From Methyloversatilis sp. (GTDB taxonomy: Bacteria; Pseudomonadota; Gammaproteobacteria; Burkholderiales; Rhodocyclaceae): a stretch of DNA of 64,000 bases. Both the position numbers and the translations under genes were made by a program. This document shows, piece by piece, positions 1 through 64,000 of the stretch. The number at the start of each line of letters is the position of its first letter. Position 1 is the stretch's first letter. The notes below the pieces were generated by a model, which saw nothing but the letters and a program-made list of their open reading frames with translations, did not search any database and had not been told where the DNA came from. The DNA lies in the NCBI GenBank assembly GCA_016791045.1, contig JAEUNO010000015.1, forward strand, positions 1 to 64,000, written 5' to 3'.

Positions 1-470
1 GGGGCAGCCTTCTTCGCGGCGGGCTTAGCAGCCGGCTTGGCCGCAGCCTTCGCCGGTGCAGCCTTCTTCGCAGCGGGCTTCGCGGCCGGCTTGGCCGCAG
101 CGTTCGCCGGGGCCGCCCTCGCCCCGGCGGGCTTCGCTGCCGGCTTGGCCGCAGCCTTCGCCGGTGCAGCCTTCTTCGCGGCGGGCTTCGCTGCCGGCTT
201 GGCCGCAGCCTTTGCCAGTGCAGCCTTCTTCGCAGCGGGCTTCGCTGCCGGCTTGGCCGCAGCCTTCGCCGGGGCAGCCTTCTTCGCGGCGGGCTTAGCA
301 GCCGGCTTGGCCGCAGCCTTCGCCGGTGCAGCCTTCTTCGCAGCGGGCTTCGCCGCCGGCTTGGCCGCAGCCTTTGCCGGTGCAGCCTTCTTCGCCGCAG
401 GTTTTGCCGCCGGCTTGGCCGCAGCCTTCACCGGTGCGGCCTTCTTCGCTGCAGGTTTCGCAGCAGCCTT
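1..470 (-). repeat. 54-bp tandem repeat coding for the 18-residue H1-like unit
   Basis: The hexamer gccggc followed by ttggcc recurs at 31, 85, 139, 193, 247, 301, 355 and 409, exactly 54 bases apart, which is 18 codons. Copies differ at synonymous sites and at a few residues (for example Ala-Pro-Ala versus Ala-Leu-Ala). The array continues past the left edge. Repeat number is likely to vary by slippage or recombination between strains. Confidence 0.9.
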
Positions 471-521
471 ACTCGGGGCACTCGCCTTCTTCGCCCCCTT
501 CTTTGCGTCAGCTTCAGCCAT
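1..521 (-). CDS. Histone H1-like Lys/Ala/Pro repeat DNA-binding protein, 3' end outside window
   Basis: The ATG at 521-519 follows a strong ribosome site (AGAGGAGAG). The protein opens MAEADAKKGAKKASAPSKAA and then consists almost wholly of an 18-residue repeat rich in AAKPAAKKAAPAK, with about 8 copies before the window edge and no stop seen. Such low-complexity, very basic proteins are known in beta- and gammaproteobacteria (AlgP and H1-like families) and bind DNA through their lysines; a nucleoid or regulatory role here is inferred from composition alone. The C-terminus is not visible, so total length is unknown. The reverse strand of the repeat is also open but only as a mirror of it. Confidence 0.8.
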   Translation of the reverse strand, partial: MAEADAKKGAKKASAPSKAAAKPAAKKAAPVKAAAKPAAKPAAKKAAPAKAAAKPAAKPAAKKAAPAKAAAKPAAKPAAKKAAPAKAAAKPAAKPAAKKAALAKAAAKPAAKPAAKKAAPAKAAAKPAAKPAGARAAPANAAAKPAAKPAAKKAAPAKAAAKPAAKPAAKKAA

Positions 522-1707
522 GACTACTCTCCTCTGGATAACAGGAATTGACAGCACCTCAGCCCCTCCGGTGGCGGAAGGTCCGTTCACGACGGTGCGC
601 ACCCTGCGCATCGCCAGGAACACTTTTCGGCCGATGCAGATCGCTCCGCATCGGCCAGCGGATCACTGATCCGCAGGGCATCGTGACGACACATGCCGTC
701 CGGATGCCCGGTTCGTCATCGCATGCAGCCCGACGCTGCTTACGACATTCAAAAAGACTAATGAAGGCTGGATCGCCCCATACCGTGAATTCCTTCGCGC
801 GTATCGACCTTCGCCATCGCCCGCAAACGCGTGGCGGCGATGAAGTACCGCGTCACCTCCACTTGCGCGATGCATGCGGAACCACATCGGCCGGGCCGGT
901 GCGGACGGGGCACACGCATGGGGCGACGACACGGCTGGAGGGCGTATGAAAGGGCCGGATGCAACCGGCCATGCGGGGTGATGCGCAAGAGGGAAGCGGT
1001 CGATTCCATCGGGAACAGGCGACCCGGATCGCCGGACAGTGCGGCAACTGACAAGAGGCTTGAAGATTTCGTCACAAGGGACTGATTCATGGGCCGAAAG
1101 TATTACATAACCATCAGCTTTTAAAGCAACAATCCACACAAAAGTCCAGATTTTTTTCCGCCTTTTGACACACGTTCCAGACGTATATTCCTACAGCATT
1201 ACCGCCAGCGCCCCGGACAGGCATGCGGAAACCTTTACCGGGCAAGGATCGCAGCGCACCGGCAATTTTCCGCGGCACATTCTGCGGACAATTTCCGGCG
1301 CAGTTGAAAGTGTTGCGAAGCTGCCATCGATCCGCGGTGCGGAACGGTACCCGTAGTGTGCTGCGGCGTCCGGCTGACTAGATACAGCGTCTTGCATTCA
1401 TCGATTTTCTGACTTCCGCGAAGTCGGCGAGTCGCACTGCGGGGCATCCGGCACCGGCGGACAGGACGCGTGCAGACGCGCGTCCGGTCAGCCCGCCCTG
1501 CGTGTGCCCGCGTCATGCGTCCAGGGTTGCGCTGTGCAGACGCTGCCTTCCTGCACGTCACCGACCGACAGTCATGTGATGACGATGATCACGACGCCGT
1601 CGAGTATCGGCACGCCTTGCGGATGGGCGACGGCAGGGGGACAGCCGCGGTCGAGGACAAGCGCCTTCCGATTGCCGGGTGCGCGGCCATGCGCTGGAGA
1701 CAGCCGG
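522..1707. other. Long intergenic region without a supported gene
   Basis: About 1.2 kb between two genes transcribed leftward. Open frames exist on both strands but none has a recognisable motif, good start signal or sensible composition. An AT-richer patch lies at about 1090-1190. The stretch may hold long untranslated or promoter sequence for the H1-like gene, or decayed DNA; nothing specific can be named. Confidence 0.5.
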
Positions 1708-3405
1708 TCAGCCGCGCTCCGGTTCCTGCGGCGGCTGTGCCGGACTGGGCCACCATCCGGACTGCGGCACCACCTGCGGCGTCGGCGTATCGGCCATGTA
1801 GTGCGGCGACATGATCTGCACGCCGTACTCGTTGAACACGTCCTGGATGTTGCCGTGCAGCTGGTTCAGCGCTTCGGCGCGCCGCGCCGGCGCGCTCTTG
1901 TCGATCTGCGCGCACATCCTGTATTCGACATAGAAGTCGGACAGCGCTGTCTGCAGCACATAGGGCGACGGCGTCTGCGCGACACCCGGCGTACGCCGCG
2001 CGGCTTCGAGCAGCATGGCGTGCACCTGGCGCCAGGGCGTGGCATAGCCGATGGTGACCGTCGTGTGCACGACAAAGCGGCCATCGGTCACCAGGCGGGA
2101 GAAGTTGCGCACCGGCTGGCTGAACATGACCGCGTTGGGAATGCTCACCTCCTCGCCCATGCCGGTGTGAATCCGGGTCGCAAACAGGCCGATGTTCATC
2201 ACCGTGCCTTCGGTGTCGCCGGCCTTCACGTATTCGCCCGGACGCAGCGAACGGGAATACATCAGGCTGAAACCCGACAGCACCTGGCCGACGATGCTGG
2301 AAGCACCGAGCGACAACATGAGGCCGGCCAGGACCGATACGCCCTTGAACGCTTCGCTGTGCGAACCGGGCAGATACGGGTACGCCATCGCCAACGCAAA
2401 AAGCCAGATGATCAGATTGCCGAGACGGCGGGTCGGCCCCGCGGTGTCAACGTCCAGACCGGCCACCCGGGTGTCGCCGCTTTCGACCCGTTCAAGCAGC
2501 GCACCGAGCGCCTTCGAACTGACGCGCGCCAGCAGGAAGATGAGCACCGCGATCACCAGTCCGGGTATCGCACCGGCAATGGCCCATGCAAACTGCGCGA
2601 ACACATCGAGCAGCCAGACAGTCGATCGTTCGCCCCACGGACGGGACCAGGCGAACTGGTGCAGCACGAAGGTGAGCCACGCGTCGATCAGGACCGCGGC
2701 GGCGACCCAGCTCAGGCCGCGCGACACGGCGCCCAGAACCCGGCGAGCGTGCTCGGCGTAGGCGGCAAGCAGGTCGCCGGCCGATCGTTCCTGCTGCCAT
2801 GCGGCGAGACGCCGATCGAGCCGCTCCGCCAGGTTGCGACGCAGCCGGAACACGCCCTTGAGCAGCACCAGGGCGAGCAGCGTGGCACCGGCCGACCAGG
2901 CAAGCCCTTCGCCGATGCGTCGCGCATCACCCTTTTCACGCACTTCGAGCACCGCTGCCTGCAGGCGACGCCGCACCTCCTCGGCCGCGGCATCGAACGA
3001 CAGGCCGGAAGACGGCCCGACATCGTCAGCCACCAGATGGAACACCCGTTCGCCATCGAATTTCAGGCTGGCGGTCGAGCCTTCGCGCAGCAACGTGATG
3101 ACCGCCGGACCTGCACCGGCCAGCATGCGCTCCAGCGTCGCCTCGGCCTGCTGCGCGCGCACCACCGGCGCATCGTCGAGCAGCGTGGCGCGGAAGGTCA
3201 CGATGCGGCGTCGATTCACGAACAGCGTGTCGTCCTCGACGTCGACGCTGCCGCCGCGCGACACCTCGAACACCGGTCGCACCGATCCGTCGACCGGAGC
3301 GGGCGGTGCATCCGTCGGCTGCGCAAACGTCCCCGCCGAACAGGTCGCGGTACAGATCAGAACGAGCAGGCGCACGCAGCGGAATGCGATTCGACGGGCG
3401 GTCAC
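1708..3405 (-). CDS. MscS-family mechanosensitive ion channel with signal peptide
   Basis: A membrane channel of the small-conductance mechanosensitive family, which releases solutes on hypo-osmotic shock. The GTG at 3405 is chosen because a GGAGA site lies just upstream and it gives a clean signal peptide ending SAGTFAQ; upstream ATGs at 3447 and 3480 are possible. An exported domain of about 110 residues is followed by several membrane helices and the MscS core: the Gly/Ala-rich pore helix around GVSVLAGLMLSLGASSIVGQ, then the beta domain with LRPGEYVKAGDTEGTV. The C-terminus is Pro-rich. It is a single gene, divergent from the PEP-CTERM gene at 3759. Confidence 0.85.
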   Translation of the reverse strand: MTARRIAFRCVRLLVLICTATCSAGTFAQPTDAPPAPVDGSVRPVFEVSRGGSVDVEDDTLFVNRRRIVTFRATLLDDAPVVRAQQAEATLERMLAGAGPAVITLLREGSTASLKFDGERVFHLVADDVGPSSGLSFDAAAEEVRRRLQAAVLEVREKGDARRIGEGLAWSAGATLLALVLLKGVFRLRRNLAERLDRRLAAWQQERSAGDLLAAYAEHARRVLGAVSRGLSWVAAAVLIDAWLTFVLHQFAWSRPWGERSTVWLLDVFAQFAWAIAGAIPGLVIAVLIFLLARVSSKALGALLERVESGDTRVAGLDVDTAGPTRRLGNLIIWLFALAMAYPYLPGSHSEAFKGVSVLAGLMLSLGASSIVGQVLSGFSLMYSRSLRPGEYVKAGDTEGTVMNIGLFATRIHTGMGEEVSIPNAVMFSQPVRNFSRLVTDGRFVVHTTVTIGYATPWRQVHAMLLEAARRTPGVAQTPSPYVLQTALSDFYVEYRMCAQIDKSAPARRAEALNQLHGNIQDVFNEYGVQIMSPHYMADTPTPQVVPQSGWWPSPAQPPQEPERG

Positions 3406-3758
3406 GCGCGTCTCCGGATCATGTCGATGGTCGCGAGAATGCTGCATTCCAGGCGGGTCGTCCAATGGCTCGTCCGTCATGTCCTGTCGGCCGGTGCGGC
3501 GCACGCTCGGCCCGAAGCCGCGGGTTGCTTCGCGCCACGTCACACCCGCTCACGGGCGCGCCCGGCGCTTCCCCCCATGAAGCATGTCGACCCGCTTTAC
3601 AGCGCCACAACGGCACCTGGGCACTGAGCACACGAATGAAATGTAAAACATTGATTCTTCGAGCTTCGTCGCGACGTACCCGGATCAGGAACGATTCATG
3701 CGTCGCTTTCACGGTGACCGGCCCTTGCGTCGGACCACCCACTGTGGAGGCACACCGG
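3406..3758. other. Divergent intergenic region, mscS-type gene / PEP-CTERM gene
   Basis: About 350 bases hold the start regions of two divergent genes. An AT-richer patch near 3635-3665 may contain the rightward promoter. No clear operator or sigma-54 site was found by eye. If the channel starts at an upstream ATG (3447 or 3480) the gap is smaller. Confidence 0.45.
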
Positions 3759-4508
3759 ATGAGCAACTCAATCGTGCGCGGCGCACTCGGCCTGCTGTTG
3801 GCGGTACTGCATGCAACCGCGGCTGCCGCACCGACCCTCACCAACGGCGGCTTCGAATCCGGACTGGCGGGCTGGACGGTCGCTGATCAGGCCGGGGGCG
3901 ACGGCACTTTCTTCATACAGTCCGGCACGCAGACGCCGCTGAGCGATCCGGCGTTTCCCATCGCCGTTCCGGCGCCGCCCGAGGGCAGCAACGCCGCGAT
4001 GACCGATGCCTTCGGACCCGGCGCGCATGTGCTGTATCAGGATTTCGTCGCCAGCCCCGGCGTGGCCCTGCTCAACTTCGACCTGTTCATCCTGAACGGC
4101 GGGGGCGAGTTCGAAACGCCGGACAGCCTGCTGTTCGATCTGACCGACGTCATCGGCGAGAACACGCAGAACCAGCAGATCCGCGTGGACATCCTGCGCG
4201 TCAGCGCCCTGCTCGACCCGTTCAGCGTGGACCCGTCGGACGTACTGGCCAACCTCTTCATCACCCTGCCCGGCGACGTACCGCCCGACGGCTACACGAC
4301 GATCACGCGCGACCTGACGTCGCTGATGGGCAGCCACGCGGGCCAGACCCTGCGTCTGCGTTTCGCGGAAACCGACAATCTCGGCCCGTTGAACCTGGGT
4401 GTCGACAACGTCCGCTTCGATACCCGCAACACGGTGCCCGAACCTGCGACCCTGCTGCTGGCGGCGGCTGTGCTCGCCGCACTGGCCGGCACGCTGAGCC
4501 GCCGCTGA
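3759..4508 (+). CDS. PEP-CTERM sorting domain protein
   Basis: Exported protein of 249 residues with a signal peptide (MSNSIVRGALGLLLAVLHAT, cleaved near AAA-AP) and a C-terminal exosortase signal: VPEPATL, a hydrophobic stretch and the terminal SRR. The mature start (TLTNGGFESGLAGWTV) resembles the galactose-binding-like domains often seen in PEP-CTERM proteins. The family is processed by exosortase and linked to exopolysaccharide or biofilm formation; the specific function is unknown. The ATG at 3759 is preceded by GTGGAGG at good spacing. It lies 26 bases upstream of the sugar dehydrogenase-like gene, possibly in one transcript. Confidence 0.85.
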   Translation: MSNSIVRGALGLLLAVLHATAAAAPTLTNGGFESGLAGWTVADQAGGDGTFFIQSGTQTPLSDPAFPIAVPAPPEGSNAAMTDAFGPGAHVLYQDFVASPGVALLNFDLFILNGGGEFETPDSLLFDLTDVIGENTQNQQIRVDILRVSALLDPFSVDPSDVLANLFITLPGDVPPDGYTTITRDLTSLMGSHAGQTLRLRFAETDNLGPLNLGVDNVRFDTRNTVPEPATLLLAAAVLAALAGTLSRR

Positions 4509-4534
4509 AGCACCCACCCAGAGGAGAGGTTCCG

Positions 4535-6079
4535 ATGTCGCGCATCCTTCATGCAGTCCGTCAGTCCTTTTTTCGATCGTGGCGGCAGCCGGTCCGGATC
4601 GCCACCGCCTGTGCGGCCTGCTGGCTCGCGCTGCCGGTGCAGGCCGACACCACCCCGCTCACGCTGCTCGATCCGACACTGCAGGTGACGACCGCACTGG
4701 GCAGCGGCATCACGCAGCCGATCGGCATCGTCTTCCTGGAAGACGCGGACAACTACTTCGTGCTCGAAAAGACCAGCGGTCAGGTCAAACGGGTGCTCGA
4801 CGGCGCGCTCCAGGCCACACCGGTGCTCAATCTGGCAGTCAATTCAGCCAGCGAGCGCGGATTGCTGAGCATGGCGCTCGACCGCAATTTCCCGTCCGTA
4901 CCCTTCGTCTATGTGTTCTGGACCGAAAGCCTGTCCGGCACGGATTCGACGGCGATCAGCGATGTGCCGCTACTCGGAAATCGCGTCGATCGATTCGTAT
5001 GGACCGGCACTACGCTCACGTTCGACCGCAACCTGATCCGCCTGCGCGCCCGCCAGAGCGACAACGTGCTGGTGCCCGGGCAGACAGGCGGCACCAACCC
5101 GTCCGAGAACGGCAATCACAACGGCGGTGTCATCCGCGCGGGCTTCGACGGAAAGATTTATGTCTTCATGGGCGACCAGGGTCGTCGCGGGTGGACGCAG
5201 AACCTCGCCAACGGACCGTTCACCCGCGCCCCGCTCGTCGACGACACGTTCGGCGGACCGTCCATCGACGCGGCTCACCTGTCCGGCGTGGTGCTGCGGC
5301 TGAACGACGACGGCACGGCGCCGGCCGACAATCCGTTCTTCGCGGCCGGCGCATCGCTCGGCGGCGAAGTCGGTGCCAACGTCCAGAAGATCTTTTCCTA
5401 TGGCCACCGCAACGGTTTCGGCATGGCGTTCGACCCGGCCACCGGCGCGCTGTGGCTGAGCGAAAATGCCGATGACGCCTATTCGGAAATGAATCGCGTG
5501 CTGCCCGGCATGAATGGCGGCTGGGTACAGTTCGCCGGCCCGATCAGCCGCATCCGCGACTGGCGCACCATCGAGACGACCCAGTTCAACCAGTCGCTGC
5601 AGCAGGTGCGCTACCCGCCGACACGGGCGGCGTATACGCCCGCTGCGGCGGCATCGCGCCTGCTGATGCTGCCCGGCGCCTTCTACAAGGATCCCGAACT
5701 GAGCTGGCGCTACGAAATCGGTCCGTCCGGCCTGGCCTTCGTCGGCAACGATGCGCTGGGCGCGGCCTACAGCGGAACGCTGTGGTTCGGTTCGGCGCGT
5801 TCGTTCGGACAGGTCGGCGGCACAGGCGGCAACCTCTACCGCCTGAGATTGACCGCCTCGCGGGACGCACTGGACCTCAGCGCCGACCCGAGACTGGCCG
5901 ACAAGGTCGCCGACAACCTGTTCCGGTCGCAGAAGTTCGAAGGCACGGAAAGCGAAACGCTGGTGATCGGACGCGGCTTCGGCGTCACCGCCGCCATCGA
6001 ACAGGGCCCGGACGGCAATCTGTACGTGGTGTCGCTGAGCGACAACCGCATCTACCGCATCAGCGCCGCGGCACCCTGA
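4535..6079 (+). CDS. PQQ-dependent sugar dehydrogenase-like protein (glucose/sorbosone dehydrogenase family)
   Basis: Predicted periplasmic six-bladed beta-propeller oxidoreductase of 514 residues. A long N-terminal export signal ends near LPVQA. The family signature is spread through the chain: TQPIGIVFLEDADNYFV, SERGLLSMALDRNF, ENGNHNGGVIRAGFDGKIYV and SYGHRNGFGMAFDP. The last two match the parts of soluble aldose dehydrogenase (YliI/Asd) that carry the catalytic His and PQQ-binding residues. The ribosome site GAGGAGAGG precedes the ATG. Substrate is unknown; PQQ dependence is inferred from family. Confidence 0.85.
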   Translation: MSRILHAVRQSFFRSWRQPVRIATACAACWLALPVQADTTPLTLLDPTLQVTTALGSGITQPIGIVFLEDADNYFVLEKTSGQVKRVLDGALQATPVLNLAVNSASERGLLSMALDRNFPSVPFVYVFWTESLSGTDSTAISDVPLLGNRVDRFVWTGTTLTFDRNLIRLRARQSDNVLVPGQTGGTNPSENGNHNGGVIRAGFDGKIYVFMGDQGRRGWTQNLANGPFTRAPLVDDTFGGPSIDAAHLSGVVLRLNDDGTAPADNPFFAAGASLGGEVGANVQKIFSYGHRNGFGMAFDPATGALWLSENADDAYSEMNRVLPGMNGGWVQFAGPISRIRDWRTIETTQFNQSLQQVRYPPTRAAYTPAAAASRLLMLPGAFYKDPELSWRYEIGPSGLAFVGNDALGAAYSGTLWFGSARSFGQVGGTGGNLYRLRLTASRDALDLSADPRLADKVADNLFRSQKFEGTESETLVIGRGFGVTAAIEQGPDGNLYVVSLSDNRIYRISAAAP

Positions 6080-6115
6080 TGACACCGGACGACGGGCGGC
6101 CAGGCCCGCCTGTCG

Positions 6116-6991
6116 TCAGCGCACCTGCGCCTTGTCGATCGCTTCGGCCATCGGCTCGCCCATGCGCACGCTGCGCCCGGGCGTCCAGTCGGCGCGTGCG
6201 CGCAACACGTTCTTCGGGAACAGCATCACCACCGTCGAGCCGAGCAGGAAGCGCCCCATCTCCTCGCCGCGCGCGAGCTGGATGTCCTGATCGTCGTAGC
6301 GCCAGTCGCGCAGCGTGCCGGGGCGCGGCGGGTTGATCAGGCCGTGCCACACGGTCTGCATGCTGCCGACCGCCATGGCGCCGACCAGGGTCAGCACGAA
6401 CGGTCCGAACGCGGAGTCGAACAGGCACACGACACGTTCGTTGCGCGCGAACAGTCCGGGCACCCCGGCCACCGTCGCCGGATTCACCGAATACAGCGTG
6501 CCCGGCACATGGATCATGCGCCGCAGCCGCCCGTCACACGGCATGTGGATGCGGTGATAGTCCTTCGGGCTGAGGTAGATCGAAATCGCCTCACCGCCCT
6601 CGAAAGGCGCCGCCAGCGCCGCGTCGCCGCCGACCAGCGCCTGCGCGCAATAGGCGTGCCCCTTCACCTGCAGGATGGTGGCGTCACGCAGCGTCACGCA
6701 GTCGATCACCGAACCGTCGACCGGGCTCACGAAGGGCGCGTCGGCCAGCGGTCGCACGCCGTCGCGCAGCGCGCGGGTGAAAAAATCGTTGAAGCAGGCG
6801 TAATGCGTCGGGTCCGGATCGGCGGCCTCACTCATGTCCACGCCGTACTTGCGGATGAACCACGGAATGATGCCGCGCGTCCACGGGGCGCGCGAATTCG
6901 CGACGAACTCGGCAAAACGGGTCAGCGCCTGCTTGGGCAACACATGCTGCAGCTGGACAAACAGTCGATCGTGAAGATCAGAAGACGGCAT
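6116..6991 (-). CDS. psd: Phosphatidylserine decarboxylase proenzyme
   Basis: Makes phosphatidylethanolamine by decarboxylating phosphatidylserine at the inner membrane. The 291-residue chain carries the family motifs: FNDFFTRAL, SPVDGSV near residue 90, YLSPKDYHRIHMP, and the C-terminal LGST (FLLGSTVVML), whose serine becomes the pyruvoyl cofactor after self-cleavage into beta and alpha chains. The start at 6991 (MPSSDLHDRL) fits the family length better than the frame's first start at 7039. Single gene on the minus strand, with its 3' end facing the sugar dehydrogenase gene. Confidence 0.95.
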   Translation of the reverse strand: MPSSDLHDRLFVQLQHVLPKQALTRFAEFVANSRAPWTRGIIPWFIRKYGVDMSEAADPDPTHYACFNDFFTRALRDGVRPLADAPFVSPVDGSVIDCVTLRDATILQVKGHAYCAQALVGGDAALAAPFEGGEAISIYLSPKDYHRIHMPCDGRLRRMIHVPGTLYSVNPATVAGVPGLFARNERVVCLFDSAFGPFVLTLVGAMAVGSMQTVWHGLINPPRPGTLRDWRYDDQDIQLARGEEMGRFLLGSTVVMLFPKNVLRARADWTPGRSVRMGEPMAEAIDKAQVR

Positions 6992-7285
6992 CGGACAGTC
7001 TCGTGAGGGGGCCTCGCGCACCTGCAAGCCCTGCGCCATGCGATGCGCAACAGCGTGTGACGGCCCGCCGCCGCACGTTCAGCGGCGTGTGGCCGGGTCG
7101 TGGCGCGGAGCGGATGGCTCGCCAACGGCGGGCACCCCGGATTTTCGGTCCCGCATATTAATGGAAGCGATCGGCGAGGGCACGGCATTGACGAGGCCGG
7201 CAGGTGCGTCGTCCCGGCGTGCGGCGCAACGCGCGACACCGTGGCACCGCGCTATATATGCAGAGTGCAAAGGGCCGGGTCGTGT

Positions 7286-7543
7286 TCAGCCGCCGCTGAG
7301 CGCCTGCACGATGATCAATTCGCCGTCGGCGCGCAGCGGCTGCGCGAGATCGCGTACCTGTTCCCCGTCGAAGAAGATGCGGATGTGACGGCGGATGCGG
7401 CCCTGTTCGTCGATCATGCGGAAGCGGATGCCGGGGTACTGGCGATCGAGCGCGTCGAGCACGTCGGCCAGCGTGGCGCCGGACGCCTCGGCATGCGCGC
7501 TTTCGGTGTAGGCGCGCAGGGCGCTCGGGATCAGCACCTTCAT
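7286..7543 (-). CDS. MoaD/ThiS-like ubiquitin-fold small protein
   Basis: An 85-residue beta-grasp protein ending ALSGG, the C-terminal diglycine used by MoaD/ThiS sulfur carriers and related small modifiers. It starts MKVLIPSALRAYTESA and contains the typical DVLDALDRQYPGI helix and HIRIFFDGEQVRDL strand. No molybdopterin or thiamin genes are nearby. It lies 22 bases downstream of the BNR-repeat gene on the same strand, so the two are probably co-transcribed. That pairing argues for a role outside molybdopterin synthesis, but the function is unknown. Confidence 0.85.
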   Translation of the reverse strand: MKVLIPSALRAYTESAHAEASGATLADVLDALDRQYPGIRFRMIDEQGRIRRHIRIFFDGEQVRDLAQPLRADGELIIVQALSGG

Positions 7544-7565
7544 CGGACGGTGTTCCGTGCCGCGG

Positions 7566-8735
7566 TCATGGCGCGGGCCGTTCCGCCACCTCGACCGCAT
7601 AGATGTCGGGCAGGTGCTGCGCGATGCAGGTCCAGTGCGCGCCCTCGTCGGGACTGGCCCACAGTTCGCCGCTGGTGGTGCCGAAATACAGGCCGATCGT
7701 GTCCTGGCTGTCGGCCGTCATGGCCTGGCGCTTCACCGTCCACCAAGCCTGGGCCGTCGGCAGGCCGGCATCGAGGCGTTGCCAGCTCGCACCGGCGTCG
7801 CGCGTGACATACACGGCAGGCCGTCCGTCCGGGCTGGTGCGCGGCCACACCGAGGTGCCGTCCATCGGAAACACCCAGGCGGTGTCGGCGTCGCGCGCAT
7901 GCACCACCATCGGAAAGCCGATCTCGCCGACCTCGGGCGGCATCGTGTCGCCGATCTTGCGCCAGCGCGTGTCCGGCCGGTCGAGCCGGTAGATGCCGCA
8001 GTGATTCTGCTGGTACAGGCGGTCCGGGTTGGTCGGGCACAGCCGCACGCAGTGCGGGTCGTGGAAGCTGGGTTGCGACGCGTCGAAACCTTCGACTACG
8101 TCGAGGCCGTCGATCAGCGGCGCGAAGCTGCGGCCGCCATCGAGCGATTCATGCACGCCGCCGCCCGACATCGCGAAATACAGGTGCGCCGGATCGCGCG
8201 GATCGACGATGATGGAATGCAGCTTGGGCCCGTCGGGCGTGCCGTCCTGCGCTGTGCCCATCCATTTCAGGTAGTCCGGGTGGTCGTTGATGCAGGAGAA
8301 CGGCGTCCAGCGGATGCCGCCGTCGTCCGATCTGAACAGGCCCTGGGGCGAGGTGCCGGCGTACCACACGTCCGGTTCGATCGCCGGGCCGGGCGCGAGC
8401 CAGAAGGTGTGGTCTACGCTCCGGCCGGCGCTCCCCTCGGCGCGGGCGAACGCGGGCGGTCGTGCCGCTTCGGTCCAGTGGGCACCGAAATCGGTCGAGC
8501 GGAAAATCGTCGGTCCGAGGTGACCGGTTTTCGCGGCAGCCAGCAGCGTGCGGCCGTCGCGCGGGTCGAGCACCACATGGCTGATGACGTGACCGAGAAA
8601 GTGCGGCCCGTCGGTGCGCCAGCTGCCGCGCGCCGGGTCGCCGTGATAGAACCACGCGCCCTTGCGGGTCGCAACCAGCAGGGTGACCTGACGGGCATTG
8701 CGCGGCGGCTGTGCGCTCGGGTGATCGGATGGCAT
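7566..8735 (-). CDS. BNR/sialidase-type beta-propeller protein
   Basis: 389 residues without an obvious signal peptide, opening MPSDHPSAQPPRNARQVTLL. Repeated Asp-box/BNR-like motifs (STDFGAHWTEA, SDDGGIRWTPF, SLDGGRSFAPL, TRDAGASWQRL, SPDEGAHWTCI) mark a propeller of the exo-sialidase/YCF48-like type. True sialidase activity is not supported because the catalytic Arg triad and Tyr cannot be assigned. The ATG follows CAGGAGGAAAG, a very strong ribosome site. Immediately downstream is the MoaD-like gene, and upstream (55 bases) the lipoprotein hydrolase. Confidence 0.85.
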   Translation of the reverse strand: MPSDHPSAQPPRNARQVTLLVATRKGAWFYHGDPARGSWRTDGPHFLGHVISHVVLDPRDGRTLLAAAKTGHLGPTIFRSTDFGAHWTEAARPPAFARAEGSAGRSVDHTFWLAPGPAIEPDVWYAGTSPQGLFRSDDGGIRWTPFSCINDHPDYLKWMGTAQDGTPDGPKLHSIIVDPRDPAHLYFAMSGGGVHESLDGGRSFAPLIDGLDVVEGFDASQPSFHDPHCVRLCPTNPDRLYQQNHCGIYRLDRPDTRWRKIGDTMPPEVGEIGFPMVVHARDADTAWVFPMDGTSVWPRTSPDGRPAVYVTRDAGASWQRLDAGLPTAQAWWTVKRQAMTADSQDTIGLYFGTTSGELWASPDEGAHWTCIAQHLPDIYAVEVAERPAP

Positions 8736-8790
8736 CGTGCTTTCCTCCTGTCGTCGGGGTAACGCACGCCGGCCCCGAAAGAAGGGGCGC

Positions 8791-9678
8791 TCAGCGTCGG
8801 CGTTGCAGCGTCGACGAATGACCGCCACCTTTTTCGACAGTCGTCGTCACCTGCTGCCAAAGCGCCGGCCAGCGTTGCACCCAGCAGCACCGGTGATCGG
8901 CGTCGTCGATGTCGACCACCGCCGGGCGCTGTGCCGGCGGAAAGCGCGCTGCATAAGCGTGCGCAAATCGGGGGTGGATCGTATCGTCGTGCGAGCCGAC
9001 CAGATGTACTTGCCGGAGATCGGTCAGCCGAGCGACATGATCGGACGGATTCAGCGATCCCGCCAGCGGCGACAGACGGTGATGTCGGGTCCATGCCTCG
9101 GTATCAAGATTGCCGGCAATCGTCACCAGCAGATCGACATCGTCACGCCGGGCCGCCAGCAGCGCAGCGATCGCGGCACCGCCGGAATAGCCCACAAGAG
9201 TCAGCCGTCGCGCACCTATGCGCTGCTTCAGCTGGTCGATGGCATCACCCGACAGCGCCACAGCCTGCTCGGAAAAGCGCTTGTCCAGCCACAGCGGCGC
9301 GGGACACGCGGCGGCCGCGACATCGCGCTCGGCAGAGAGGAACTGGCAGGGGCGCGCCAGATAGACCGCCGGCCCGGCGCGATGCGCCAGCGCGAGCCGC
9401 AGCCCGAGTGGATCGAGTGGTGTCGGATCGGGCGACGCCCGGGTCGGCGTGAGCCAGGCCAGCCCGTCGCCTTCGATGAATACGGTCAGCGTGTCGGCTC
9501 GCACGGCTGCCGCCGGCACGAAGGCGACCATCGGCGGGCCGGCGGTCATCAGTCGGAGCGGTAGCCAGCCCTGTGTCGCCGCCAGATCGAGCGCGGCCTG
9601 TCGCCGGGCATCCGGTGGCGGCAGGCCGGCGCACGCCGCAAGCAGCGGCAGCAGGCACAGCAGCAGGGTCGTCCGCAC
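8791..9678 (-). CDS. Alpha/beta-hydrolase fold lipoprotein
   Basis: 295 residues beginning MRTTLLLCLLPLLAACAG, a lipoprotein signal with lipobox LAAC, so the protein is probably membrane-anchored. The alpha/beta hydrolase nucleophile elbow is GYSGG near residue 163; an acid is likely in GSHDDTIHP and the late histidine in DDADHRCCW. Substrate unknown. The start is GTG, 5 bases after the restored stop of the autotransporter gene, suggesting translational coupling in one operon with the downstream BNR and MoaD-like genes. Confidence 0.75.
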   Translation of the reverse strand: MRTTLLLCLLPLLAACAGLPPPDARRQAALDLAATQGWLPLRLMTAGPPMVAFVPAAAVRADTLTVFIEGDGLAWLTPTRASPDPTPLDPLGLRLALAHRAGPAVYLARPCQFLSAERDVAAAACPAPLWLDKRFSEQAVALSGDAIDQLKQRIGARRLTLVGYSGGAAIAALLAARRDDVDLLVTIAGNLDTEAWTRHHRLSPLAGSLNPSDHVARLTDLRQVHLVGSHDDTIHPRFAHAYAARFPPAQRPAVVDIDDADHRCCWVQRWPALWQQVTTTVEKGGGHSSTLQRRR

Positions 9679-9683
9679 GCCCG

Positions 9684-11251
9684 TCAGAAGGCCCAGCGCG
9701 CCTTCAGCGAGGCAGTCTGGATCAGGAAGCCGGTGCGGTGTTCGGCGTCATAGCGCGCGGTGACTTCCATGCCGGCGAGCGTCTGGTAGACCGCGCCGAT
9801 GCCGCCGTTCGCGGTCCACGGGCTGGGGTCGATGCCATAGGTGACAAAGGCTGCACACCCGGTGCGCCGGCGAATGCCGCGGTGATCGCCGCGCGCTCGT
9901 TGATCGTGTCGTAGCCGACGCCCAGATTGGCGGTCAGCGCGAGCTGTTCGCTCATCCGGTGCGCCAGCTTCCCGCCTGCGCCGAGCACCAGCGCGGCCGT
10001 GCTGCGGTCATTCACGTCCAGATTCAGCAGGCCGGCACCGGTTTCGGTGTAGGCCTTGTCGCGGATCCAGGTGTAATCGATGCGCACCGATGGCGTGACC
10101 GTGGTGTGCGCAGCCAGCGTGTAATTGCGCCCGATGCCGACGCCGACGTGTGCCGTGTGGCTGGTGTAGTCCGACTGCGCGACCGCGTTGTTGAACGCCA
10201 TGACGCGGCGGCCCTTGTTGTCATTGCGGCCGACATCGACCTGGAAGTTGATTTCGGTACGCTCGTTCAACGCATAGCTGCCGTAGCCGATCAGCTGGAA
10301 CACGTCGACGTCGGCCCTCTGCGCCGCCACGGTCGATTTGCTGCCGATATTGCTCTGCGCGTAGGCCACGGCGGCGCCGATGCGCCACGCGTCCGACAGC
10401 GCGCCATCGACACCGGCGGCAAGACCATCGGTATCGGCGCGGTAACCGGCCACCCCACCGCGAGTGTCCTGGTCGGCGCGCGAACCGAAAGGTTTCAGCC
10501 AGAAGTGCCGGTCGCCGATGAAGCCGTCGCCGGACGACATGCCCCGATGCCCCTCGATGCGCGCCTGGATCAGGCGGTTGATGCCCGACAGCGCGCTGTT
10601 GGCGGCCAGCTGCGCGCTGCCGGTGAGCAGTGGCAGCGTCTGCGTGACGGCACGCGAAATATCGTCGTCGCTGCCGGCAAACAAGGCGCCCAGCGCGGGG
10701 CTGGAATCGATGGCACCTGCCGCACCCACGGCCGGCGTGTTGCCCATGTTCTGTGTGGCCGTCAGCACCGGATTGGAAGGCGCCGGAGGCGGCGCATTGT
10801 TGTAGTCGTTGCAGGTGGCGGCCAGCGCAACATTCACGCCACCGTTCGGCGTGTAGCTGGTGTGTACTCCGGTGTTGCCCGGAATGGGTGTGGTCGTGCT
10901 GCCCTGTTCGAAATCGAGGAACAGTACGTTGCCCGCATTCATGAACAGGGCCTCGTAAAAGGTGCGGTTGCTGCCGCACACCACATTGCTGTACTGGCCG
11001 AAGTTCATCACGTCAGCCTGCGTGAACAGCGCGCTGGTCACGTTGCCGATGGCCAGATTGGCCGCGGTGACCGTCGAGTTGCCGAAATCGACCGTCATCG
11101 TGCCGGTGAGCACATCACCGTTGGTGAAGGTTGTTTCCGGGCCGGCGCTGAACGTGTAATTCACGACCTGTGCGATGGCCGGCGCTGGCATGCAGGCCAG
11201 GACGGCAGCGATGAAAAGGGCTGAAAGCGGCGTGTGAACGGGTGTGTGCAT
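9684..11251 (-). CDS. Autotransporter outer-membrane beta-barrel protein, frameshifted near its C-terminus
   Basis: Starts MHTPVHTPLSALFIAAV with a signal peptide ending AIAQ. A short passenger follows, then a barrel of about 280 residues from roughly FWLKPFGSRADQD. As written the frame runs to 9722, but its last 50 residues are non-native (Pro/Arg/Ser-rich). Removing one CA from CACA at 9854-9857 (plus strand) restores GAAFVTYGIDPSPWTANGG through to LKARWAF and a stop at 9684-9686. A C-terminal Phe is the normal barrel end. So there is a 2-base duplication, either real or an assembly error. Restored length is 521 residues. Confidence 0.8.
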
Positions 11252-11472
11252 CGTGATGTCCCGAGTGTCCTGGATTTCGTTGGATTCAGGCAGGCCACGC
11301 CGGGCGGTCCGTGCAGCGCTGCCGTCGCGTGACCACAAAGGTCATGAGGCATCCGATTTAACGGTCGCAGGGGACAATACTTGTGGAGAAATTCACTTCA
11401 ACGGCATGCGGCGCGCCCAGACGGCCAAGGAGACGGCAGCATGGGCGCCCGCGCAGAAGTGTCGAATGCCGT

Positions 11473-12531
11473 TCAGGCGCGCAGCTGTCGCAGTACGAAG
11501 GCCCACACCATGCGCGACGCATCGGGGCCCTTCGCATCGCCACAAGGTTCGCTTGCAGCGCCCCCGCTCCACGCATGCGCGAGCCCGGCGATGCCGATCT
11601 GCGTAACCACGGTGCGGCCACGCAGCCTGTAATCGGTCACTGTCATCGGGTGCCGCTTGCCGCGCTGCACGGTGCGCGCCGCCACCGCGGAAGCCCCCGC
11701 CGCTTCGGCCCACAGTTGCGCGGCGGAATCGCCATTGCCCGGCGCGACCACGGCGTCGCGTCCGCCGTGGATCACCAGCAGCGGTGGCAGATCGATCGCC
11801 GGTGTCATCGGCGCAGCCGGCAATGCCCCTGCCTGGCGCCGCCCGCGCATGGCGCCGAGCGCACTCAGCGTCGAATGCGCGCTGCCCGGGGGCACGCCCG
11901 AATGCATCACCAGCGCGCGGAATCGTGCCGGGTGCCGCGTGACCAGCAGTGCGGCCATGCTGGCGCCGGCCGACAGACCGGCCACGGCGACCCGTTCGCG
12001 ATCGGCCGGATACAGGGTGCACACCTGATCGATGGCGGCCATGATCAGCGCCACCTCGCCCCACGCACGGCCGGACTGGGTGTCGAACCAGTTCCAGCAG
12101 CCCTGCGCATTGGCCAGCCGTTCCTGCTCCGGATACAGCACCAGAAAGCCCTCGCGCGCCGCGATGCGGTTCATGCGCGTACTGGCCGCGAACCCCTTTG
12201 CGTCCTGCCCGCAGCCGTGCAGCATGACAAGCAGCGGCACCCGCTCTCCGGCCCGGATGCCGGCCGGGCGGTACAGCCGGTAGCGACGCGCACCGGACGG
12301 GCCGATCGCCACGCCCGGCAGCCACTGCCCGGCTGCCGTGGCGCCCTTGCCCGGCGCCTTGACCGCGGTGCGTCCGCGTGCATCGGGCTTGACGCGTGCG
12401 ACGGTCGGCGTGACCGCCTTGAGCGCACGCCGCGTGGCCGGCAATGCCGAACGCAGCGCCGAGCGCTGCAAGGTCGCCAGACTGCGCGTCATGCTCCGGG
12501 TGAAGATCGAGGTCCAGCTGCGTTTGGCCAT
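11473..12531 (-). CDS. PHB depolymerase-family esterase
   Basis: 352 residues starting MAKRSWTSIFTRSMTRSLA. The alpha/beta hydrolase core has LLVMLHGCGQDAKGFA (oxyanion region), GLSAGASMAALL (catalytic Ser), and late IHGGRDAVV and GLAHAWSGG (likely Asp and His). This matches the LpqC/poly(3-hydroxybutyrate) depolymerase group, which includes feruloyl and acetyl-xylan-type esterases. No clear signal peptide is seen; the N-terminus is basic and similar to intracellular PHB depolymerase-like paralogues with a regulatory or polyester-granule role. Stands alone on the minus strand. Confidence 0.85.
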   Translation of the reverse strand: MAKRSWTSIFTRSMTRSLATLQRSALRSALPATRRALKAVTPTVARVKPDARGRTAVKAPGKGATAAGQWLPGVAIGPSGARRYRLYRPAGIRAGERVPLLVMLHGCGQDAKGFAASTRMNRIAAREGFLVLYPEQERLANAQGCWNWFDTQSGRAWGEVALIMAAIDQVCTLYPADRERVAVAGLSAGASMAALLVTRHPARFRALVMHSGVPPGSAHSTLSALGAMRGRRQAGALPAAPMTPAIDLPPLLVIHGGRDAVVAPGNGDSAAQLWAEAAGASAVAARTVQRGKRHPMTVTDYRLRGRTVVTQIGIAGLAHAWSGGAASEPCGDAKGPDASRMVWAFVLRQLRA

Positions 12532-12872
12532 CCGTCGGGGTCCGTGTACCTGCCTGCCATGGGGTGGCGCCGCATTCCGCATATATATATGCAGGCACGG
12601 TCAGCCATCTGCTTGTACAGCATGTACGCGCAGCCGCACCGGAACATTGCAGCGGCTCACATCTTTGCCGCACGACGCACCTGAAACGGCACGGGCCGCA
12701 TGACACGCGACGCCGGCTTCAGCCGGAACAGCGCGTCTTTCAGGCGTCTCATACCGCAGACAGCGATCGGAGATGGGCGCATGATCGGCCGCGCATCACG
12801 GCATTCCGGCAATGCCGGCCGTACCCCAACCTTCCCCAACGCTGCAAACCTCGACGCAATTCGCCGGGTTTC
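12532..12872. other. Divergent intergenic region with a 14-bp AT palindrome
   Basis: Separates the esterase (minus) from the autotransporter (plus). GCATATATATATGC at 12579-12592 is a perfect palindrome in an otherwise GC-rich stretch and could be a promoter or operator element. No gene is supported here. Confidence 0.5.
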
Positions 12873-15623
12873 ATGAAAGTCAGGTGTCGAGTGCATCACC
12901 ACAGTTTCAAGGCCCGGGCCGGGCGCTGGACCGCATCGGCGGCATTCGTTTTGTGCACTGCGTGTCCCGCGGGTCGCGCCCTCGCCGCCTGCAACGGCGG
13001 CGTCACGGTCACGTCGACCATCGTGATCAGTGCGAACTGCGATGGCGGCAGCACCACGCCACTGCGCATGAACACCGGCGCGAACGTGACGATCAATGCA
13101 GGCGTCACGGTATCGAACAATGCCGGCAGCGGGCGCAACGGAGACCCGGTGTCGGTGCTGTCAACCAGTACGGCCTCCTCGCTGACCAACAACGGCCGTA
13201 TCTATACGGCCGCGCAGTGGGGGATCACGAACAACGGCACGCTCGACACGCTGATCAATACGGGCACGATCGGCTCCGGTGTCCGGCGCGCCATCGTGAA
13301 CAACGGCGGCACCATCGGCACGATCACCAACACCGGTACCGTGTCCGGGCCATTCGCCGACATCACGGCCTCGGGCGGCAGCATCGGCACGCTCAACAAC
13401 CTGCAGGGTGCCGGCAATGCAGGCGGCGCGCTGACCTACGCCGGCGGGCTGCCGACCCGCTACAACATCATCATCAACGGGCCCGGCACCTATGGCGTGC
13501 TGGCCGGTGCGGGCGTGTCCGGCGCCACGATTTTCGGCATCCACGGCACGTCCAACGTGGCCACCGGCACCTATTCGGGCGTGCTGACCGGGCTTGACGT
13601 CAGCAACCTCGGCGGTTCGACCCACGGCAGCTTCGGTGGCTTGAGCTGGGCGCTGAATCTCGCCTCCGGCAGCAGCACCGTGTGGGATCTGGTGTTCGCA
13701 CCGGCCACCAGCGACATCACGACCGGCGGCAGCTTTGCGCTCGACAGCATCGGCGTCACGACCAATCCGGTGTTCGATGGCGGCACGCTGACGCTTGCGC
13801 CGGACGATGCATCGGCCGAGGCGTTCACCGTGAACGGCAGCGGCGGCACCCTCACCACGCCGACCGGCGGCAACGCCACACTGTCGGGCGTGCTGTCCGG
13901 CGCCGGCGGTCTGACAGTCAACGGCAGCGGCCGACTCACGCTGTCCGGCCTCAACACCTACGCCGGCGGCACGACCATCGCGTCGGGTACGGTCGCGATC
14001 GACGGCGATTCGGCGCTGGGCAGCGGCGCGGTATTCGTGGCGCCGGGCGCCGTGCTGATGGGCACCGGCACGATAGGCGGCCCGGTCACCGTGGCCGGCA
14101 CCTTCAAGCCCGGCAACTCGCCCGGTTTCATCGCCGTGAACGCGACCGTCACGCAGAATGCCGGCAGCACCTATCAGCAGGACATCGCCGGCACCGTGCA
14201 GGCTGCCAACAACACGCCCGCCGGATCGACCGGTTTCTACAGCTTCCTCGACATCACCGGCGGGCAGTTCGTCATCCAGCCCGGCGCCACGCTGACGCCG
14301 CAACTGCTGAACCTGTTCACGCCGGCCGAGCCCGGGTTCGGCAGCGCGCCGCATGTGCCCGCGCTCGGCGAGCGCTTCCGCATCATCACCGCCGACGGCG
14401 GCATCAACGGCCGCTTCACGACGCTGACCCAGCCGGCCGGCCTCGCCGCCGGCACGCAGTTCGCCGCCTTCTACGACGTGGCCGGCAGCCGGAGCATCGA
14501 CCTGCTGGTGATCCCCTTGTCCTACCGCACCGCGCTGGCTGACGGCAACGCGAATGCCCGGTCGGCGGCCGACGCGCTCGACCGGCTGGTCGAACTGAAT
14601 CTGGCCGGCACAGCGGGCGCCGCGCAAACCACCGTGCTGCAGGCGGCCGCGACGCAGGGGGCCGCCGCGCTGCCGTCGTTCGCGCGTGCGCTGGCCGGCG
14701 AAATACATGGCGCCAGTCTGGCGGTCGTTCCACAGACCACGTTGCGCCTGCAGCAGGCGGTGCTGGCACACCTGGGCAGCGCCACCGGGGTGCGCAGCAA
14801 GGCGTGGGGCGAAATGGCCTACCAGCGCGGCGATCGATCCGGCGACGACACGGCCGGCGGTTTCTCCAGCCACCTGTATCAGCTGGCGTTCGGGGCCGAC
14901 ACGCACACCGCCGATGGCCGCACGCTGGGCACCGGCTTCGCGCTGTCGACCACCCGGGTGTCCGCCCGCTCAGGGGCCGGCACGGTTCAGCAGGGCACGC
15001 TCTTCGTGTACGGACAGCGTCCGGTCAGCGACTGGACGCTCGACGGCATGGCCAGCTTCGGCCTGAATTCGACCGACAACACGCGCAACGATCCGCTCGG
15101 CAGCGCCACGGCACTCGACGCGAACGACCTCCGCGGCCGCGATGCGCTGGTCAGCCTGGGCATCGGCCGTGCCCACGACGTCGCGACCGGTCGCGTCACA
15201 CCCTACGCCCGTCTGACCTGGCAGCACGTTCGGCAGTCCGCGTTCAACGAGGGCGACAGCGCCGCCGCGCTGGGCGTGCGCCGCTTCAGCGAGGACGGCC
15301 TGCGCGCGATGCTGGGGGTGACGCTTGCCTCCGCGCCGACCTTCGCCACCGCCGACCCGGCGGCACAGCGCTTCAGCTACCGCGCCCACCTGGGCGTCGG
15401 GGCCGACACGTCGGACCTGCTTCAGCCGCGCCTGAACACCACGCTGGCGGGCATCGCGATGACCTTGCGTACGCCCGACGTCGGGTCGACCTTCGTGCAG
15501 GCCGGTGTCTCCGCCACCGCCCGGATCACCGCCGATACCGTAGTGCACCTGGGCGTGGCCGGCGAAGTCCGTCAGGGTGCGGCGCTGGGCAATGTCAATC
15601 TGGACGTGATCGTCCGCTTCTGA
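12873..15623 (+). CDS. Large autotransporter with beta-strand repeat passenger and C-terminal barrel
   Basis: 916 residues. An extended, basic signal (MKVRCRVHHHSFKARAGRWT, cleaved near GRALA) precedes a passenger rich in Gly, Thr, Asn and Ser. The segment LTLSGLNTYAGGTTIASGTV is the autotransporter-associated beta-strand repeat. The last 280 or so residues, from about KAWGEMAYQRGDRS, form the translocator barrel and end in Phe (LDVIVRF). Passenger function is unknown, probably adhesion or biofilm. The ATG at 12873 has only a weak ribosome site but best fits the signal peptide. Confidence 0.85.
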   Translation: MKVRCRVHHHSFKARAGRWTASAAFVLCTACPAGRALAACNGGVTVTSTIVISANCDGGSTTPLRMNTGANVTINAGVTVSNNAGSGRNGDPVSVLSTSTASSLTNNGRIYTAAQWGITNNGTLDTLINTGTIGSGVRRAIVNNGGTIGTITNTGTVSGPFADITASGGSIGTLNNLQGAGNAGGALTYAGGLPTRYNIIINGPGTYGVLAGAGVSGATIFGIHGTSNVATGTYSGVLTGLDVSNLGGSTHGSFGGLSWALNLASGSSTVWDLVFAPATSDITTGGSFALDSIGVTTNPVFDGGTLTLAPDDASAEAFTVNGSGGTLTTPTGGNATLSGVLSGAGGLTVNGSGRLTLSGLNTYAGGTTIASGTVAIDGDSALGSGAVFVAPGAVLMGTGTIGGPVTVAGTFKPGNSPGFIAVNATVTQNAGSTYQQDIAGTVQAANNTPAGSTGFYSFLDITGGQFVIQPGATLTPQLLNLFTPAEPGFGSAPHVPALGERFRIITADGGINGRFTTLTQPAGLAAGTQFAAFYDVAGSRSIDLLVIPLSYRTALADGNANARSAADALDRLVELNLAGTAGAAQTTVLQAAATQGAAALPSFARALAGEIHGASLAVVPQTTLRLQQAVLAHLGSATGVRSKAWGEMAYQRGDRSGDDTAGGFSSHLYQLAFGADTHTADGRTLGTGFALSTTRVSARSGAGTVQQGTLFVYGQRPVSDWTLDGMASFGLNSTDNTRNDPLGSATALDANDLRGRDALVSLGIGRAHDVATGRVTPYARLTWQHVRQSAFNEGDSAAALGVRRFSEDGLRAMLGVTLASAPTFATADPAAQRFSYRAHLGVGADTSDLLQPRLNTTLAGIAMTLRTPDVGSTFVQAGVSATARITADTVVHLGVAGEVRQGAALGNVNLDVIVRF

Positions 15624-15746
15624 CGCACACGCCGCCTGCGGCGCGCGGGCAGCGGTTGTTTTCGCTCGATTCCGCCTCATCTATCGCGGCATGGGGCGCT
15701 CCGGCCAACCGGCGCGTGCGCCCGCTGTCCCTGAAGGAATCGAACC

Positions 15747-16166
15747 ATGCTCATCGTGTGCCCGCACTGCAGCACGACCAATCGCGTCGCGGACGAGCGT
15801 CTCGACGACCAGCCGGTGTGCGCGCGCTGCAAGCAGCCGCTGCTGGCGGCCGAACCGTTCGCGCTGAACGACCAGACCTTCGCCCGCTATGTGCAGACGA
15901 CGGAACTGCCGGTCGTGGTGGATTTCTGGGCCGACTGGTGCGGCCCGTGCAAGGTCATGGCGCCGCAGTACGCAGCGGCTGCGGCGCAGCTGCCCCGCGT
16001 GCGCTTTGCCAAGGTCGACACCGAAGTGGCGCGAAACACGGCCGCGCAGTTCCAGATCCGCAGCATTCCCACGGTGGTGGTGCTGCGTGGCGGTCAGGAA
16101 GTCGCGCGCAGATCCGGTGCGATGAGCGCCGCGGATCTGCTGCGCTGGGTCAATGCGAATATCTGA
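15747..16166 (+). CDS. trxC: Thioredoxin 2
   Basis: 139-residue cytoplasmic thiol-disulfide reductant. The N-terminal zinc site uses CPHC (residues 5-8) and CARC (about 26-29), diagnostic of TrxC; the thioredoxin domain has the active site WADWCGPCK and the cis-proline SIPTVV. The ribosome site GAAGGA precedes the ATG. It stands alone between the autotransporter and a convergent PEP-CTERM gene; TrxC genes are often under oxidative-stress control, but no OxyR site was identified. Confidence 0.95.
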   Translation: MLIVCPHCSTTNRVADERLDDQPVCARCKQPLLAAEPFALNDQTFARYVQTTELPVVVDFWADWCGPCKVMAPQYAAAAAQLPRVRFAKVDTEVARNTAAQFQIRSIPTVVVLRGGQEVARRSGAMSAADLLRWVNANI

Positions 16167-16204
16167 GCACGCGGTCGGCCTGCACGCCAGCCGCAACGTC
16201 GCAG

Positions 16205-16978
16205 TCAGACGCGTGCTGCGAAGCCCTGGCGACGCCGCGCCATCGCGCCCACTGCGACGAGACCGGCCAGCATCAGCCCCCAGGTCTGCGGCTCTGGGAT
16301 CGCGGCGACCACGACGCGGGTGAATTCGGCGCCCTGTGCGATCGCACCCAGGTCGACCGATTCGTAAATGAATTCGCCGTTTGCGTCATAGCCGGAAATG
16401 CCCAGCGTGAGCCCGGTGGCGAAGAAACTGTATGAACCCGGCGCTGCGCCACCGGCGGCCGGTGTGAACTGCGCGAACACGTAATCGACCGACTCGCCCG
16501 GCTGCAGCGTGATGTCGCCGCGATCGTTGATGGACGGTTTGCCGTCCTGCGATTCGAGGAAGAAGCTGTAGGTCCAGTTCGACGTATCGTTATTGCAGCC
16601 ACCCGAGAAGGTGTCGGAGCAGACGAAATAGGTGTTGAGTCCGACGCTGCTGATTTCGGCGAACGGGAAGGTGGTGACTTGCTCCACCCCACCTTCGTCG
16701 TTCGGGACCCACTGCGTGATGCCTGCGTTTTCGGGCGTCAGCCCCGGCACCGAGCCGCCCTCGATGATCAGCGGCAGCGATTCGGGGTGCAGCGTGAACC
16801 GGACCCACACATCCACCGTCTCGTTCGGCGACACCTCGGCCCAGGGCTGGATGAAGATCATCGAGCCGAACGGATACACGAAGGGTTCAACCGGGTCGGC
16901 GACCTCCTGGGCATACGCTGTGCCGGCGCACAGCAAGGTGGTCAGCGCGAAGGCCTTCTTCAGTCGTGAGCAGTTCAT
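16205..16978 (-). CDS. PEP-CTERM sorting domain protein
   Basis: 257 residues from MNCSRLKKAFALTTLLCAGT; an in-frame ATG five codons upstream (16993) is an alternative. A signal peptide is followed by a beta-rich, acidic mature region with Cys pairs (VCSDTFSGGCNND) and a C-terminal IPEPQTWGLMLAG plus RRR exosortase signal. Expected to be exported and processed by exosortase. No homologous function can be named. Convergent with trxC. Confidence 0.8.
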   Translation of the reverse strand: MNCSRLKKAFALTTLLCAGTAYAQEVADPVEPFVYPFGSMIFIQPWAEVSPNETVDVWVRFTLHPESLPLIIEGGSVPGLTPENAGITQWVPNDEGGVEQVTTFPFAEISSVGLNTYFVCSDTFSGGCNNDTSNWTYSFFLESQDGKPSINDRGDITLQPGESVDYVFAQFTPAAGGAAPGSYSFFATGLTLGISGYDANGEFIYESVDLGAIAQGAEFTRVVVAAIPEPQTWGLMLAGLVAVGAMARRRQGFAARV

Positions 16979-17208
16979 TGCATCGATATCCATGAAAGGT
17001 GGCGCCGGACGGCTACGAAACCCCAACAGGCCGTAGCAATCATCGGTCCACGCCATGCCGTCCCGGCGAACATCGGCGCGCAGGCGGGCGTTGCGGCGCG
17101 GCCGGCCGACACGGCGTTCGCCGCCTGCCCGGTCGATGTCAGATCTGCCGACAGTGGGGATGTGCCCCTGCAGGGCACCCGGGAGGATCGAGCACGTGAC
17201 GCGCGCGC

Positions 17209-17670
17209 CTACTCGGCGACGATCATGCCTTTCGTCCCGGCGTCGAAATCGGCCCACGTGTCTTCACCCGTCAGGCGGCGATCGCCCTGAATGGTGTAAA
17301 GCACGGGACCATCGCGGAACACCAGCGCGCCGTCGCTGCGCTTCGCCTTCACCCGCTTGCCGTTCACCCACACCCGTTCGCGGCGGTCGATGCGCAGCGT
17401 GGCGACGGTCAAGCCATCCGCGGCCCGGGCGACCCATTGCCCGGCGTAGGGCGTGGCTGGCGTGGCTGGACCGGCGCCTGCGGGCGCAGCGGTGGCGAAA
17501 CCGGCTGCGGCGTTTTCAGCGCGCGTTTTCGTGATGTCGCAGCCTTGCAGTTCCGACATCTGGGTGCAGCCGGAACGTTCGAGCTGCCGCGCGTACTTCG
17601 CGTCGATCGCATGCGCCGGCGCACCGGCCAGCAGGCCGATCGCGACAATGGGTATCCAGCAGGACTTCAT
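17209..17670 (-). CDS. Exported protein of unknown function
   Basis: 153 residues with a signal peptide (MKSCWIPIVAIGLLAGAPAH, then AIDAKYA). The mature part has two Cys in a short span (SGCTQMSELQGCDI), an Ala/Pro-rich linker, and a C-terminal half with strands VATLRIDRRERVWVNGKRV and VLYTIQGDRR. A GAGGTGA ribosome site precedes the ATG. Not recognised. It may be a small periplasmic protein with one disulfide. Confidence 0.7.
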   Translation of the reverse strand: MKSCWIPIVAIGLLAGAPAHAIDAKYARQLERSGCTQMSELQGCDITKTRAENAAAGFATAAPAGAGPATPATPYAGQWVARAADGLTVATLRIDRRERVWVNGKRVKAKRSDGALVFRDGPVLYTIQGDRRLTGEDTWADFDAGTKGMIVAE

Positions 17671-17827
17671 GGGCTCACCTCGCCGTGCCATCGCAGTATG
17701 GAAGCGGGCAGATGCAGCATGGCTGCCCGAGCCCGCTCCAGCTCGAAGCGGAAGCGTACCAACACCGACCGTCCTCGGGTCGGCTCGAGTGCAAGCGCCG
17801 GGTCCGCGCACCGCGCGGGGGCAACGC

Positions 17828-18019
17828 TCAGGCGTAGGTGTCGATCAGGTGACTGCCGGACGGGCTGGCCGGCGCAGGTGTCGGGAGGGCCTGCAGCAGT
17901 TGCAGTGCACTGGCGGCCTGGATGTCCAGCGCCTTCTTCAGCACCAGCGTGCCGGCGGCATCGGCCACCCGCGCCTGCGACAGCGCGGTGGCGGTACTGG
18001 CAATGGCGGATACGTCCAT
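17828..18019 (-). CDS. YjfB-like putative motility protein
   Basis: 63 residues: starts MDVSAIASTATALSQARVAD and contains VLKKALDIQAASALQLLQAL. This matches the short YjfB family annotated as putative motility proteins; the role is poorly known. The ribosome site AAGGAG precedes the ATG. No flagellar genes are seen in the window, so the motility link comes from family name only. Confidence 0.8.
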   Translation of the reverse strand: MDVSAIASTATALSQARVADAAGTLVLKKALDIQAASALQLLQALPTPAPASPSGSHLIDTYA

Positions 18020-18103
18020 CGGAAAACTCCTTGCGCCGGAACGCGGCGTGAAGTCAGGGCTAACGACCGCCGGGCCGGGAAGCTTGAGCGGGTGCGCGGC
18101 GCC

Positions 18104-18583
18104 TCAGTACGGGCTGCCGTCCTTGCGGCTGAATGCCCACCGGCCGTCGATCAGCTCGGCCCGCAGGTCATCGTCCGGGTAGTGCGCCTGATCACCGCTG
18201 CTGCGGTCGCCGATTTCCAGATAGACCACCGCCGCGGCCGTATCGTTGATCAGGCAGTGGGCGTTGCCGCTGCCGGCCGGGAAACCGGCGCACATGCCGG
18301 GTGCCAGGCGCGTCAGCCCTTCGTCGGTGTGCAGCGCCGGCTGCCCTTCGAGCACATAGATGAATTCGTCCTGCCGGCTGTGCGCATGGCGCAGCGCCGA
18401 CACCGCGCCCGGCTCGAGCCGGGTCAGATTCACGCCGAAGTTGCGCAGGCCGAACTGCTCGCCCAGCGCACGTTTCGTGCGACCGCGCATGCGCGACGCG
18501 AACGGCTCCGGGTAGAACGATGGCCGGGTTCGGGGCGCCGCGTCCGCGGCAACAAGGGCGATCGGGCGGGTGTGTTCCGGCAT
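18104..18583 (-). CDS. Cupin-domain protein
   Basis: 159 residues from MPEHTRPIALVAADA. The double-stranded beta-helix metal motifs are visible: SALRHAHSRQDEFIYVLEG (His, His and Glu ligands) and, later, AGFPAGSGNAHCLIND with the third His. Single-domain cupins of this kind are usually metal enzymes or sensors acting on sugars or aromatics. It is the last gene of the five-gene minus-strand run 20962-18104, 35 bases after the thioesterase. Confidence 0.8.
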   Translation of the reverse strand: MPEHTRPIALVAADAAPRTRPSFYPEPFASRMRGRTKRALGEQFGLRNFGVNLTRLEPGAVSALRHAHSRQDEFIYVLEGQPALHTDEGLTRLAPGMCAGFPAGSGNAHCLINDTAAAVVYLEIGDRSSGDQAHYPDDDLRAELIDGRWAFSRKDGSPY

Positions 18584-18618
18584 GGTCGAGTCTCGCTGTG
18601 GGCGTGGCAACCGGTGAA

Positions 18619-19080
18619 TCAGGCAGACGGCGGGGCGTGATCCGTACGTCCGGCGTCCGAAAGGATGGCGCAGGTCGCCCTGATCAGTGCAATCGTCCGG
18701 GTTCCGACGCGGAATTCGCCGGATGCGACGCACTGCCGACGGCCAATGCGGTGCGCGTGGATACGGCCGATCAGCCAGTCGTCTGCCGAGCTCGGCCCGA
18801 GGTAGTCGACGGACAGGCTGGCCGTCACCATCCGGGTATCCGACGGCATCTGCGCGGCGATGAAGCCGACGATGAAAATGTCGGCCAGCGTGGCGATGAC
18901 GCCGCCGTGCGTGATACCCAGCAGGTTGCAGTCGTCGGCGGTGATGCGGGCCATGAAGTGATCCGTGTGCCCCTCGCCACCGGTGAATACCGTGCGGCCG
19001 CCGAAGAACGGCCCGCGCAGCACCCGCGGCGTGAAACCGGCCGGCGTGCCGCCGTCGTCAGGCGCGGCGGGCGGCTGCAT
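18619..19080 (-). CDS. PaaI-type hotdog-fold thioesterase
   Basis: 153 residues. The hotdog fold is shown by the helix-preceding segment NLLGITHGGVIATLADI (conserved HGG and the acid used by PaaI-like acyl-CoA thioesterases) and the strand MVTASLSVDYLGP. Hydrolyses acyl- or aryl-CoA thioesters; substrate unknown. Its start overlaps the 3' end of the isomerase gene by 23 bases, indicating translational coupling. Confidence 0.85.
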   Translation of the reverse strand: MQPPAAPDDGGTPAGFTPRVLRGPFFGGRTVFTGGEGHTDHFMARITADDCNLLGITHGGVIATLADIFIVGFIAAQMPSDTRMVTASLSVDYLGPSSADDWLIGRIHAHRIGRRQCVASGEFRVGTRTIALIRATCAILSDAGRTDHAPPSA

Positions 19081-19660
19081 CGAGTGCGTCCTCCAGCTGA
19101 TCGTTGCCCCAGTACAGGTCGTCGCCGACGAAAAAGCTCGGCGCGCCGAACAGGCCGCGCTGCGCCGCGCGTTCGGTCTGTTCGCGCAGAGCCTGCTTCG
19201 CGTCGGGCGACTGCGACCGCGCGATCAGCTCGTCGGCAGGAAGACCGAGCGCGTCCAGCACGCCGTGCATCGCTGCGACGTCATTCATTTCCGTGTCATG
19301 CACGAAATTCAGTTCGAACACGCGGGTGCAGAAGGTCGCGATCCACGGCGCATCCTCGTTGGCGAGCGCAATGCGCGCCGGCAAGAGGCTGTTGCGCGGG
19401 AATTGCGAAGGCTTGCGCCAGGGCAGCCCGTGGCGCGCGCACTGGCGCTCGAGGTCGGTCCACATCCAGGCGAACTTGACCGGCTGCTGCAGGAAGGGCG
19501 AACTGTCCCAGCCGGCGGAGCGGAAGATCGGGCCGAGCAGCAGCGGGCGCCACGCGACACGCAGGCCGCGCGCGCGCGCCAGTGCTTCGATGCGCAGCGT
19601 GGCGAGGTAGCTGTAGGGGCTGGCAAAGTCGAACCAGTATTCGATATGCGGATCGTTCAT
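19058..19660 (-). CDS. 2-hydroxychromene-2-carboxylate isomerase / DsbA-like (GST kappa) protein
   Basis: 200 residues starting MNDPHIEYWFDFASPYSYLA; the SPYSY segment with the catalytic Ser is the kappa-class/HCCA isomerase active site, used with glutathione. GLFGAPSFFVGDDLYWGNDQ near the C-terminus is the family's cis-Pro and substrate loop. HCCA isomerase acts in naphthalene-type aromatic breakdown, but many homologues are general glutathione-linked isomerases; no other naphthalene genes are here. Lies 10 bases downstream of the CmcJ-like gene. Confidence 0.88.
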   Translation of the reverse strand: MNDPHIEYWFDFASPYSYLATLRIEALARARGLRVAWRPLLLGPIFRSAGWDSSPFLQQPVKFAWMWTDLERQCARHGLPWRKPSQFPRNSLLPARIALANEDAPWIATFCTRVFELNFVHDTEMNDVAAMHGVLDALGLPADELIARSQSPDAKQALREQTERAAQRGLFGAPSFFVGDDLYWGNDQLEDALDAAARRA

Positions 19661-19670
19661 GACAGGCCTT

Positions 19671-20528
19671 TCAGTCGAAAAGTACGAGGCAGCGCGCCTC
19701 GATGCTGGCACGCAGCGGCACATCGACAGGTGCCGCCGGATCGAGGAAGGCGGCGTGCGGAGTGAATCGTGACACGCCGCTCGTCTGCGAGTCGTACTGC
19801 TTGAAAACCAGCACTTCATGCTTCGCCATTTCAGAGAAGTAATGCCAGCGATGCTGCGGCGCATGCTTCAGCAGATAGATTTCACCGCTGCGTTCCGGAT
19901 AGCGGATCTGCGCCGCCACAAGATCCTGCGCCATCACCGACCGCGCGTCGCACAGGGCCAGCGGTGCATCGACGACCGGCTCGATCAGCGGGCGCCACAC
20001 ATTCACCACGGCGTAGCGACGGATGCATGCTCGCGCCGCGTCATCGCGCAGCACGAGACCGAGCCGCGCCAGACCGCTCGCCTCCGAATAGTCGTTGTGC
20101 ACGCGGCCGACGGCCGAAGCCTGCGCGTGCTGCCGGCCGAAGGTGAGGTGCTGTTCGCCGCGGCTGCGCCGGCGCACCTGATGGTCAAAGCACAGCGCGC
20201 GCGCCGCGCCGGTGGCGTCGCAGGCGATGGCCTCGACTTCCGGGTAGTAGCGGGCGCGGATGCGTTCGTCGTCGTCGAAGTCTGCGAGGCCGGTCGGGGC
20301 GTCGCGCAGTTCGAAGCCGTGACGCTCGAGCAGGAAGCCCTGCCTGGCCGGACGGGCGTCGGCGATGTCGACCCGGTGCGTGCGGTAGCTGCAGTTCTCC
20401 CACGGTTCGCCGTCGGGCGGCGGGTACATGTAATTGACCGGCGCGCCGGCGCTGTCGTGCAGGTAGTCCAGTCCGCCGGTGGTCCACCGCGCATCAGGGC
20501 GCGGATCTAGTTCGTCATGCCTGGTCAT
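19671..20528 (-). CDS. CmcJ/NvfI-family oxidoreductase
   Basis: 285 residues. The segments GGLDYLHDSAGAPVNYMYPP near the start, VGRVHNDYSEASG and VNVWRPLIEPVVDAPLALCD match the CmcJ/AsaB/gibberellin desaturase-like group of putative 2-oxoglutarate/iron oxygenases; the His-Asn-Asp of VHNDYS is a likely metal motif. The ATG at 20528 follows GGAGTGA. An alternative ATG at 20549 overlaps the stop of the MAPEG gene (ATGA). Substrate unknown. Confidence 0.82.
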   Translation of the reverse strand: MTRHDELDPRPDARWTTGGLDYLHDSAGAPVNYMYPPPDGEPWENCSYRTHRVDIADARPARQGFLLERHGFELRDAPTGLADFDDDERIRARYYPEVEAIACDATGAARALCFDHQVRRRSRGEQHLTFGRQHAQASAVGRVHNDYSEASGLARLGLVLRDDAARACIRRYAVVNVWRPLIEPVVDAPLALCDARSVMAQDLVAAQIRYPERSGEIYLLKHAPQHRWHYFSEMAKHEVLVFKQYDSQTSGVSRFTPHAAFLDPAAPVDVPLRASIEARCLVLFD

Positions 20529-20545
20529 TTGATTCACTCCGGTCT

Positions 20546-20962
20546 TCATTGCACAGCCACCCACAGCAAACGCACGGCCCAGATCGTCAGCAGCGCGATC
20601 TGGGCCAGCATGAACAAAAAGCGCAGGCGGATCGCCCGCCGGCGGCCCGAGCCCAGGTGCGTCACGGTCTGGCCGACCCGTGCGGCCAAGACCCACAGCG
20701 CCGTCGGGTCGGTGATGTCGGCGTGGCCGCTCAGTGCCGCGGTGACGACCAGCACGCCGAACACCGGCAGGTTTTCGCAGCAGTTCGCGTGCGCCCGGCA
20801 CAGCCGGCCGGAGAACGGCGACACGTCATCGCCGGCCGGGGTGAAGGCGTCGGCCGCGCGCTGGCGCGTGATGACCAGGGTGGCGCGCAGCGCCGCGATC
20901 GTCATCAGGAGCAGCAGGGTCAGGGCGGCGTACAGCAGCGCGGCCAGCAGTGAGGGCGACAT
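20546..20962 (-). CDS. MAPEG-family membrane protein
   Basis: 138 residues with about four membrane helices: MSPSLLAALLYAALTLLLLM, a hydrophilic loop ending HANCCENLPVFGVLVVTAAL (the conserved E-N region of MAPEG proteins), ALWVLAARVGQTVTH and LRFLFMLAQIALLTIW. MAPEG proteins are membrane glutathione transferases and peroxidases or related proteins. First gene of the run down to 18104, with AAGGAG ahead of the ATG, divergent from the GlxA-type regulator. Confidence 0.85.
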   Translation of the reverse strand: MSPSLLAALLYAALTLLLLMTIAALRATLVITRQRAADAFTPAGDDVSPFSGRLCRAHANCCENLPVFGVLVVTAALSGHADITDPTALWVLAARVGQTVTHLGSGRRRAIRLRFLFMLAQIALLTIWAVRLLWVAVQ

Positions 20963-21039
20963 GGATGCGGGCTCCTTGAAGTCATGGGCAGGCGGTGGAT
21001 CAGGCCCCCATGCTGAGGCCGCGCGGCTTCGCCATCGAG

Positions 21040-21074
21040 TGTCCATATCGACATTGATCGGGCTAATATGGACA
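21040..21074. promoter_or_regulatory. Inverted repeat TGTCCATAT-N17-ATATGGACA, candidate operator
   Basis: Perfect 9-bp arms at 21040-21048 and 21066-21074 lie between the MAPEG operon and the divergent GlxA-type regulator gene. The right arm overlaps the first possible ATG (21068) of the regulator. Position and symmetry suggest binding by the adjacent AraC-type regulator or autoregulation; binding is inferred, not shown. Confidence 0.6.
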
Positions 21075-22153
21075 TCATGAAAACAGCCGTACTGATCCTG
21101 CCCGGCGTGCTGGATATCAGTCTGGGCATCACGCTCGACGTGATGAACACCGCCAATCGCCTGTGCGTGCTCACGGACCGGCCACCCCTGTTCGACATCA
21201 CGCTGGCCGGCAGCGGACGGCGGCGCGAGCGCAGCGGGTCGGGGCTCGAAGTCGGGCCGCTCGAGCGCATGGCCGATCTGCCGCCGCCGGAGCTGCTGCT
21301 GCTGCCGGGCGCCAATCGCGCTTCGCGCAGCGAGCTCGAAGGCTGGCTGGCGACCCGCGAAGTCGTGAAGGCGATGGACCGGGCGGGCGGCTGGCTCGGC
21401 TCCGGCACCGAAGTGGCGGCGTCCTGCGTCAGCACCTTCGCACTGGCGCAGGCCGGCCTGCTCGACGGCCGCGTCGCCACGACGAGCTGGTGGCTGGCGC
21501 CGTGGTTCCGCGAGCGCTTTCCGCGCATCGATCTCGACATGGCGCGCATGGTGGTGCGTGACGGCGCCATCAGCACGGCGGGTGCCGCGCTGGCCCAGGC
21601 CGACCTGATGCTGTCACTGGTGGCCCGCCACGGTTCCGACGAACTGGCGCGCCGTTGCGCGCGCTTCCTGATGCTGGATCACCGCGTGTCGCAGAGCCAG
21701 TACGCGATCGCCTCGCATCTGGTCTGCCAGACCCCTACGCTGCAGCGCGCCGACCGCTGGCTGCAGACCCACCTCGGCGAGCCGATCACGCTCGCGATGC
21801 TGGCCGAGGCGCTGCACATGACGCCGCGCACGCTGAGCCGGCACTTCGCATCCGCGGTCGGCATGTCGCCGATCCAGTACGTGCAGAAACTGCGCGTCGA
21901 GCGTGCGACACAGCTGCTCGAAACCGGCCGCACGTCGATCGAGTCGGTGGCGGCACAAGTGGGTTATGCGGATGCGTCGATGCTGCGCAAGCTGCTGCGC
22001 CGCGAACGCGGCGGGACGCCGGACGGCATCCGGCCCCGGTCGCGCCGGGCGTCGGCTGCCGGCACCGCCCATCCTGACCGCCGTCCTGATGCTGGACATG
22101 CCCGTGCGCACGCGACACCGGAGGCGCCCTGCGAGCCCGGACCGTCGCGCTGA
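21068..22153 (+). CDS. GlxA-family transcriptional regulator (DJ-1/PfpI + AraC HTH)
   Basis: About 360 residues. The N-terminal DJ-1/PfpI-like domain (ALLVLPGVLDISLGITLDV-type start, LLLLPGANR, and AASCVSTFALAQAGLLDGR with the elbow Cys) is followed by a C-terminal AraC HTH (LAMLAEALHMTPRTLSRHFA and IESVAAQVGYADASMLRKLL). Such regulators sense small molecules and activate adjacent genes. The start may be 21068 or 21077 (MKTAVLIL); the inverted repeat covering 21068 favours 21077. The last 40 or so residues are Arg/Pro-rich. The likely target is the divergent MAPEG operon. Confidence 0.88.
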   Translation: MDIMKTAVLILPGVLDISLGITLDVMNTANRLCVLTDRPPLFDITLAGSGRRRERSGSGLEVGPLERMADLPPPELLLLPGANRASRSELEGWLATREVVKAMDRAGGWLGSGTEVAASCVSTFALAQAGLLDGRVATTSWWLAPWFRERFPRIDLDMARMVVRDGAISTAGAALAQADLMLSLVARHGSDELARRCARFLMLDHRVSQSQYAIASHLVCQTPTLQRADRWLQTHLGEPITLAMLAEALHMTPRTLSRHFASAVGMSPIQYVQKLRVERATQLLETGRTSIESVAAQVGYADASMLRKLLRRERGGTPDGIRPRSRRASAAGTAHPDRRPDAGHARAHATPEAPCEPGPSR

Positions 22154-22168
22154 CCGGCACGACCTTGT

Positions 22169-23053
22169 TCAGGCGGCCGGACGGTAGAGCCTTCGAAACG
22201 CATCCGGTGTCACGCCCGCGACGCGCTTGAAGAACTTGAGGAAATTGGTCGGCTCGGAAAAGCCCAGCGCCTCACCGATGGCCGTCGTCGTCGCACCGGT
22301 ATGCACCAGCAGGCGTTGCGCTTCGAGCGCCGTGCGGCGGTCGATGAATGCCTTCGCCGACACGCCGACGCGCTCGAGGCAGACGCGCGACAGCGTGCTG
22401 GGCGACACCCGCAGTCGCCGGGCGATCGCGTCCACCGTCGGCCGTGTGCTGACCGAAGTATCCAGGTCACGCTGCAAACGCTGGAACAGGCGTTCCTGCG
22501 CGGTGCGCGCAGGCGCAGCGATGCGTGCGGCACGGCTCAGCAACACCATCAGGCTCAGGAACAGCTCGCGCGCCAGCCGCGCGCTGACGTCATCGACGCG
22601 ATCCCGGTCGAGCTGGCGTTCGAGCACGCGCGTGAGCGCTTCGCCGTCGCGCTGATCCCCGGCAGACAACTCGAACGCAGCCGGCCACTCGTCGATCTGC
22701 AGCAACTGGAAGGCCGGGTCGGCCAGCGCGCTGGTGGCCAGTTGCGCCAGCCGGGTGTCCACCAGCAACAGCTGCCCGTGCACACCCGGGTGCAGGCGCC
22801 ACTGCTGCACCTGACCGGGGCGCACGACCACCACGGCGCCCGGCGCCAGCCGCACCGGCTGGAAGTCGATCAGGTGTTCGCAGGTCCCCTCGCTGATCAG
22901 CAGCACGATCAGGAAGTCGACGCGCTCCGCTTCGGCCAGCCGATCGGCCGTCACCCGGCTGCGCAGGTCATCGAGGCTGAGCACCTCGACGCCGATGTCC
23001 GACAGGCGGGCGTTATCGAAACGGGTATCGCGGACCTGCGCCGGCGTGCTCAT
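22169..23053 (-). CDS. AraC-family transcriptional regulator
   Basis: 294 residues. The N-terminal cupin-like sensor has FLIVLLISEGTCEHLIDFQP and APGAVVVVRPGQVQQWRL; the C-terminal AraC HTH is VDAIARRLRVSPSTLSRVCL and TTAIGEALGFSEPTNFLKFF. The start at 23053 (MSTPAQVRDTRF) has a modest GGA upstream. Divergent from the NTF2-like lipoprotein gene 120 bases away, which is its most likely target. Tail to tail with the GlxA-type gene. Confidence 0.88.
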   Translation of the reverse strand: MSTPAQVRDTRFDNARLSDIGVEVLSLDDLRSRVTADRLAEAERVDFLIVLLISEGTCEHLIDFQPVRLAPGAVVVVRPGQVQQWRLHPGVHGQLLLVDTRLAQLATSALADPAFQLLQIDEWPAAFELSAGDQRDGEALTRVLERQLDRDRVDDVSARLARELFLSLMVLLSRAARIAAPARTAQERLFQRLQRDLDTSVSTRPTVDAIARRLRVSPSTLSRVCLERVGVSAKAFIDRRTALEAQRLLVHTGATTTAIGEALGFSEPTNFLKFFKRVAGVTPDAFRRLYRPAA

Positions 23054-23173
23054 GCGTATTTCCGAATTTCTGACGATGCGCGATTTTGACCATAACTTGC
23101 CGGATCGCAACCTCGGCGTTTCGCGCGCATCCGGACAGACTGTGTGTTCGATGACAACCCAGCATTCACGACG

Positions 23174-24040
23174 ATGAAAAGCCCCCGCCTTGCCCATGCC
23201 ACCGCCGCGGTCGTCGCGGCGATCGCCCTGAGCGGCTGCGCCGGCTCACACACTTCGAAGGAGAAATTCACCATGACCCCCGACCGCAAGACTCAAGTTG
23301 TCGCCCTGCTCAAGGCAATCGAAACCGGTGAATCCGCGCCGGTCGCCGTCATCAATCCGGACCGCTACGTGCAGCACAACCTCGCCGTGGCCGACGGCCT
23401 CGCCGGATTCGGTGCCGCACTGGCCGCGCTGCCCGAGGGATCGGCCCGGGTCAACCCGGTGCGGGTGTTCCAGGACGGCGACCACGTGTTCACCCACACC
23501 GAATACGACTTCTTCGGCCCGAAGATCGGTTTCGACATTTTCCGCTTCGAGAACGGCCGGATCGTCGAGCACTGGGACAACCTGCAGCCGACGCCGGCTG
23601 CGCCCAACCCGAGCGGGCGCACGATGATCGACGGCCCGACCGCGATCATCGACCTCGACCGGACCGACGCCAACAAGAAACTGGTGGCGGCCTTTGTCGA
23701 CGACGTGCTGGTCAACGGCCGCCTCGATCGCCTGGCCGCCTACTTCGACGGTGACCACTACCGCCAGCACAATCCGCAGATCGCCGATGGCCTGAGCGGG
23801 CTGGGCGCAGCGCTCGAAGGCCTGGCCAGGGCGGGCATCACCTTGAAGTACCACACGGTGCACAAGGTGCTGGGCGAGGGCAACTTCGTGCTGACGGTCA
23901 GCGAAGGCGAATTCGCCGGCAAGCCGACCGCGTTCTACGACCTGTTCCGGGTGGACAACGGTCGGATCGCCGAACACTGGGACACGCTGGAAACCATTCC
24001 GCCGCGCGCCGAGTGGAAGAACGGCAACGGCAAGTTCTGA
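23174..24040 (+). CDS. Lipoprotein with two SnoaL/NTF2-like domains
   Basis: 288 residues. A lipoprotein signal (MKSPRLAHATAAVVAAIALS with lipobox LSGC) precedes two homologous NTF2-like domains. Matching segments are YVQHNLAVADGLAGFGAALA / YRQHNPQIADGLSGLGAALE, and FFGPKIGFDIFRFENGRIVE / FAGKPTAFYDLFRVDNGRIA. SnoaL-like proteins are small-molecule hydrolases or isomerases; here no catalytic residues can be assigned. The internal duplication is clear. Probably controlled by the divergent AraC regulator. Confidence 0.82.
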   Translation: MKSPRLAHATAAVVAAIALSGCAGSHTSKEKFTMTPDRKTQVVALLKAIETGESAPVAVINPDRYVQHNLAVADGLAGFGAALAALPEGSARVNPVRVFQDGDHVFTHTEYDFFGPKIGFDIFRFENGRIVEHWDNLQPTPAAPNPSGRTMIDGPTAIIDLDRTDANKKLVAAFVDDVLVNGRLDRLAAYFDGDHYRQHNPQIADGLSGLGAALEGLARAGITLKYHTVHKVLGEGNFVLTVSEGEFAGKPTAFYDLFRVDNGRIAEHWDTLETIPPRAEWKNGNGKF

Positions 24041-24129
24041 CGGCTGGCGCGTGGAGACAACAGGCAGTCGCCGGCTCTCCGGCTGCGCCACCTTCAGGGC
24101 ATGAGGCGAGGGGGCAACGCCGCGCCGCC

Positions 24130-24783
24130 TCAGCCCGCCGACCGCGCCTTCCTTCTCGCTGCGAATGCGATGATCCCGAGGCCGCCCAGCAGCATCAGGG
24201 CAGTGCCCGGTTCCGGCACAAGGGATACGTTGTCCAGATGGCCGATGTCGGAACCCGTCTGATATTCCGCACGAATCTTCAGCGAAGACAGGTTCGACAG
24301 GACGGCGAGGAACTGCTCGTCCGTCGCGGCGCTGCCCGACAGGTTGCCCAGCCGCCATCCCGTTGCCGACAGCGGAACCGAATACGAGGTCCATGCGTTG
24401 TTGGCCGGATTGCTTGCCGTGTTGTAGACCAGGGTCAGCCCGCCGCCCTGCAGGATCACATCTTCGGCATTGAACTGGTTCGGTGAACCGGGGTAGCGCT
24501 GCATGAGGTCGAACGTCAGCTGCGTGCCGAAGGCGCCGGCGAAGTTGCCATGGAACAACGCGGGGGCCACGAAATAGGTCACGCCCCCGGTGGTCAGATC
24601 GTCGATGAACACGTTGCCGCCCGGATTGCCGTCGGTACCACTCCAGGTCAGGGGTCGCTCCACGTCACCCTGCGCGCTCCAGCCCTCGGCATCCGTGTCG
24701 AAGGTGCTCGTGACCGCATGCACCGGGAATGAACCCGCAAGAAGTAGGGCCAGTGCGGAAATGCGAAGAAAGCTGTCAGTCAT
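24130..24783 (-). CDS. PEP-CTERM sorting domain protein
   Basis: 217 residues. Signal peptide MTDSFLRISALALLLAGSFP ending VHAV; the mature region STFDTDAEGWSAQGD and a WSGTDGNPGG stretch resemble laminin-B/carbohydrate-binding-like domains. The C-terminal signal is VPEPGTALMLLGGLGIIAFA followed by RRK. TGGAGG precedes the ATG. Exported, exosortase-processed, function unknown. Confidence 0.83.
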   Translation of the reverse strand: MTDSFLRISALALLLAGSFPVHAVTSTFDTDAEGWSAQGDVERPLTWSGTDGNPGGNVFIDDLTTGGVTYFVAPALFHGNFAGAFGTQLTFDLMQRYPGSPNQFNAEDVILQGGGLTLVYNTASNPANNAWTSYSVPLSATGWRLGNLSGSAATDEQFLAVLSNLSSLKIRAEYQTGSDIGHLDNVSLVPEPGTALMLLGGLGIIAFAARRKARSAG

Positions 24784-25051
24784 TGTCGTATGCCTCCAAG
24801 TTTTTGAGCGGGTGCGGCGTTGCAATCAGCCCGCGCACACAGTTGAACGCAAGACTCGCGCCACGGCAAGCGCCTCCTTGCAGTCCGACCTCCGCGATCT
24901 CCCGATGCGCAGCGTCCCCCTGGTCGGCCAGGCCTGTCTTACTGCGCGTCAAGCATCCCCGCCTGACGTGGGCAAACTGGACGCCGCCCCACGCCCTTCT
25001 GACGGACGGCACGCCAAGTACGCGTCAGAAGGGTCGCCTCCTGTGTGCTGC

Positions 25052-25528
25052 CTACGGCAGCAGATCAATCGGCGTTCCGTCTTCGACAACCTGCCAAACG
25101 ACGTCCATGTCCTCGTTGCGCAAGCCGATGCAACCGTCGGTCCAGTCGAAGCGCTGGACCAGCGGTGCCAGCCAGCCAAAGCCATTGCGCTGCCCGTGGA
25201 TCATGATCAGGCCGCCGGGCGACACGCCTGTCGCCTTCGCCTGCGCGACATCGCGCGCTTCGGGATAAGAAATGTGCAGAGCCTTGTAGTACGCGCTGTC
25301 CGCCTTCCGGTAATCAAGCGTGTAACGACCTTCCGGTGTCCGCTGATCGCCTTCCTGCTGCTTATGCCCGAGCGGGCGGCCGCCCAGCGCTATGCCGAAT
25401 TCGTGCAGTACGGTGTCTCCGGCGAGTATCTGGAGCTTTCTTTCGCCCTTGAGCACGCGAACCCTGTCGGCCTCAGCGAACGCGCAGGGGGTCGAAAGTG
25501 CAAGCAGCAGGCAGAGCAGGCGTCGCAT
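25052..25528 (-). CDS. L,D-transpeptidase family protein (YkuD domain)
   Basis: 158 residues with a signal peptide (MRRLLCLLLALSTPCAFA). The YkuD catalytic motif is near the C-terminus: GGLIMIHGQRNG and then TDGCIGLRNEDMD, giving the His and the nucleophile Cys. Family members crosslink peptidoglycan or attach proteins to it. It is short for the family, a bare catalytic domain. The start at 25528 gives a clean signal peptide. Isolated on the minus strand. Confidence 0.9.
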   Translation of the reverse strand: MRRLLCLLLALSTPCAFAEADRVRVLKGERKLQILAGDTVLHEFGIALGGRPLGHKQQEGDQRTPEGRYTLDYRKADSAYYKALHISYPEARDVAQAKATGVSPGGLIMIHGQRNGFGWLAPLVQRFDWTDGCIGLRNEDMDVVWQVVEDGTPIDLLP

Positions 25529-25686
25529 CGTGTTCAGATGGCGTTGGACAAGCACGATCTTAGGGCATCTTTTTCGGCCTTGAGCAACGACGACACGCGC
25601 GGAGAATGGCTCACCGCAACGTGACCGGGTCGGCGTCAAGCGGGAGCCTTCGATTCGTCATGTGCGCTGCGGCAGCGCGCCGCCAG

Positions 25687-26718
25687 CTACCTGCGGCCGG
25701 CCAGCGCCTTGTCCAGCACTTCGGTGAACACGTCGAAATTCTCGATCTGCGGCAGATGGCCCAGATCCGGCAGTTCGTACAGCACGGCGCCGGGAATCAG
25801 CGCGGCGGCCGTCTTGCCGAGCCGGTCGTAGCGCCCGGGTTCGTACTCGACGCCGGCTCTCATCCAGCCGCGACCGGGGCCGGTGCGATCGCGCGTACCG
25901 ATGATCAGGCTGACCGGCACCGACAGGTCGCCGAATTCGGTCACGACCGGCTGGGTGAAGATCATGTCGTAGGTCAGCGCATTGACCCAGGCCACCTGCG
26001 CCTTGTCCGGCCCCTGCAGCTGGCCGACGAGAAAGCGGGTGAGCGCCTCGTAGCGTTCATTCCACTGGCCGGCGTAGTAATTGTCGCGCTGATACTTGGC
26101 GATGCCCGCGGCCGTCTGCGCCTGCTCGGCCTTGTAGAAGAAATCGGTGTCCTTGTACTCGGCATACTTCAGGTAGTTCTCCAGGCCGATCGGGTTCACC
26201 AGCACCAGTTGCTGCACCGCCTGCGGATACATCAACGCGAAGCGACTGGCCAGCATGCCGCCCATCGAATGGCCGATGACGACCGATCTTTCGATACCGA
26301 GCGACTTCATCAGCGCGCGCGTGTGGCTCGCCAATACTGGAAACGAATACTGGTACTGCATCGGCTTGGACGACTTGCCGAACCCGATCTGGTCGGGAAT
26401 CAGCACGCCGTAGCCCTGCTTCTGCAGATGGCGGGCGGTGGACGCCCAGTAATCGGCATTGAAATTCTTGCCGTGCAACAGCGTGACCACCGGCTTGCCG
26501 GCCTCGCCCGGCAGATGGATGTAGGCCATTTCCAGCGACTGGCCCTGCGACGCGATCGGGAAGAGCTTCACCCCGAACTGATATTCGTAGCCGGTCAGCC
26601 GGGCATCGTAGGACAGCTTCGAAAGGTCTTTAACCGCAGAGTCTTCCGCCGCACGCGCGGGAAGGCAGAGCGGCAGCAGCACCGCACACAGCAGGACACT
26701 CAGACGCAGCAGGGACAC
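25687..26718 (-). CDS. Alpha/beta-fold hydrolase, exported
   Basis: 343 residues from a GTG at 26718 (ribosome site GGAGA, start VSLLRLSVLLCAVLLPLCLP as a signal peptide). The hydrolase core shows VVTLLHGKNFNADYW, the nucleophile IGHSMGGMLASRFALMYP and the late GHLPQIENFDVF with the catalytic His; acid probably in IGTRDRTGPG. Similar to haloalkane dehalogenase/epoxide hydrolase-like exported hydrolases. Substrate unknown. Confidence 0.85.
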   Translation of the reverse strand: MSLLRLSVLLCAVLLPLCLPARAAEDSAVKDLSKLSYDARLTGYEYQFGVKLFPIASQGQSLEMAYIHLPGEAGKPVVTLLHGKNFNADYWASTARHLQKQGYGVLIPDQIGFGKSSKPMQYQYSFPVLASHTRALMKSLGIERSVVIGHSMGGMLASRFALMYPQAVQQLVLVNPIGLENYLKYAEYKDTDFFYKAEQAQTAAGIAKYQRDNYYAGQWNERYEALTRFLVGQLQGPDKAQVAWVNALTYDMIFTQPVVTEFGDLSVPVSLIIGTRDRTGPGRGWMRAGVEYEPGRYDRLGKTAAALIPGAVLYELPDLGHLPQIENFDVFTEVLDKALAGRR

Positions 26719-27008
26719 GGCACTCTCCGGATGGGGCAGGCAGACACACGGTCGACGCGGGCGCGCCGACGCGGTTCCGAGGCAGGGTACATGTTTCGCG
26801 CAACGGGCCCGCGCTCGTGTGCTGCCGATGCGCTCGAAGGGAACCGCTTCGCTGGTCACCAGTGGTATCTCGCGCCACGCGCATGACGTCGGGCATTGCT
26901 GCGCTCACCCCAAGCTACGGGCTGGATCCGCAAGCTGCCTTGTCAAATATTGCTGAGCCCTCTAGTCGTGGGGGTCACACCCCGCGAGCAGGGACGAAGC
27001 CACAGCGC

Positions 27009-27284
27009 TCAATCCGCGTAAGCGCCTTCGCGCTGATGTCTGACCGCCAGCACAATCGCCATGTCGCGGCCCGCGTCAGAGTCATACAGGGCGACGTTAC
27101 CCGTGCGGCCGTGCGAAATCACCCACTCGCGCAGACCGTGTTCGACCTTGCGGCCGATCAACGGATGCTGGCGCAACAGCGCGAGACCTGACTGCAGCAG
27201 GAGCAGCGTTTCGGCAGCCGTTGATGGAGCTTCCGCATGCAACAGAAATTCGGCCAGCGCGCGGCGCCAGAACCAGACGTGTGC
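27009..27284 (-). pseudogene. RelE/ParE-type toxin, probably broken at its 5' end
   Basis: The frame encodes a ParE-like chain (RRALAEFLLHAEAPSTAAET, LRQHPLIGRKVEHGLREWVI, SHGRTGNVALYD, MAIVLAVRHQRE) but has no normal start. Upstream in frame, a CTG overlapping the antitoxin stop (CTGA, where ATGA or GTGA would be expected) leads to a TGA at 27287-27285 within six codons. Only a weak TTG at 27242 gives an open start, which would lose the first helix. The usual Arg after VALY is also replaced (VALYDSDAG). Partner: the RHH antitoxin at 27302. Confidence 0.7.
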
Positions 27285-27301
27285 TCAATGCAGGCCGGTG
27301 C

Positions 27302-27583
27302 TCAGATCGACGACGGGTCGGGCTTGGGAGCGGCCTTTCCTTCGGCGCGCGCCTTCAGGTAATCGAACACCTCGTCGGCATCCACCACCAGGCCGTAACG
27401 CGCGACCTCGTCACGCGCCAGCAGCGCGTCGGTCACGAAGGCACTGCGACCTTCGGCCAGCTCGGTCTGCAGTTCCAGCGCCTCGACCATGAATGCATGC
27501 GCGGTCTTGCCTGTCTGCTGCGCCGCCAAGGCGATGCGCGCCTTGAGTTCGTCAGACAGCTTGAGCGTTATGGTGCCCGTCAT
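27302..27583 (-). CDS. Ribbon-helix-helix antitoxin (CopG/ParD type)
   Basis: 93 residues: MTGTITLKLSDELKARIALA is the RHH strand and first helix, then QTGKTAHAFMVEALELQTEL. The Ala/Lys-rich C-terminus ends KPDPSSI and would bind the toxin. GGGGAGT precedes the ATG. The toxin gene directly downstream appears damaged, so this may be a lone antitoxin. A truncated second copy lies at 28566-28700. Confidence 0.82.
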   Translation of the reverse strand: MTGTITLKLSDELKARIALAAQQTGKTAHAFMVEALELQTELAEGRSAFVTDALLARDEVARYGLVVDADEVFDYLKARAEGKAAPKPDPSSI

Positions 27584-27726
27584 CGTCGGTACTCCCCGGA
27601 TAAGGTGAAACCACAGCGACACCGATGCACCTGCGTCGGCGCGGGCGGCAGGCAGTGACGGAAACGTTGCTACGCCCAGTATTGTTTTCGTAGCGCTCGT
27701 CGACTGCTGGCGCGCGGTGCCGTGGG

Positions 27727-28068
27727 TCAAGCGCCAAGCAGGCGACGGGCCAGCACTGACTGCATATCACGGCGTCCGTCAGCAATCAGGTAGATGATCA
27801 CTTGATTGCCTGTGATGCGGTAGATCACGCGGTACGGCTTGAAGAAGGTCTGGCGATATTCCTTGATGCCGAGGCCAACCAATTCCTTCGGGTAGCTGCC
27901 GCGCTCCGGAAATTTCGACAGGCTCTCCACAACCGCCATCAACTCATCCAGCACGTAGTTGGCGTTGGCCACACAGTCAAATTCGGCGATGTAGTCGTGG
28001 AGGGCCTCCAGGTCCTGCTCCGCACCGTCGGTGAGCAGGACCTCGAACCTCGCAGGTGCGCCAGCCAT
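27727..28068 (-). CDS. RelE/ParE-family toxin
   Basis: 113 residues: FEVLLTDGAEQDLEALHDYI at the start, PYRVIYRITGNQVIIYLIAD and ARRLLGA at the end, the standard ParE/RelE fold with the C-terminal strand pair. RelE members cut mRNA on ribosomes and ParE members inhibit gyrase; sequence alone does not decide. Its ATG shares one base with the antitoxin stop (TGATG at 28070-28066), so expression is coupled, antitoxin first. Confidence 0.88.
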   Translation of the reverse strand: MAGAPARFEVLLTDGAEQDLEALHDYIAEFDCVANANYVLDELMAVVESLSKFPERGSYPKELVGLGIKEYRQTFFKPYRVIYRITGNQVIIYLIADGRRDMQSVLARRLLGA

Positions 28069-28343
28069 CAGGCAGTGGCTCGTTTCGCGCGCAGACGGGC
28101 GACCACATCAGCAACGGACTTGACCTTGCCAGCGGCGACATCCTGGTTGCCCAGTGCCAGTATCTTCAGCAACGCCAGCGTCTCTTGCGTCTCCTCGAAC
28201 GAGGCGATGTCCTGCAGGACGGCCTTGGCTTCACCGTTCTGGGTGATGACCAGGGGCTGACGCTGCTCTGCGAGGTTTGTCAGCACCTCGGCCGCGTTGG
28301 CCTTGAGGTAGCTGATTGGCTTGACTTGAGATGAGTAGCGCAT
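28068..28343 (-). CDS. Phd/YefM-family antitoxin
   Basis: 91 residues: MRYSSQVKPISYLKANAAEV and EQRQPLVITQNGEAKAVLQD are the Phd/YefM DNA-binding fold; the C-terminal part (VAAGKVKSVADVVARLRAKR) should wrap the toxin. First gene of an intact two-gene operon with the RelE/ParE toxin. A palindrome overlaps its likely -10 region, consistent with autorepression. Confidence 0.9.
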   Translation of the reverse strand: MRYSSQVKPISYLKANAAEVLTNLAEQRQPLVITQNGEAKAVLQDIASFEETQETLALLKILALGNQDVAAGKVKSVADVVARLRAKRATA

Positions 28344-28364
28344 GGCCGTGCTCCAGACTTGATC

Positions 28365-28398
28365 AAGACTTAATATAGTCTTTTTATGGTCCCGTCAA
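28365..28398 (-). promoter_or_regulatory. Promoter with overlapping palindrome for the Phd/RelE operon
   Basis: On the minus strand a -35-like TTGACG (28398-28393) is followed by TATATT/TATTAA (15-17 base spacing). AAGACT-TAATAT-AGTCTT (28365-28382) is a perfect 6-bp inverted repeat covering the -10, and CTTGATCAAG lies next to it. This is the expected place for antitoxin or complex binding. Confidence 0.6.
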
Positions 28399-28565
28399 AA
28401 GATGCTGGAACGGAATGGCGTGAGCCGCTCCGGATTTTCCGGACGGTTCTGTTGTTCAAGATGTACGGCCATTCGAGCTCTACCGGGGATGGCGGGTTGG
28501 TGTATCCGTCGCGGCGCTTCACGTTGCAGAACATCCCGATGCAGTCGAATGCATCGGCACGAGCG

Positions 28566-28700
28566 TCAGCGCGCGACCTCTTCCCGCGCCAGCAGCGCCT
28601 CGACCATGAAGGCATGCGCGGTCTTGCCCGTCTGCTGCGTCGCCAAGGCGATGCGCACCTTGAGTTCGCCGGACAGCTTGAGCTTTGTGGTGCTCGGCAT
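28566..28700 (-). pseudogene. Truncated ribbon-helix-helix antitoxin paralogue
   Basis: 44 residues: MPSTTKLKLSGELKVRIALA then TQQTGKTAHAFMVEALLARE and EVAR before TGA. It is a close copy of the antitoxin at 27302. Relative to that gene 51 bases are missing between two GCGCTG repeats (EAL...DAL), and a stop follows where the paralogue continues EVARYGLVVDADE. Downstream bases still recall the lost C-terminus (ADAFD). No toxin remnant is evident. Probably non-functional, though it could still bind DNA through the RHH. Confidence 0.75.
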
Positions 28701-28921
28701 TGGCGGTACGCCCGAAACAGGTGACACCGTGGCAGCACCCACGCACCCGCGTCAGCGCGAGCGGCTGGCCGTGCCGGGAACGTTGCTGCGTCCCCCGTTT
28801 TTCGCCCTATTGTTCGGAAGAGTCGGGGGGTCTATCCCCTGTTTCGGACTTCATGCGCCTTGCGATACACATCCGGATTGGCGCACCATGACATCAAATC
28901 CGATGCATGTAAGGACATCGA

Positions 28922-29125
28922 ATGCGAACGACCGTGACGATAGACGACGCCCTGTACGAGCGGGCGCTTGAAGTGGCCGATCCGTCGATGGACAAGGCCG
29001 ACCTGTTCCGCGAAGCGATCAAGACCTATGTCAGGGTGCAATCAGCCAGACGGCTCGCCGCGCTGGGCGCAACCCAGCCCGACATGTCGGACATCCCGCG
29101 CACGCGAGCTGACGCCCCCCAGTGA
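28922..29125 (+). CDS. VapB-type antitoxin
   Basis: 67 residues: [20 protein letters not shown] is a ribbon-helix-helix start followed by [20 protein letters not shown], typical of VapB (type II antitoxin). Its stop overlaps the GTG of the vapC remnant (GTGA), so the pair was translationally coupled. Since the toxin is broken, the antitoxin may now be orphaned. Confidence 0.85.
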
Positions 29126-29497
29126 GCGGAATCCTTGTCGATACCTCGGTGTGGGTGGATCACTTCCGGCACGGTAACGACACACTCATCCAGCTTCTGG
29201 ATCGCGACCTCGTACTGACCCACCCGCTGATCATCGGCGAACTGGCCTGCGGCACCCCCCGAGCCGCACGCAAACACTGACCGACCTCGCCAGCCTGCAG
29301 CCCGTCAGGCCAGTGCTGCGGAAGTGCTGGCTTTCATCGACCGCGAACACCTGTTCGGCCTCGGCTGCGGCATCGTGGACATGCACCTGCTCGCCTCCAC
29401 CCTGATCACGCAAGGCGCCAGACTGTGGTCACTGGACAAGCGGCTGGACGTGCTGGCGGAGCGATTCGGCGTAGCGCATCGGACTGGAGGGCGCTGA
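29122..29497 (+). pseudogene. VapC PIN-domain toxin, disrupted by two frameshifts
   Basis: Starts (GTG) [20 protein letters not shown] with the PIN Asp in VDTSVW and continues to GELACGTP, where the frame ends early (TGA at 29278-29280). The rest of a VapC is found in two other frames: TLTDLASLQPV, then EVLAFIDREHLFGLGCGIVD, LASTLITQGARLWSLDKRLD and a stop at 29495-29497. Thus at least two indels lie at about 29255-29270 and 29307-29312. Restored length would be near 124 residues. Non-functional as written. Confidence 0.85.
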
Positions 29498-29591
29498 GTG
29501 ACTGCGCGGAAAGCGCATGGCTCCTTGTTTGACGCCCGCTTCGCACCCACCATGACAAGGGTTCCATGACCATGCTCATAAGAGGCCCGAT

Positions 29592-29825
29592 GTGAGTACC
29601 GAAGTGTCCACATCGCAGTTCAAGGCGCGTGCACTCGAATACTTGCGCGACGTGGAACGCAGCGGCGAACCCCTCATCGTGACCGACCGTGGCGAACCGC
29701 GGCTGGAAGTGCGCCGTTTCACTCGGCAGGCGCGCTCGCCGCTGGACATCCTGCGCGGCTCGGTGCTGCGTTATGACCGGCCGACCGAACCGGTGGAAGA
29801 AGACGACTGGGACGCCGCGCGGTGA
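29592..29825 (+). CDS. Phd/YefM-type antitoxin
   Basis: 77 residues from a GTG (AGAGG upstream): STEVSTSQFKARALEYLRDV and GEPLIVTDRGEPRLEVRRFT show the Phd/YefM fold; the acidic end RPTEPVEEDDWDAAR is a typical toxin-binding tail. Its stop overlaps the GTG of the PIN gene by the GTGA motif. Intact. Confidence 0.88.
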   Translation: MSTEVSTSQFKARALEYLRDVERSGEPLIVTDRGEPRLEVRRFTRQARSPLDILRGSVLRYDRPTEPVEEDDWDAAR

Positions 29826-30220
29826 TCGTGCCGAATACCCTCGCGATGCTGTGGTGGGCCAACGGCGAACGCGCCCAATTGTCCGCCGCCGCAGCGTCGA
29901 CCATCGACGCCGAAATGGACGGCGACCAGATCCTCGTTTCAAGCATGTCGTCGTGGGAACTGGCCATGCTCGTCGAGCGCGGGCGCGTGGCGCCGTCGAT
30001 GGACATCGCATCCTGGCTGGACACCCTCAGCCGGATCGACGCGGTGCGGATGGTGCCGGTCGACAGCGAAATCGCCGTGAAGAGCGTGCAACTGCCGGGC
30101 GACTTCCACAAGGACCCGGCCGACCGCATCATCGTCGCCACCGCGCGCAAGTTCGCCGCACCACTGGTCAGCGCCGACGAAAAGATCAGAGCCTTCCAGG
30201 AGGTGCGGACGATCTGGTGA
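29822..30220 (+). CDS. VapC-like PIN-domain protein with substituted first catalytic Asp
   Basis: 132 residues. The family normally opens MIVLDTHALLWW; here it reads VIVPNTLAMLWW, so the first metal-binding Asp of the PIN site is Asn and neighbouring residues differ. The rest is conserved: SSMSSWELAMLVERGR (acidic ligand Glu), KDPADRIIVATARKF (third acidic site) and LVSADEKI. A PIN RNase lacking the first Asp should be impaired, so the protein is probably inactive or altered while still able to bind its antitoxin. Confidence 0.85.
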   Translation: MIVPNTLAMLWWANGERAQLSAAAASTIDAEMDGDQILVSSMSSWELAMLVERGRVAPSMDIASWLDTLSRIDAVRMVPVDSEIAVKSVQLPGDFHKDPADRIIVATARKFAAPLVSADEKIRAFQEVRTIW

Positions 30221-30307
30221 CACGGGGTGAGGGGCAGCGGGCGCCTGACCTTGAGCGGCAACAAGACGCGCTGCGCGCTTGAATCACCTGTAACAATGCA
30301 TCGACTG

Positions 30308-30322
30308 TGCATATACTATGCA
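30308..30322. promoter_or_regulatory. Palindrome TGCATA-TAC-TATGCA over a -10-like TATACT
   Basis: Perfect 6-bp arms with a 3-base centre, 26 bases before the antitoxin ATG at 30348. TATACT (30312-30317) is a good -10, with a weak TGTAAC 17 bases upstream as -35. Placement suits autoregulation by the Xre-like antitoxin. Confidence 0.6.
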
Positions 30323-30347
30323 AACACACCCCTTCAGGATCGATGCC

Positions 30348-30719
30348 ATGGTTTCCACCGCCTTTTCAGACGTGCTCGAATCGGTGCGCGAAGTCGGCAC
30401 ATCGCGCTTTTCAGCCGCGAACGTCGCCCATGTCATGGGTCTGCAGTTCCAGGATCTCGCCGAACTGGCGAAAGTCCACCGCAACACGCTGCGTACCCAC
30501 CCGGAGTCACCGCGGCTCCAGTCCGCGCTGCGCGACCTGATGCGCGTGCTGTCCGCCGCGGCAGCCGTGCAACCGGACCCGCAGCGGGCGATCTTCCTTA
30601 TCAAGAATGAACCCATCCCCGCGTTCCGCCACAAGACGCTGCTGCAACTGGTGCAGGAAGGCCGGACCGAAGACGCGATTGCCTATCTGGAGTCGATCAG
30701 CACGGGTTTCGTCGGTTGA
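30348..30719 (+). CDS. Xre/MbcA/ParS-type antitoxin of a RES-domain toxin
   Basis: 123 residues from the ATG at 30348 (AGGA upstream); the ATG at 30318 lies inside the palindrome and is less likely. The N-terminal half (FSAANVAHVMGLQFQDLAEL) is a degenerate HTH. The C-terminal half (AIFLIKNEPIPAFRHKTLLQ, LVQEGRTEDAIAYLESISTG) is the DUF2384 toxin-binding domain typical of Xre-RES pairs. Its stop overlaps the toxin's TTG start. Confidence 0.88.
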   Translation: MVSTAFSDVLESVREVGTSRFSAANVAHVMGLQFQDLAELAKVHRNTLRTHPESPRLQSALRDLMRVLSAAAAVQPDPQRAIFLIKNEPIPAFRHKTLLQLVQEGRTEDAIAYLESISTGFVG

Positions 30720-31243
30720 TTCTTGTCGATCTGCCGCCCGGCACCCCGCTGTTCCGGGCGCACACCCCGCAATGGGCCAGCCGGCCCACCAGCGGCGCGG
30801 GCGCCGCACTGAGAGGCGGGCGCTTCAACCGGGAAGGTGTCGAGGCGCTGTATCTGTCGCTGGACGAAGTGACCGCGCTGCGGGAGTACCAGCAGACATC
30901 GCCTTTTCTGCCGCCCTGCACCCTCTGCTCATACACCGCAACGCTGCAGCAACTCGTCGATCTCCGGCAACTTCACCGCGGCGCTCCGTGGGATGACCTG
31001 TGGCACGACTGGCGCGAAGACTGGCGTCACCTGAAATTCGACCTGCACATCGAACCACCGACCTGGGTGCTCGGCGACATGGTTCTGGCACGCGGGTATG
31101 TCGGCATTCTGTTTCCGAGTCATGTGAATGACGGGGGAAGCAACGTTGTGATTTTTGCCGAGCAGCTCCGGGGCGTGAATTCGATCGAGGTCTACGATCC
31201 TGATGGAAGGTTGCCGCGGGATCCGTCGAGTTGGCAGCGCTGA
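30716..31243 (+). CDS. RES-domain toxin (NAD+-degrading family)
   Basis: 175 residues from a TTG overlapping the antitoxin stop (TTGA). The RES signature is clear: LFRAHTPQWASRPTSGAGAA, LRGGRFNREGVEALYLSLDE, TALREYQQ, and late HVNDGGSNVVIF. RES toxins (MbcT, Res) deplete NAD+ by phosphorolysis or hydrolysis. The Arg, Tyr and Glu positions expected for catalysis are present (R in LFRAH, Y in LYLS, E in LREY). Intact pair with the Xre-like antitoxin. Confidence 0.9.
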   Translation: MILVDLPPGTPLFRAHTPQWASRPTSGAGAALRGGRFNREGVEALYLSLDEVTALREYQQTSPFLPPCTLCSYTATLQQLVDLRQLHRGAPWDDLWHDWREDWRHLKFDLHIEPPTWVLGDMVLARGYVGILFPSHVNDGGSNVVIFAEQLRGVNSIEVYDPDGRLPRDPSSWQR

Positions 31244-31371
31244 GACCCAATTCACTTGCTGGATATCGAGCTACGTCGCCAATACGGTCAAAATCGTGGC
31301 AAGTTTCCGAGATTTCTGCGCAAACCCATGCCCGCGGACACCTCGCAGGCGTCAGGCGCATAATCCTCGCC

Positions 31372-31633
31372 ATGCCCACGATCAGAGCAAGTTCTTTGGT
31401 ATCGTCATCCAGATGTTCTGCGCGAACACGCCCCGCCGCATTTCCATGCGCTTTACGCCGAACACGAAGCCCTGATCGACATCCGGACGCTCGAAGTGAT
31501 CGGCGGCAGCCTGCCGCGCCGGGCACTTGCCCTGACAATCGAGTGGGCGATCGAACATCGCATGGAACTGATGGAGGACTGGAAACTGTGTCAATCCAGA
31601 CAACACCCGAAGCGGATCAAACCACTGGAGTAA
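31372..31633 (+). pseudogene. DUF4160-family gene disrupted by two frameshifts
   Basis: Three frame pieces make one DUF4160 protein: MPTI, then KFFGIVIQMF in the next frame, then REHAPPHFHALYAEHEALID, TLEVIGGSLPRRALALTIEW and ELMEDWKLCQSRQ in the third, ending CCACTGGAGTAA. Two extra bases after MPTI and one missing base after QMF explain the shifts. The family is small and of unknown function, usually directly upstream of a DUF2442 gene, as here (46-base overlap). Not functional as written. Confidence 0.8.
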
Positions 31634-31908
31634 TACCCGTCGCACCCTGGCGGATCAAGGCACTTGCGGTGCTGCCCGCTTACCGACTGGCCGTCACCTT
31701 CATGGATGACACGCAGGGCATCGCGGATTTTTCGGCGATTATTGCTGCCACGGATTGCGGCGTGTTTGAAGCGCTCAAGGACAAGGCCTGTTTCGATCAG
31801 GCACGCCTGCATCTCGGTGCGGTGACCTGGCCCAACGGAGCGGACATGGACCCGGCCTGGATGTATGAGCAGGTCCGAGTGAATAAATTGTGGCCTGTCC
31901 CCTTTTAA
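31588..31908 (+). CDS. DUF2442 domain protein
   Basis: 106 residues from a GTG at 31588 inside the 3' end of the DUF4160 remnant. APWRIKALAVLPAYRLAVTF, MDDTQGIADFSAIIA and ARLHLGAVTWPNGADMDP are DUF2442 features. DUF2442 is often paired with DUF4160, possibly as a toxin-antitoxin-like module; function unproven. This partner is intact. Confidence 0.85.
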   Translation: MSIQTTPEADQTTGVIPVAPWRIKALAVLPAYRLAVTFMDDTQGIADFSAIIAATDCGVFEALKDKACFDQARLHLGAVTWPNGADMDPAWMYEQVRVNKLWPVPF

Positions 31909-31927
31909 CCCTCTACTACATACTCCT

Positions 31928-32683
31928 ATGACTGCCGAAGTCCGACGTCTCCATCTGTCGGCCACAGCACTGAAGTCGCTAACGCCAGAGCAACGATATG
32001 TGTTCGTTCTTGCCAGTCACGTCTTCAACGAGCTCATGCTGCTGATGAAGTGGGTGGAAATTAGCCGGATGCCGCCGGGGACAACAGGCCCGCGTGAGGA
32101 TGCTGCCGTCGGCGTATCCATGTTCTTGATTCGATTGCTTGCATCCAAACTCTATGAAGGACTGCACTCCGATGCACTCAGAAGAGAATCCATCGATACA
32201 ACTCTCAGGGCAGACTACTTTCGACACGTTAACGGGCTGGAGCAGCAATGGGACAAAGCTCTCGCGTTACACGACAGCCTAACGTGGCTGGGATGGATCC
32301 GAAACAAAGGTGGGTTTCACTACATGAAGCCATCGCAATGGGAGCCGCATCTGACCGATGACATGTGCGAGGGAGCCTATGTGTACGTTGGACGGCGATA
32401 TGCTGACACCTACTTCCACTGGACGGAGACAACCGCTTCAATTCCAGCGATGCTGCATGTAAATCCCGCTGATCCTTTTGAAGGCCTTGGGAAGATGCTC
32501 CAGGACCTCGGCGAAATTCTCGGCGTGGTTACCGACTGTCTCGCGAGAGGCATACAAGCTTTCCTCTATGCCAAAAATCTATGCGAAAACCTTTCGGATC
32601 CGATCATTTTCGATGCACCCTTGATGGAGCGCCCCGGAATCCACTACTTCCTCTCGGACAATCGCGCCGATCAGGGTAAGTGA
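31928..32683 (+). CDS. Hypothetical protein, accessory gene
   Basis: 251 residues, no recognised family. No signal peptide or clear membrane helix; mostly helical by eye (SLTPEQRYVFVLASHVFNEL, LIRLLASKLYEGLHSDALRR) with several Trp/Tyr in the middle (DSLTWLGWIRNKGGFHYMKP). Base composition is visibly lower in GC than neighbouring genes and codons are less biased, suggesting horizontal acquisition with the adjoining toxin-antitoxin cluster. The start codon is 19 bases after the DUF2442 stop. Confidence 0.7.
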   Translation: MTAEVRRLHLSATALKSLTPEQRYVFVLASHVFNELMLLMKWVEISRMPPGTTGPREDAAVGVSMFLIRLLASKLYEGLHSDALRRESIDTTLRADYFRHVNGLEQQWDKALALHDSLTWLGWIRNKGGFHYMKPSQWEPHLTDDMCEGAYVYVGRRYADTYFHWTETTASIPAMLHVNPADPFEGLGKMLQDLGEILGVVTDCLARGIQAFLYAKNLCENLSDPIIFDAPLMERPGIHYFLSDNRADQGK

Positions 32684-33217
32684 GGCTTAACGCGCCTACA
32701 GATCACTGGCAATGATTCGGTCCTGACTTCGATTTCCGACGGGGAGGCGCAAACGTTGCGGGCGAGCCATTGGCCCGCCCGCCCCGCATCACTGCAGCAA
32801 GAACGCCGCGATCAGCGTCACCATACCGGCCGAAACCTGTACCGTGAGCTTCACGCTCTTGCCGTACTGCAACGTCAGCTTGAACATGGCAGAGCACCAT
32901 TCAATGCCGGCGGGCCCGCCAACGTTAAGTTGGCAATTTGTATCGCGCCTTGCCAGGCGCTAGTCACCCGATGGTCCGGACCAGCGAGAAACGTGGGCAA
33001 AGATTATCCGTTTGGCAACATGCGGCGATCCCGGCATTTGATATCGCGGTCCGGTTTCCGCGTTTGCACACGCACACATGTCACTGGCAGGGTCCTTACC
33101 ACTGAGCGCGCTTCGCGGCACGCCCCCGAGGGCGCGAACCCTCGTATGGAACTGCACCAGTTGGTCACGCGAAGTTGTCCGCCCGACTCCGATGCATCCC
33201 AATCCTTCAAATCTGGA
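32684..33217. other. Sparse region between the accessory island and nrdB
   Basis: About 530 bases with no supported gene apart from a possible 32-residue frame (32789-32887, minus). A hairpin with GCGGGCG/CGCCCGC arms at 32758-32782 lies just beyond that frame's stop and lacks a T-tract. It is probably the right boundary of the accessory segment; no tRNA or direct repeat marking an integration site was seen. Confidence 0.5.
32789..32887 (-). CDS. Possible 32-residue peptide with a hydrophobic C-terminus
   Basis: Reads MFKLTLQYGKSVKLTVQVSA then GMVTLIAAFLLQ. A short hydrophobic end could be a single membrane segment. No good ribosome site is seen, and there is a strong hairpin after the stop. 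It could be a real small peptide or a chance frame. Confidence 0.3.
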   Translation of the reverse strand: MFKLTLQYGKSVKLTVQVSAGMVTLIAAFLLQ

Positions 33218-34447
33218 TCAATCCCAACTCAACGCCCCGCCCGTCTGATATTCAATCACCCGGGTCTCGAAGAAATTCCTCTCCTTCTTCAGATCAATCA
33301 TTTCGCTCATCCACGGGAACGGGTTCTCCGCGCCCGGATACAGCACGTCGAGCCCGATCTGCTGCGCCCGGCGGTTGGCGATGAAGCGGAGGTATTCCTT
33401 GAACATGGCTGAGTTCAGGCCGAGCACGCCGCGCGGCATGGTGTCTTCGGCGTAGCGGTATTCGAGCTCGACGGCCTTGCGGAACAGGGTCTTGAGCTCT
33501 TCGCGGAATTCGACGGTCCAGAGGTGCGGGTTTTCGAGCTTGATCTGGTTGATCAGGTCGATGCCGAAATTGCAGTGCATGGACTCGTCGCGCAGGATGT
33601 ACTGGTACTGCTCGGCGGCACCGGTCATCTTGTTCTGGCGGCCGAGGGCGAGGATCTGCACGAAGCCGACGTAGAAGAACAGGCCTTCCATCAGGCAGGC
33701 GAACACGATCAGGCTTTTCAGCAGCTGCTGGTCGGTTTCGGGTGTGCCGGTCTTGAACATCGGGTTGGTCAGCACGTCGATGAACGGGATCAGGAACTCG
33801 TCCTTGTCGCGGATCGACTGCACTTCGTGATAGGCGTTGAACACTTCGCCTTCGTCCAGGCCGAGCGACTCGACGATGTACTGATAGGCGTGCGTGTGGA
33901 TGGCCTCCTCGAACGCCTGCCTCAACAAATACTGGCGGCACTCGGGCGCGGTGATGTGGCGGTAGGTGCCGAGCACGATGTTGTTGGCGGCCAGCGAATC
34001 GGCGGTGACGAAGAAGCCGAGGTTGCGCTTGATGAGGCGGCGCTCGTCGTCGGTCAGGCCGTTGGGCGTCTTCCACAGCTCGATGTCGCGCTGCATGTTC
34101 ACTTCCTGCGGCATCCAGTGGTTGGCGCAGCCGGACAAGTATTTGTCCCACGCCCACTTGTACTTGAACGGCACGAGCTGGTTCACGTCGGTGCCGCCGT
34201 TGATGACGCGCTTGTCTTCGGCGCGGATGCGGCGCATGCGGGTGGATTGGGCGGGGGCCGGGGCCGGCGCGGGGGCGCGCGGCGCGATCGGCAGTTCGGC
34301 GATCGGAGCGGTCATCGGAAGGGGCTCGGCGTACATGTCGCGACGCGGCGCGGCGCCCGCACGGGGAGCCGCTTCGGTCGCCGCGGTGCGCAGGCCGAGG
34401 CCGGGTTGCGGGGTGTTCACGGGCAGGTCGTCTTCAAAACTCAGCAT
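33218..34447 (-). CDS. nrdB: Ribonucleotide reductase class Ia, beta subunit
   Basis: 409 residues. Provides the diiron-tyrosyl radical for dNTP synthesis. Iron ligands can be placed: Asp in [11 protein letters not shown], Glu and His in [13 protein letters not shown], Glu in [12 protein letters not shown], Glu and His in [11 protein letters not shown]. The Tyr seven residues after the EAIH Glu is the expected radical site, so this is a tyrosyl-radical (Ia) rather than Phe (Ic) enzyme. An Ala/Pro-rich N-terminal extension of about 70 residues is unusual. The C-terminal tail that docks to NrdA ends GGALSWD. Downstream of nrdA. Confidence 0.95.
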
Positions 34448-34557
34448 GGATGTTCTCTCCGTGGGCGGTGCGTGGAGCGACCGGGTTCTGGTTGATTCGG
34501 ATATTCGGGGCGGACGTTGCCGGCATTTCTTCAGTCCCCCCCGGCCCTCACCCCCGG

Positions 34558-34660
34558 CCCCTCTCCCGCTGATGCGGGAGAGGGGAGCGGACGCGGGGTG
34601 CGGGAGAGGGGAGCGGGTTCCACTCACCCCCCGGCCTCTTTCCCGCTGATGCGGGAGAGG
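34558..34660. repeat. REP-like palindromes between nrdA and nrdB
   Basis: A perfect hairpin with 12-bp arms (CCCCTCTCCCGC / GCGGGAGAGGGG, loop TGAT) sits at 34558-34585; a partial right arm follows at about 34597-34610, and a second near-identical palindrome is at 34636-34660. The 232-base nrdA-nrdB gap is otherwise empty. Such hairpins can protect or terminate mRNA between operon genes. Confidence 0.8.
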
Positions 34661-34679
34661 GGAGAGGTCAGGTGCGGCA

Positions 34680-37532
34680 TTACTGGCAGGCTTCGCAGGT
34701 CGGGTCGTCGATGGCGCAGAACTTGGGTTCGGCTTCGCTCGGCACGGCATTGAGCTCGCCGCCGCGGCCGGTCGACTTCTCGGCGTGGGTGGCGCCCATG
34801 GCGCGCAGGTAATACGTGGTTTTGAGGCCGCGCAGCCAGGCCAGCTTGTAGGTTTCGTCGAGCTTCTTGCCTGAGGCGCCGGCCATGTAGATGTTCAGGC
34901 TCTGCGCCTGGTCGATCCACTTCTGGCGACGCGACGCGGCTTCGACCAGCCATTTCGGCTCGACTTCGAAGGCGGTGGCGTACAGGCTGCGCAATTCGGC
35001 CGGAATGCGGTCGATGCGCGACAGCGAGCCGTCGAAGTACTTCAGGTCGGCGACCATCACTTCGTCCCACAGGCCCAGCTTCTTCAGGTCGCGCACCAGG
35101 TGCTCGTTCACCACGGTGAATTCGCCCGACAGGTTCGATTTGACGAACAGGTTCTGGTAGGTCGGCTCGATGCTGGCGTCGACGCCGATGATGTTCGAAA
35201 TGGTCGCGGTCGGCGCGATGGCGAGGCAGTTGGAATTGCGCATGCCGTAGTTGGCGATGCGGCTGCGCAGCGCGCTCCAGTCCATCGTGACCGAGCGGTC
35301 GACTTCGAGGTAGCCGCCGCGCTCTTCGGCCAGGATGTCGAGCGAGTCGTGCGGCAGGATGCCGCGGTCCCACAGGCTGCCCTTGTAGCTGGCGTAGCGG
35401 CCGCGCTCTTCGGCCAGTTCGGTCGAGGCCCAGTAGGCGTAGTAGGCGACGGCTTCCATCGAGCGGTCGGCGAATTCGACTGCGTCGTCGGAGGCGTACG
35501 GCGTACGCAGCTCATGCAGCGCTTCCTGGAAGCCCATCAGACCCATGCCGACCGGGCGGTGCTTCAGGTTGGAATTGCGCGCCTTGCCGACCGAGTAGTA
35601 ATTGATGTCGATGACGTTGTCGAGCATGCGCATCGCGGTACGGATGGTCTTGCGCAGCTTGTCGTGGTCGAGCACCTTGTTGCCCTGGCCGTCGTCCTTC
35701 AGGTGGGCGACCAGATTCACCGAACCGAGGTTGCACACGGCGATTTCGGTGTCGGATGTGTTCAGCGTGATTTCGGTGCAGAGATTCGAGCTGTGCACCA
35801 CGCCGACGTGCTGCTGCGGCGAGCGCAGGTTGCACGGATCCTTGAAGGTGATCCACGGGTGGCCGGTTTCGAACAGCATCGACAGCATCTTGCGCCACAG
35901 CGCCACCGCCGGCATCTTCTTGAACACGCGGATTTCGCCGCGCGCGGCCTTCTCTTCGTAGCGGGTATAGGCGGCTTCGAAGGCGCGGCCGAACAGGTCG
36001 TGCAGATCGGGGCAGTCGGACGGCGAGAACAGCGTCCATTCAGCGTTTTCCATCACGCGGCGCATGAACAGGTCGGGAATCCAGTTCGCGGTGTTCATGT
36101 CGTGCGTGCGGCGGCGGTCATCGCCGGTGTTCTTGCGCAGTTCGAGAAATTCCTCGATGTCGAGGTGCCAGCTTTCCAGATAGGCGCACACCGCACCCTT
36201 GCGCTTGCCGCCCTGATTCACGGCGACGGCGGTGTCATTGACCACCTTCAGGAAGGGCACGACGCCCTGGCTCTTGCCGTTGGTGCCCTTGATGTGCGAG
36301 CCCAGCGCGCGCACCGGCGTCCAGTCGTTGCCCAGACCGCCGGCGAACTTGGCCAGCAGCGCGTTTTCCTTGATCGCCTCGAAGATGCCGTCGAGGTCGT
36401 CTGCCACCGTCGTGAGGTAGCACGACGACAGTTGCGGGCGCAGCGTGGCGCTGTTGAACAGCGTCGGCGTCGAGCTCATGAAGTCGAAGCTGGCCAGCAG
36501 CTGGTAGAACTCGATGGCGCGCGCTTCGCGGTTGATTTCGTTCATCGCAAGGCCCATGGCGACGCGCATGAAGAACACCTGCGGCAGTTCGATGCGGCGG
36601 TCGCGGATGTGCAGGAAGTACCGGTCGTACAGCGTCTGCAGGCCGAGGTAGTTGAAGCGCAGGTCGTTGCGGTGGTCGAGCGCGGCGCCCAGCTTGGCGA
36701 GGTCGAACTGCGCCAGCTTCGGGTCGAGCAGTTCCGCTTCGATGCCCAGCTTGATGTAGCGCGGGAAGTAGTCGGCGTAGGCGGTGGCCATCGCGCCCTG
36801 CGATGTTTCTTCGCCCAGCACTTCGGCGCGGATCGTGTGCAGCAGCAGGCGGGCGGTGACGTAGCCGTAGGCCGGATCGTTCTCGATCAGCGAGCGGGCG
36901 GCGAGGATGGCCGACTTGCGCACTTCATCCACCGGCACGCCGTCGTACAGATTGGTCAGCGTGGCGTCGAAAATGGTGGCGACCGACACGACGTCGCCGA
37001 GGTTTTCACAACTGTCCTGGATCAGCGTGCGCAGCGCTTCGCGGTCGAGCGGCATGCGGCGGTCGCCATCGACCACGTGCAGCACCGGCTGCTCGGTCGA
37101 TGCTTCAACGGCCTGCTGCTTCTGCGCACGTTCGGCGGAACGCTTTTCGCGGTACAGCACATAGGCGCGCGCCACGTCGTGCTCGGCCGAGCGCATCAGC
37201 GCCAGTTCGACCTGGTCCTGGATGTCTTCGATATGGAAGGTGCCACCGTGCGGCAGGCGGCGCAGCAGCGCGCCGACGACCGCGTCGGTCAGTGCGGCAA
37301 CCTGTTCGCGCACGCGCGCCGACGCCGCGCCCTGCCCGCCATTCACGGCGAGGAAGGCCTTGGTCATGGCGATGGAAATCTTGGCCGGCTCGAACGCCAC
37401 CACGGCACCGTTCCTGCGGATGATCTTGTAATCGGTGTGCGCACTGTGCGCGGCCGCCGACGACTCGAGGCTGATCTGGTCCGGCGTGCCGGACAGTGAA
37501 CGGTTGCTGCCGTGTTCGGCGCTGATCTGCAT
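34680..37532 (-). CDS. nrdA: Ribonucleotide reductase class Ia, alpha subunit
   Basis: 950 residues. Reduces ribonucleoside diphosphates. N-terminal ATP-cone region ([20 protein letters not shown], about residues 36-125) for allosteric control; catalytic segments LSSCYLTTV (redox Cys), [12 protein letters not shown] (radical Cys and Glu) and [12 protein letters not shown] (second redox Cys). The C-terminal CEACQ thiols re-reduce the active site. The ATG at 37532 follows AGGGAGA. Two NrdR boxes lie upstream. Paired with nrdB 232 bases downstream. Confidence 0.96.
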
Positions 37533-37606
37533 GCGTACATCTCCCTGGAGAACCGCAGCCACGCTGCGGCGGAATGAGTCTGGAGGTGGGGAAGTGTGCT
37601 CTTCGA

Positions 37607-37653
37607 CCACTACCTATAGTGGTTCAAGCAGTTTGAGCTACTAAGTGTAGTGA
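37607..37653 (-). promoter_or_regulatory. Two NrdR boxes upstream of nrdA
   Basis: Box 1, CCACTACCTATAGTGG (37607-37622), is a palindrome matching the NrdR consensus (CACTA-N4-TAGTG). Box 2, CTACTAAGTGTAGTGA (37638-37653), matches with one mismatch. Centres are 31 bases apart, the characteristic NrdR spacing. They lie 75-120 bases upstream of the nrdA ATG. Repression by NrdR with dATP is inferred from family knowledge. Confidence 0.85.
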
Positions 37654-37711
37654 TGCGACCCGGACACCGCAAGCGCTTTTTTCCGTCCGCGGCGAATTCG
37701 CCGGAAACGCT

Positions 37712-38263
37712 TCAGGGGCGCGGGATACCGATCGCCGACCAGTCGAAACAGGCGCCCGGATCGGTCTTTCGACCGGGTGCCACATCCGAATGGCCTACGA
37801 CATCGGCAATCGGATGGCGCTGGCGCAGCGCCCCGATCAGCGCGCGTGCGCGCGCGTACTGGGCCGCTTCGAAGGGCAGCACGTTGCAGCCTTCGAACTC
37901 GATGCCGACCGAAAAATCGTTGCAGCGGCTGCGCCCCTGCCAGCTCGAGACGCCCGCGTGCCAGGCGCGCTCAAGGGTGGACACGAACTGCAGCAGCTCG
38001 CCGTTGCGCCGCACCACGAAGTGCGACGACACCCGAAGTGCCGAGATATCAACGAAGTAGGGGTGAGCCGATGGGTCGAGCCGGTTGGTGAACAGGTGTT
38101 CGATCCACGGCCCGCCGAAATCGCCCGGCGGCAGGCTGATGCTGTGCAGCACGATGAGCGACACCGGCGCATCGTCCGGCCGCGGATCGCGATTCGGAGA
38201 ATCGACGCGCCGCGCCGCTGCGCACCAGCCGTCGGCGCCGATGACGAGATCGGTGTGGGTCAA
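37712..38263 (-). CDS. ampD: 1,6-anhydro-N-acetylmuramyl-L-alanine amidase
   Basis: Cytoplasmic zinc amidase of cell-wall recycling; loss in other bacteria derepresses AmpC beta-lactamase. Zinc and catalytic residues: VSLIVLHSISLPPGDFGG (His), ALRVSSHFVVRRNGELLQFV, WHAGVSSWQGR, NDFSVGIEFEG, GHSDVAPGRKTDPG (His and Asp). About 183 residues from a TTG at 38263 (AAGGG upstream); another TTG at 38305 is less likely. Faces away from nrdA. Confidence 0.92.
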   Translation of the reverse strand: MTHTDLVIGADGWCAAARRVDSPNRDPRPDDAPVSLIVLHSISLPPGDFGGPWIEHLFTNRLDPSAHPYFVDISALRVSSHFVVRRNGELLQFVSTLERAWHAGVSSWQGRSRCNDFSVGIEFEGCNVLPFEAAQYARARALIGALRQRHPIADVVGHSDVAPGRKTDPGACFDWSAIGIPRP

Positions 38264-38324
38264 GAGGAGGTGCCCTTGGAAACTCGCACTTTGAGTACGC
38301 GGCAACTCGAATTTGACGAACTGA

Positions 38325-38500
38325 ATCGCCCGCAGGGCAGGCTCCTACAAAAGACATCGCCCTTTTCGCAGGAGCGGGCCCTGCCCGCGATCGCCACTCC
38401 GATCACGCGACCAAACATGATCGACGCGTCCGATCGCCTGCGGAGCAGGCCCCCGCGGAGAACGCCACGCTTTTCGCAGGAGCCTGCCCCGCAGGCGATC
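38325..38500. repeat. Cluster of four REP/BIME-like palindromic units
   Basis: Units in alternating orientation: 38325-38348 (ATCGCCCGCAGGGCAGGCTC plus CTAC), 38366-38393 (TCGCAGGAGCGGGCCCTGCC plus CGCGATCG), 38432-38458 (GATCGCCTGCGGAGCAGGCC plus CCCGCGG) and 38474-38500 (TCGCAGGAGCCTGCCCCGCA plus GGCGATC). The GCAGGAGC...GC-GAT core resembles pseudomonad REP elements. They sit between the pilR 3' end and the ampD start, both on the minus strand. Confidence 0.82.
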
Positions 38501-38527
38501 CGCGCGGCAGCGTCCGAGACCCGGCTT

Positions 38528-39877
38528 TCACTCATTGATGCCCAGCCGCTGCAGGCGGTAGCGCAGCGAGCGGAAGGTGACGCCGAGCAGGCGGGCGGCG
38601 GCCGTCCGGTTGTAGCGGGTCTTGCGCAGGGCGTCTTCGATGGCGGCGCGTTCCATGCGGTCGAGGTAGTCCTGCAGTGGCAATTCGCCGGCCGGGTCTG
38701 CGGGTGCGTCGTCGTCGGCCGGCATCAGGCCGAGATCGGCCGCGTCGATCTGGGCGTCGGCGCTCAGCGCATAGGCGCGTTCGAGCACGTTCTCGAGCTC
38801 GCGCACGTTGCCGGGGAAGGGATAGGCGCACAGCGCGTCGATCGCGGCGCGCGTGAGCACCGGGTGCGCATTGTCGGGGGCGGCGATGCGCACGAGCAGG
38901 GTCTGCGCAAGCTGCGGAATGGATTCGCGGCATTCGCGCAGGCTGGGCATGCGCAGTTCGAGCACATTGAGTCGGTAGAACAGATCCTGCCGGAAGCGGC
39001 CGTCATCGACCATCTGCTTCAGATTGCGGTGGGTGGCGCTGATCAGCCGGATGTCGGTCGGCTCTTCGCTGCGCGCACCCACCCGGCGCACCGACTTTTC
39101 CTGGATGGCGCGCAGCAGCTTCACCTGCATCGACAGCGGCAGATCGCCGACTTCGTCGAGAAACAGCGTGCCGCCCTTCGCCGCCTGGAAATAGCCTTCG
39201 CGGTCGGCATCCGCCCCCGTGAAGGCGCCCTTGGTGTAACCGAAGAATTCCGACTCGACCAGGGTTTCGGGAATGGCGCCGCAATTGACGGCGATGAACG
39301 GCCCGGCGCGGCGTGCCCCGAGTTCGTGGATGAGCCGGGCGGCGCGCTCCTTGCCGCTGCCCGATTCGCCCTGGATGTTGACCGGCGCACTGCTGCGCGC
39401 CAGTTTGGTGATCATGTCGCGCACATGCACCAGTGCCGGCGCGTCGCCGACCAGCGCGTCGGCGCCCTGTGCCGGCGAGGCGGCATTGCGGCCCGGCAGG
39501 TCGAGCGCCGAGCGCACCAGCGCGCGCAGCTGTTCGATCGACACCGGCTTGGCGAGGTAATCGAAGGCGCCCGCCTTCAGCGCGGCCACCGCGTTGTCCA
39601 TGCTGCCGTAGGCGGTGATGACGGCCACCGGCAGGTCGCGATGATGTTCGGCGATGTGACGCACCAGATCCATGCCTTCGCCGTCGGGCAGGCGCATGTC
39701 GGTCAGGCACAGCGCGAACTGCTCGCGCGCGAGGAAGTCGCGCGCCTGTTCGACGGTGCCGGCGAGCGACGCATGCAGGCCCATGCGGGCGAGCGACATG
39801 TCGATCAGCTCGCGCAGATCGTCTTCGTCGTCGACCACCAGCACTTTCAGCTCACGTTGTGATCGCCGACGTTCCAT
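38528..39877 (-). CDS. pilR: Sigma-54-dependent response regulator PilR
   Basis: 449 residues. Activates pilin and other sigma-54 promoters when phosphorylated by PilS. Receiver domain at 10-120 (VLVVDDEDDLRELID, phospho-Asp in CLTDMRLPDGEG); AAA+ domain with Walker A GESGSGKE and the sigma-54 contact loop GAFTGA; Walker B LFLDEVGDLP; C-terminal Fis-type HTH (YNRTAAARLLGVTFRSLRYR). Overlaps the 3' end of pilS by 31 bases. Confidence 0.93.
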   Translation of the reverse strand: MERRRSQRELKVLVVDDEDDLRELIDMSLARMGLHASLAGTVEQARDFLAREQFALCLTDMRLPDGEGMDLVRHIAEHHRDLPVAVITAYGSMDNAVAALKAGAFDYLAKPVSIEQLRALVRSALDLPGRNAASPAQGADALVGDAPALVHVRDMITKLARSSAPVNIQGESGSGKERAARLIHELGARRAGPFIAVNCGAIPETLVESEFFGYTKGAFTGADADREGYFQAAKGGTLFLDEVGDLPLSMQVKLLRAIQEKSVRRVGARSEEPTDIRLISATHRNLKQMVDDGRFRQDLFYRLNVLELRMPSLRECRESIPQLAQTLLVRIAAPDNAHPVLTRAAIDALCAYPFPGNVRELENVLERAYALSADAQIDAADLGLMPADDDAPADPAGELPLQDYLDRMERAAIEDALRKTRYNRTAAARLLGVTFRSLRYRLQRLGINE

Positions 39878-41481
39878 GCACCGTCCCAGCTTCTGTTCAT
39901 GCCGCGTACGCGGAAGTGCGCCCCCGGCGAATTATCCACGAAGTCCAGCCGCGCCCCGTTGGCTTCGCACAGTTCGCGCGCAATGTAGAGGCCGAGGCCG
40001 GTGCCCTTGCTGTGCGTGGTGAAGAAGGGCTCGAACAGGTGCGTACGCACCGCGACGTCGATGCCCGGGCCGTCGTCGAGCACCTCGATCAGCGTTGCGT
40101 CGTCTTCGCTGCGCACGATGATGCGCACCGATTCCTGGCCCTGACTGGCGTAGCGCAGCGCATTGACCACCAGATTCCACAACACCTGATGCAGATGGCC
40201 GCGATCGAACCAGATCGCGCCCGATGCCGGTGCATCGATGCGCACGCGGCTGCGTACCGATGCATCACGCATCGCCAGTTCGTCGACAAAGCCGCGCGCA
40301 TAGGCGGCGACATCCAGCAGCTCGGGTTCGGCCCGGTCGCGACGACCGAGTTCGAGCACATCGCTGACCAGGCGGTCGAGCCGCTGACTGTTGTCGCAGA
40401 TGATGCGGGTGAGTCGCGCCTGCGTTTCGGCGCGGCGCTCTTCCTGCAGCAGTTCGGCCGCCTGCGTGATGGCCGACAGCGGGTTGCGGATTTCATGCGC
40501 CATGCTGGCGGTCAGCCGGCCGAGCGCGGCGAGCTTGATCTGGCGCGCCTGTTCGCGCAGCCGCGCCAGATCCTCGATGAACACCAGGTGACCGCCCTGC
40601 TCGCCCGCGGGCACGCAGCGCACGCGCACCGCCGCCGGGCGCGCCGGCAGGTCGAGCACCATGACCCGTTCGCGGTCGGCCGACACGACGCCGGACAGCA
40701 GGTCGTCGAGCGCGGGCGAGAAATCCGCCAGCGTGACCGGTCGCGGCATGGTGGGGTCGAGCAGGCGGTGCGCCTGCGGATTGGCCTGCGTCACGCGGCC
40801 ATCGGGATCGACCACCAGCACACCGTCTTCCATGTCGCGGATGACGCGCTCGTTCACCCGCATCTGCTCGGCCAGATCGCGCCCGCGCTCGCGCGCCAAA
40901 ACCTCGTTGGCAATGACGCGGCGGGCCAGCAGGCGTACCGCGATCGCCGTGGCGAAGAAGCCGATGCTGATGGTGCCAACCTGCACGAATGTGGTCGCGT
41001 CATCGACCGTGGTGATCGCCTGTATCGACTGTTCGAAAAGCATCGCGATACTGGCCACCGCGGCGTAGAACACCGCCAGCCGGCCCTGCCCGACCAGCGC
41101 CGCGAAGGCGAGCACAACCACATGCATGAACGGCAGACCGCTGCTGGCGCCACCGCTTGCGTACGTCAGAACGGTCAGAAAGACGATGTCGGCCAGCACG
41201 CCCAGCGTGAGGCGACCGCCGGAGGTCGGCAGCACGCGGTCGGCGCCGAGCATCGTCACCAGCGCAAAGCCCCAGTAGGCAAGCGCGGTGCGCGAAAACA
41301 GCATTTCGTTGTAGCGGCCGAAGCTGATGTCGCCGGCGAAGCCGAGCACGATGGCCAGCAGCACCGACGTCATCAGCAGCCGGTACAGGCTGAAGTAGCG
41401 CAACGGCGTCAGGAACGACAGGCTGGCGCTGTCGTCATCGACCGGCGCAGCGTCAGCGACCGTCGTCGTGCGCATCCGCAT
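39847..41481 (-). CDS. pilS: Sensor histidine kinase PilS
   Basis: About 544 residues. Membrane kinase partner of PilR. N-terminal region with six hydrophobic helices (YFSLYRLLMTSVLLAIVLGF onward), a PAS-like domain (MEDGVLVVDPDGRVTQANPQ), phospho-His in SMAHEIRNPLSAI and ATPase boxes NLVVNALRYAS, LDDGPGID and KGTGLGLYI. The start at 41481 lies inside the 3' end of the small upstream gene (29-base overlap); a second ATG two codons on is possible. Confidence 0.93.
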   Translation of the reverse strand: MRMRTTTVADAAPVDDDSASLSFLTPLRYFSLYRLLMTSVLLAIVLGFAGDISFGRYNEMLFSRTALAYWGFALVTMLGADRVLPTSGGRLTLGVLADIVFLTVLTYASGGASSGLPFMHVVVLAFAALVGQGRLAVFYAAVASIAMLFEQSIQAITTVDDATTFVQVGTISIGFFATAIAVRLLARRVIANEVLARERGRDLAEQMRVNERVIRDMEDGVLVVDPDGRVTQANPQAHRLLDPTMPRPVTLADFSPALDDLLSGVVSADRERVMVLDLPARPAAVRVRCVPAGEQGGHLVFIEDLARLREQARQIKLAALGRLTASMAHEIRNPLSAITQAAELLQEERRAETQARLTRIICDNSQRLDRLVSDVLELGRRDRAEPELLDVAAYARGFVDELAMRDASVRSRVRIDAPASGAIWFDRGHLHQVLWNLVVNALRYASQGQESVRIIVRSEDDATLIEVLDDGPGIDVAVRTHLFEPFFTTHSKGTGLGLYIARELCEANGARLDFVDNSPGAHFRVRGMNRSWDGAWNVGDHNVS

Positions 41482-41695
41482 GCGCGTCCCGGTGCTCGAT
41501 TGAACAGTAATGTCGCTCGCCGGCGGGCAGCGCCTCGCCTTCAGGCAGACGCAGACCACAGTGCGCGCACTGGACGATCTGCTCGATCGCCTTCGTCTCG
41601 GACTTGCGTTCGACCGGATCGGGTTTGCGTGTCTTCTTGAAGAACCACAGCCAGGCGACCAGCGCCAGCAGTGCAAAAAAGAGGATTCGGGTCAT
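41453..41695 (-). CDS. PP0621-family small membrane/zinc-ribbon-like protein
   Basis: 80 residues: MTRILFFALLALVAWLWFFK is a membrane anchor, followed by a Lys/Glu-rich linker and CAHCGLRLPEGEAL...HYCSIEHRDAH, a likely zinc knuckle. This small gene commonly precedes pilS in beta- and gammaproteobacteria. Function unknown; its position suggests a link to PilSR signalling or pilus biology. Confidence 0.82.
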   Translation of the reverse strand: MTRILFFALLALVAWLWFFKKTRKPDPVERKSETKAIEQIVQCAHCGLRLPEGEALPAGERHYCSIEHRDAHADAHDDGR

Positions 41696-41895
41696 CGTTG
41701 CGCGAAAAGGTCGGGTTCGGCGGATGCCACGGCAACGCGGAACCTCCGCATCGCCTGAACCGTGCGGCAAGCTTACGGCGCAGCCGCGATTTGCGCGAGT
41801 CCCCGAGAGCGAACGGACAACCGGTGATTGATGCGGCGATTCTTCAGGGCCCTTCGCCTTCAGGGCGCTGTTGTCGAATCACCCGCGAGAGAAAC

Positions 41896-41924
41896 AAAAA
41901 AGCCACCTCGAGAGGTGGCTTTTT
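41896..41924 (-). terminator. Rho-independent terminator after the tRNA
   Basis: AAAGCCACC / GGTGGCTTT stem with a short TCGAGA-type loop and a run of T on the minus strand. It lies just downstream of the tRNA-Pro on the minus strand. The symmetric A- and T-runs could also stop rightward transcripts. Confidence 0.85.
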
Positions 41925-41935
41925 CGCGGGATTCT

Positions 41936-42012
41936 TGGTCGGGGAAAGAGGATTCGAACCTCCGGCCCCTGCGTCCCGAACGCAGTGCTCTACCAGGCTG
42001 AGCTATTCCCCG
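41936..42012 (-). tRNA. tRNA-Pro (anticodon CGG)
   Basis: 77-nucleotide cloverleaf. Acceptor CGGGGAA pairs TTCCCCG, followed by discriminator A and encoded CCA (41938-41936). D-loop AGCTCAGCCTGGTAGAGC, anticodon stem CTGCG/CGCAG with loop TTCGGGA giving anticodon CGG, T-loop GGAGGTTCGAATCCTC. Very similar to E. coli proK tRNA. Followed by a terminator; ispB is upstream on the same strand. Confidence 0.96.
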
Positions 42013-42081
42013 ATCTGCACGGCCGGTAACCCGTGCAGCACTGCTGTTTCGTCACCCTGCGGCAACGAGGCGCGCATTATG

Positions 42082-43053
42082 CTAGAACTCGCGCTCAACT
42101 GCAAACGCCGCGAGATCGAACAGACTCTGCATGTATTCGTTGGACGGCAAACCCTGCAGCGCGGCGCTCGCCAGCGCTGCTTCGGCGCGTGCGTGACTGC
42201 GAGCCGCATCGATTGCGCCACTGGCGACGACCGCTTCGAGCACGGCTGCCCAGTCATCGCGCCCACCCTCTTCGATCGCGTGCCGAACGGCGGCCACCTG
42301 CGGCGGTGTGCCGTTCTTCATGACGTGGATCAATGGCAGCGTAGGTTTCCCTTCGGCCAGATCGTCACCGAGATTCTTGCCGATGGATTGTTCGTCGCCG
42401 GAGTAATCGAGCACGTCGTCGATCAACTGGAACGCGGTGCCCAGATGCATGCCGAAGCGCGCAAAACGGTCTTCGACCTCGGGGGTAGAGCCAGCCAGCA
42501 GTGCACCCAGCCGGCTGGCCGCTTCGAACAGCTTGGCTGTCTTGTAGCGGATCACCTGCAGGTAGCGCTGTTCGTCGACGTCGGCGTCGTGGCAGTTGAG
42601 CAACTGCAGCACCTCGCCTTCCGCAATCACATTGGTGGCCTCGGCCAGCACCGCCTGCACCCGCATGCTGCCCACGCCCACCATCATCTGGAAGGCGCGC
42701 GAATACAGGAAGTCGCCGACCAGCACCGACGCGGCATTGCCGAACAGTGCGTTGGCGGTCTTGGCACCGCGCCGAAGTTCCGACTCGTCGACGACGTCGT
42801 CGTGCAGCAGCGTCGCCGTGTGGATGAACTCGACGACTGCAGCCAGCTCGGTGCGATGCGCACCGGTGTAGCCGCAGGCGCCCGATGTCAGCAGCACCAG
42901 CGCCGGACGCATGCGCTTTCCGCCCGCACCGATGATGTACTCGGCCACCTGACGCACCAGCACAACGTCGGAATGCAGCCGCTCGCGGATGACCACATCG
43001 AGCTGGCTCATGTCGTCGGCGATCAGGCTGTAGAAGCGGTTCAGGGATGACAA
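42082..43053 (-). CDS. ispB: Octaprenyl diphosphate synthase
   Basis: About 323 residues. Makes the polyprenyl side chain of ubiquinone. First Asp-rich motif LLHDDVVDES, second FQLIDDVLDYSGD, plus GGKRMRPALVLL and the Lys-Thr pair in YKTAKLFEAASRLG. No ATG gives a full-length protein: a TTG at 43053 (SSLNRFYSLIADD) fits family length, while an ATG at 43011 would shorten it. Divergent from rplU, a common arrangement in beta- and gammaproteobacteria. Confidence 0.9.
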   Translation of the reverse strand: MSSLNRFYSLIADDMSQLDVVIRERLHSDVVLVRQVAEYIIGAGGKRMRPALVLLTSGACGYTGAHRTELAAVVEFIHTATLLHDDVVDESELRRGAKTANALFGNAASVLVGDFLYSRAFQMMVGVGSMRVQAVLAEATNVIAEGEVLQLLNCHDADVDEQRYLQVIRYKTAKLFEAASRLGALLAGSTPEVEDRFARFGMHLGTAFQLIDDVLDYSGDEQSIGKNLGDDLAEGKPTLPLIHVMKNGTPPQVAAVRHAIEEGGRDDWAAVLEAVVASGAIDAARSHARAEAALASAALQGLPSNEYMQSLFDLAAFAVEREF

Positions 43054-43129
43054 GGCAGACGGCCGACGCGGAAAAACGCGGATGGTAGCAGCGCACGCCC
43101 GCCCGTCAAGTTCGCGCATTCGGCACCCT

Positions 43130-43159
43130 TTGACTTCGACGTCCGGGCTCGGATATACT
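43130..43159 (+). promoter_or_regulatory. Sigma-70-type promoter of rplU-rpmA
   Basis: TTGACT (43130-43135) and TATACT (43154-43159) are near-consensus boxes with an 18-base spacer, 34 bases before the rplU ATG. Confidence 0.75.
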
Positions 43160-43192
43160 TATCGATTCCCTTAAACCTTATTGGGGTTACAC

Positions 43193-43504
43193 ATGTACGC
43201 GGTCATAAAAACCGGTGGCAAGCAGTATCGCGTTGCCAGCGGCGAAAAAATCAAGGTAGAACAGATACCTGCGGATGTGGGCTCGGAAATCGTGATCGAC
43301 CAGGTTCTGATGGTCGGCGAGGGCGAATCGGTCAAGATCGGTGCGCCCCTGGTTGCCGGTGCCAGCGTTCGTGCAACGGTGCTCACTCAAGGGCGCCACA
43401 AGAAGGTGACGATTTTCAAGATGCGCCGCCGCAAGCACTTCCAGAAACACCAGGGGCATCGTCAGAATTACACCGAGCTGCGCATCGAAGCCATCAACGG
43501 CTGA
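43193..43504 (+). CDS. rplU: 50S ribosomal protein L21
   Basis: 103 residues, full length: [20 protein letters not shown] and the C-terminal [20 protein letters not shown] are diagnostic. Binds 23S rRNA in the large subunit. The ATG at 43193 follows GGGG at short spacing. First gene of rplU-rpmA; the promoter lies just upstream. Confidence 0.98.
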
Positions 43505-43554
43505 GAGTGTTAACAGTGCGTTGGCCGCACTGAGCGTATTCAGGAGAGCATGAA

Positions 43555-43818
43555 ATGGCACACAAAAAAGGCGGCGGCAGTACGCGTAACGGTCGCGATT
43601 CGGAGTCGAAGCGTCTTGGCGTCAAGAGCTATGGCGGTCAGTTGATTTCGGCAGGCAGCATCATCGTGCGTCAGCGTGGCACCGAATTCCACCCGGGCGA
43701 CAACGTCGGCATGGGCAAGGACCACACGCTGTTCGCGAAGATCGAGGGCGTTGTACAGTTCTCCATCAAGGGCGCCAGCCGCCGTCGCGTAGTGACCATC
43801 GTTCCGGCTGCAGCCTGA
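43555..43818 (+). CDS. rpmA: 50S ribosomal protein L27
   Basis: 87 residues: [20 protein letters not shown] is the L27 N-terminal tail that reaches the peptidyl transferase centre; the remainder ([20 protein letters not shown]) is standard. AGGAGA precedes the ATG. Followed by a strong terminator. Confidence 0.98.
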
Positions 43819-43839
43819 TACAGGCTTGACGGAACCGAG

Positions 43840-43865
43840 GCCCTGCCCCCGAGGCAGGGCTTTTT
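43840..43865 (+). terminator. Rho-independent terminator after rpmA
   Basis: GCCCTGCC (43840-43847) pairs GGCAGGGC (43853-43860) across a short loop and is followed by TTTTT. Ends the rplU-rpmA transcript before obgE. Confidence 0.9.
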
Positions 43866-43934
43866 GTTTGTGCCGCCGTCACGGCATCGAAGCAGCGTTC
43901 TCGTTGTATCCAGCATTGATCCAGTCAGGTGTGA

Positions 43935-46131
<2,197 letters not shown>

Positions 46132-46143
46132 ACGCTGTGCGGT

Positions 46144-47613
46144 TCAGTCGCCTGCAGGCAGCGGCAGACTGAGCGACAGCTGCGTGCCGCGTCCCGGTGC
46201 GGGGCCGATGCGGAAACTCCCGCCTAGCGCGTCGGCGCGGTATTTCATGCCGAGCAGGCCGTGCGACCCGGTCTTGCCGCGCGATCCGGCGGCGATGCCG
46301 ACACCATCATCAACGATTTCCAGTGCGATCTTCCCGTCCGCGACCGACAAGGTGATCGTCACGCGACTCGCCTGCGCGTGCTTGCGGATATTGGTGAGCG
46401 CCTCCTGCACGACACGGTAGATCGCGATCCCGCGGTCGCGGTCGAGCTCGAGCGCGTCCGGCAGCTGCAGCACCAGTTCGAAGGGCGCCGATGCGCGGGT
46501 TTCGTCGGCCAGCGCCTCGAGTGCCGGCAGCAGGCCCAGATGCGTCAGCACGGTCGGTACCAGACCTTCGATGACGCGCCGCTTGATCTGCACGCCCTGC
46601 TCCAGGATGTCGCATACGCGGGCCAGTGAATCGACGTCCGGACTGCCCTGCTTGCGCGCGCGGCGCAGCAGCATCGATGCCTCCATCCGGCTGGCCGTCA
46701 GGATGGAGCCCAGTTCATCGTGCAGTTCGCGCGCCAGCGACGACTTCTGCCGCTCGGCTTCGGTCTGCAGGTGACTCGCCAGCTCCGACAGCTCCTCGGT
46801 GCGCACGCGCACCAGCGCATCGAGTTCGTCGCGCGCCTCGCGCAGCCGGTTCGCCGTGGCCAGTTCGACCTGACTGCGCATCGAATAGGCGCGCAGCAGC
46901 AGGATGAGCAACAGTACGCCGATCGCGACGACCGCGATGGCCACGCTGCGCTGATGTTCGATCTCCTCGCCGAGCAGCGCCATCTGCTCTTCCAGATAGG
47001 CGCGTTCGGTCTTCACCAGCGGTTCCAGCGCATCGCGAAGCGGCTCCTGAGCGACCACCGGCGGCAGGAACACATCCATCACCTCGACCGGACTCGCATC
47101 GGCCGGCAGCGCGCGCAATCGCTTCAGTTCTTCGGCTTCGGCGACGCTGACGCTACGCACCAGGGCGATGCGTTCCGGATCGATCTGACGGCGCATCGCC
47201 CAGCCCACCACCTCGTCGGCCGCGCTGGCGAGGCGCTGCGCCGCGATCAGGTGCTGCTGCAGATGATCGACCGAGGGCTCTTCTATATAGCGGGCTTCCG
47301 TCATCGTGACCTGGGCGTTGTCGAACACCAGGTCATTCAGTGCCGCGAGTGAAAGACGCGAGGCGTCGATTTCCTCGCGCGCACGCTGCATCGACTGGAA
47401 GGTGGTTTCGGAAATGACCGTAAAGGCGATGCCCACCGCGACGACCAACAGGGCGCCCCAGCGGAAGCGCGCCAGCCGCATCAGTACGCTGTCGGTCAGC
47501 CGCTCGGCACCGCCGGTCGCCGACTCCGCCTTGCGTGCCGCCCGCGACAGACCTTCGGTGATGACGCGGCGACGCTCGGCGCCTGTTGTCGTACGGCGCT
47601 CGGCGTCAGACAT
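46144..47613 (-). CDS. NarX-like sensor histidine kinase
   Basis: 489 residues. Two membrane helices (FRWGALLVVAVGIAFTVISE near 50 and VAIAVVAIGVLLLILLLRAY near 225) bracket a periplasmic sensor of about 150 residues. The cytoplasmic part has the HisKA_3 phospho-His in SSLARELHDELGSILTAS and a HATPase region (VVQEALTNIRKHAQASRVTI, EIVDDGVGI). This family phosphorylates LuxR-type regulators. It is divergent from DUF1328 and the LuxR-type regulator at 47937, its probable partner. Start at 47613 has AGGG upstream. Confidence 0.9.
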   Translation of the reverse strand: MSDAERRTTTGAERRRVITEGLSRAARKAESATGGAERLTDSVLMRLARFRWGALLVVAVGIAFTVISETTFQSMQRAREEIDASRLSLAALNDLVFDNAQVTMTEARYIEEPSVDHLQQHLIAAQRLASAADEVVGWAMRRQIDPERIALVRSVSVAEAEELKRLRALPADASPVEVMDVFLPPVVAQEPLRDALEPLVKTERAYLEEQMALLGEEIEHQRSVAIAVVAIGVLLLILLLRAYSMRSQVELATANRLREARDELDALVRVRTEELSELASHLQTEAERQKSSLARELHDELGSILTASRMEASMLLRRARKQGSPDVDSLARVCDILEQGVQIKRRVIEGLVPTVLTHLGLLPALEALADETRASAPFELVLQLPDALELDRDRGIAIYRVVQEALTNIRKHAQASRVTITLSVADGKIALEIVDDGVGIAAGSRGKTGSHGLLGMKYRADALGGSFRIGPAPGRGTQLSLSLPLPAGD

Positions 47614-47735
47614 GTCCGACGCCCTGCCGATAACGCGGACGACAGCTGCCGACAAGGCGACGCTCTATCGTCAACCCATGAGCTCCGACGCAGGCGTCGG
47701 GTACGAAAAGTGATCCATTCACCCAGGAGGCTGCC

Positions 47736-47897
47736 ATGCTGCACTATGCCCTTATCTTTTTCATCGTTGCCCTCATTGCCGCCCTGTTCGGTTTCGGTGG
47801 TATCGCCGCCAGTGCAGCGGGTATAGCAAAAATACTGTTTTTCGTCTTTCTGGCGCTGACGCTGGCATCCTTCGTACTCGGGCTGTTCAGACGCTGA
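47736..47897 (+). CDS. DUF1328 small membrane protein
   Basis: 53 residues, two hydrophobic helices: [20 protein letters not shown] and [26 protein letters not shown] is ideally placed. DUF1328 (YtjA-like) proteins are widespread small membrane proteins, often stress-induced, with no defined biochemical role. Here it lies between a kinase and its regulator, suggesting that this pair controls it. Confidence 0.93.
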
Positions 47898-47936
47898 GCG
47901 TCTGCAGTCTGCGGCACACACTGAAGGAAACCGACC

Positions 47937-48575
47937 ATGAACAAACGACGCATCCTGCTCGCGGACGATCACCAGATCGTCCGCAACGGCCTGCGCCAGC
48001 TCATCAATGGCGAAGCCGACCTCGAAGTCTGCGCGGAAGCGGCGACGAGCGCGGAAACGCTGACACTGCTGCGCCAGCAGGACTTCGATGTGCTGCTGCT
48101 CGACATTTCGATGCCCGATCGTGACGGCATGGACACGCTGCGCCTGCTGCGTACCCATCGCGCCGACCTGCCGGTACTCATCATCAGCGCCTATGCGGAA
48201 GAACAATACGCGCTGAACATGCTGCGCGCCGGCGCCAACGGCTACATCCGCAAGGATGCTGACGTCGAGGACATCCTGACCGCCATCCGCACGGTACTCC
48301 GCGGCCGGCGCTACGTCAGCGATGTGGTGGCCGACCTTCTGACGCAGCGGCTCAATGGCGACAACGACGCGCCGGCGCACCAGCAGTTGTCGGAGCGCGA
48401 GTTCCAGGTGCTGCACAAACTGGCCACCGGCAAGTCGGTCACCGAAATCGCCGAAGAGCTGTTCATCAGCGTCAAGAGCGTCAGCACCTATCGCAGCCGC
48501 CTGCTGACCAAACTGAATCTGAAGAGCAATGCGGAACTGACGTACTACGCGCTCAAGAATGGATTGATCGAGTGA
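47937..48575 (+). CDS. LuxR-family response regulator
   Basis: 212 residues. Receiver domain 1-120 with RRILLADDHQIVRNGLRQLI, phospho-Asp in VLLLDISMPDRDG, and Thr/Lys positions VLIISAY and YIRKDA. LuxR HTH from about 150: LSEREFQVLHKLATGKSVTE then ELFISVKSVSTYRSRLLTKL. Partner of the divergent NarX-like kinase. Starts 39 bases after the DUF1328 stop. Confidence 0.93.
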   Translation: MNKRRILLADDHQIVRNGLRQLINGEADLEVCAEAATSAETLTLLRQQDFDVLLLDISMPDRDGMDTLRLLRTHRADLPVLIISAYAEEQYALNMLRAGANGYIRKDADVEDILTAIRTVLRGRRYVSDVVADLLTQRLNGDNDAPAHQQLSEREFQVLHKLATGKSVTEIAEELFISVKSVSTYRSRLLTKLNLKSNAELTYYALKNGLIE

Positions 48576-48605
48576 GGGCGTCTGTCGGCCCCGACCTACA
48601 GTTCA

Positions 48606-48642
48606 CCGGGAGCGTTCATGCGAAACTCGCGCTCCCGGGCTT
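48606..48642 (+). terminator. Possible terminator after the LuxR-type regulator
   Basis: CCGGGAGCG (48606-48614) pairs CGCTCCCGG (48630-48638) with a 15-base loop, followed by only GCTTTG. Weak T-tract, so termination is uncertain. Confidence 0.45.
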
Positions 48643-48666
48643 TGCCCCCTGACGCACGAAACCGCC

Positions 48667-49068
48667 GTGGAATGGCCCCGCTCTCCTTCAGAAGCCGCAC
48701 GGCAGCGCCCGATCCGGGTGCTGCTGGTCGAGGATTCTCCGCTGATCCGCAAGCATCTGGTTGCCCTGCTTGAAGACAGCGAGGGAATCAGCGTAAGCGA
48801 CGAGGTGGACACCGAAGCGGCGGCCACCGCGGCGCTCGACAGCAACACCTTCGATGCGGCGGTGGTTGATCTGCAGCTGCGAGAAGGCAGCGGTTTCGGT
48901 GTGCTGCAGCACCTGCAGCGCCACTGCCCTGACGTGCTCGCGATCGTCCTCACCAACAGCAACACACCCGCCATGCGCGCGCGCAGCCTGGCGCTCGGCG
49001 CTCATCACTTCCTCGACAAGTCGAGCGAGTTCGACCGCGTGGCCGAACTGCTCGAAGCCCTGCGCTGA
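48667..49068 (+). CDS. Single-domain response regulator
   Basis: 133 residues from a GTG: EWPRSPSEAARQRPIRVLLV then EDSPLIRKHLVALLED. Receiver-domain residues: ED pair, phospho-Asp in AAVVDLQLREGSG, TNSNT and LDKSSEF (Lys). No output domain, so it acts by protein contact or as a phosphate sink. Follows the LuxR-type regulator by 91 bases and faces the end of the TonB receptor gene. Confidence 0.85.
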   Translation: MEWPRSPSEAARQRPIRVLLVEDSPLIRKHLVALLEDSEGISVSDEVDTEAAATAALDSNTFDAAVVDLQLREGSGFGVLQHLQRHCPDVLAIVLTNSNTPAMRARSLALGAHHFLDKSSEFDRVAELLEALR

Positions 49069-49075
49069 CTGTCGG

Positions 49076-51091
49076 TCAGAAGTCGAGCCTTGCGCGCAGC
49101 CACGCCAGCCGCCCCGGCTCGTTCACCCTCTCGGTGAGCACCAGCCCGGCCGGCTGAAAGCCGCCTGTCCGGCTGATGTGTTCGGCGTAGGCGCGGTCGA
49201 ACAGGTTGTCGACACCGGCGCTCAGCACGATTCCCTGCATTGCCTGCCAGCTCAGCATCACGCGCACCGTGGCGAAGCCCGGCGTCTCGCCGAGGTCGGT
49301 ACCGAGCGCATTGCCGAAGCCCACATGAACGCGGTCCTGCCGCTGCACCAGCCGTACACCGCCGCTCACGCTGAACGTGGGGCGCAGGTACTCGAGTCCG
49401 AGCCGCATCTCCGCCGGCGAGGTCTGGGCGAGCGGAACGTCCTGCGTGAGGTTATCGGCCCGCGTCCAGGCCACGGAACCCACCGCGTGCAGATCGCCGA
49501 CGACGCGCAGTCGGGCGTCCAGCTCGGCACCCACGCGACGCGCGTCCACATTGCGGGCGGTGATGCCCTGTTCGGCGAGGATGAAATCGCCGATCCGGCT
49601 GTGGAAGACATTCACGGCGACATGTGTGTCGCCGGCGCGCCAGTTCAGCCCGGCGTTGATTTCGCGGTTGGTTTCGGCGTCGATGTGGAAGGCGGCGAAG
49701 CTTGCCCGCTCCAGATTGGAGGCGGCGCGCTGTGCGACACCGAAGGCGATGAAACCGTCGAGCGACGGATCGATCTGCCACTGCAGCCGAACGAAGCCGG
49801 AGCGCAGCGTTTCGGTACGTTCCTCGCCACTGCCCGGCAAAAGCTGGGTGCCGAGGAAGTTGCGCAACTCACCTGCCTGAGTATGAAGGCGATCGACGCG
49901 CAGGCCGGCGCGCAGTGTGACGGTGTCGCGACGATGGGTCATTTCGGCGAACGCACCCTGCGCGCGCGCGTCGAGGCGGTAGAACGAAGTCAGCGACGCG
50001 GTCGACAGCGGACAGTTGTCGGTACCGGTGAAACAGGTACGCGTGGTGCGGAAGTTGTCGCCTTCATGCGCGTCGTCGCGCACATCGGCGCCGGCGAGCA
50101 CATCGGTGGCCGCATCGAGGTCGAAACGTGCACTCAGGCGGGCGGTGCGGCCGGTGTAGTCCTGGCGCATCAGCAGCGTGGGGAACTGGTCCAGAAAGCC
50201 GGGCACCAGTTCGACCGGCTTGATCGGGCGATAGGTGTAATCGTCCATCAGGTGATTCACGTGCTGCCAGCGCAGCGAGAACTCCAGCGCCGACAGCGTG
50301 CGGCCGGGTCTGCGATGGGTGAGTTTCGCGCCCCACACCGAGCGCCTGAAGCGCGTGCCGTCCATGTGGAAGGCCGGAAAACCGGCGATCGCGTCGCCAT
50401 TCTCGATATCGACTTCCACGTCAGTGTCCGGGCCGAGCCGCGCACCGGCGGCAAGCGTTGTCGAATGCCTCGAGTAGAAGGACTGGAAGCGGCGTCCCGC
50501 GCCATCGCGGTAATCATCGGAATCGTTGCGTACGGCACCGGCCCGCAGCCAGAACTGCTCGTCCGACCAGCTGTATTCAGCCGACAGGTCAAGCCGGTCG
50601 AACCCGCTGCGACCGACGGCCGCCCTCAGCCGGCTGCCCTGCCCCGGCTCCGGCGGCAGGCGCTGCACGCGTACCTGACCGGACAGCGCCGGACCGAACT
50701 GCACGGTATTCGGTCCCTTGACCACGGTCAGCACGTCATAGCTGTCGGGCTGCAGGTAGGAGGTGGCCGGGTCCATGCCGTGATTGCAGGCGGCATCGGC
50801 GACGGCGTCGTTCACGACGATGGGCAGGCGCGCGCCGCCGAGCCCGCGCAGGAAGGCGCTGCCGGCCGTGCCGCCGACCCGGCTGATGTTGAAGCCGGTG
50901 ATGTCACGCAGCAGCTCCGACGCATCGCTGTGCGAACGCGGCACTTCACGCAGGTCGACCACGGTGTCGGGCGCGCCATCGTTGCGCGTGGCGGTGATGC
51001 TGACCGTCGGCGCGACCGTCTCTGCGGCGGCAGCGGTCGACCACAGCAGCAGGCACAGGCCGCGCGCCCGCAGGGAAAGCTTGGATGTCAT
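49076..51091 (-). CDS. TonB-dependent copper receptor-like protein
   Basis: 671 residues, signal peptide ending AAAAE. The plug carries features of the copper receptor family (OprC/NosA): RGLGGARLPIVVNDAVADAA, CNHGMDPATSYLQPDSYDVL and TVVKGPNTVQFGP. The C-terminal barrel ends with Phe (LRARLDF). Imports copper or a copper complex across the outer membrane with TonB energy; specificity is inferred from family. Last gene of the minus-strand locus that begins at 56344. Confidence 0.9.
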   Translation of the reverse strand: MTSKLSLRARGLCLLLWSTAAAAETVAPTVSITATRNDGAPDTVVDLREVPRSHSDASELLRDITGFNISRVGGTAGSAFLRGLGGARLPIVVNDAVADAACNHGMDPATSYLQPDSYDVLTVVKGPNTVQFGPALSGQVRVQRLPPEPGQGSRLRAAVGRSGFDRLDLSAEYSWSDEQFWLRAGAVRNDSDDYRDGAGRRFQSFYSRHSTTLAAGARLGPDTDVEVDIENGDAIAGFPAFHMDGTRFRRSVWGAKLTHRRPGRTLSALEFSLRWQHVNHLMDDYTYRPIKPVELVPGFLDQFPTLLMRQDYTGRTARLSARFDLDAATDVLAGADVRDDAHEGDNFRTTRTCFTGTDNCPLSTASLTSFYRLDARAQGAFAEMTHRRDTVTLRAGLRVDRLHTQAGELRNFLGTQLLPGSGEERTETLRSGFVRLQWQIDPSLDGFIAFGVAQRAASNLERASFAAFHIDAETNREINAGLNWRAGDTHVAVNVFHSRIGDFILAEQGITARNVDARRVGAELDARLRVVGDLHAVGSVAWTRADNLTQDVPLAQTSPAEMRLGLEYLRPTFSVSGGVRLVQRQDRVHVGFGNALGTDLGETPGFATVRVMLSWQAMQGIVLSAGVDNLFDRAYAEHISRTGGFQPAGLVLTERVNEPGRLAWLRARLDF

Positions 51092-51099
51092 CGATATGG

Positions 51100-51139
51100 G
51101 CCGCTCTCCGGCACGTCGAATGACGCTTCGGAGAGCGGC
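51100..51139 (-). other. Intergenic hairpin, 11-bp arms
   Basis: GCCGCTCTCCG (51100-51110) and CGGAGAGCGGC (51129-51139) form a perfect stem with an 18-base loop between the PEP-CTERM gene and the copper receptor gene. There is no T-tract. It may adjust expression of the receptor relative to the upstream genes through mRNA stability or pausing. Confidence 0.7.
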
Positions 51140-51145
51140 TTCCTA

Positions 51146-51814
51146 TCAGCTGCGTCGGGCCGCGCGGCGCGCCGCGAAAGCCGTCAGGCCGAGACCACCC
51201 AGCAGCAGCGCCCAGGTCTGGGGTTCCGGTACCGGCGGGAGGCTCACTTCGTGCTCGAACGCCACGGCGACGCGGATCCGGTCACGGAACGGATCACCCA
51301 TGCCGGGCATCGCGACGTGGTGATACATCGACCCGTTCAGGTTCAGCCAGAGGCTGTTTTCGTCATGCGAAAAATGCAGCGACGGTTCGAAGCCCTCGAT
51401 CAGATTGCCGCTCTGGCCGCTGACGTAGCCGGTATTGCTGATCGATGCGGATTCGATCGGTTCGAGCACGTTGGCAGCGTCGAACACCCGGAAACCGATG
51501 AATTCGGGCGAACCGAAATTCATGAAATCGATGCTGCCGGTGTAGGTGAATGCCATTCCGCTGTCGAAGATGTCCACGCTCCACGAAGACGTACCGGCTG
51601 AATTGAGGCTGATCTTCGGTATTTCGACGGCATCGCTGACGCTGACCACGAAGGTCTGCAGCGCCTGGAAGCCCGCACCCAGTCCGAGGTCGAGACCGTA
51701 CTGGACGGTGACGGCATGGTCTTCGAAACTGGCGTGCGCACGCGCGGCCGAGGGCGCGAGTGCAGCGGCTGCTGCGATGCCGGCGACGAAACTGCGTGAA
51801 AGTGCATTTCTCAT
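51146..51814 (-). CDS. PEP-CTERM protein of the copper-like locus (mature N-terminal His)
   Basis: 222 residues. Signal peptide MRNALSRSFVAGIAAAAALA ... SAARA is followed by HASFEDHAVTVQYG, so cleavage would leave an N-terminal His with another His at position 7. Exosortase signal at the end: VPEPQTWALLLGGLGLTAFA plus ARRAARRS. The middle region has LHFSHDENSLW and GSMYHHVAMPGMG, also His-rich. AAGGA precedes the ATG. A metal-binding surface protein is inferred from sequence and context. Confidence 0.82.
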   Translation of the reverse strand: MRNALSRSFVAGIAAAAALAPSAARAHASFEDHAVTVQYGLDLGLGAGFQALQTFVVSVSDAVEIPKISLNSAGTSSWSVDIFDSGMAFTYTGSIDFMNFGSPEFIGFRVFDAANVLEPIESASISNTGYVSGQSGNLIEGFEPSLHFSHDENSLWLNLNGSMYHHVAMPGMGDPFRDRIRVAVAFEHEVSLPPVPEPQTWALLLGGLGLTAFAARRAARRS

Positions 51815-51845
51815 GATGGGTATTCCTTTCGTTCGAATGTGTGAG

Positions 51846-51868
51846 GCGGATCGGGCAGCCCGATCCGC
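51846..51868 (-). other. Intergenic hairpin, 10-bp arms
   Basis: GCGGATCGGG-CAG-CCCGATCCGC is a perfect stem with a 3-base loop between the two PEP-CTERM genes. No T-tract on either strand. A likely transcript-stabilising or processing structure. Confidence 0.75.
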
Positions 51869-51895
51869 GTGCTTGAGCCGGCAGTGCGAATCCAC

Positions 51896-52753
51896 TCAGA
51901 TCAGCGCGGCGCGGCGGCGCGCGATCAGCCCGATCAGGCCGAGGCCGGCGAGCATCAGCGCCCAGCCTTCGGGCTCGGGCACGGCGGTGACCGACAGCGC
52001 CGCAGAAAAGCCGCGCTGCGCCGTGCCGGCATCGAAATCGACGTACGGGCTGGCGTAGCGCGCGCCACCCACGATCAGGCTGTAGCTGCCGGCGGCCAGC
52101 GTGAAGCGGGCCGAGACGGTGCCGTCCGCGCTGCCGTCGCCGGTGATGTCGATCACCTTGTCACCGTTGACGTCGACGCCGGCGCCATCCACGGCCTGAC
52201 CGATGTAGGCCAGCCGGGCCGACGCCCAGCCGGACGCGCCCACTTCGGCCAGCTTGTTGCCGAGCCAGAAATCGCCGCTGGCGTTGAAGGCGCCCTCTCG
52301 CGTCCCGTTGATGCCGGCGCCGAGGTAGTTCGGATTCAGCGTGGGCAGGAAGCCCGGGTGATGGGCGAGGTAGTCCGGATGGTCGCCGCCTTCAAAGGCC
52401 GCTGCCGGTGCCAGTCCGCTGTACAGCGAAAAGCCCGGGATCAGGTCACCGAGGGCGGTCAGCGTGGTGCCGCCACTGAGGTAGTCGAAGCTCGCGGCGC
52501 TGACCGTCAGCGTGACGACCGATGCTTCGGTCAGCGTGAACTTTGCCCAGCGCAGGCGGTGGCTGTCACCCCAGTCGGCGTCGGCGCCATCGGCCCAGCC
52601 AAAATCGGACGTGACGCGCTGGTTCGACAGCGTCCAGGTATTGCCCGTCTGCACGCCATTGGCGAGGAAGTCACGCGTGCTGTAGCTGACATGGGCGAAG
52701 GCGGAAGCGGAAAACAGGCCGGCGAGCGCGGCCACGATGATTCTGTTCTTCAT
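51896..52753 (-). CDS. PEP-CTERM protein of the copper-like locus (mature N-terminal His)
   Basis: 285 residues. Signal peptide MKNRIIVAALAGLFSASAFA then HVSYSTRDFLANG, again giving an N-terminal His after cleavage. Beta-rich body with GGDHPDYLAHHPGFLPTLNP (His cluster), and C-terminal VPEPEGWALMLAGLGLIGLI plus RRR. AAGGAGAG precedes the ATG. Role unknown; a surface metal binder is inferred from context. Confidence 0.83.
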   Translation of the reverse strand: MKNRIIVAALAGLFSASAFAHVSYSTRDFLANGVQTGNTWTLSNQRVTSDFGWADGADADWGDSHRLRWAKFTLTEASVVTLTVSAASFDYLSGGTTLTALGDLIPGFSLYSGLAPAAAFEGGDHPDYLAHHPGFLPTLNPNYLGAGINGTREGAFNASGDFWLGNKLAEVGASGWASARLAYIGQAVDGAGVDVNGDKVIDITGDGSADGTVSARFTLAAGSYSLIVGGARYASPYVDFDAGTAQRGFSAALSVTAVPEPEGWALMLAGLGLIGLIARRRAALI

Positions 52754-52876
52754 GAAAAGTACTCTCCTTGATACGTGCAGGTGCGCTGCGCAGTGCTGGC
52801 TTCAGCGCACGGAAGCGCACGACATCCATCCTCAGGCAGTAGCCGGAGGTCGGCGCCGGACGATTTGGCAGGTGAA

Positions 52877-53251
52877 TCAGGAGAGCGGTGGTGGCGCGCG
52901 CGGCTGCCAGTGCGCACCGGTTTCTATCGGATGCCCGGTATCGATGGCGCGCACGATCGGCGCGTCGGACTGACCGGACTCGGTGAGCGGAAAGGGCAGC
53001 GGCGGGGGCGACAGCGCGCCGGCCGGGACGCACAGCGCGCAATGCTGTCCGTGCGACACCGTGTTGCCCGGGCCGCCACGGATGTCGCCGGCGCCCGCTG
53101 TCGACACGCTGCAGATTTCGTCGAATGGCGTGGCGACGCGAACGGCGCCACCCAGCGACGCCATGACGAACTGCAGGACGAACGCGCACAGCAGCACCCA
53201 CGCCAGCTTGAGCCGGCGTGCGGTACGGGGTGGGCGCACGTATCGGCTCAC
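52877..53251 (-). CDS. DUF2946-family protein
   Basis: 124 residues from a GTG four bases after the YcnI-like stop. Membrane or signal segment LKLAWVLLCAFVLQFVMASL, then EICSVSTAGAG and HGQHCALC. This EIC...HCxxC Cys/His pattern, shared with the DUF2946 protein at 55982, is a likely metal site. DUF2946 genes often neighbour copper genes. Pro-rich C-terminus. Confidence 0.8.
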   Translation of the reverse strand: MSRYVRPPRTARRLKLAWVLLCAFVLQFVMASLGGAVRVATPFDEICSVSTAGAGDIRGGPGNTVSHGQHCALCVPAGALSPPPLPFPLTESGQSDAPIVRAIDTGHPIETGAHWQPRAPPPLS

Positions 53252-53255
53252 GGGT

Positions 53256-53780
53256 TCAATGATGCGGCCGGGATTCCGCCGGCAGCAGATCGAGAACGGC
53301 CGCCGGCATCTTCACATCACGCATGCCCTGGCCTTCGGCGGGAATCTGCGACCAGTCGTTCGCGCCCTGCTCGCACTGCTGCATCACCTTGAACCAGCGC
53401 CGTCCGGGCGCATCCGGCAGCTTCATCATCAACGCGAACTCGTCGTAGTGCGCATCAGACAGCGGGCCGCCGCTCCAGCTGACCTCGACCACCGCTTCGC
53501 CGACCGGCTTGCCGTGATGCATCAGCGGCTGCGCCAGCTTTTCGGTGCGCACGGTGACGGTCCAACCCGGCTTCACCATGGGTTTCACGCTGGCCATCGG
53601 CTCGGGCAGACGTATCGTGATGGCGGTGGTCGGCGAGCCTTCGCAGCCGTGGCCGACGCGGAAGGTGCCCTTGTAGTAGCTGCCGGCCGGCGCCGTCTGC
53701 TGCTCAAGCACGACATGCGCCGCGCTCACGACCGGCAGACCGAGCAGCGCGAATGCCAGGCCGTTCAGATATCGATTCAT
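53256..53780 (-). CDS. YcnI-like (DUF1775) copper-binding protein
   Basis: 174 residues. Signal peptide MNRYLNGLAFALLGLPVVSA (cleaved before HVVLEQ), so the mature protein begins with His. PAGSYYKGTFRVGHGCEGSP and PGWTVTVRT are DUF1775 features. In YcnI of Bacillus, copper(II) is held in a monohistidine brace using the N-terminal His; the same His is predicted here. Starts one base after the upstream TonB receptor stop. Confidence 0.88.
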   Translation of the reverse strand: MNRYLNGLAFALLGLPVVSAAHVVLEQQTAPAGSYYKGTFRVGHGCEGSPTTAITIRLPEPMASVKPMVKPGWTVTVRTEKLAQPLMHHGKPVGEAVVEVSWSGGPLSDAHYDEFALMMKLPDAPGRRWFKVMQQCEQGANDWSQIPAEGQGMRDVKMPAAVLDLLPAESRPHH

Positions 53781-53781
53781 G

Positions 53782-55881
53782 TCACATTTTCCATTCGATG
53801 CCGGCATAGACGGCGCGGCCGTCGCCCGGCAGATAGACATTGCGTGCCCCGGCTGCCAATGCGCTGAAGTCGCGCACGACATTGGTGCTCGCGGCATAGC
53901 GGCGGTCGGACAGGTTGCGCCCTTCGATGAACCACGAGAACTGCCTGCCGACCTGCTGCTGGACGCGCAGGCCGAAGAGGGCGTAGTCGTCGGCGAACTC
54001 GGTATTGGCCATGTCGACCGCGTAGCGCTGCGGCGACCATTCGGTGGTTGCGGCGATCTTCAGCGGACCGCCGGGCGCGGCATGGAAGCGGTAGCCCAGC
54101 TCGCCGCGGAACAGCGTGCGCGGCACACCGGGCAGCCGGTTGTCGCCGAACAGCGGGTCGTTGTCGAAGCGGAAGTCGTTGTACAGCAGCGCCTGACGCC
54201 ATTCGAAGCCGGCGCCGAAGCGGCCGTCGGCCGCGAATTCGATGCCGCGATGGATCGTCTTCGGCACGTTCAGCGTGGTGCTGACCGGTGCGCCGCCCAG
54301 ATTGAGCGTGTAGGCCAGCAACTCGTCGGTCACCCGGGCGTGGTAGAGCGCGAAGTCGTAACGCCCCCATGCAAAGTCGCCGCGGCTGCCCGCTTCCCAG
54401 GTGGTCGCACGCTGCGCACGCAGCGAGTCGATCACCGTCGCCCCACCGGTCAGCTCGCCGAATGACGGCGGCTCGAAGCTGCGCGATACGTTGGCGAACA
54501 CCTGCATTGCTGGAGACACGTCGTGGCGCACGCCGAGTTTCGGGCTCCAGCCGTCGAAGGTGCGCGCGAAACTTTCGTCGCTGCCGGCGCAGGCCAGCGG
54601 TCCGCCGGTGAAGCACAGGTCGCGGCTCTTGCGGCGCGCATGCGTGTACTGCGTGCCGACCACGGCAGTCCAGGACGGTGCGAAGGTGAGCTGGCTTTCG
54701 ACGTAGCCTTCGAGATTCTGTGCGGTCGTGTCGAGCTTGTTGGTACGCCCGCCGCGACGGCCCGCGACATTCACGAAGCGATCATCGTCGGTGTCGCCGC
54801 GGGCGGCGCCGACGCCGGCAACCAGACGATGCGGCAAGCCGGCCAGCGTGGCTTCGGACACGATGCGCAGTTCGGCGCCGAAGTCCTTGCTGCGCTGGTC
54901 GAGCACCTGGAAGATCGGGTGGAACAGGTCCTTGTCGACGTAGTAGGCCGACAGTTCGACCCGCAGGCCGTCACCGGCCAGCCACACGGTGCGGTTCGAC
55001 ACGCGCCACAGGTCGATGTCGCGCTTCTGGTCACCGGTGATGTTGGCCAGCGCAGCCTGGCGCGGATTGGCCTGCAGCTGCGCGCGCGTCAGATTGCCCG
55101 GCAGTTCGGAGTCGCTTTTCGCGGCCTGCATGAAGAAGCGGGTTTCCAGCGAAGGCGCGATGCGCAGCCCGATATTGCCGACGACGCGCTGGGTGTCCTG
55201 CAGCGCATGGTCGCGAAAGCCGTCCTGCGTGAAGCTGGACAGGCTGAGATAGCCATCGATGTCGCCGGCGACGAAGCCGGTGGCGAGCTGGCTGCGCAGA
55301 TACCCGAAGGCGCCGGTTTCCGCTCGCACGGTCACGCGGGGTGCGTCGTGACCGGTCGGCGACACGTAATTGATGGCCCCGCCGAGGCTGCTGGCGCCGT
55401 ACTGCAGCGCATTGCCGCCACGCCACACCTCGATGTAGCGCGTGGCGAGCGGCTCCAGCACCTGGAAGTCGCCGCCGCCATCGGCCTGGTTGATCGGCAC
55501 GCCGTCCTGCATCAGCTTGATGCCGCGCAGGTGGAAAGTGCGCTGCAGGCCGGAGCCGCGGATCGACAGGCGCGATTCTTCCGAACCGAAGCGCGGCTGC
55601 ACGAACACACCCGCGCTGTAGCCGAGCGCGTCCTGCAGGGTGGACACACGCGCGTCGCGAAAGGATTCGGCATCGATGACCGAGGCACCGCCGGGCGTCA
55701 GCGCCATGGCGGCCCGGGCGGATTCGAGGTCGGCCAGCGTCGTGGACAGGATGCGCCGCGCTTCGATGCGCTGCTCCGGCAGCTGAACCATGGTGTCGGA
55801 CGCCGTCGCAAGGCTGCTGACGGCAAGGGCGAGGGGCGACAGCGCGAACAGGCGCGCTGCGGCCACGAGGGTCGATCGCAT
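53782..55881 (-). CDS. TonB-dependent outer-membrane receptor
   Basis: 699 residues. Signal peptide ending ATAS; a plug domain with LQDALGYSAGVFVQPRFGSE, IRGSGLQRTFHLRGIKLMQD and VWRGGNALQYGASSLGGAIN; the barrel ends AGIEWKM. Context (YcnI-like and DUF2946 neighbours) suggests uptake of copper or another metal complex; it lacks the specific motifs of the copper receptor at 49076. Overlap-type spacing with the downstream YcnI-like gene indicates coupling. Confidence 0.88.
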   Translation of the reverse strand: MRSTLVAAARLFALSPLALAVSSLATASDTMVQLPEQRIEARRILSTTLADLESARAAMALTPGGASVIDAESFRDARVSTLQDALGYSAGVFVQPRFGSEESRLSIRGSGLQRTFHLRGIKLMQDGVPINQADGGGDFQVLEPLATRYIEVWRGGNALQYGASSLGGAINYVSPTGHDAPRVTVRAETGAFGYLRSQLATGFVAGDIDGYLSLSSFTQDGFRDHALQDTQRVVGNIGLRIAPSLETRFFMQAAKSDSELPGNLTRAQLQANPRQAALANITGDQKRDIDLWRVSNRTVWLAGDGLRVELSAYYVDKDLFHPIFQVLDQRSKDFGAELRIVSEATLAGLPHRLVAGVGAARGDTDDDRFVNVAGRRGGRTNKLDTTAQNLEGYVESQLTFAPSWTAVVGTQYTHARRKSRDLCFTGGPLACAGSDESFARTFDGWSPKLGVRHDVSPAMQVFANVSRSFEPPSFGELTGGATVIDSLRAQRATTWEAGSRGDFAWGRYDFALYHARVTDELLAYTLNLGGAPVSTTLNVPKTIHRGIEFAADGRFGAGFEWRQALLYNDFRFDNDPLFGDNRLPGVPRTLFRGELGYRFHAAPGGPLKIAATTEWSPQRYAVDMANTEFADDYALFGLRVQQQVGRQFSWFIEGRNLSDRRYAASTNVVRDFSALAAGARNVYLPGDGRAVYAGIEWKM

Positions 55882-55981
55882 GAGGGTATTCCGTGATGCG
55901 GCCGCGCCAGAGGGCGCGACGAGGTCGGATGGCGATGCGCACGGCGGCAGGGCCGCGCGTCACCGGCAGATCAGGCGGGGA

Positions 55982-56344
55982 TCAGGCGTGCCGGGGCGGC
56001 GCGCGCGGAGACGCCGCAATCGGCGTGAAGGTCGGGAAATCTGGCGCGAGCTGCGCCGGTGGCAGCTCGGATTCGGCATGGCGCGCAAACACCGCGTCAG
56101 ACGCAGGCGCGGGCAGCGCGAAAGCGGTCTGCGCCATGCACCATGGGCAATGCCCCGGCTTGACCGGTTGCGGTGTGCCGTCCTCGGACAGCACCTGGAC
56201 GCCGAATACGGTGCAGATTTCCGTCATCGCGGTCGGGTCGACCGACTGCTGCCAGCGCATCAGCGTCGGCAACAGCGCCTGCGCGCAGACCGCGAAGATC
56301 GCGATCAGCAGGGTCAGGCGGAAATGGGTCCGGAAGGCATTCAT
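55982..56344 (-). CDS. DUF2946-family protein
   Basis: 120 residues. N-terminal helix MNAFRTHFRLTLLIAIFAVC as a signal anchor; EICTVFGVQVLSEDG and PGHCPWCMAQT give the same EIC...HCxxC pattern as the second copy at 52877. First gene of the minus-strand locus running to 49076, divergent from pcnB. A metal-related role is inferred from family context. Confidence 0.82.
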   Translation of the reverse strand: MNAFRTHFRLTLLIAIFAVCAQALLPTLMRWQQSVDPTAMTEICTVFGVQVLSEDGTPQPVKPGHCPWCMAQTAFALPAPASDAVFARHAESELPPAQLAPDFPTFTPIAASPRAPPRHA

Positions 56345-56475
56345 CGGCGCGGATGGTAGCGCGCCTGTCGATCGACATGCAACACGACGGACTGACGCGT
56401 GCCGGCTTGCGTTAACATGGCGCGTCGATTATCCAAGCGCCCGGCGCCGGGCCGCGCCAGAAAGTCCCACTACTG

Positions 56476-57819
56476 ATGATCCGAAAGTTGCTGCGCCGGA
56501 TATTCCGTCGCCCCGAAGACCACACCCGCCCCAATGCGACACGGCCGAGCGGCCCGGTTCGCATACCGATTGCCCAGCACGGAATTTCGCGCGACGCGCT
56601 GCTGCCGGCCGCACGCCGGGTGTGCGAAGGGCTGCAGGCCGAGGGCTATAAGGCCTATGTGGTGGGCGGCGCGGTACGCGATCTCATCGCCGGCATCGTG
56701 CCGAAGGACTTCGACGTCGCCACCAGCGCCACACCGGAACAGGTGACGGCGGTGTTCCGCCGGGCACGCATGATCGGACGCCGATTCAAGATCGTGCATG
56801 TCATGTTCGGCCGCGACACGATCGAGGTGACCACTTTCCGCGGCGATTCCGAAGCGGTGACCGACGAGCACGGCCGCATCCTGCACGACAACGTGTTCGG
56901 CACCATGGAAGAGGACGCCGCGCGGCGCGACTTCACGGTGAACGCGCTGTATTACGACCCGGCGACCGAAACCGTCATCGACTTCCACCACGGCGTGGCC
57001 GACCTCAAACAGAAGACGCTGCGCATGATCGGCGAAGCACCGCGCCGCTACCGCGAAGACCCGATCCGCATGCTGCGCGCGGTGCGCCTCGCGGCCAAGC
57101 TCGGGCTGGTGATCGACCCGGACGCGCGCGAACCGATACGCTCGATGGCCAGCCTGCTCGAGAACGTTCCGCCGGCTCGCCTGTTCGACGAAATGCTCAA
57201 GCTGCTCACCAGCGGCCACGCCGTGCGCTGCGTGCGCCAGCTGCGCGAGGATGGCCTGCATCACGGCCTGCTGCCACTGCTCGACGTCATCCTCGAACAG
57301 CCGATGGGCGAGCGTTTCGTCATGCTGGCGCTGGAGCGCACCGACGAGCGGGTGCGCGAAGGCAAGTCGATCTCGCCCGGCTTCCTGTTCGCCACCCTGC
57401 TCTGGCACGAGGTGCTGGCTGACTGGGAAAAGCGCAAGGCAGCCGGCGAATCGTCGATTCCGGCCATGTTCGAGGCGATGACCGTGGTGCTCGACCAGCA
57501 GGCGGAAAAGCTCGCCATCACGCGGCGCATCGCCACCGACATCAAGGACATCTGGGCGCTGCAGCCGCGTTTCGACGCGCGGGCCGGCAAGCGGCCCTTC
57601 CGTCTGCTCGAGCTGCCGCGCTACCGCGCCGCCTACGATTTCCTGCTGCTGCGCGCCGGCTCCGGCGAGGTGCCGCAGGAACTGGCCGACTGGTGGACCG
57701 AATTTGCCGACGCCGACGGCCCGACGCGCGAAGCCATGCTGAGGCCCGAAGAAGCGGTCAAGAAGCGGCGTCGCGTCCGTCGCAAGCCGACCGGCAGCGC
57801 CCAGGTCGCGCCTGAATGA
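56476..57819 (+). CDS. pcnB: Poly(A) polymerase I
   Basis: 447 residues. Adds poly(A) tails that promote RNA decay. Nucleotidyltransferase site: YVVGGAVRDLIAGIVPKDFD followed by VATSATPEQV (GG and DFDVAT), FGTMEEDAARRDFTVNALYY, and RRYREDPIRMLRAVRLAAKL. Highly basic tail (KKRRRVRRKPTG). Basic N-terminus MIRKLLRRIFRRP. Its stop overlaps the next gene's ATG. Confidence 0.95.
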   Translation: MIRKLLRRIFRRPEDHTRPNATRPSGPVRIPIAQHGISRDALLPAARRVCEGLQAEGYKAYVVGGAVRDLIAGIVPKDFDVATSATPEQVTAVFRRARMIGRRFKIVHVMFGRDTIEVTTFRGDSEAVTDEHGRILHDNVFGTMEEDAARRDFTVNALYYDPATETVIDFHHGVADLKQKTLRMIGEAPRRYREDPIRMLRAVRLAAKLGLVIDPDAREPIRSMASLLENVPPARLFDEMLKLLTSGHAVRCVRQLREDGLHHGLLPLLDVILEQPMGERFVMLALERTDERVREGKSISPGFLFATLLWHEVLADWEKRKAAGESSIPAMFEAMTVVLDQQAEKLAITRRIATDIKDIWALQPRFDARAGKRPFRLLELPRYRAAYDFLLLRAGSGEVPQELADWWTEFADADGPTREAMLRPEEAVKKRRRVRRKPTGSAQVAPE

Positions 57820-58169
57820 CGATGCCGCAGCTGCCTGTCTGGTTGCAGACCGGCGGTCTGCTCGTGCTGTCGAACATTTTCATGACCTTTGCGTGGTATG
57901 CCCACCTGCGTGACCTGAATCACCGGCCCTGGTGGTACGCCGCACTGTTCTCATGGGGCATCGCGCTGTTCGAGTACATGTTGCAGGTGCCGGCGAATCG
58001 CATCGGCCACACCCAGATGACGCTCGGGCAGCTGAAGATCATGCAGGAAGTGATCACGCTGTCGGTGTTCGTACCGTTCGCGATCTTCTACATGCACGAG
58101 CCGTTCAAGCTTGACTACCTGTGGGCCGCGCTGTGTATGCTGGGCGCGGTGTATTTCATCTTCCGCTGA
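57816..58169 (+). CDS. DUF486 (DMT-like) membrane protein
   Basis: 117 residues, four membrane helices: GGLLVLSNIFMTFAWYAHL, WWYAALFSWGIALFEYMLQV, VITLSVFVPFAIFYMHEPFK, LDYLWAALCMLGAVYFIF. DUF486 is a conserved transporter-like family of unknown substrate. The ATG overlaps the pcnB stop (ATGA). In many betaproteobacteria folK occupies this place before the kinase and panB; here folK is absent. Confidence 0.88.
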   Translation: MTMPQLPVWLQTGGLLVLSNIFMTFAWYAHLRDLNHRPWWYAALFSWGIALFEYMLQVPANRIGHTQMTLGQLKIMQEVITLSVFVPFAIFYMHEPFKLDYLWAALCMLGAVYFIFR

Positions 58170-58198
58170 TCCGAACTTCCGACCGGAATACCGCACCG

Positions 58199-58833
58199 AT
58201 GCTGGACAAAGCACGCTACATCGTCGTCGAAGGGCCGATCGGCGTCGGCAAGACCTCGCTCGCCCGGCGCCTCGCCGAGCACCTGCAGGCGCCGACGCTG
58301 TTCGAAAAGCCGGAAGAAAATCCCTTTCTCGGCCGCTTCTACCAAAACATGGAGCGCTACGCGCTGCAGACCCAGCTGTTCTTTCTTTTTCAGCGCATGG
58401 AGCAGCTGCGGGAGGTGGCGCAGGATGACCTGTTCTCCGGCCGCCTGGTGGCCGACTTCCTGATCGACAAGGACCCCCTGTTCGCGTCGATGAACCTGAC
58501 CGATGACGAATACGCGCTGTACCGGCAGATCTTCACTGCGCTGAAGCTGCAGGCGCCGGCGCCGGATCTGGTCATCTATCTGCAGGCCGACGCCGATACG
58601 CTGGCCGACCGGGTGCGCCGGCGCGGCATCGATGCCGAGCGGCGCATCAGTGAAAGCTACCTGGCACGCGTGGTGGAGCGTTACGCGCGCTTCTTCTACC
58701 AGTACGATGCGAGTCCGCTGTTCATCGTCAATGCGGAAGAGCTCAATCCGGTCGACAGCGACGACGATTTCGCGCTGCTGGTCGAGCGGCTGACCCAGAT
58801 GCGCTCCTTCCGCGAATTTTTCGGATACGCCAC

Positions 58834-58837
<4 letters not shown>
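58199..58837 (+). CDS. Deoxynucleoside kinase
   Basis: 212 residues: P-loop [20 protein letters not shown], the [19 protein letters not shown] substrate region, [14 protein letters not shown] (DR-like motif) and [13 protein letters not shown] lid. Phosphorylates deoxyadenosine/deoxycytidine-type nucleosides for salvage; exact specificity unknown. Its stop overlaps the panB ATG. Confidence 0.9.
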
Positions 58838-60578
<1,741 letters not shown>

Positions 60579-60682
60579 GTCGCCACGATGCGCTCAACGC
60601 CGGTGGTGTTCCAGCAGCGCACTGTCGCGCATGCAAGGGCATGCGCGGTTGTTCGTACAGCGCGATCTTGAAGGAGCGCCTC

Positions 60683-61066
60683 ATGCAACGCACCATGCTT
60701 CAGTCCAAGCTGCACCGTGTCACGGCCACCCATTCGGAACTGCACTACGAAGGTTCGTGTGCGATCGACCAGAACCTGCTCGACGCGGCGGACATCCGCG
60801 AATACCAGGCGATCGACATCTACAACGTGACCAACGGCGAGCGCTTTTCAACCTATGCGATCAGCGCGGAACGCGGAACCGGCATCATTTCGGTCAATGG
60901 CGCGGCGGCGCGCAAGGCGGCAGCGGGCGACCTGCTGATCATTGCCTGTTTCGCGCAATACACCGAAGTCGAACTGACCCGCTTCGAGCCGAAGCTGGTT
61001 TACGTCGATGGCAAGAACCGCATCGTGAACCAGCGTGGTCACATTCCGGTGCAGATGGCCGGCTGA
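60683..61066 (+). CDS. panD: Aspartate 1-decarboxylase proenzyme
   Basis: 127 residues. Makes beta-alanine. The self-processing site is Gly-Ser in YEGSCAID, where the Ser becomes the pyruvoyl group; [14 protein letters not shown] precedes it and [15 protein letters not shown] follows. AAGGAG precedes the ATG at 60683. Together with panB and panC it completes the pantothenate branch, and a terminator follows. Confidence 0.96.
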
Positions 61067-61095
61067 ACCACCGGCGCTTCGCCTCGACCCTCCAG

Positions 61096-61118
61096 GGCCC
61101 GCGCCACGCGGGCCTTTT
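61096..61118 (+). terminator. Rho-independent terminator after panD
   Basis: GGCCCGCG-CCA-CGCGGGCC followed by TTTT. Ends the pan transcript before the lysR-type gene. Confidence 0.88.
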
Positions 61119-61168
61119 CACGTGCGGCGATGTGAAACAATGCGGCCTTGACCATCGACTGTCCCGCA

Positions 61169-62047
61169 ATGAACCTGCACCTTCTGCGCATCTTCCACGC
61201 CGTCGGCGAGCACACCAGCTTTTCGCGCGCGGCTGAACATCTGGGCGTCAGCCAGCCGGCGGTATCGAAGGCGCTGCGCGAGCTGGAAGACCAGCTCGAC
61301 GTGGTGCTGATCGAACGTGGCGCGCGTGTCGTCTCGCTGACCGAAGCAGGTCAGGTGCTGTTCGAGTACGCAGTGGGCATCTTCGCGATGGAGCGCGAGG
61401 CACTCGAAGCATTGCAGGCCTATTCCGACCTGGAACGCGGCCGCCTGCGCATCGGTGCCAGCATGACCGTGGCGGCTTACTGGCTGCCCGGTTACGTGGC
61501 CGACTTCGCCCAGGCGCATCCGGGGGTGTCGCTGAGCCTGACCAGCGCCAATACGCAAACCATTGCCGAAAGCCTGCTCGCCTGCGAGGTCGACATCGCG
61601 CTGGTCGAAGGCCCGGTCGAGGATGAGCGCATCGAGTCACGTCCCTGGCGCGAAGAGACGCTGCTGATCGTCGCACCGCCCGACGACCCGCTGGCGAAAG
61701 CGGGCGAAGTCACGGTCGAGGCGCTGTCGCAGGCCACATGGGTCGTGCGCGAACCCGGTTCGGGTACGCGCGAAGTGGTGAATCGCTGGCTGGACAAGCT
61801 GGGCATCCGCCCCGCCCGGCTGATCGAAGCCGGCAGCACGGAAGCCGTCATCCAGACCGTGGCCGCCGGCGGCGGCGTTTCAATGGTGCCGCGGGTCAGT
61901 TCGGCCGACCAGATTGCGCTCGGAAAGGTCGCCACCTTGACGCTGCCCGGCGTGCAGTTAAGCCGCCAGCTCTACCGATTGCGCCTGCCACGCCGTCCGC
62001 TCAGCCCGGCAGCGCTGGCCTTCGAGGCGATGATCGCGACGGACTGA
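61169..62047 (+). CDS. LysR-family transcriptional regulator
   Basis: 292 residues. N-terminal winged HTH: MNLHLLRIFHAVGEHTSFSR, AAEHLGVSQPAVSKALRELE; C-terminal effector-binding domain (RGRLRIGASMTVAAYWLPGY). Target unknown; CysB/CbbR-like regulators share this pattern. No divergent partner gene. The start at 61169 is placed by the HTH. Confidence 0.9.
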   Translation: MNLHLLRIFHAVGEHTSFSRAAEHLGVSQPAVSKALRELEDQLDVVLIERGARVVSLTEAGQVLFEYAVGIFAMEREALEALQAYSDLERGRLRIGASMTVAAYWLPGYVADFAQAHPGVSLSLTSANTQTIAESLLACEVDIALVEGPVEDERIESRPWREETLLIVAPPDDPLAKAGEVTVEALSQATWVVREPGSGTREVVNRWLDKLGIRPARLIEAGSTEAVIQTVAAGGGVSMVPRVSSADQIALGKVATLTLPGVQLSRQLYRLRLPRRPLSPAALAFEAMIATD

Positions 62048-62050
62048 AGC

Positions 62051-62123
62051 AGATGCAAGATTCAAGATGCAAGGAAAGACTGGCGCCGCGTTCCTTGCGT
62101 CTTGAATCTTGAATCTTGTATCT
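62051..62123. repeat. Large inverted repeat between convergent lysR-type gene and pepN
   Basis: Left arm 62051-62076 (AGATGCAAGATTCAAGATGC plus AAGGAA) and right arm 62091-62123, whose complement is nearly the same but with one extra AAGATTC-type heptamer. The arms are AT-richer than the flanks. Fills the gap between the two stops and could end or stabilise both transcripts. Confidence 0.85.
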
Positions 62124-62127
62124 GCCC

Positions 62128-64000
62128 TCAAACCAGGGCCCGGCTGACGACCTCGGCGACGTCCGGCGACAGCCCGGGTTGTGCGGCGATGCTTTCAAGC
62201 GCGGTGCGGGCATGTGCCTGACGGCAGTCGTCGAAGCGGCGCCAGCGGTCGAAGGCGCGTGCCACGCGTGAGGCGACTTGCGGATTCACCGGATCGAGCT
62301 CGCGGATGACGCCGGCCGCATAGGTGTAACCCGATCCATCCGCCGCATGGAAGTGCAGCGGGTTGGCGGCGCAGAAGGTGCGCACCAGCGCATACACCTT
62401 GTTCGGGTTCTTGAGATCGAAGGCTTCGTGCGCCATCAATTCGCGCACGCGCGCGGTCGTGCCGACCGCCGGCGAGGTCGCCTGCACCGTCAGCCATTTG
62501 TCCACCACCAGGGCTTCGTGCTTCCAGCGCGCGTAGAACTCGGCGAGCGCGACCTCGCGCAATGGCGTTTCGCTGTGCGCCAGCAGGGTCAGCGCCGCCG
62601 ACTGGTCGGTCATGTTGTCGGCGTCGCGGAACTGCGTGAGTGCGCGCAGTTGCAGTGCCGGGTCGTCCAGTTCCATCAGATAGCCCAGCGCCAGATTGCG
62701 CAGTGCACGCCGGCCCATCGCCGCGGCGTCGGGCACATAGGGTCCGGTCACGGCAAGCGAATCGAGCAGCGCCTCGAACTGCGGGCGCAAGGCCTGCGCC
62801 AGCGTGCGGCGGAACAGCTTGCGTACCCGGTGTGCGGCATCCGGATCGATCACCGACATCTGATCGCCGAGCCAGATTTCCGAGGGCAGCGCCAGCGCCT
62901 CGGCGGCGAAGGCCGGGTCTTGCGCTGCCTTGCCAAGGGTCTTGGTGAAGGCGTCGACGAACACCGCTGGCACCTCCGGCACGCCGCCTGACTGCACGGT
63001 TGCCACGCCGGCGAGCATGAGCCTCGTGGCCAGCCGCTGGCCGGCTTCCCAGCGGTTGAATTCATCGCTGTCATGCGCCATCAGCGTTGCCAGCGTGCTG
63101 TCCGGGCAGTCGAACAGCAGCGTCACGGGCGCCGAGAAATTGCGCAGCAGCGATGGCAGCGGCGCTTGAGTCAGGCGATGCGCCGACAGGTCGAGGTCGA
63201 AGGTCTGGGAGGTTTCGGTCAGGGACAGCACCGTGGTCGGCAGGATTTCACGGCCATCCGGCGTCAGCAGGCCGACGGCGACCGGAATGTGCAACGGGCC
63301 GCGTTCGAGCGAAATGCCTTCCTGCGCCAGACGCTTCTCATAGGCGGTGGCCGGATTGCCCTGGACCAGCGTGAGGCGATAGCGGCCGGATGAAACGTCG
63401 AAGTCAGCAGCGGCCTTCAGCGTCGGCGTGCCGGCCTGCTCGTACCAGCGACGGAATCGGGACAGATCGACGCCGCTCGCGTCCTGCATCGCCGATACGA
63501 AGGCATCGCAGGTGACCGCCTGCCCGTCATGGCGCTCGAAATACAGCTTCATGCCGCGCTGGAAACCGTCTTCGCCGAGCAGCGTGTGGATCATGCGCAC
63601 CACCTCGGCCCCCTTTTCGTAGACCGTGGCGGTGTAAAAGTTGTTGATTTCCTCGTAGCTGGCCGGCCGCACCGGGTGAGCCATCGGACCGGCATCCTCC
63701 GGAAACTGCGCTGCGCGCAGGCCGCGCACCTCCTGGATGCGCTGCACGGCGCGCGAATACATGTCCGAGCCGTATTCCTGGTCGCGGAACACGGTCAGCC
63801 CTTCCTTCAGCGACAGCTGGAACCAGTCGCGGCAGGTCACGCGGTTGCCGGTCCAGTTGTGGAAGTATTCGTGCGCGACCACGCGGTCGATGTTCATGTA
63901 GTCGAGATCGGTGGCGATGTCCGGTCGCGCCAGCACGTACTTCGTGTTGAAGATGTTCAAGCCCTTGTTTTCCATCGCGCCCATGTTGAAGTCGCCGACG
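62128..64000 (-). CDS. pepN: Aminopeptidase N (M1 family), 5' end outside window
   Basis: The last about 620 codons are visible. GAMENKGLNIFNTKYVL is the substrate-binding GxMEN loop, VVAHEYFHNWTGNRVTCRDW the zinc HExxH site, with LKEGLTVFRDQEYGSDM carrying the third zinc Glu; the large C-terminal helical domain follows and ends VAEVVSRALV. Length and motifs fit E. coli-type PepN. The first 260 or so residues lie beyond 64000. Confidence 0.96.
   Translation of the reverse strand, partial: VGDFNMGAMENKGLNIFNTKYVLARPDIATDLDYMNIDRVVAHEYFHNWTGNRVTCRDWFQLSLKEGLTVFRDQEYGSDMYSRAVQRIQEVRGLRAAQFPEDAGPMAHPVRPASYEEINNFYTATVYEKGAEVVRMIHTLLGEDGFQRGMKLYFERHDGQAVTCDAFVSAMQDASGVDLSRFRRWYEQAGTPTLKAAADFDVSSGRYRLTLVQGNPATAYEKRLAQEGISLERGPLHIPVAVGLLTPDGREILPTTVLSLTETSQTFDLDLSAHRLTQAPLPSLLRNFSAPVTLLFDCPDSTLATLMAHDSDEFNRWEAGQRLATRLMLAGVATVQSGGVPEVPAVFVDAFTKTLGKAAQDPAFAAEALALPSEIWLGDQMSVIDPDAAHRVRKLFRRTLAQALRPQFEALLDSLAVTGPYVPDAAAMGRRALRNLALGYLMELDDPALQLRALTQFRDADNMTDQSAALTLLAHSETPLREVALAEFYARWKHEALVVDKWLTVQATSPAVGTTARVRELMAHEAFDLKNPNKVYALVRTFCAANPLHFHAADGSGYTYAAGVIRELDPVNPQVASRVARAFDRWRRFDDCRQAHARTALESIAAQPGLSPDVAEVVSRALV

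Follow-up and report, generated by a model that had tools for sequence, protein, structure and literature searches.

CorA is a copper collector of methane-eating bacteria, and CorA (Methylomicrobium album) and MopE (Methylococcus capsulatus), both of PF18252, are known to act at the cell surface. PEP-CTERM proteins are numerous, few of them having a known function, and to our knowledge the gathering of copper outside Gram-negative cells ahead of OprC-type uptake is poorly known.

According to the articles cited here and below, the copper site of OprC is CxxxM-HxM (PMC8610252), and the CxxC and RAPP motifs of the Bordetella leader CruR sense copper and stall (PMC9426467). In Bp2923 the spacing from CxxC to RAPP is 45 residues, OprC-type receptors and YcnI are named downstream, and the main text contains no mention of PEP-CTERM genes (PMC9426467). 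In DUF1775, the YcnI domain, the B. subtilis protein holds copper in a mono-histidine brace, and most of the domain's remaining, mainly proteobacterial, sequences have no Glu ligand (PMC8424229). ZepA of Anabaena, a PEP-CTERM exoprotein of a metal-uptake system with TonB receptors nearby, has His at mature position 1 (PMC10957091). The signal-strapping binders DUF4198, DUF6702, Ang-1 and Ang-2 are exported and use an N-terminal His as ligand, PEP-CTERM, exosortase and DUF1775 having no occurrence in the main text (PMC12537917).

Gene order and copper setting of the locus

The window, a stretch of 64,000 nucleotides from Methyloversatilis sp., carries the features listed below, the genes being transcribed on the minus strand in the order D2, T2, Y, D, P3, P2, T1 with intergenic gaps of 100, 1, 4, 123, 81 and 54 bases:

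55982..56344, minus strand: D2, DUF2946 protein, CruR-type leader heading T2-Y (PF11162, E 1.1e-8; CPWC-x44-RAPP near the C-terminus)
53782..55881, minus strand: T2, TonB-dependent receptor (PF00593, E 1.3e-43; PF07715, E 2.2e-17)
53256..53780, minus strand: Y, exported DUF1775 (YcnI-type) protein (PF07987, E 2.1e-45, score 155, cut-off 25 bits)
52877..53251, minus strand: D, DUF2946 protein, CruR-type leader heading P3-P2-T1 (PF11162, E 4.2e-8; CALC-x43-RAPP)
51896..52753, minus strand: P3, PEP-CTERM protein with a predicted CorA/MopE-like fold
51846..51868, strand unassigned: hairpin between P3 and P2, a perfect 10-bp stem with a 3-base loop and no T run
51146..51814, minus strand: P2, PEP-CTERM protein of a second family, with an SM[YW]H...MGD motif
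49076..51091, minus strand: T1, OprC-type TonB-dependent copper receptor (CxxxM from residue 102, HxM from residue 280)

P3 thus stands among two CruR-type leaders, an OprC-type receptor and a DUF1775 protein. D and D2 resemble the leaders of the CruR operons (DUF2946 leader, bfrG, bp2921), each combining a DUF2946 match, a CxxC and a C-terminal RAPP about 45 apart (43-44 here) and a position at the head of an operon, and a response to copper is predicted for both. T1 is homologous to OprC over nearly its full length (6fok, E 5.6e-68), its match to TIGR01778 (E 6e-108, 362 bits) lying below the cut-off of 472; T2 reached no NCBIfam equivalog. Eleven of the 12 aligned receptors, T1 among them, have the whole of CxxxM-HxM; the OprC-like receptor of locus L044 has lost the Cys and the first Met. 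T1 shares this copper-site motif with OprC/NosA but sits behind two PEP-CTERM genes. P2 and P3 both end in a PEP-CTERM tail (PF07589, E 3e-6 and 1.6e-6, respectively), and the source genome has two exosortase genes.

Homologues of P3, P2 and T1 occur together in 11 of the 39 loci at which P3 was found, and P3 has no P2-T1 partners in the other 28, some contigs being short. A CruR leader lies upstream of P3 in 10 of the 39 loci, all within the 11 with P2 and T1; the leader pattern occurred twice in 643,375 bases of reverse strands. The locus is most likely a copper-repressed acquisition operon, and a role in copper acquisition is very likely.

The hairpin at 51846-51868 may tune the expression of P2 and T1. 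In M. universalis EHg5, two CruR-type leaders follow one another (L020:9208-9369 and 9723-9881) in a locus with no match to T2 or Y, where one of the two may be left over.

Predicted mature ends of P2, P3 and Y

The preliminary description had P2, P3 and Y mature with an N-terminal histidine, and the three junctions that it named are all present on the minus strand: ...PSAARA/HASFEDH in P2 (predicted mature start His27, codon 51734-51736), ...SASAFA/HVSYSTRD in P3 (precursor His21, hereafter His1, codon 52691-52693) and ...VVSAA/HVVLEQ in Y (His22, codon 53715-53717). Cleavage was predicted with a home-made rule that asks for a positive n-region, a core judged hydrophobic by a hydropathy scale, and small residues at -3 and -1; it cuts directly before the His in all three alike. 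For background, the rule was applied to the rest of the genome's 48 PEP-CTERM matches, 46 proteins once P3 and P2 are set aside. It gave a site in 45 of them, at least one being spurious, since at C16:48714 the C-terminal anchor was chosen. His was at +1 in a single case, ASA/HQVSAADN, itself doubtful given the alternative cut VSA/ADN. Three neighbouring genes with a predicted His at +1 exceed this 46-protein background, in a case hand-picked from 64 kb. Alternative cuts can be drawn by sequence in P2 (AHA/SFEDH) and in Y (VSA/AHVV), and no good one was found by sequence in P3; we are highly confident that mature P3 begins with His, as the predicted cut has it. Another PEP-CTERM protein of the same genome (L073; G000:C43:16200-18800) carries AQAQHVHA near its cleavage region.

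The histidine proposed for both PEP-CTERM proteins is not conserved among the homologues of P2, whose 13 aligned rows have His in 9, Gln in 2 and neither in 2. Invariant in these rows are S136, M137, H139, M146, G147 and D148, which form a metal-like motif, SM[YW]H...MGD. Profile comparison found no relation between P2 and P3 (hhalign E 0.11) and, the P2 His being unconserved as well, the two PEP-CTERM proteins do not belong to one class. In Nitrosovibrio Nv17, two P3 and two P2 genes are present in one locus (L044:10983-13181), the P2 copies having no N-terminal His.

Y is a member of the YcnI domain family, whereas neither P3 nor P2 has a DUF1775 match. In a single alignment of Y with 3esm (E 1.8e-4), the N-terminal His and the Trp are aligned and Gly stands at the Glu-ligand position, from which Y seems to be without the Glu ligand of BsYcnI. 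The His is kept in all four Y homologues seen (L017, L018, L019, L021). The analogy with YcnI drawn earlier for the PEP-CTERM proteins proved loose, the nearest relatives found for P3 being not YcnI but CorA and MopE.

Conservation and predicted fold of P3

Bacterial and archaeal genomes were scanned for P3 with six patterns, one of them DADWGDSH, which gave the 39 loci, assigned by their record titles to Betaproteobacteria, Gammaproteobacteria and Verrucomicrobia; the closest homologue found is from Methyloversatilis, at 96% identity. A body-only search, with a query that started at mature residue 31, reached the tail and so excluded the signal peptide and His1, covered 45 loci (the 39 plus 6 additional stretches) and returned 50 ORFs, which after removal of 3 duplicates and addition of the window P3 make 48 rows. 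The His1 column is His in 47 of the 48 aligned members. In the 48th, a Methylomonas paralogue (L051, minus strand), a long insertion shifts the alignment, and its own predicted mature start is, by eye, also His. The conservation anticipated for the terminal His is therefore borne out in P3, while the residues preceding it vary around a generic A-x-A.

A second histidine, His45 (precursor His65, codon 52559-52561), is His in 48 of 48 rows, so that P3 combines a predicted N-terminal His with a second constant His, as in a bis-His brace. Because DADWGDSH was itself a scan pattern, His45 and Trp41 are constant in part by selection; His45 is also kept in members in which this stretch is spelled differently (L035, L048, L051 minus, L057, L059, L061). 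Trp33, Asp35, Asp38, Asp40, Gly42 and Ser44 are constant in a 40-row alignment. In two Verrucomicrobiaceae MAGs (L031:9953-14776 and L047:9953-14635), a P3 domain with a terminal His opens a frame of ~1,600 codons.

The best fold matches of the P3 model (mean pLDDT 76, about 72 over residues 1-10) are CorA and MopE, which places P3, by predicted model, in the CorA fold; the TM-scores, taken over the query, are only 0.41-0.46, and the matches that come next, at E 4e-5 and below, are unrelated beta-sandwich domains. A direct sequence link to the solved proteins was discarded, as neither CorA nor MopE appeared in the PDB sequence-profile results for P3 (E up to 10) or in PDB sequence searches with its relatives. 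The link draws on the fold and on profile comparison with the PF18252 proteins L136-L138, which, unlike P3, have no PEP-CTERM tail. Pfam Cu_bind_CorA gave no match to the window P3 and matched 2 of 40 family members, with a best E of 0.037 that falls short of the cut-off.

From its motif, we infer that W-T-H in L136 corresponds to CorA residues 62-64. The Trp (kynurenine)-x-His pair of CorA aligns to Asp43-Ser44-His45 of P3, so that His45 falls on the W-x-H histidine of CorA and MopE, whereas Asp43 takes the Trp/kynurenine position. The second CorA copper His (H114) has no clear counterpart, the nearest P3 loop residue, 111, being out of register in the alignment (His in 27, Tyr in 9 and Asn in 4 of 40 members). 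P3 further differs from the known collectors in its N-terminal His, which is constant, and in its PEP-CTERM tail. Judged by the model, it looks like a distant CorA cousin with a rebuilt putative metal site.

Neighbours of P3 elsewhere bear on this likeness. Two genes lie close to P3 in L023, L028, L037 and L060, one for a PEP-CTERM protein that carries a W-A-H motif and the other a MauG-like di-haem gene, and parts of relatives of both are also seen in L044; the genes examined at the locus in the window include no MauG-like one. The two W-A-H proteins that were scanned both matched Cu_bind_CorA just below the cut-off (E 2.6e-5 and 1.6e-5), and some Nitrosomonas-type loci have CorA-like and MauG-like genes beside P3. 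Another exported protein, predicted to begin with H-[DE]-H once mature, occurs close to P3 in eight loci, most of which carry the label Verrucomicrobia (L025:1937-2692, with relatives in L029, L032, L034, L036, L038, L043 and L050); a weak choice-of-anchor M match was found for it, and in one member a Gln may precede the His. Exported proteins of unrelated families with a terminal His therefore recur around P3.

Copper collection at the surface and competing readings

The best explanation of the locus as a whole, to which we give a probability of roughly 0.65, is a copper-acquisition operon in which P3 and P2 collect copper for T1 and His1 of P3 is a new ligand. It is built on gene content and order, motif conservation, the constancy of His1 and the predicted fold match. 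The blocks T2-Y, headed by D2, and P3-P2-T1, headed by D, would both be made under copper scarcity and be repressed by copper. P3 and P2 would be exported, cut by signal peptidase, anchored by their PEP-CTERM tails and sorted to the surface by exosortase, where they would bind copper and hand it over to T1. P3 would be a divergent CorA/MopE fold that retains the CorA-site His45, with Asp replacing Trp/kynurenine, and the amine and imidazole of His1 would provide the new ligand, possibly in a His brace with His45. P2, as a separate family, would use its own His/Met motif, its N-terminal His being incidental or auxiliary. We consider that His1 probably serves as a metal ligand, and regard its pairing with His45 in a brace as tentative. 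The new class of surface-sorted His-brace metal binders suggested at the outset is accordingly narrowed: P3, with its constant His1 and His45 in a copper operon, speaks for it, and P2, 4 of whose 13 rows lack the His and which has no profile relation to P3, does not belong to it. For the P3 family at large, it is conceivable, if somewhat doubtful, that these are exosortase-sorted surface copper proteins in which the kynurenine site was rebuilt as a His1-His45 brace, needing no MauG-like partner, and which load an OprC-type receptor in a CruR-controlled operon.

P3 could also be a copper protein of CorA/MopE fold whose site consists of His45, the loop His/Tyr near 111 and the acidic DxxDxD, His1 serving folding or signal-peptidase efficiency. 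Residue 111 is indeed His (27/40) or Tyr (9/40) in most members, Asp35, Asp38 and Asp40 are constant in 40/40, and CorA is described as carrying an acidic calcium site too (PMC3912023). However, residue 111 varies and His1 does not, and the variable, generic A-x-A before His1 indicates that cleavage alone needs no His, which makes this reading unlikely. That P3 uses its N-terminal His for a metal other than copper (Ni, Zn), in the manner of DUF4198, the copper setting being confined to the oprC loci, we hold to be distinctly improbable: the CruR leaders and OprC of 10 loci and the CorA-like and MauG-like genes of the Nitrosomonas-type loci point to copper, and neither P3 nor P2 contains the H-x(2,9)-H-[FY]-H motif of ZepA. 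On its side are the 28 of 39 P3 loci in which the OprC partner is missing, the nickel binding described for N-terminal-His DUF4198 beside TonB receptors (PMC12537917) and the handling of zinc by the PEP-CTERM protein ZepA, with TonB receptors in the zepA context (PMC10957091). Finally, P3 might be an oxidative His-brace enzyme of the cell surface, LPMO- or peroxygenase-like, in keeping with the pairing of an N-terminal His and another constant His by which bis-His braces are recognised in sequence; yet no enzyme is among the top fold matches and the setting is one of uptake, not of polysaccharide breakdown, leaving this the most remote of the readings.

Among the open-access matches listed, no paper joined PEP-CTERM proteins with CorA, MopE or OprC. 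The parts of the copper-acquisition operon proposed here are of known kinds; what appears to be new is the way they are combined and the alteration of the CorA-type site. If the proposal is true, a PEP-CTERM family would gain a defined job, and the CorA/MopE collectors of methanotrophs would be tied to a much wider range of bacteria, including ammonia oxidisers, Aquabacterium and Verrucomicrobia. P3 would then offer a natural example of a fold that has exchanged a kynurenine-assisted Cu(I) site for one built on an N-terminal His.
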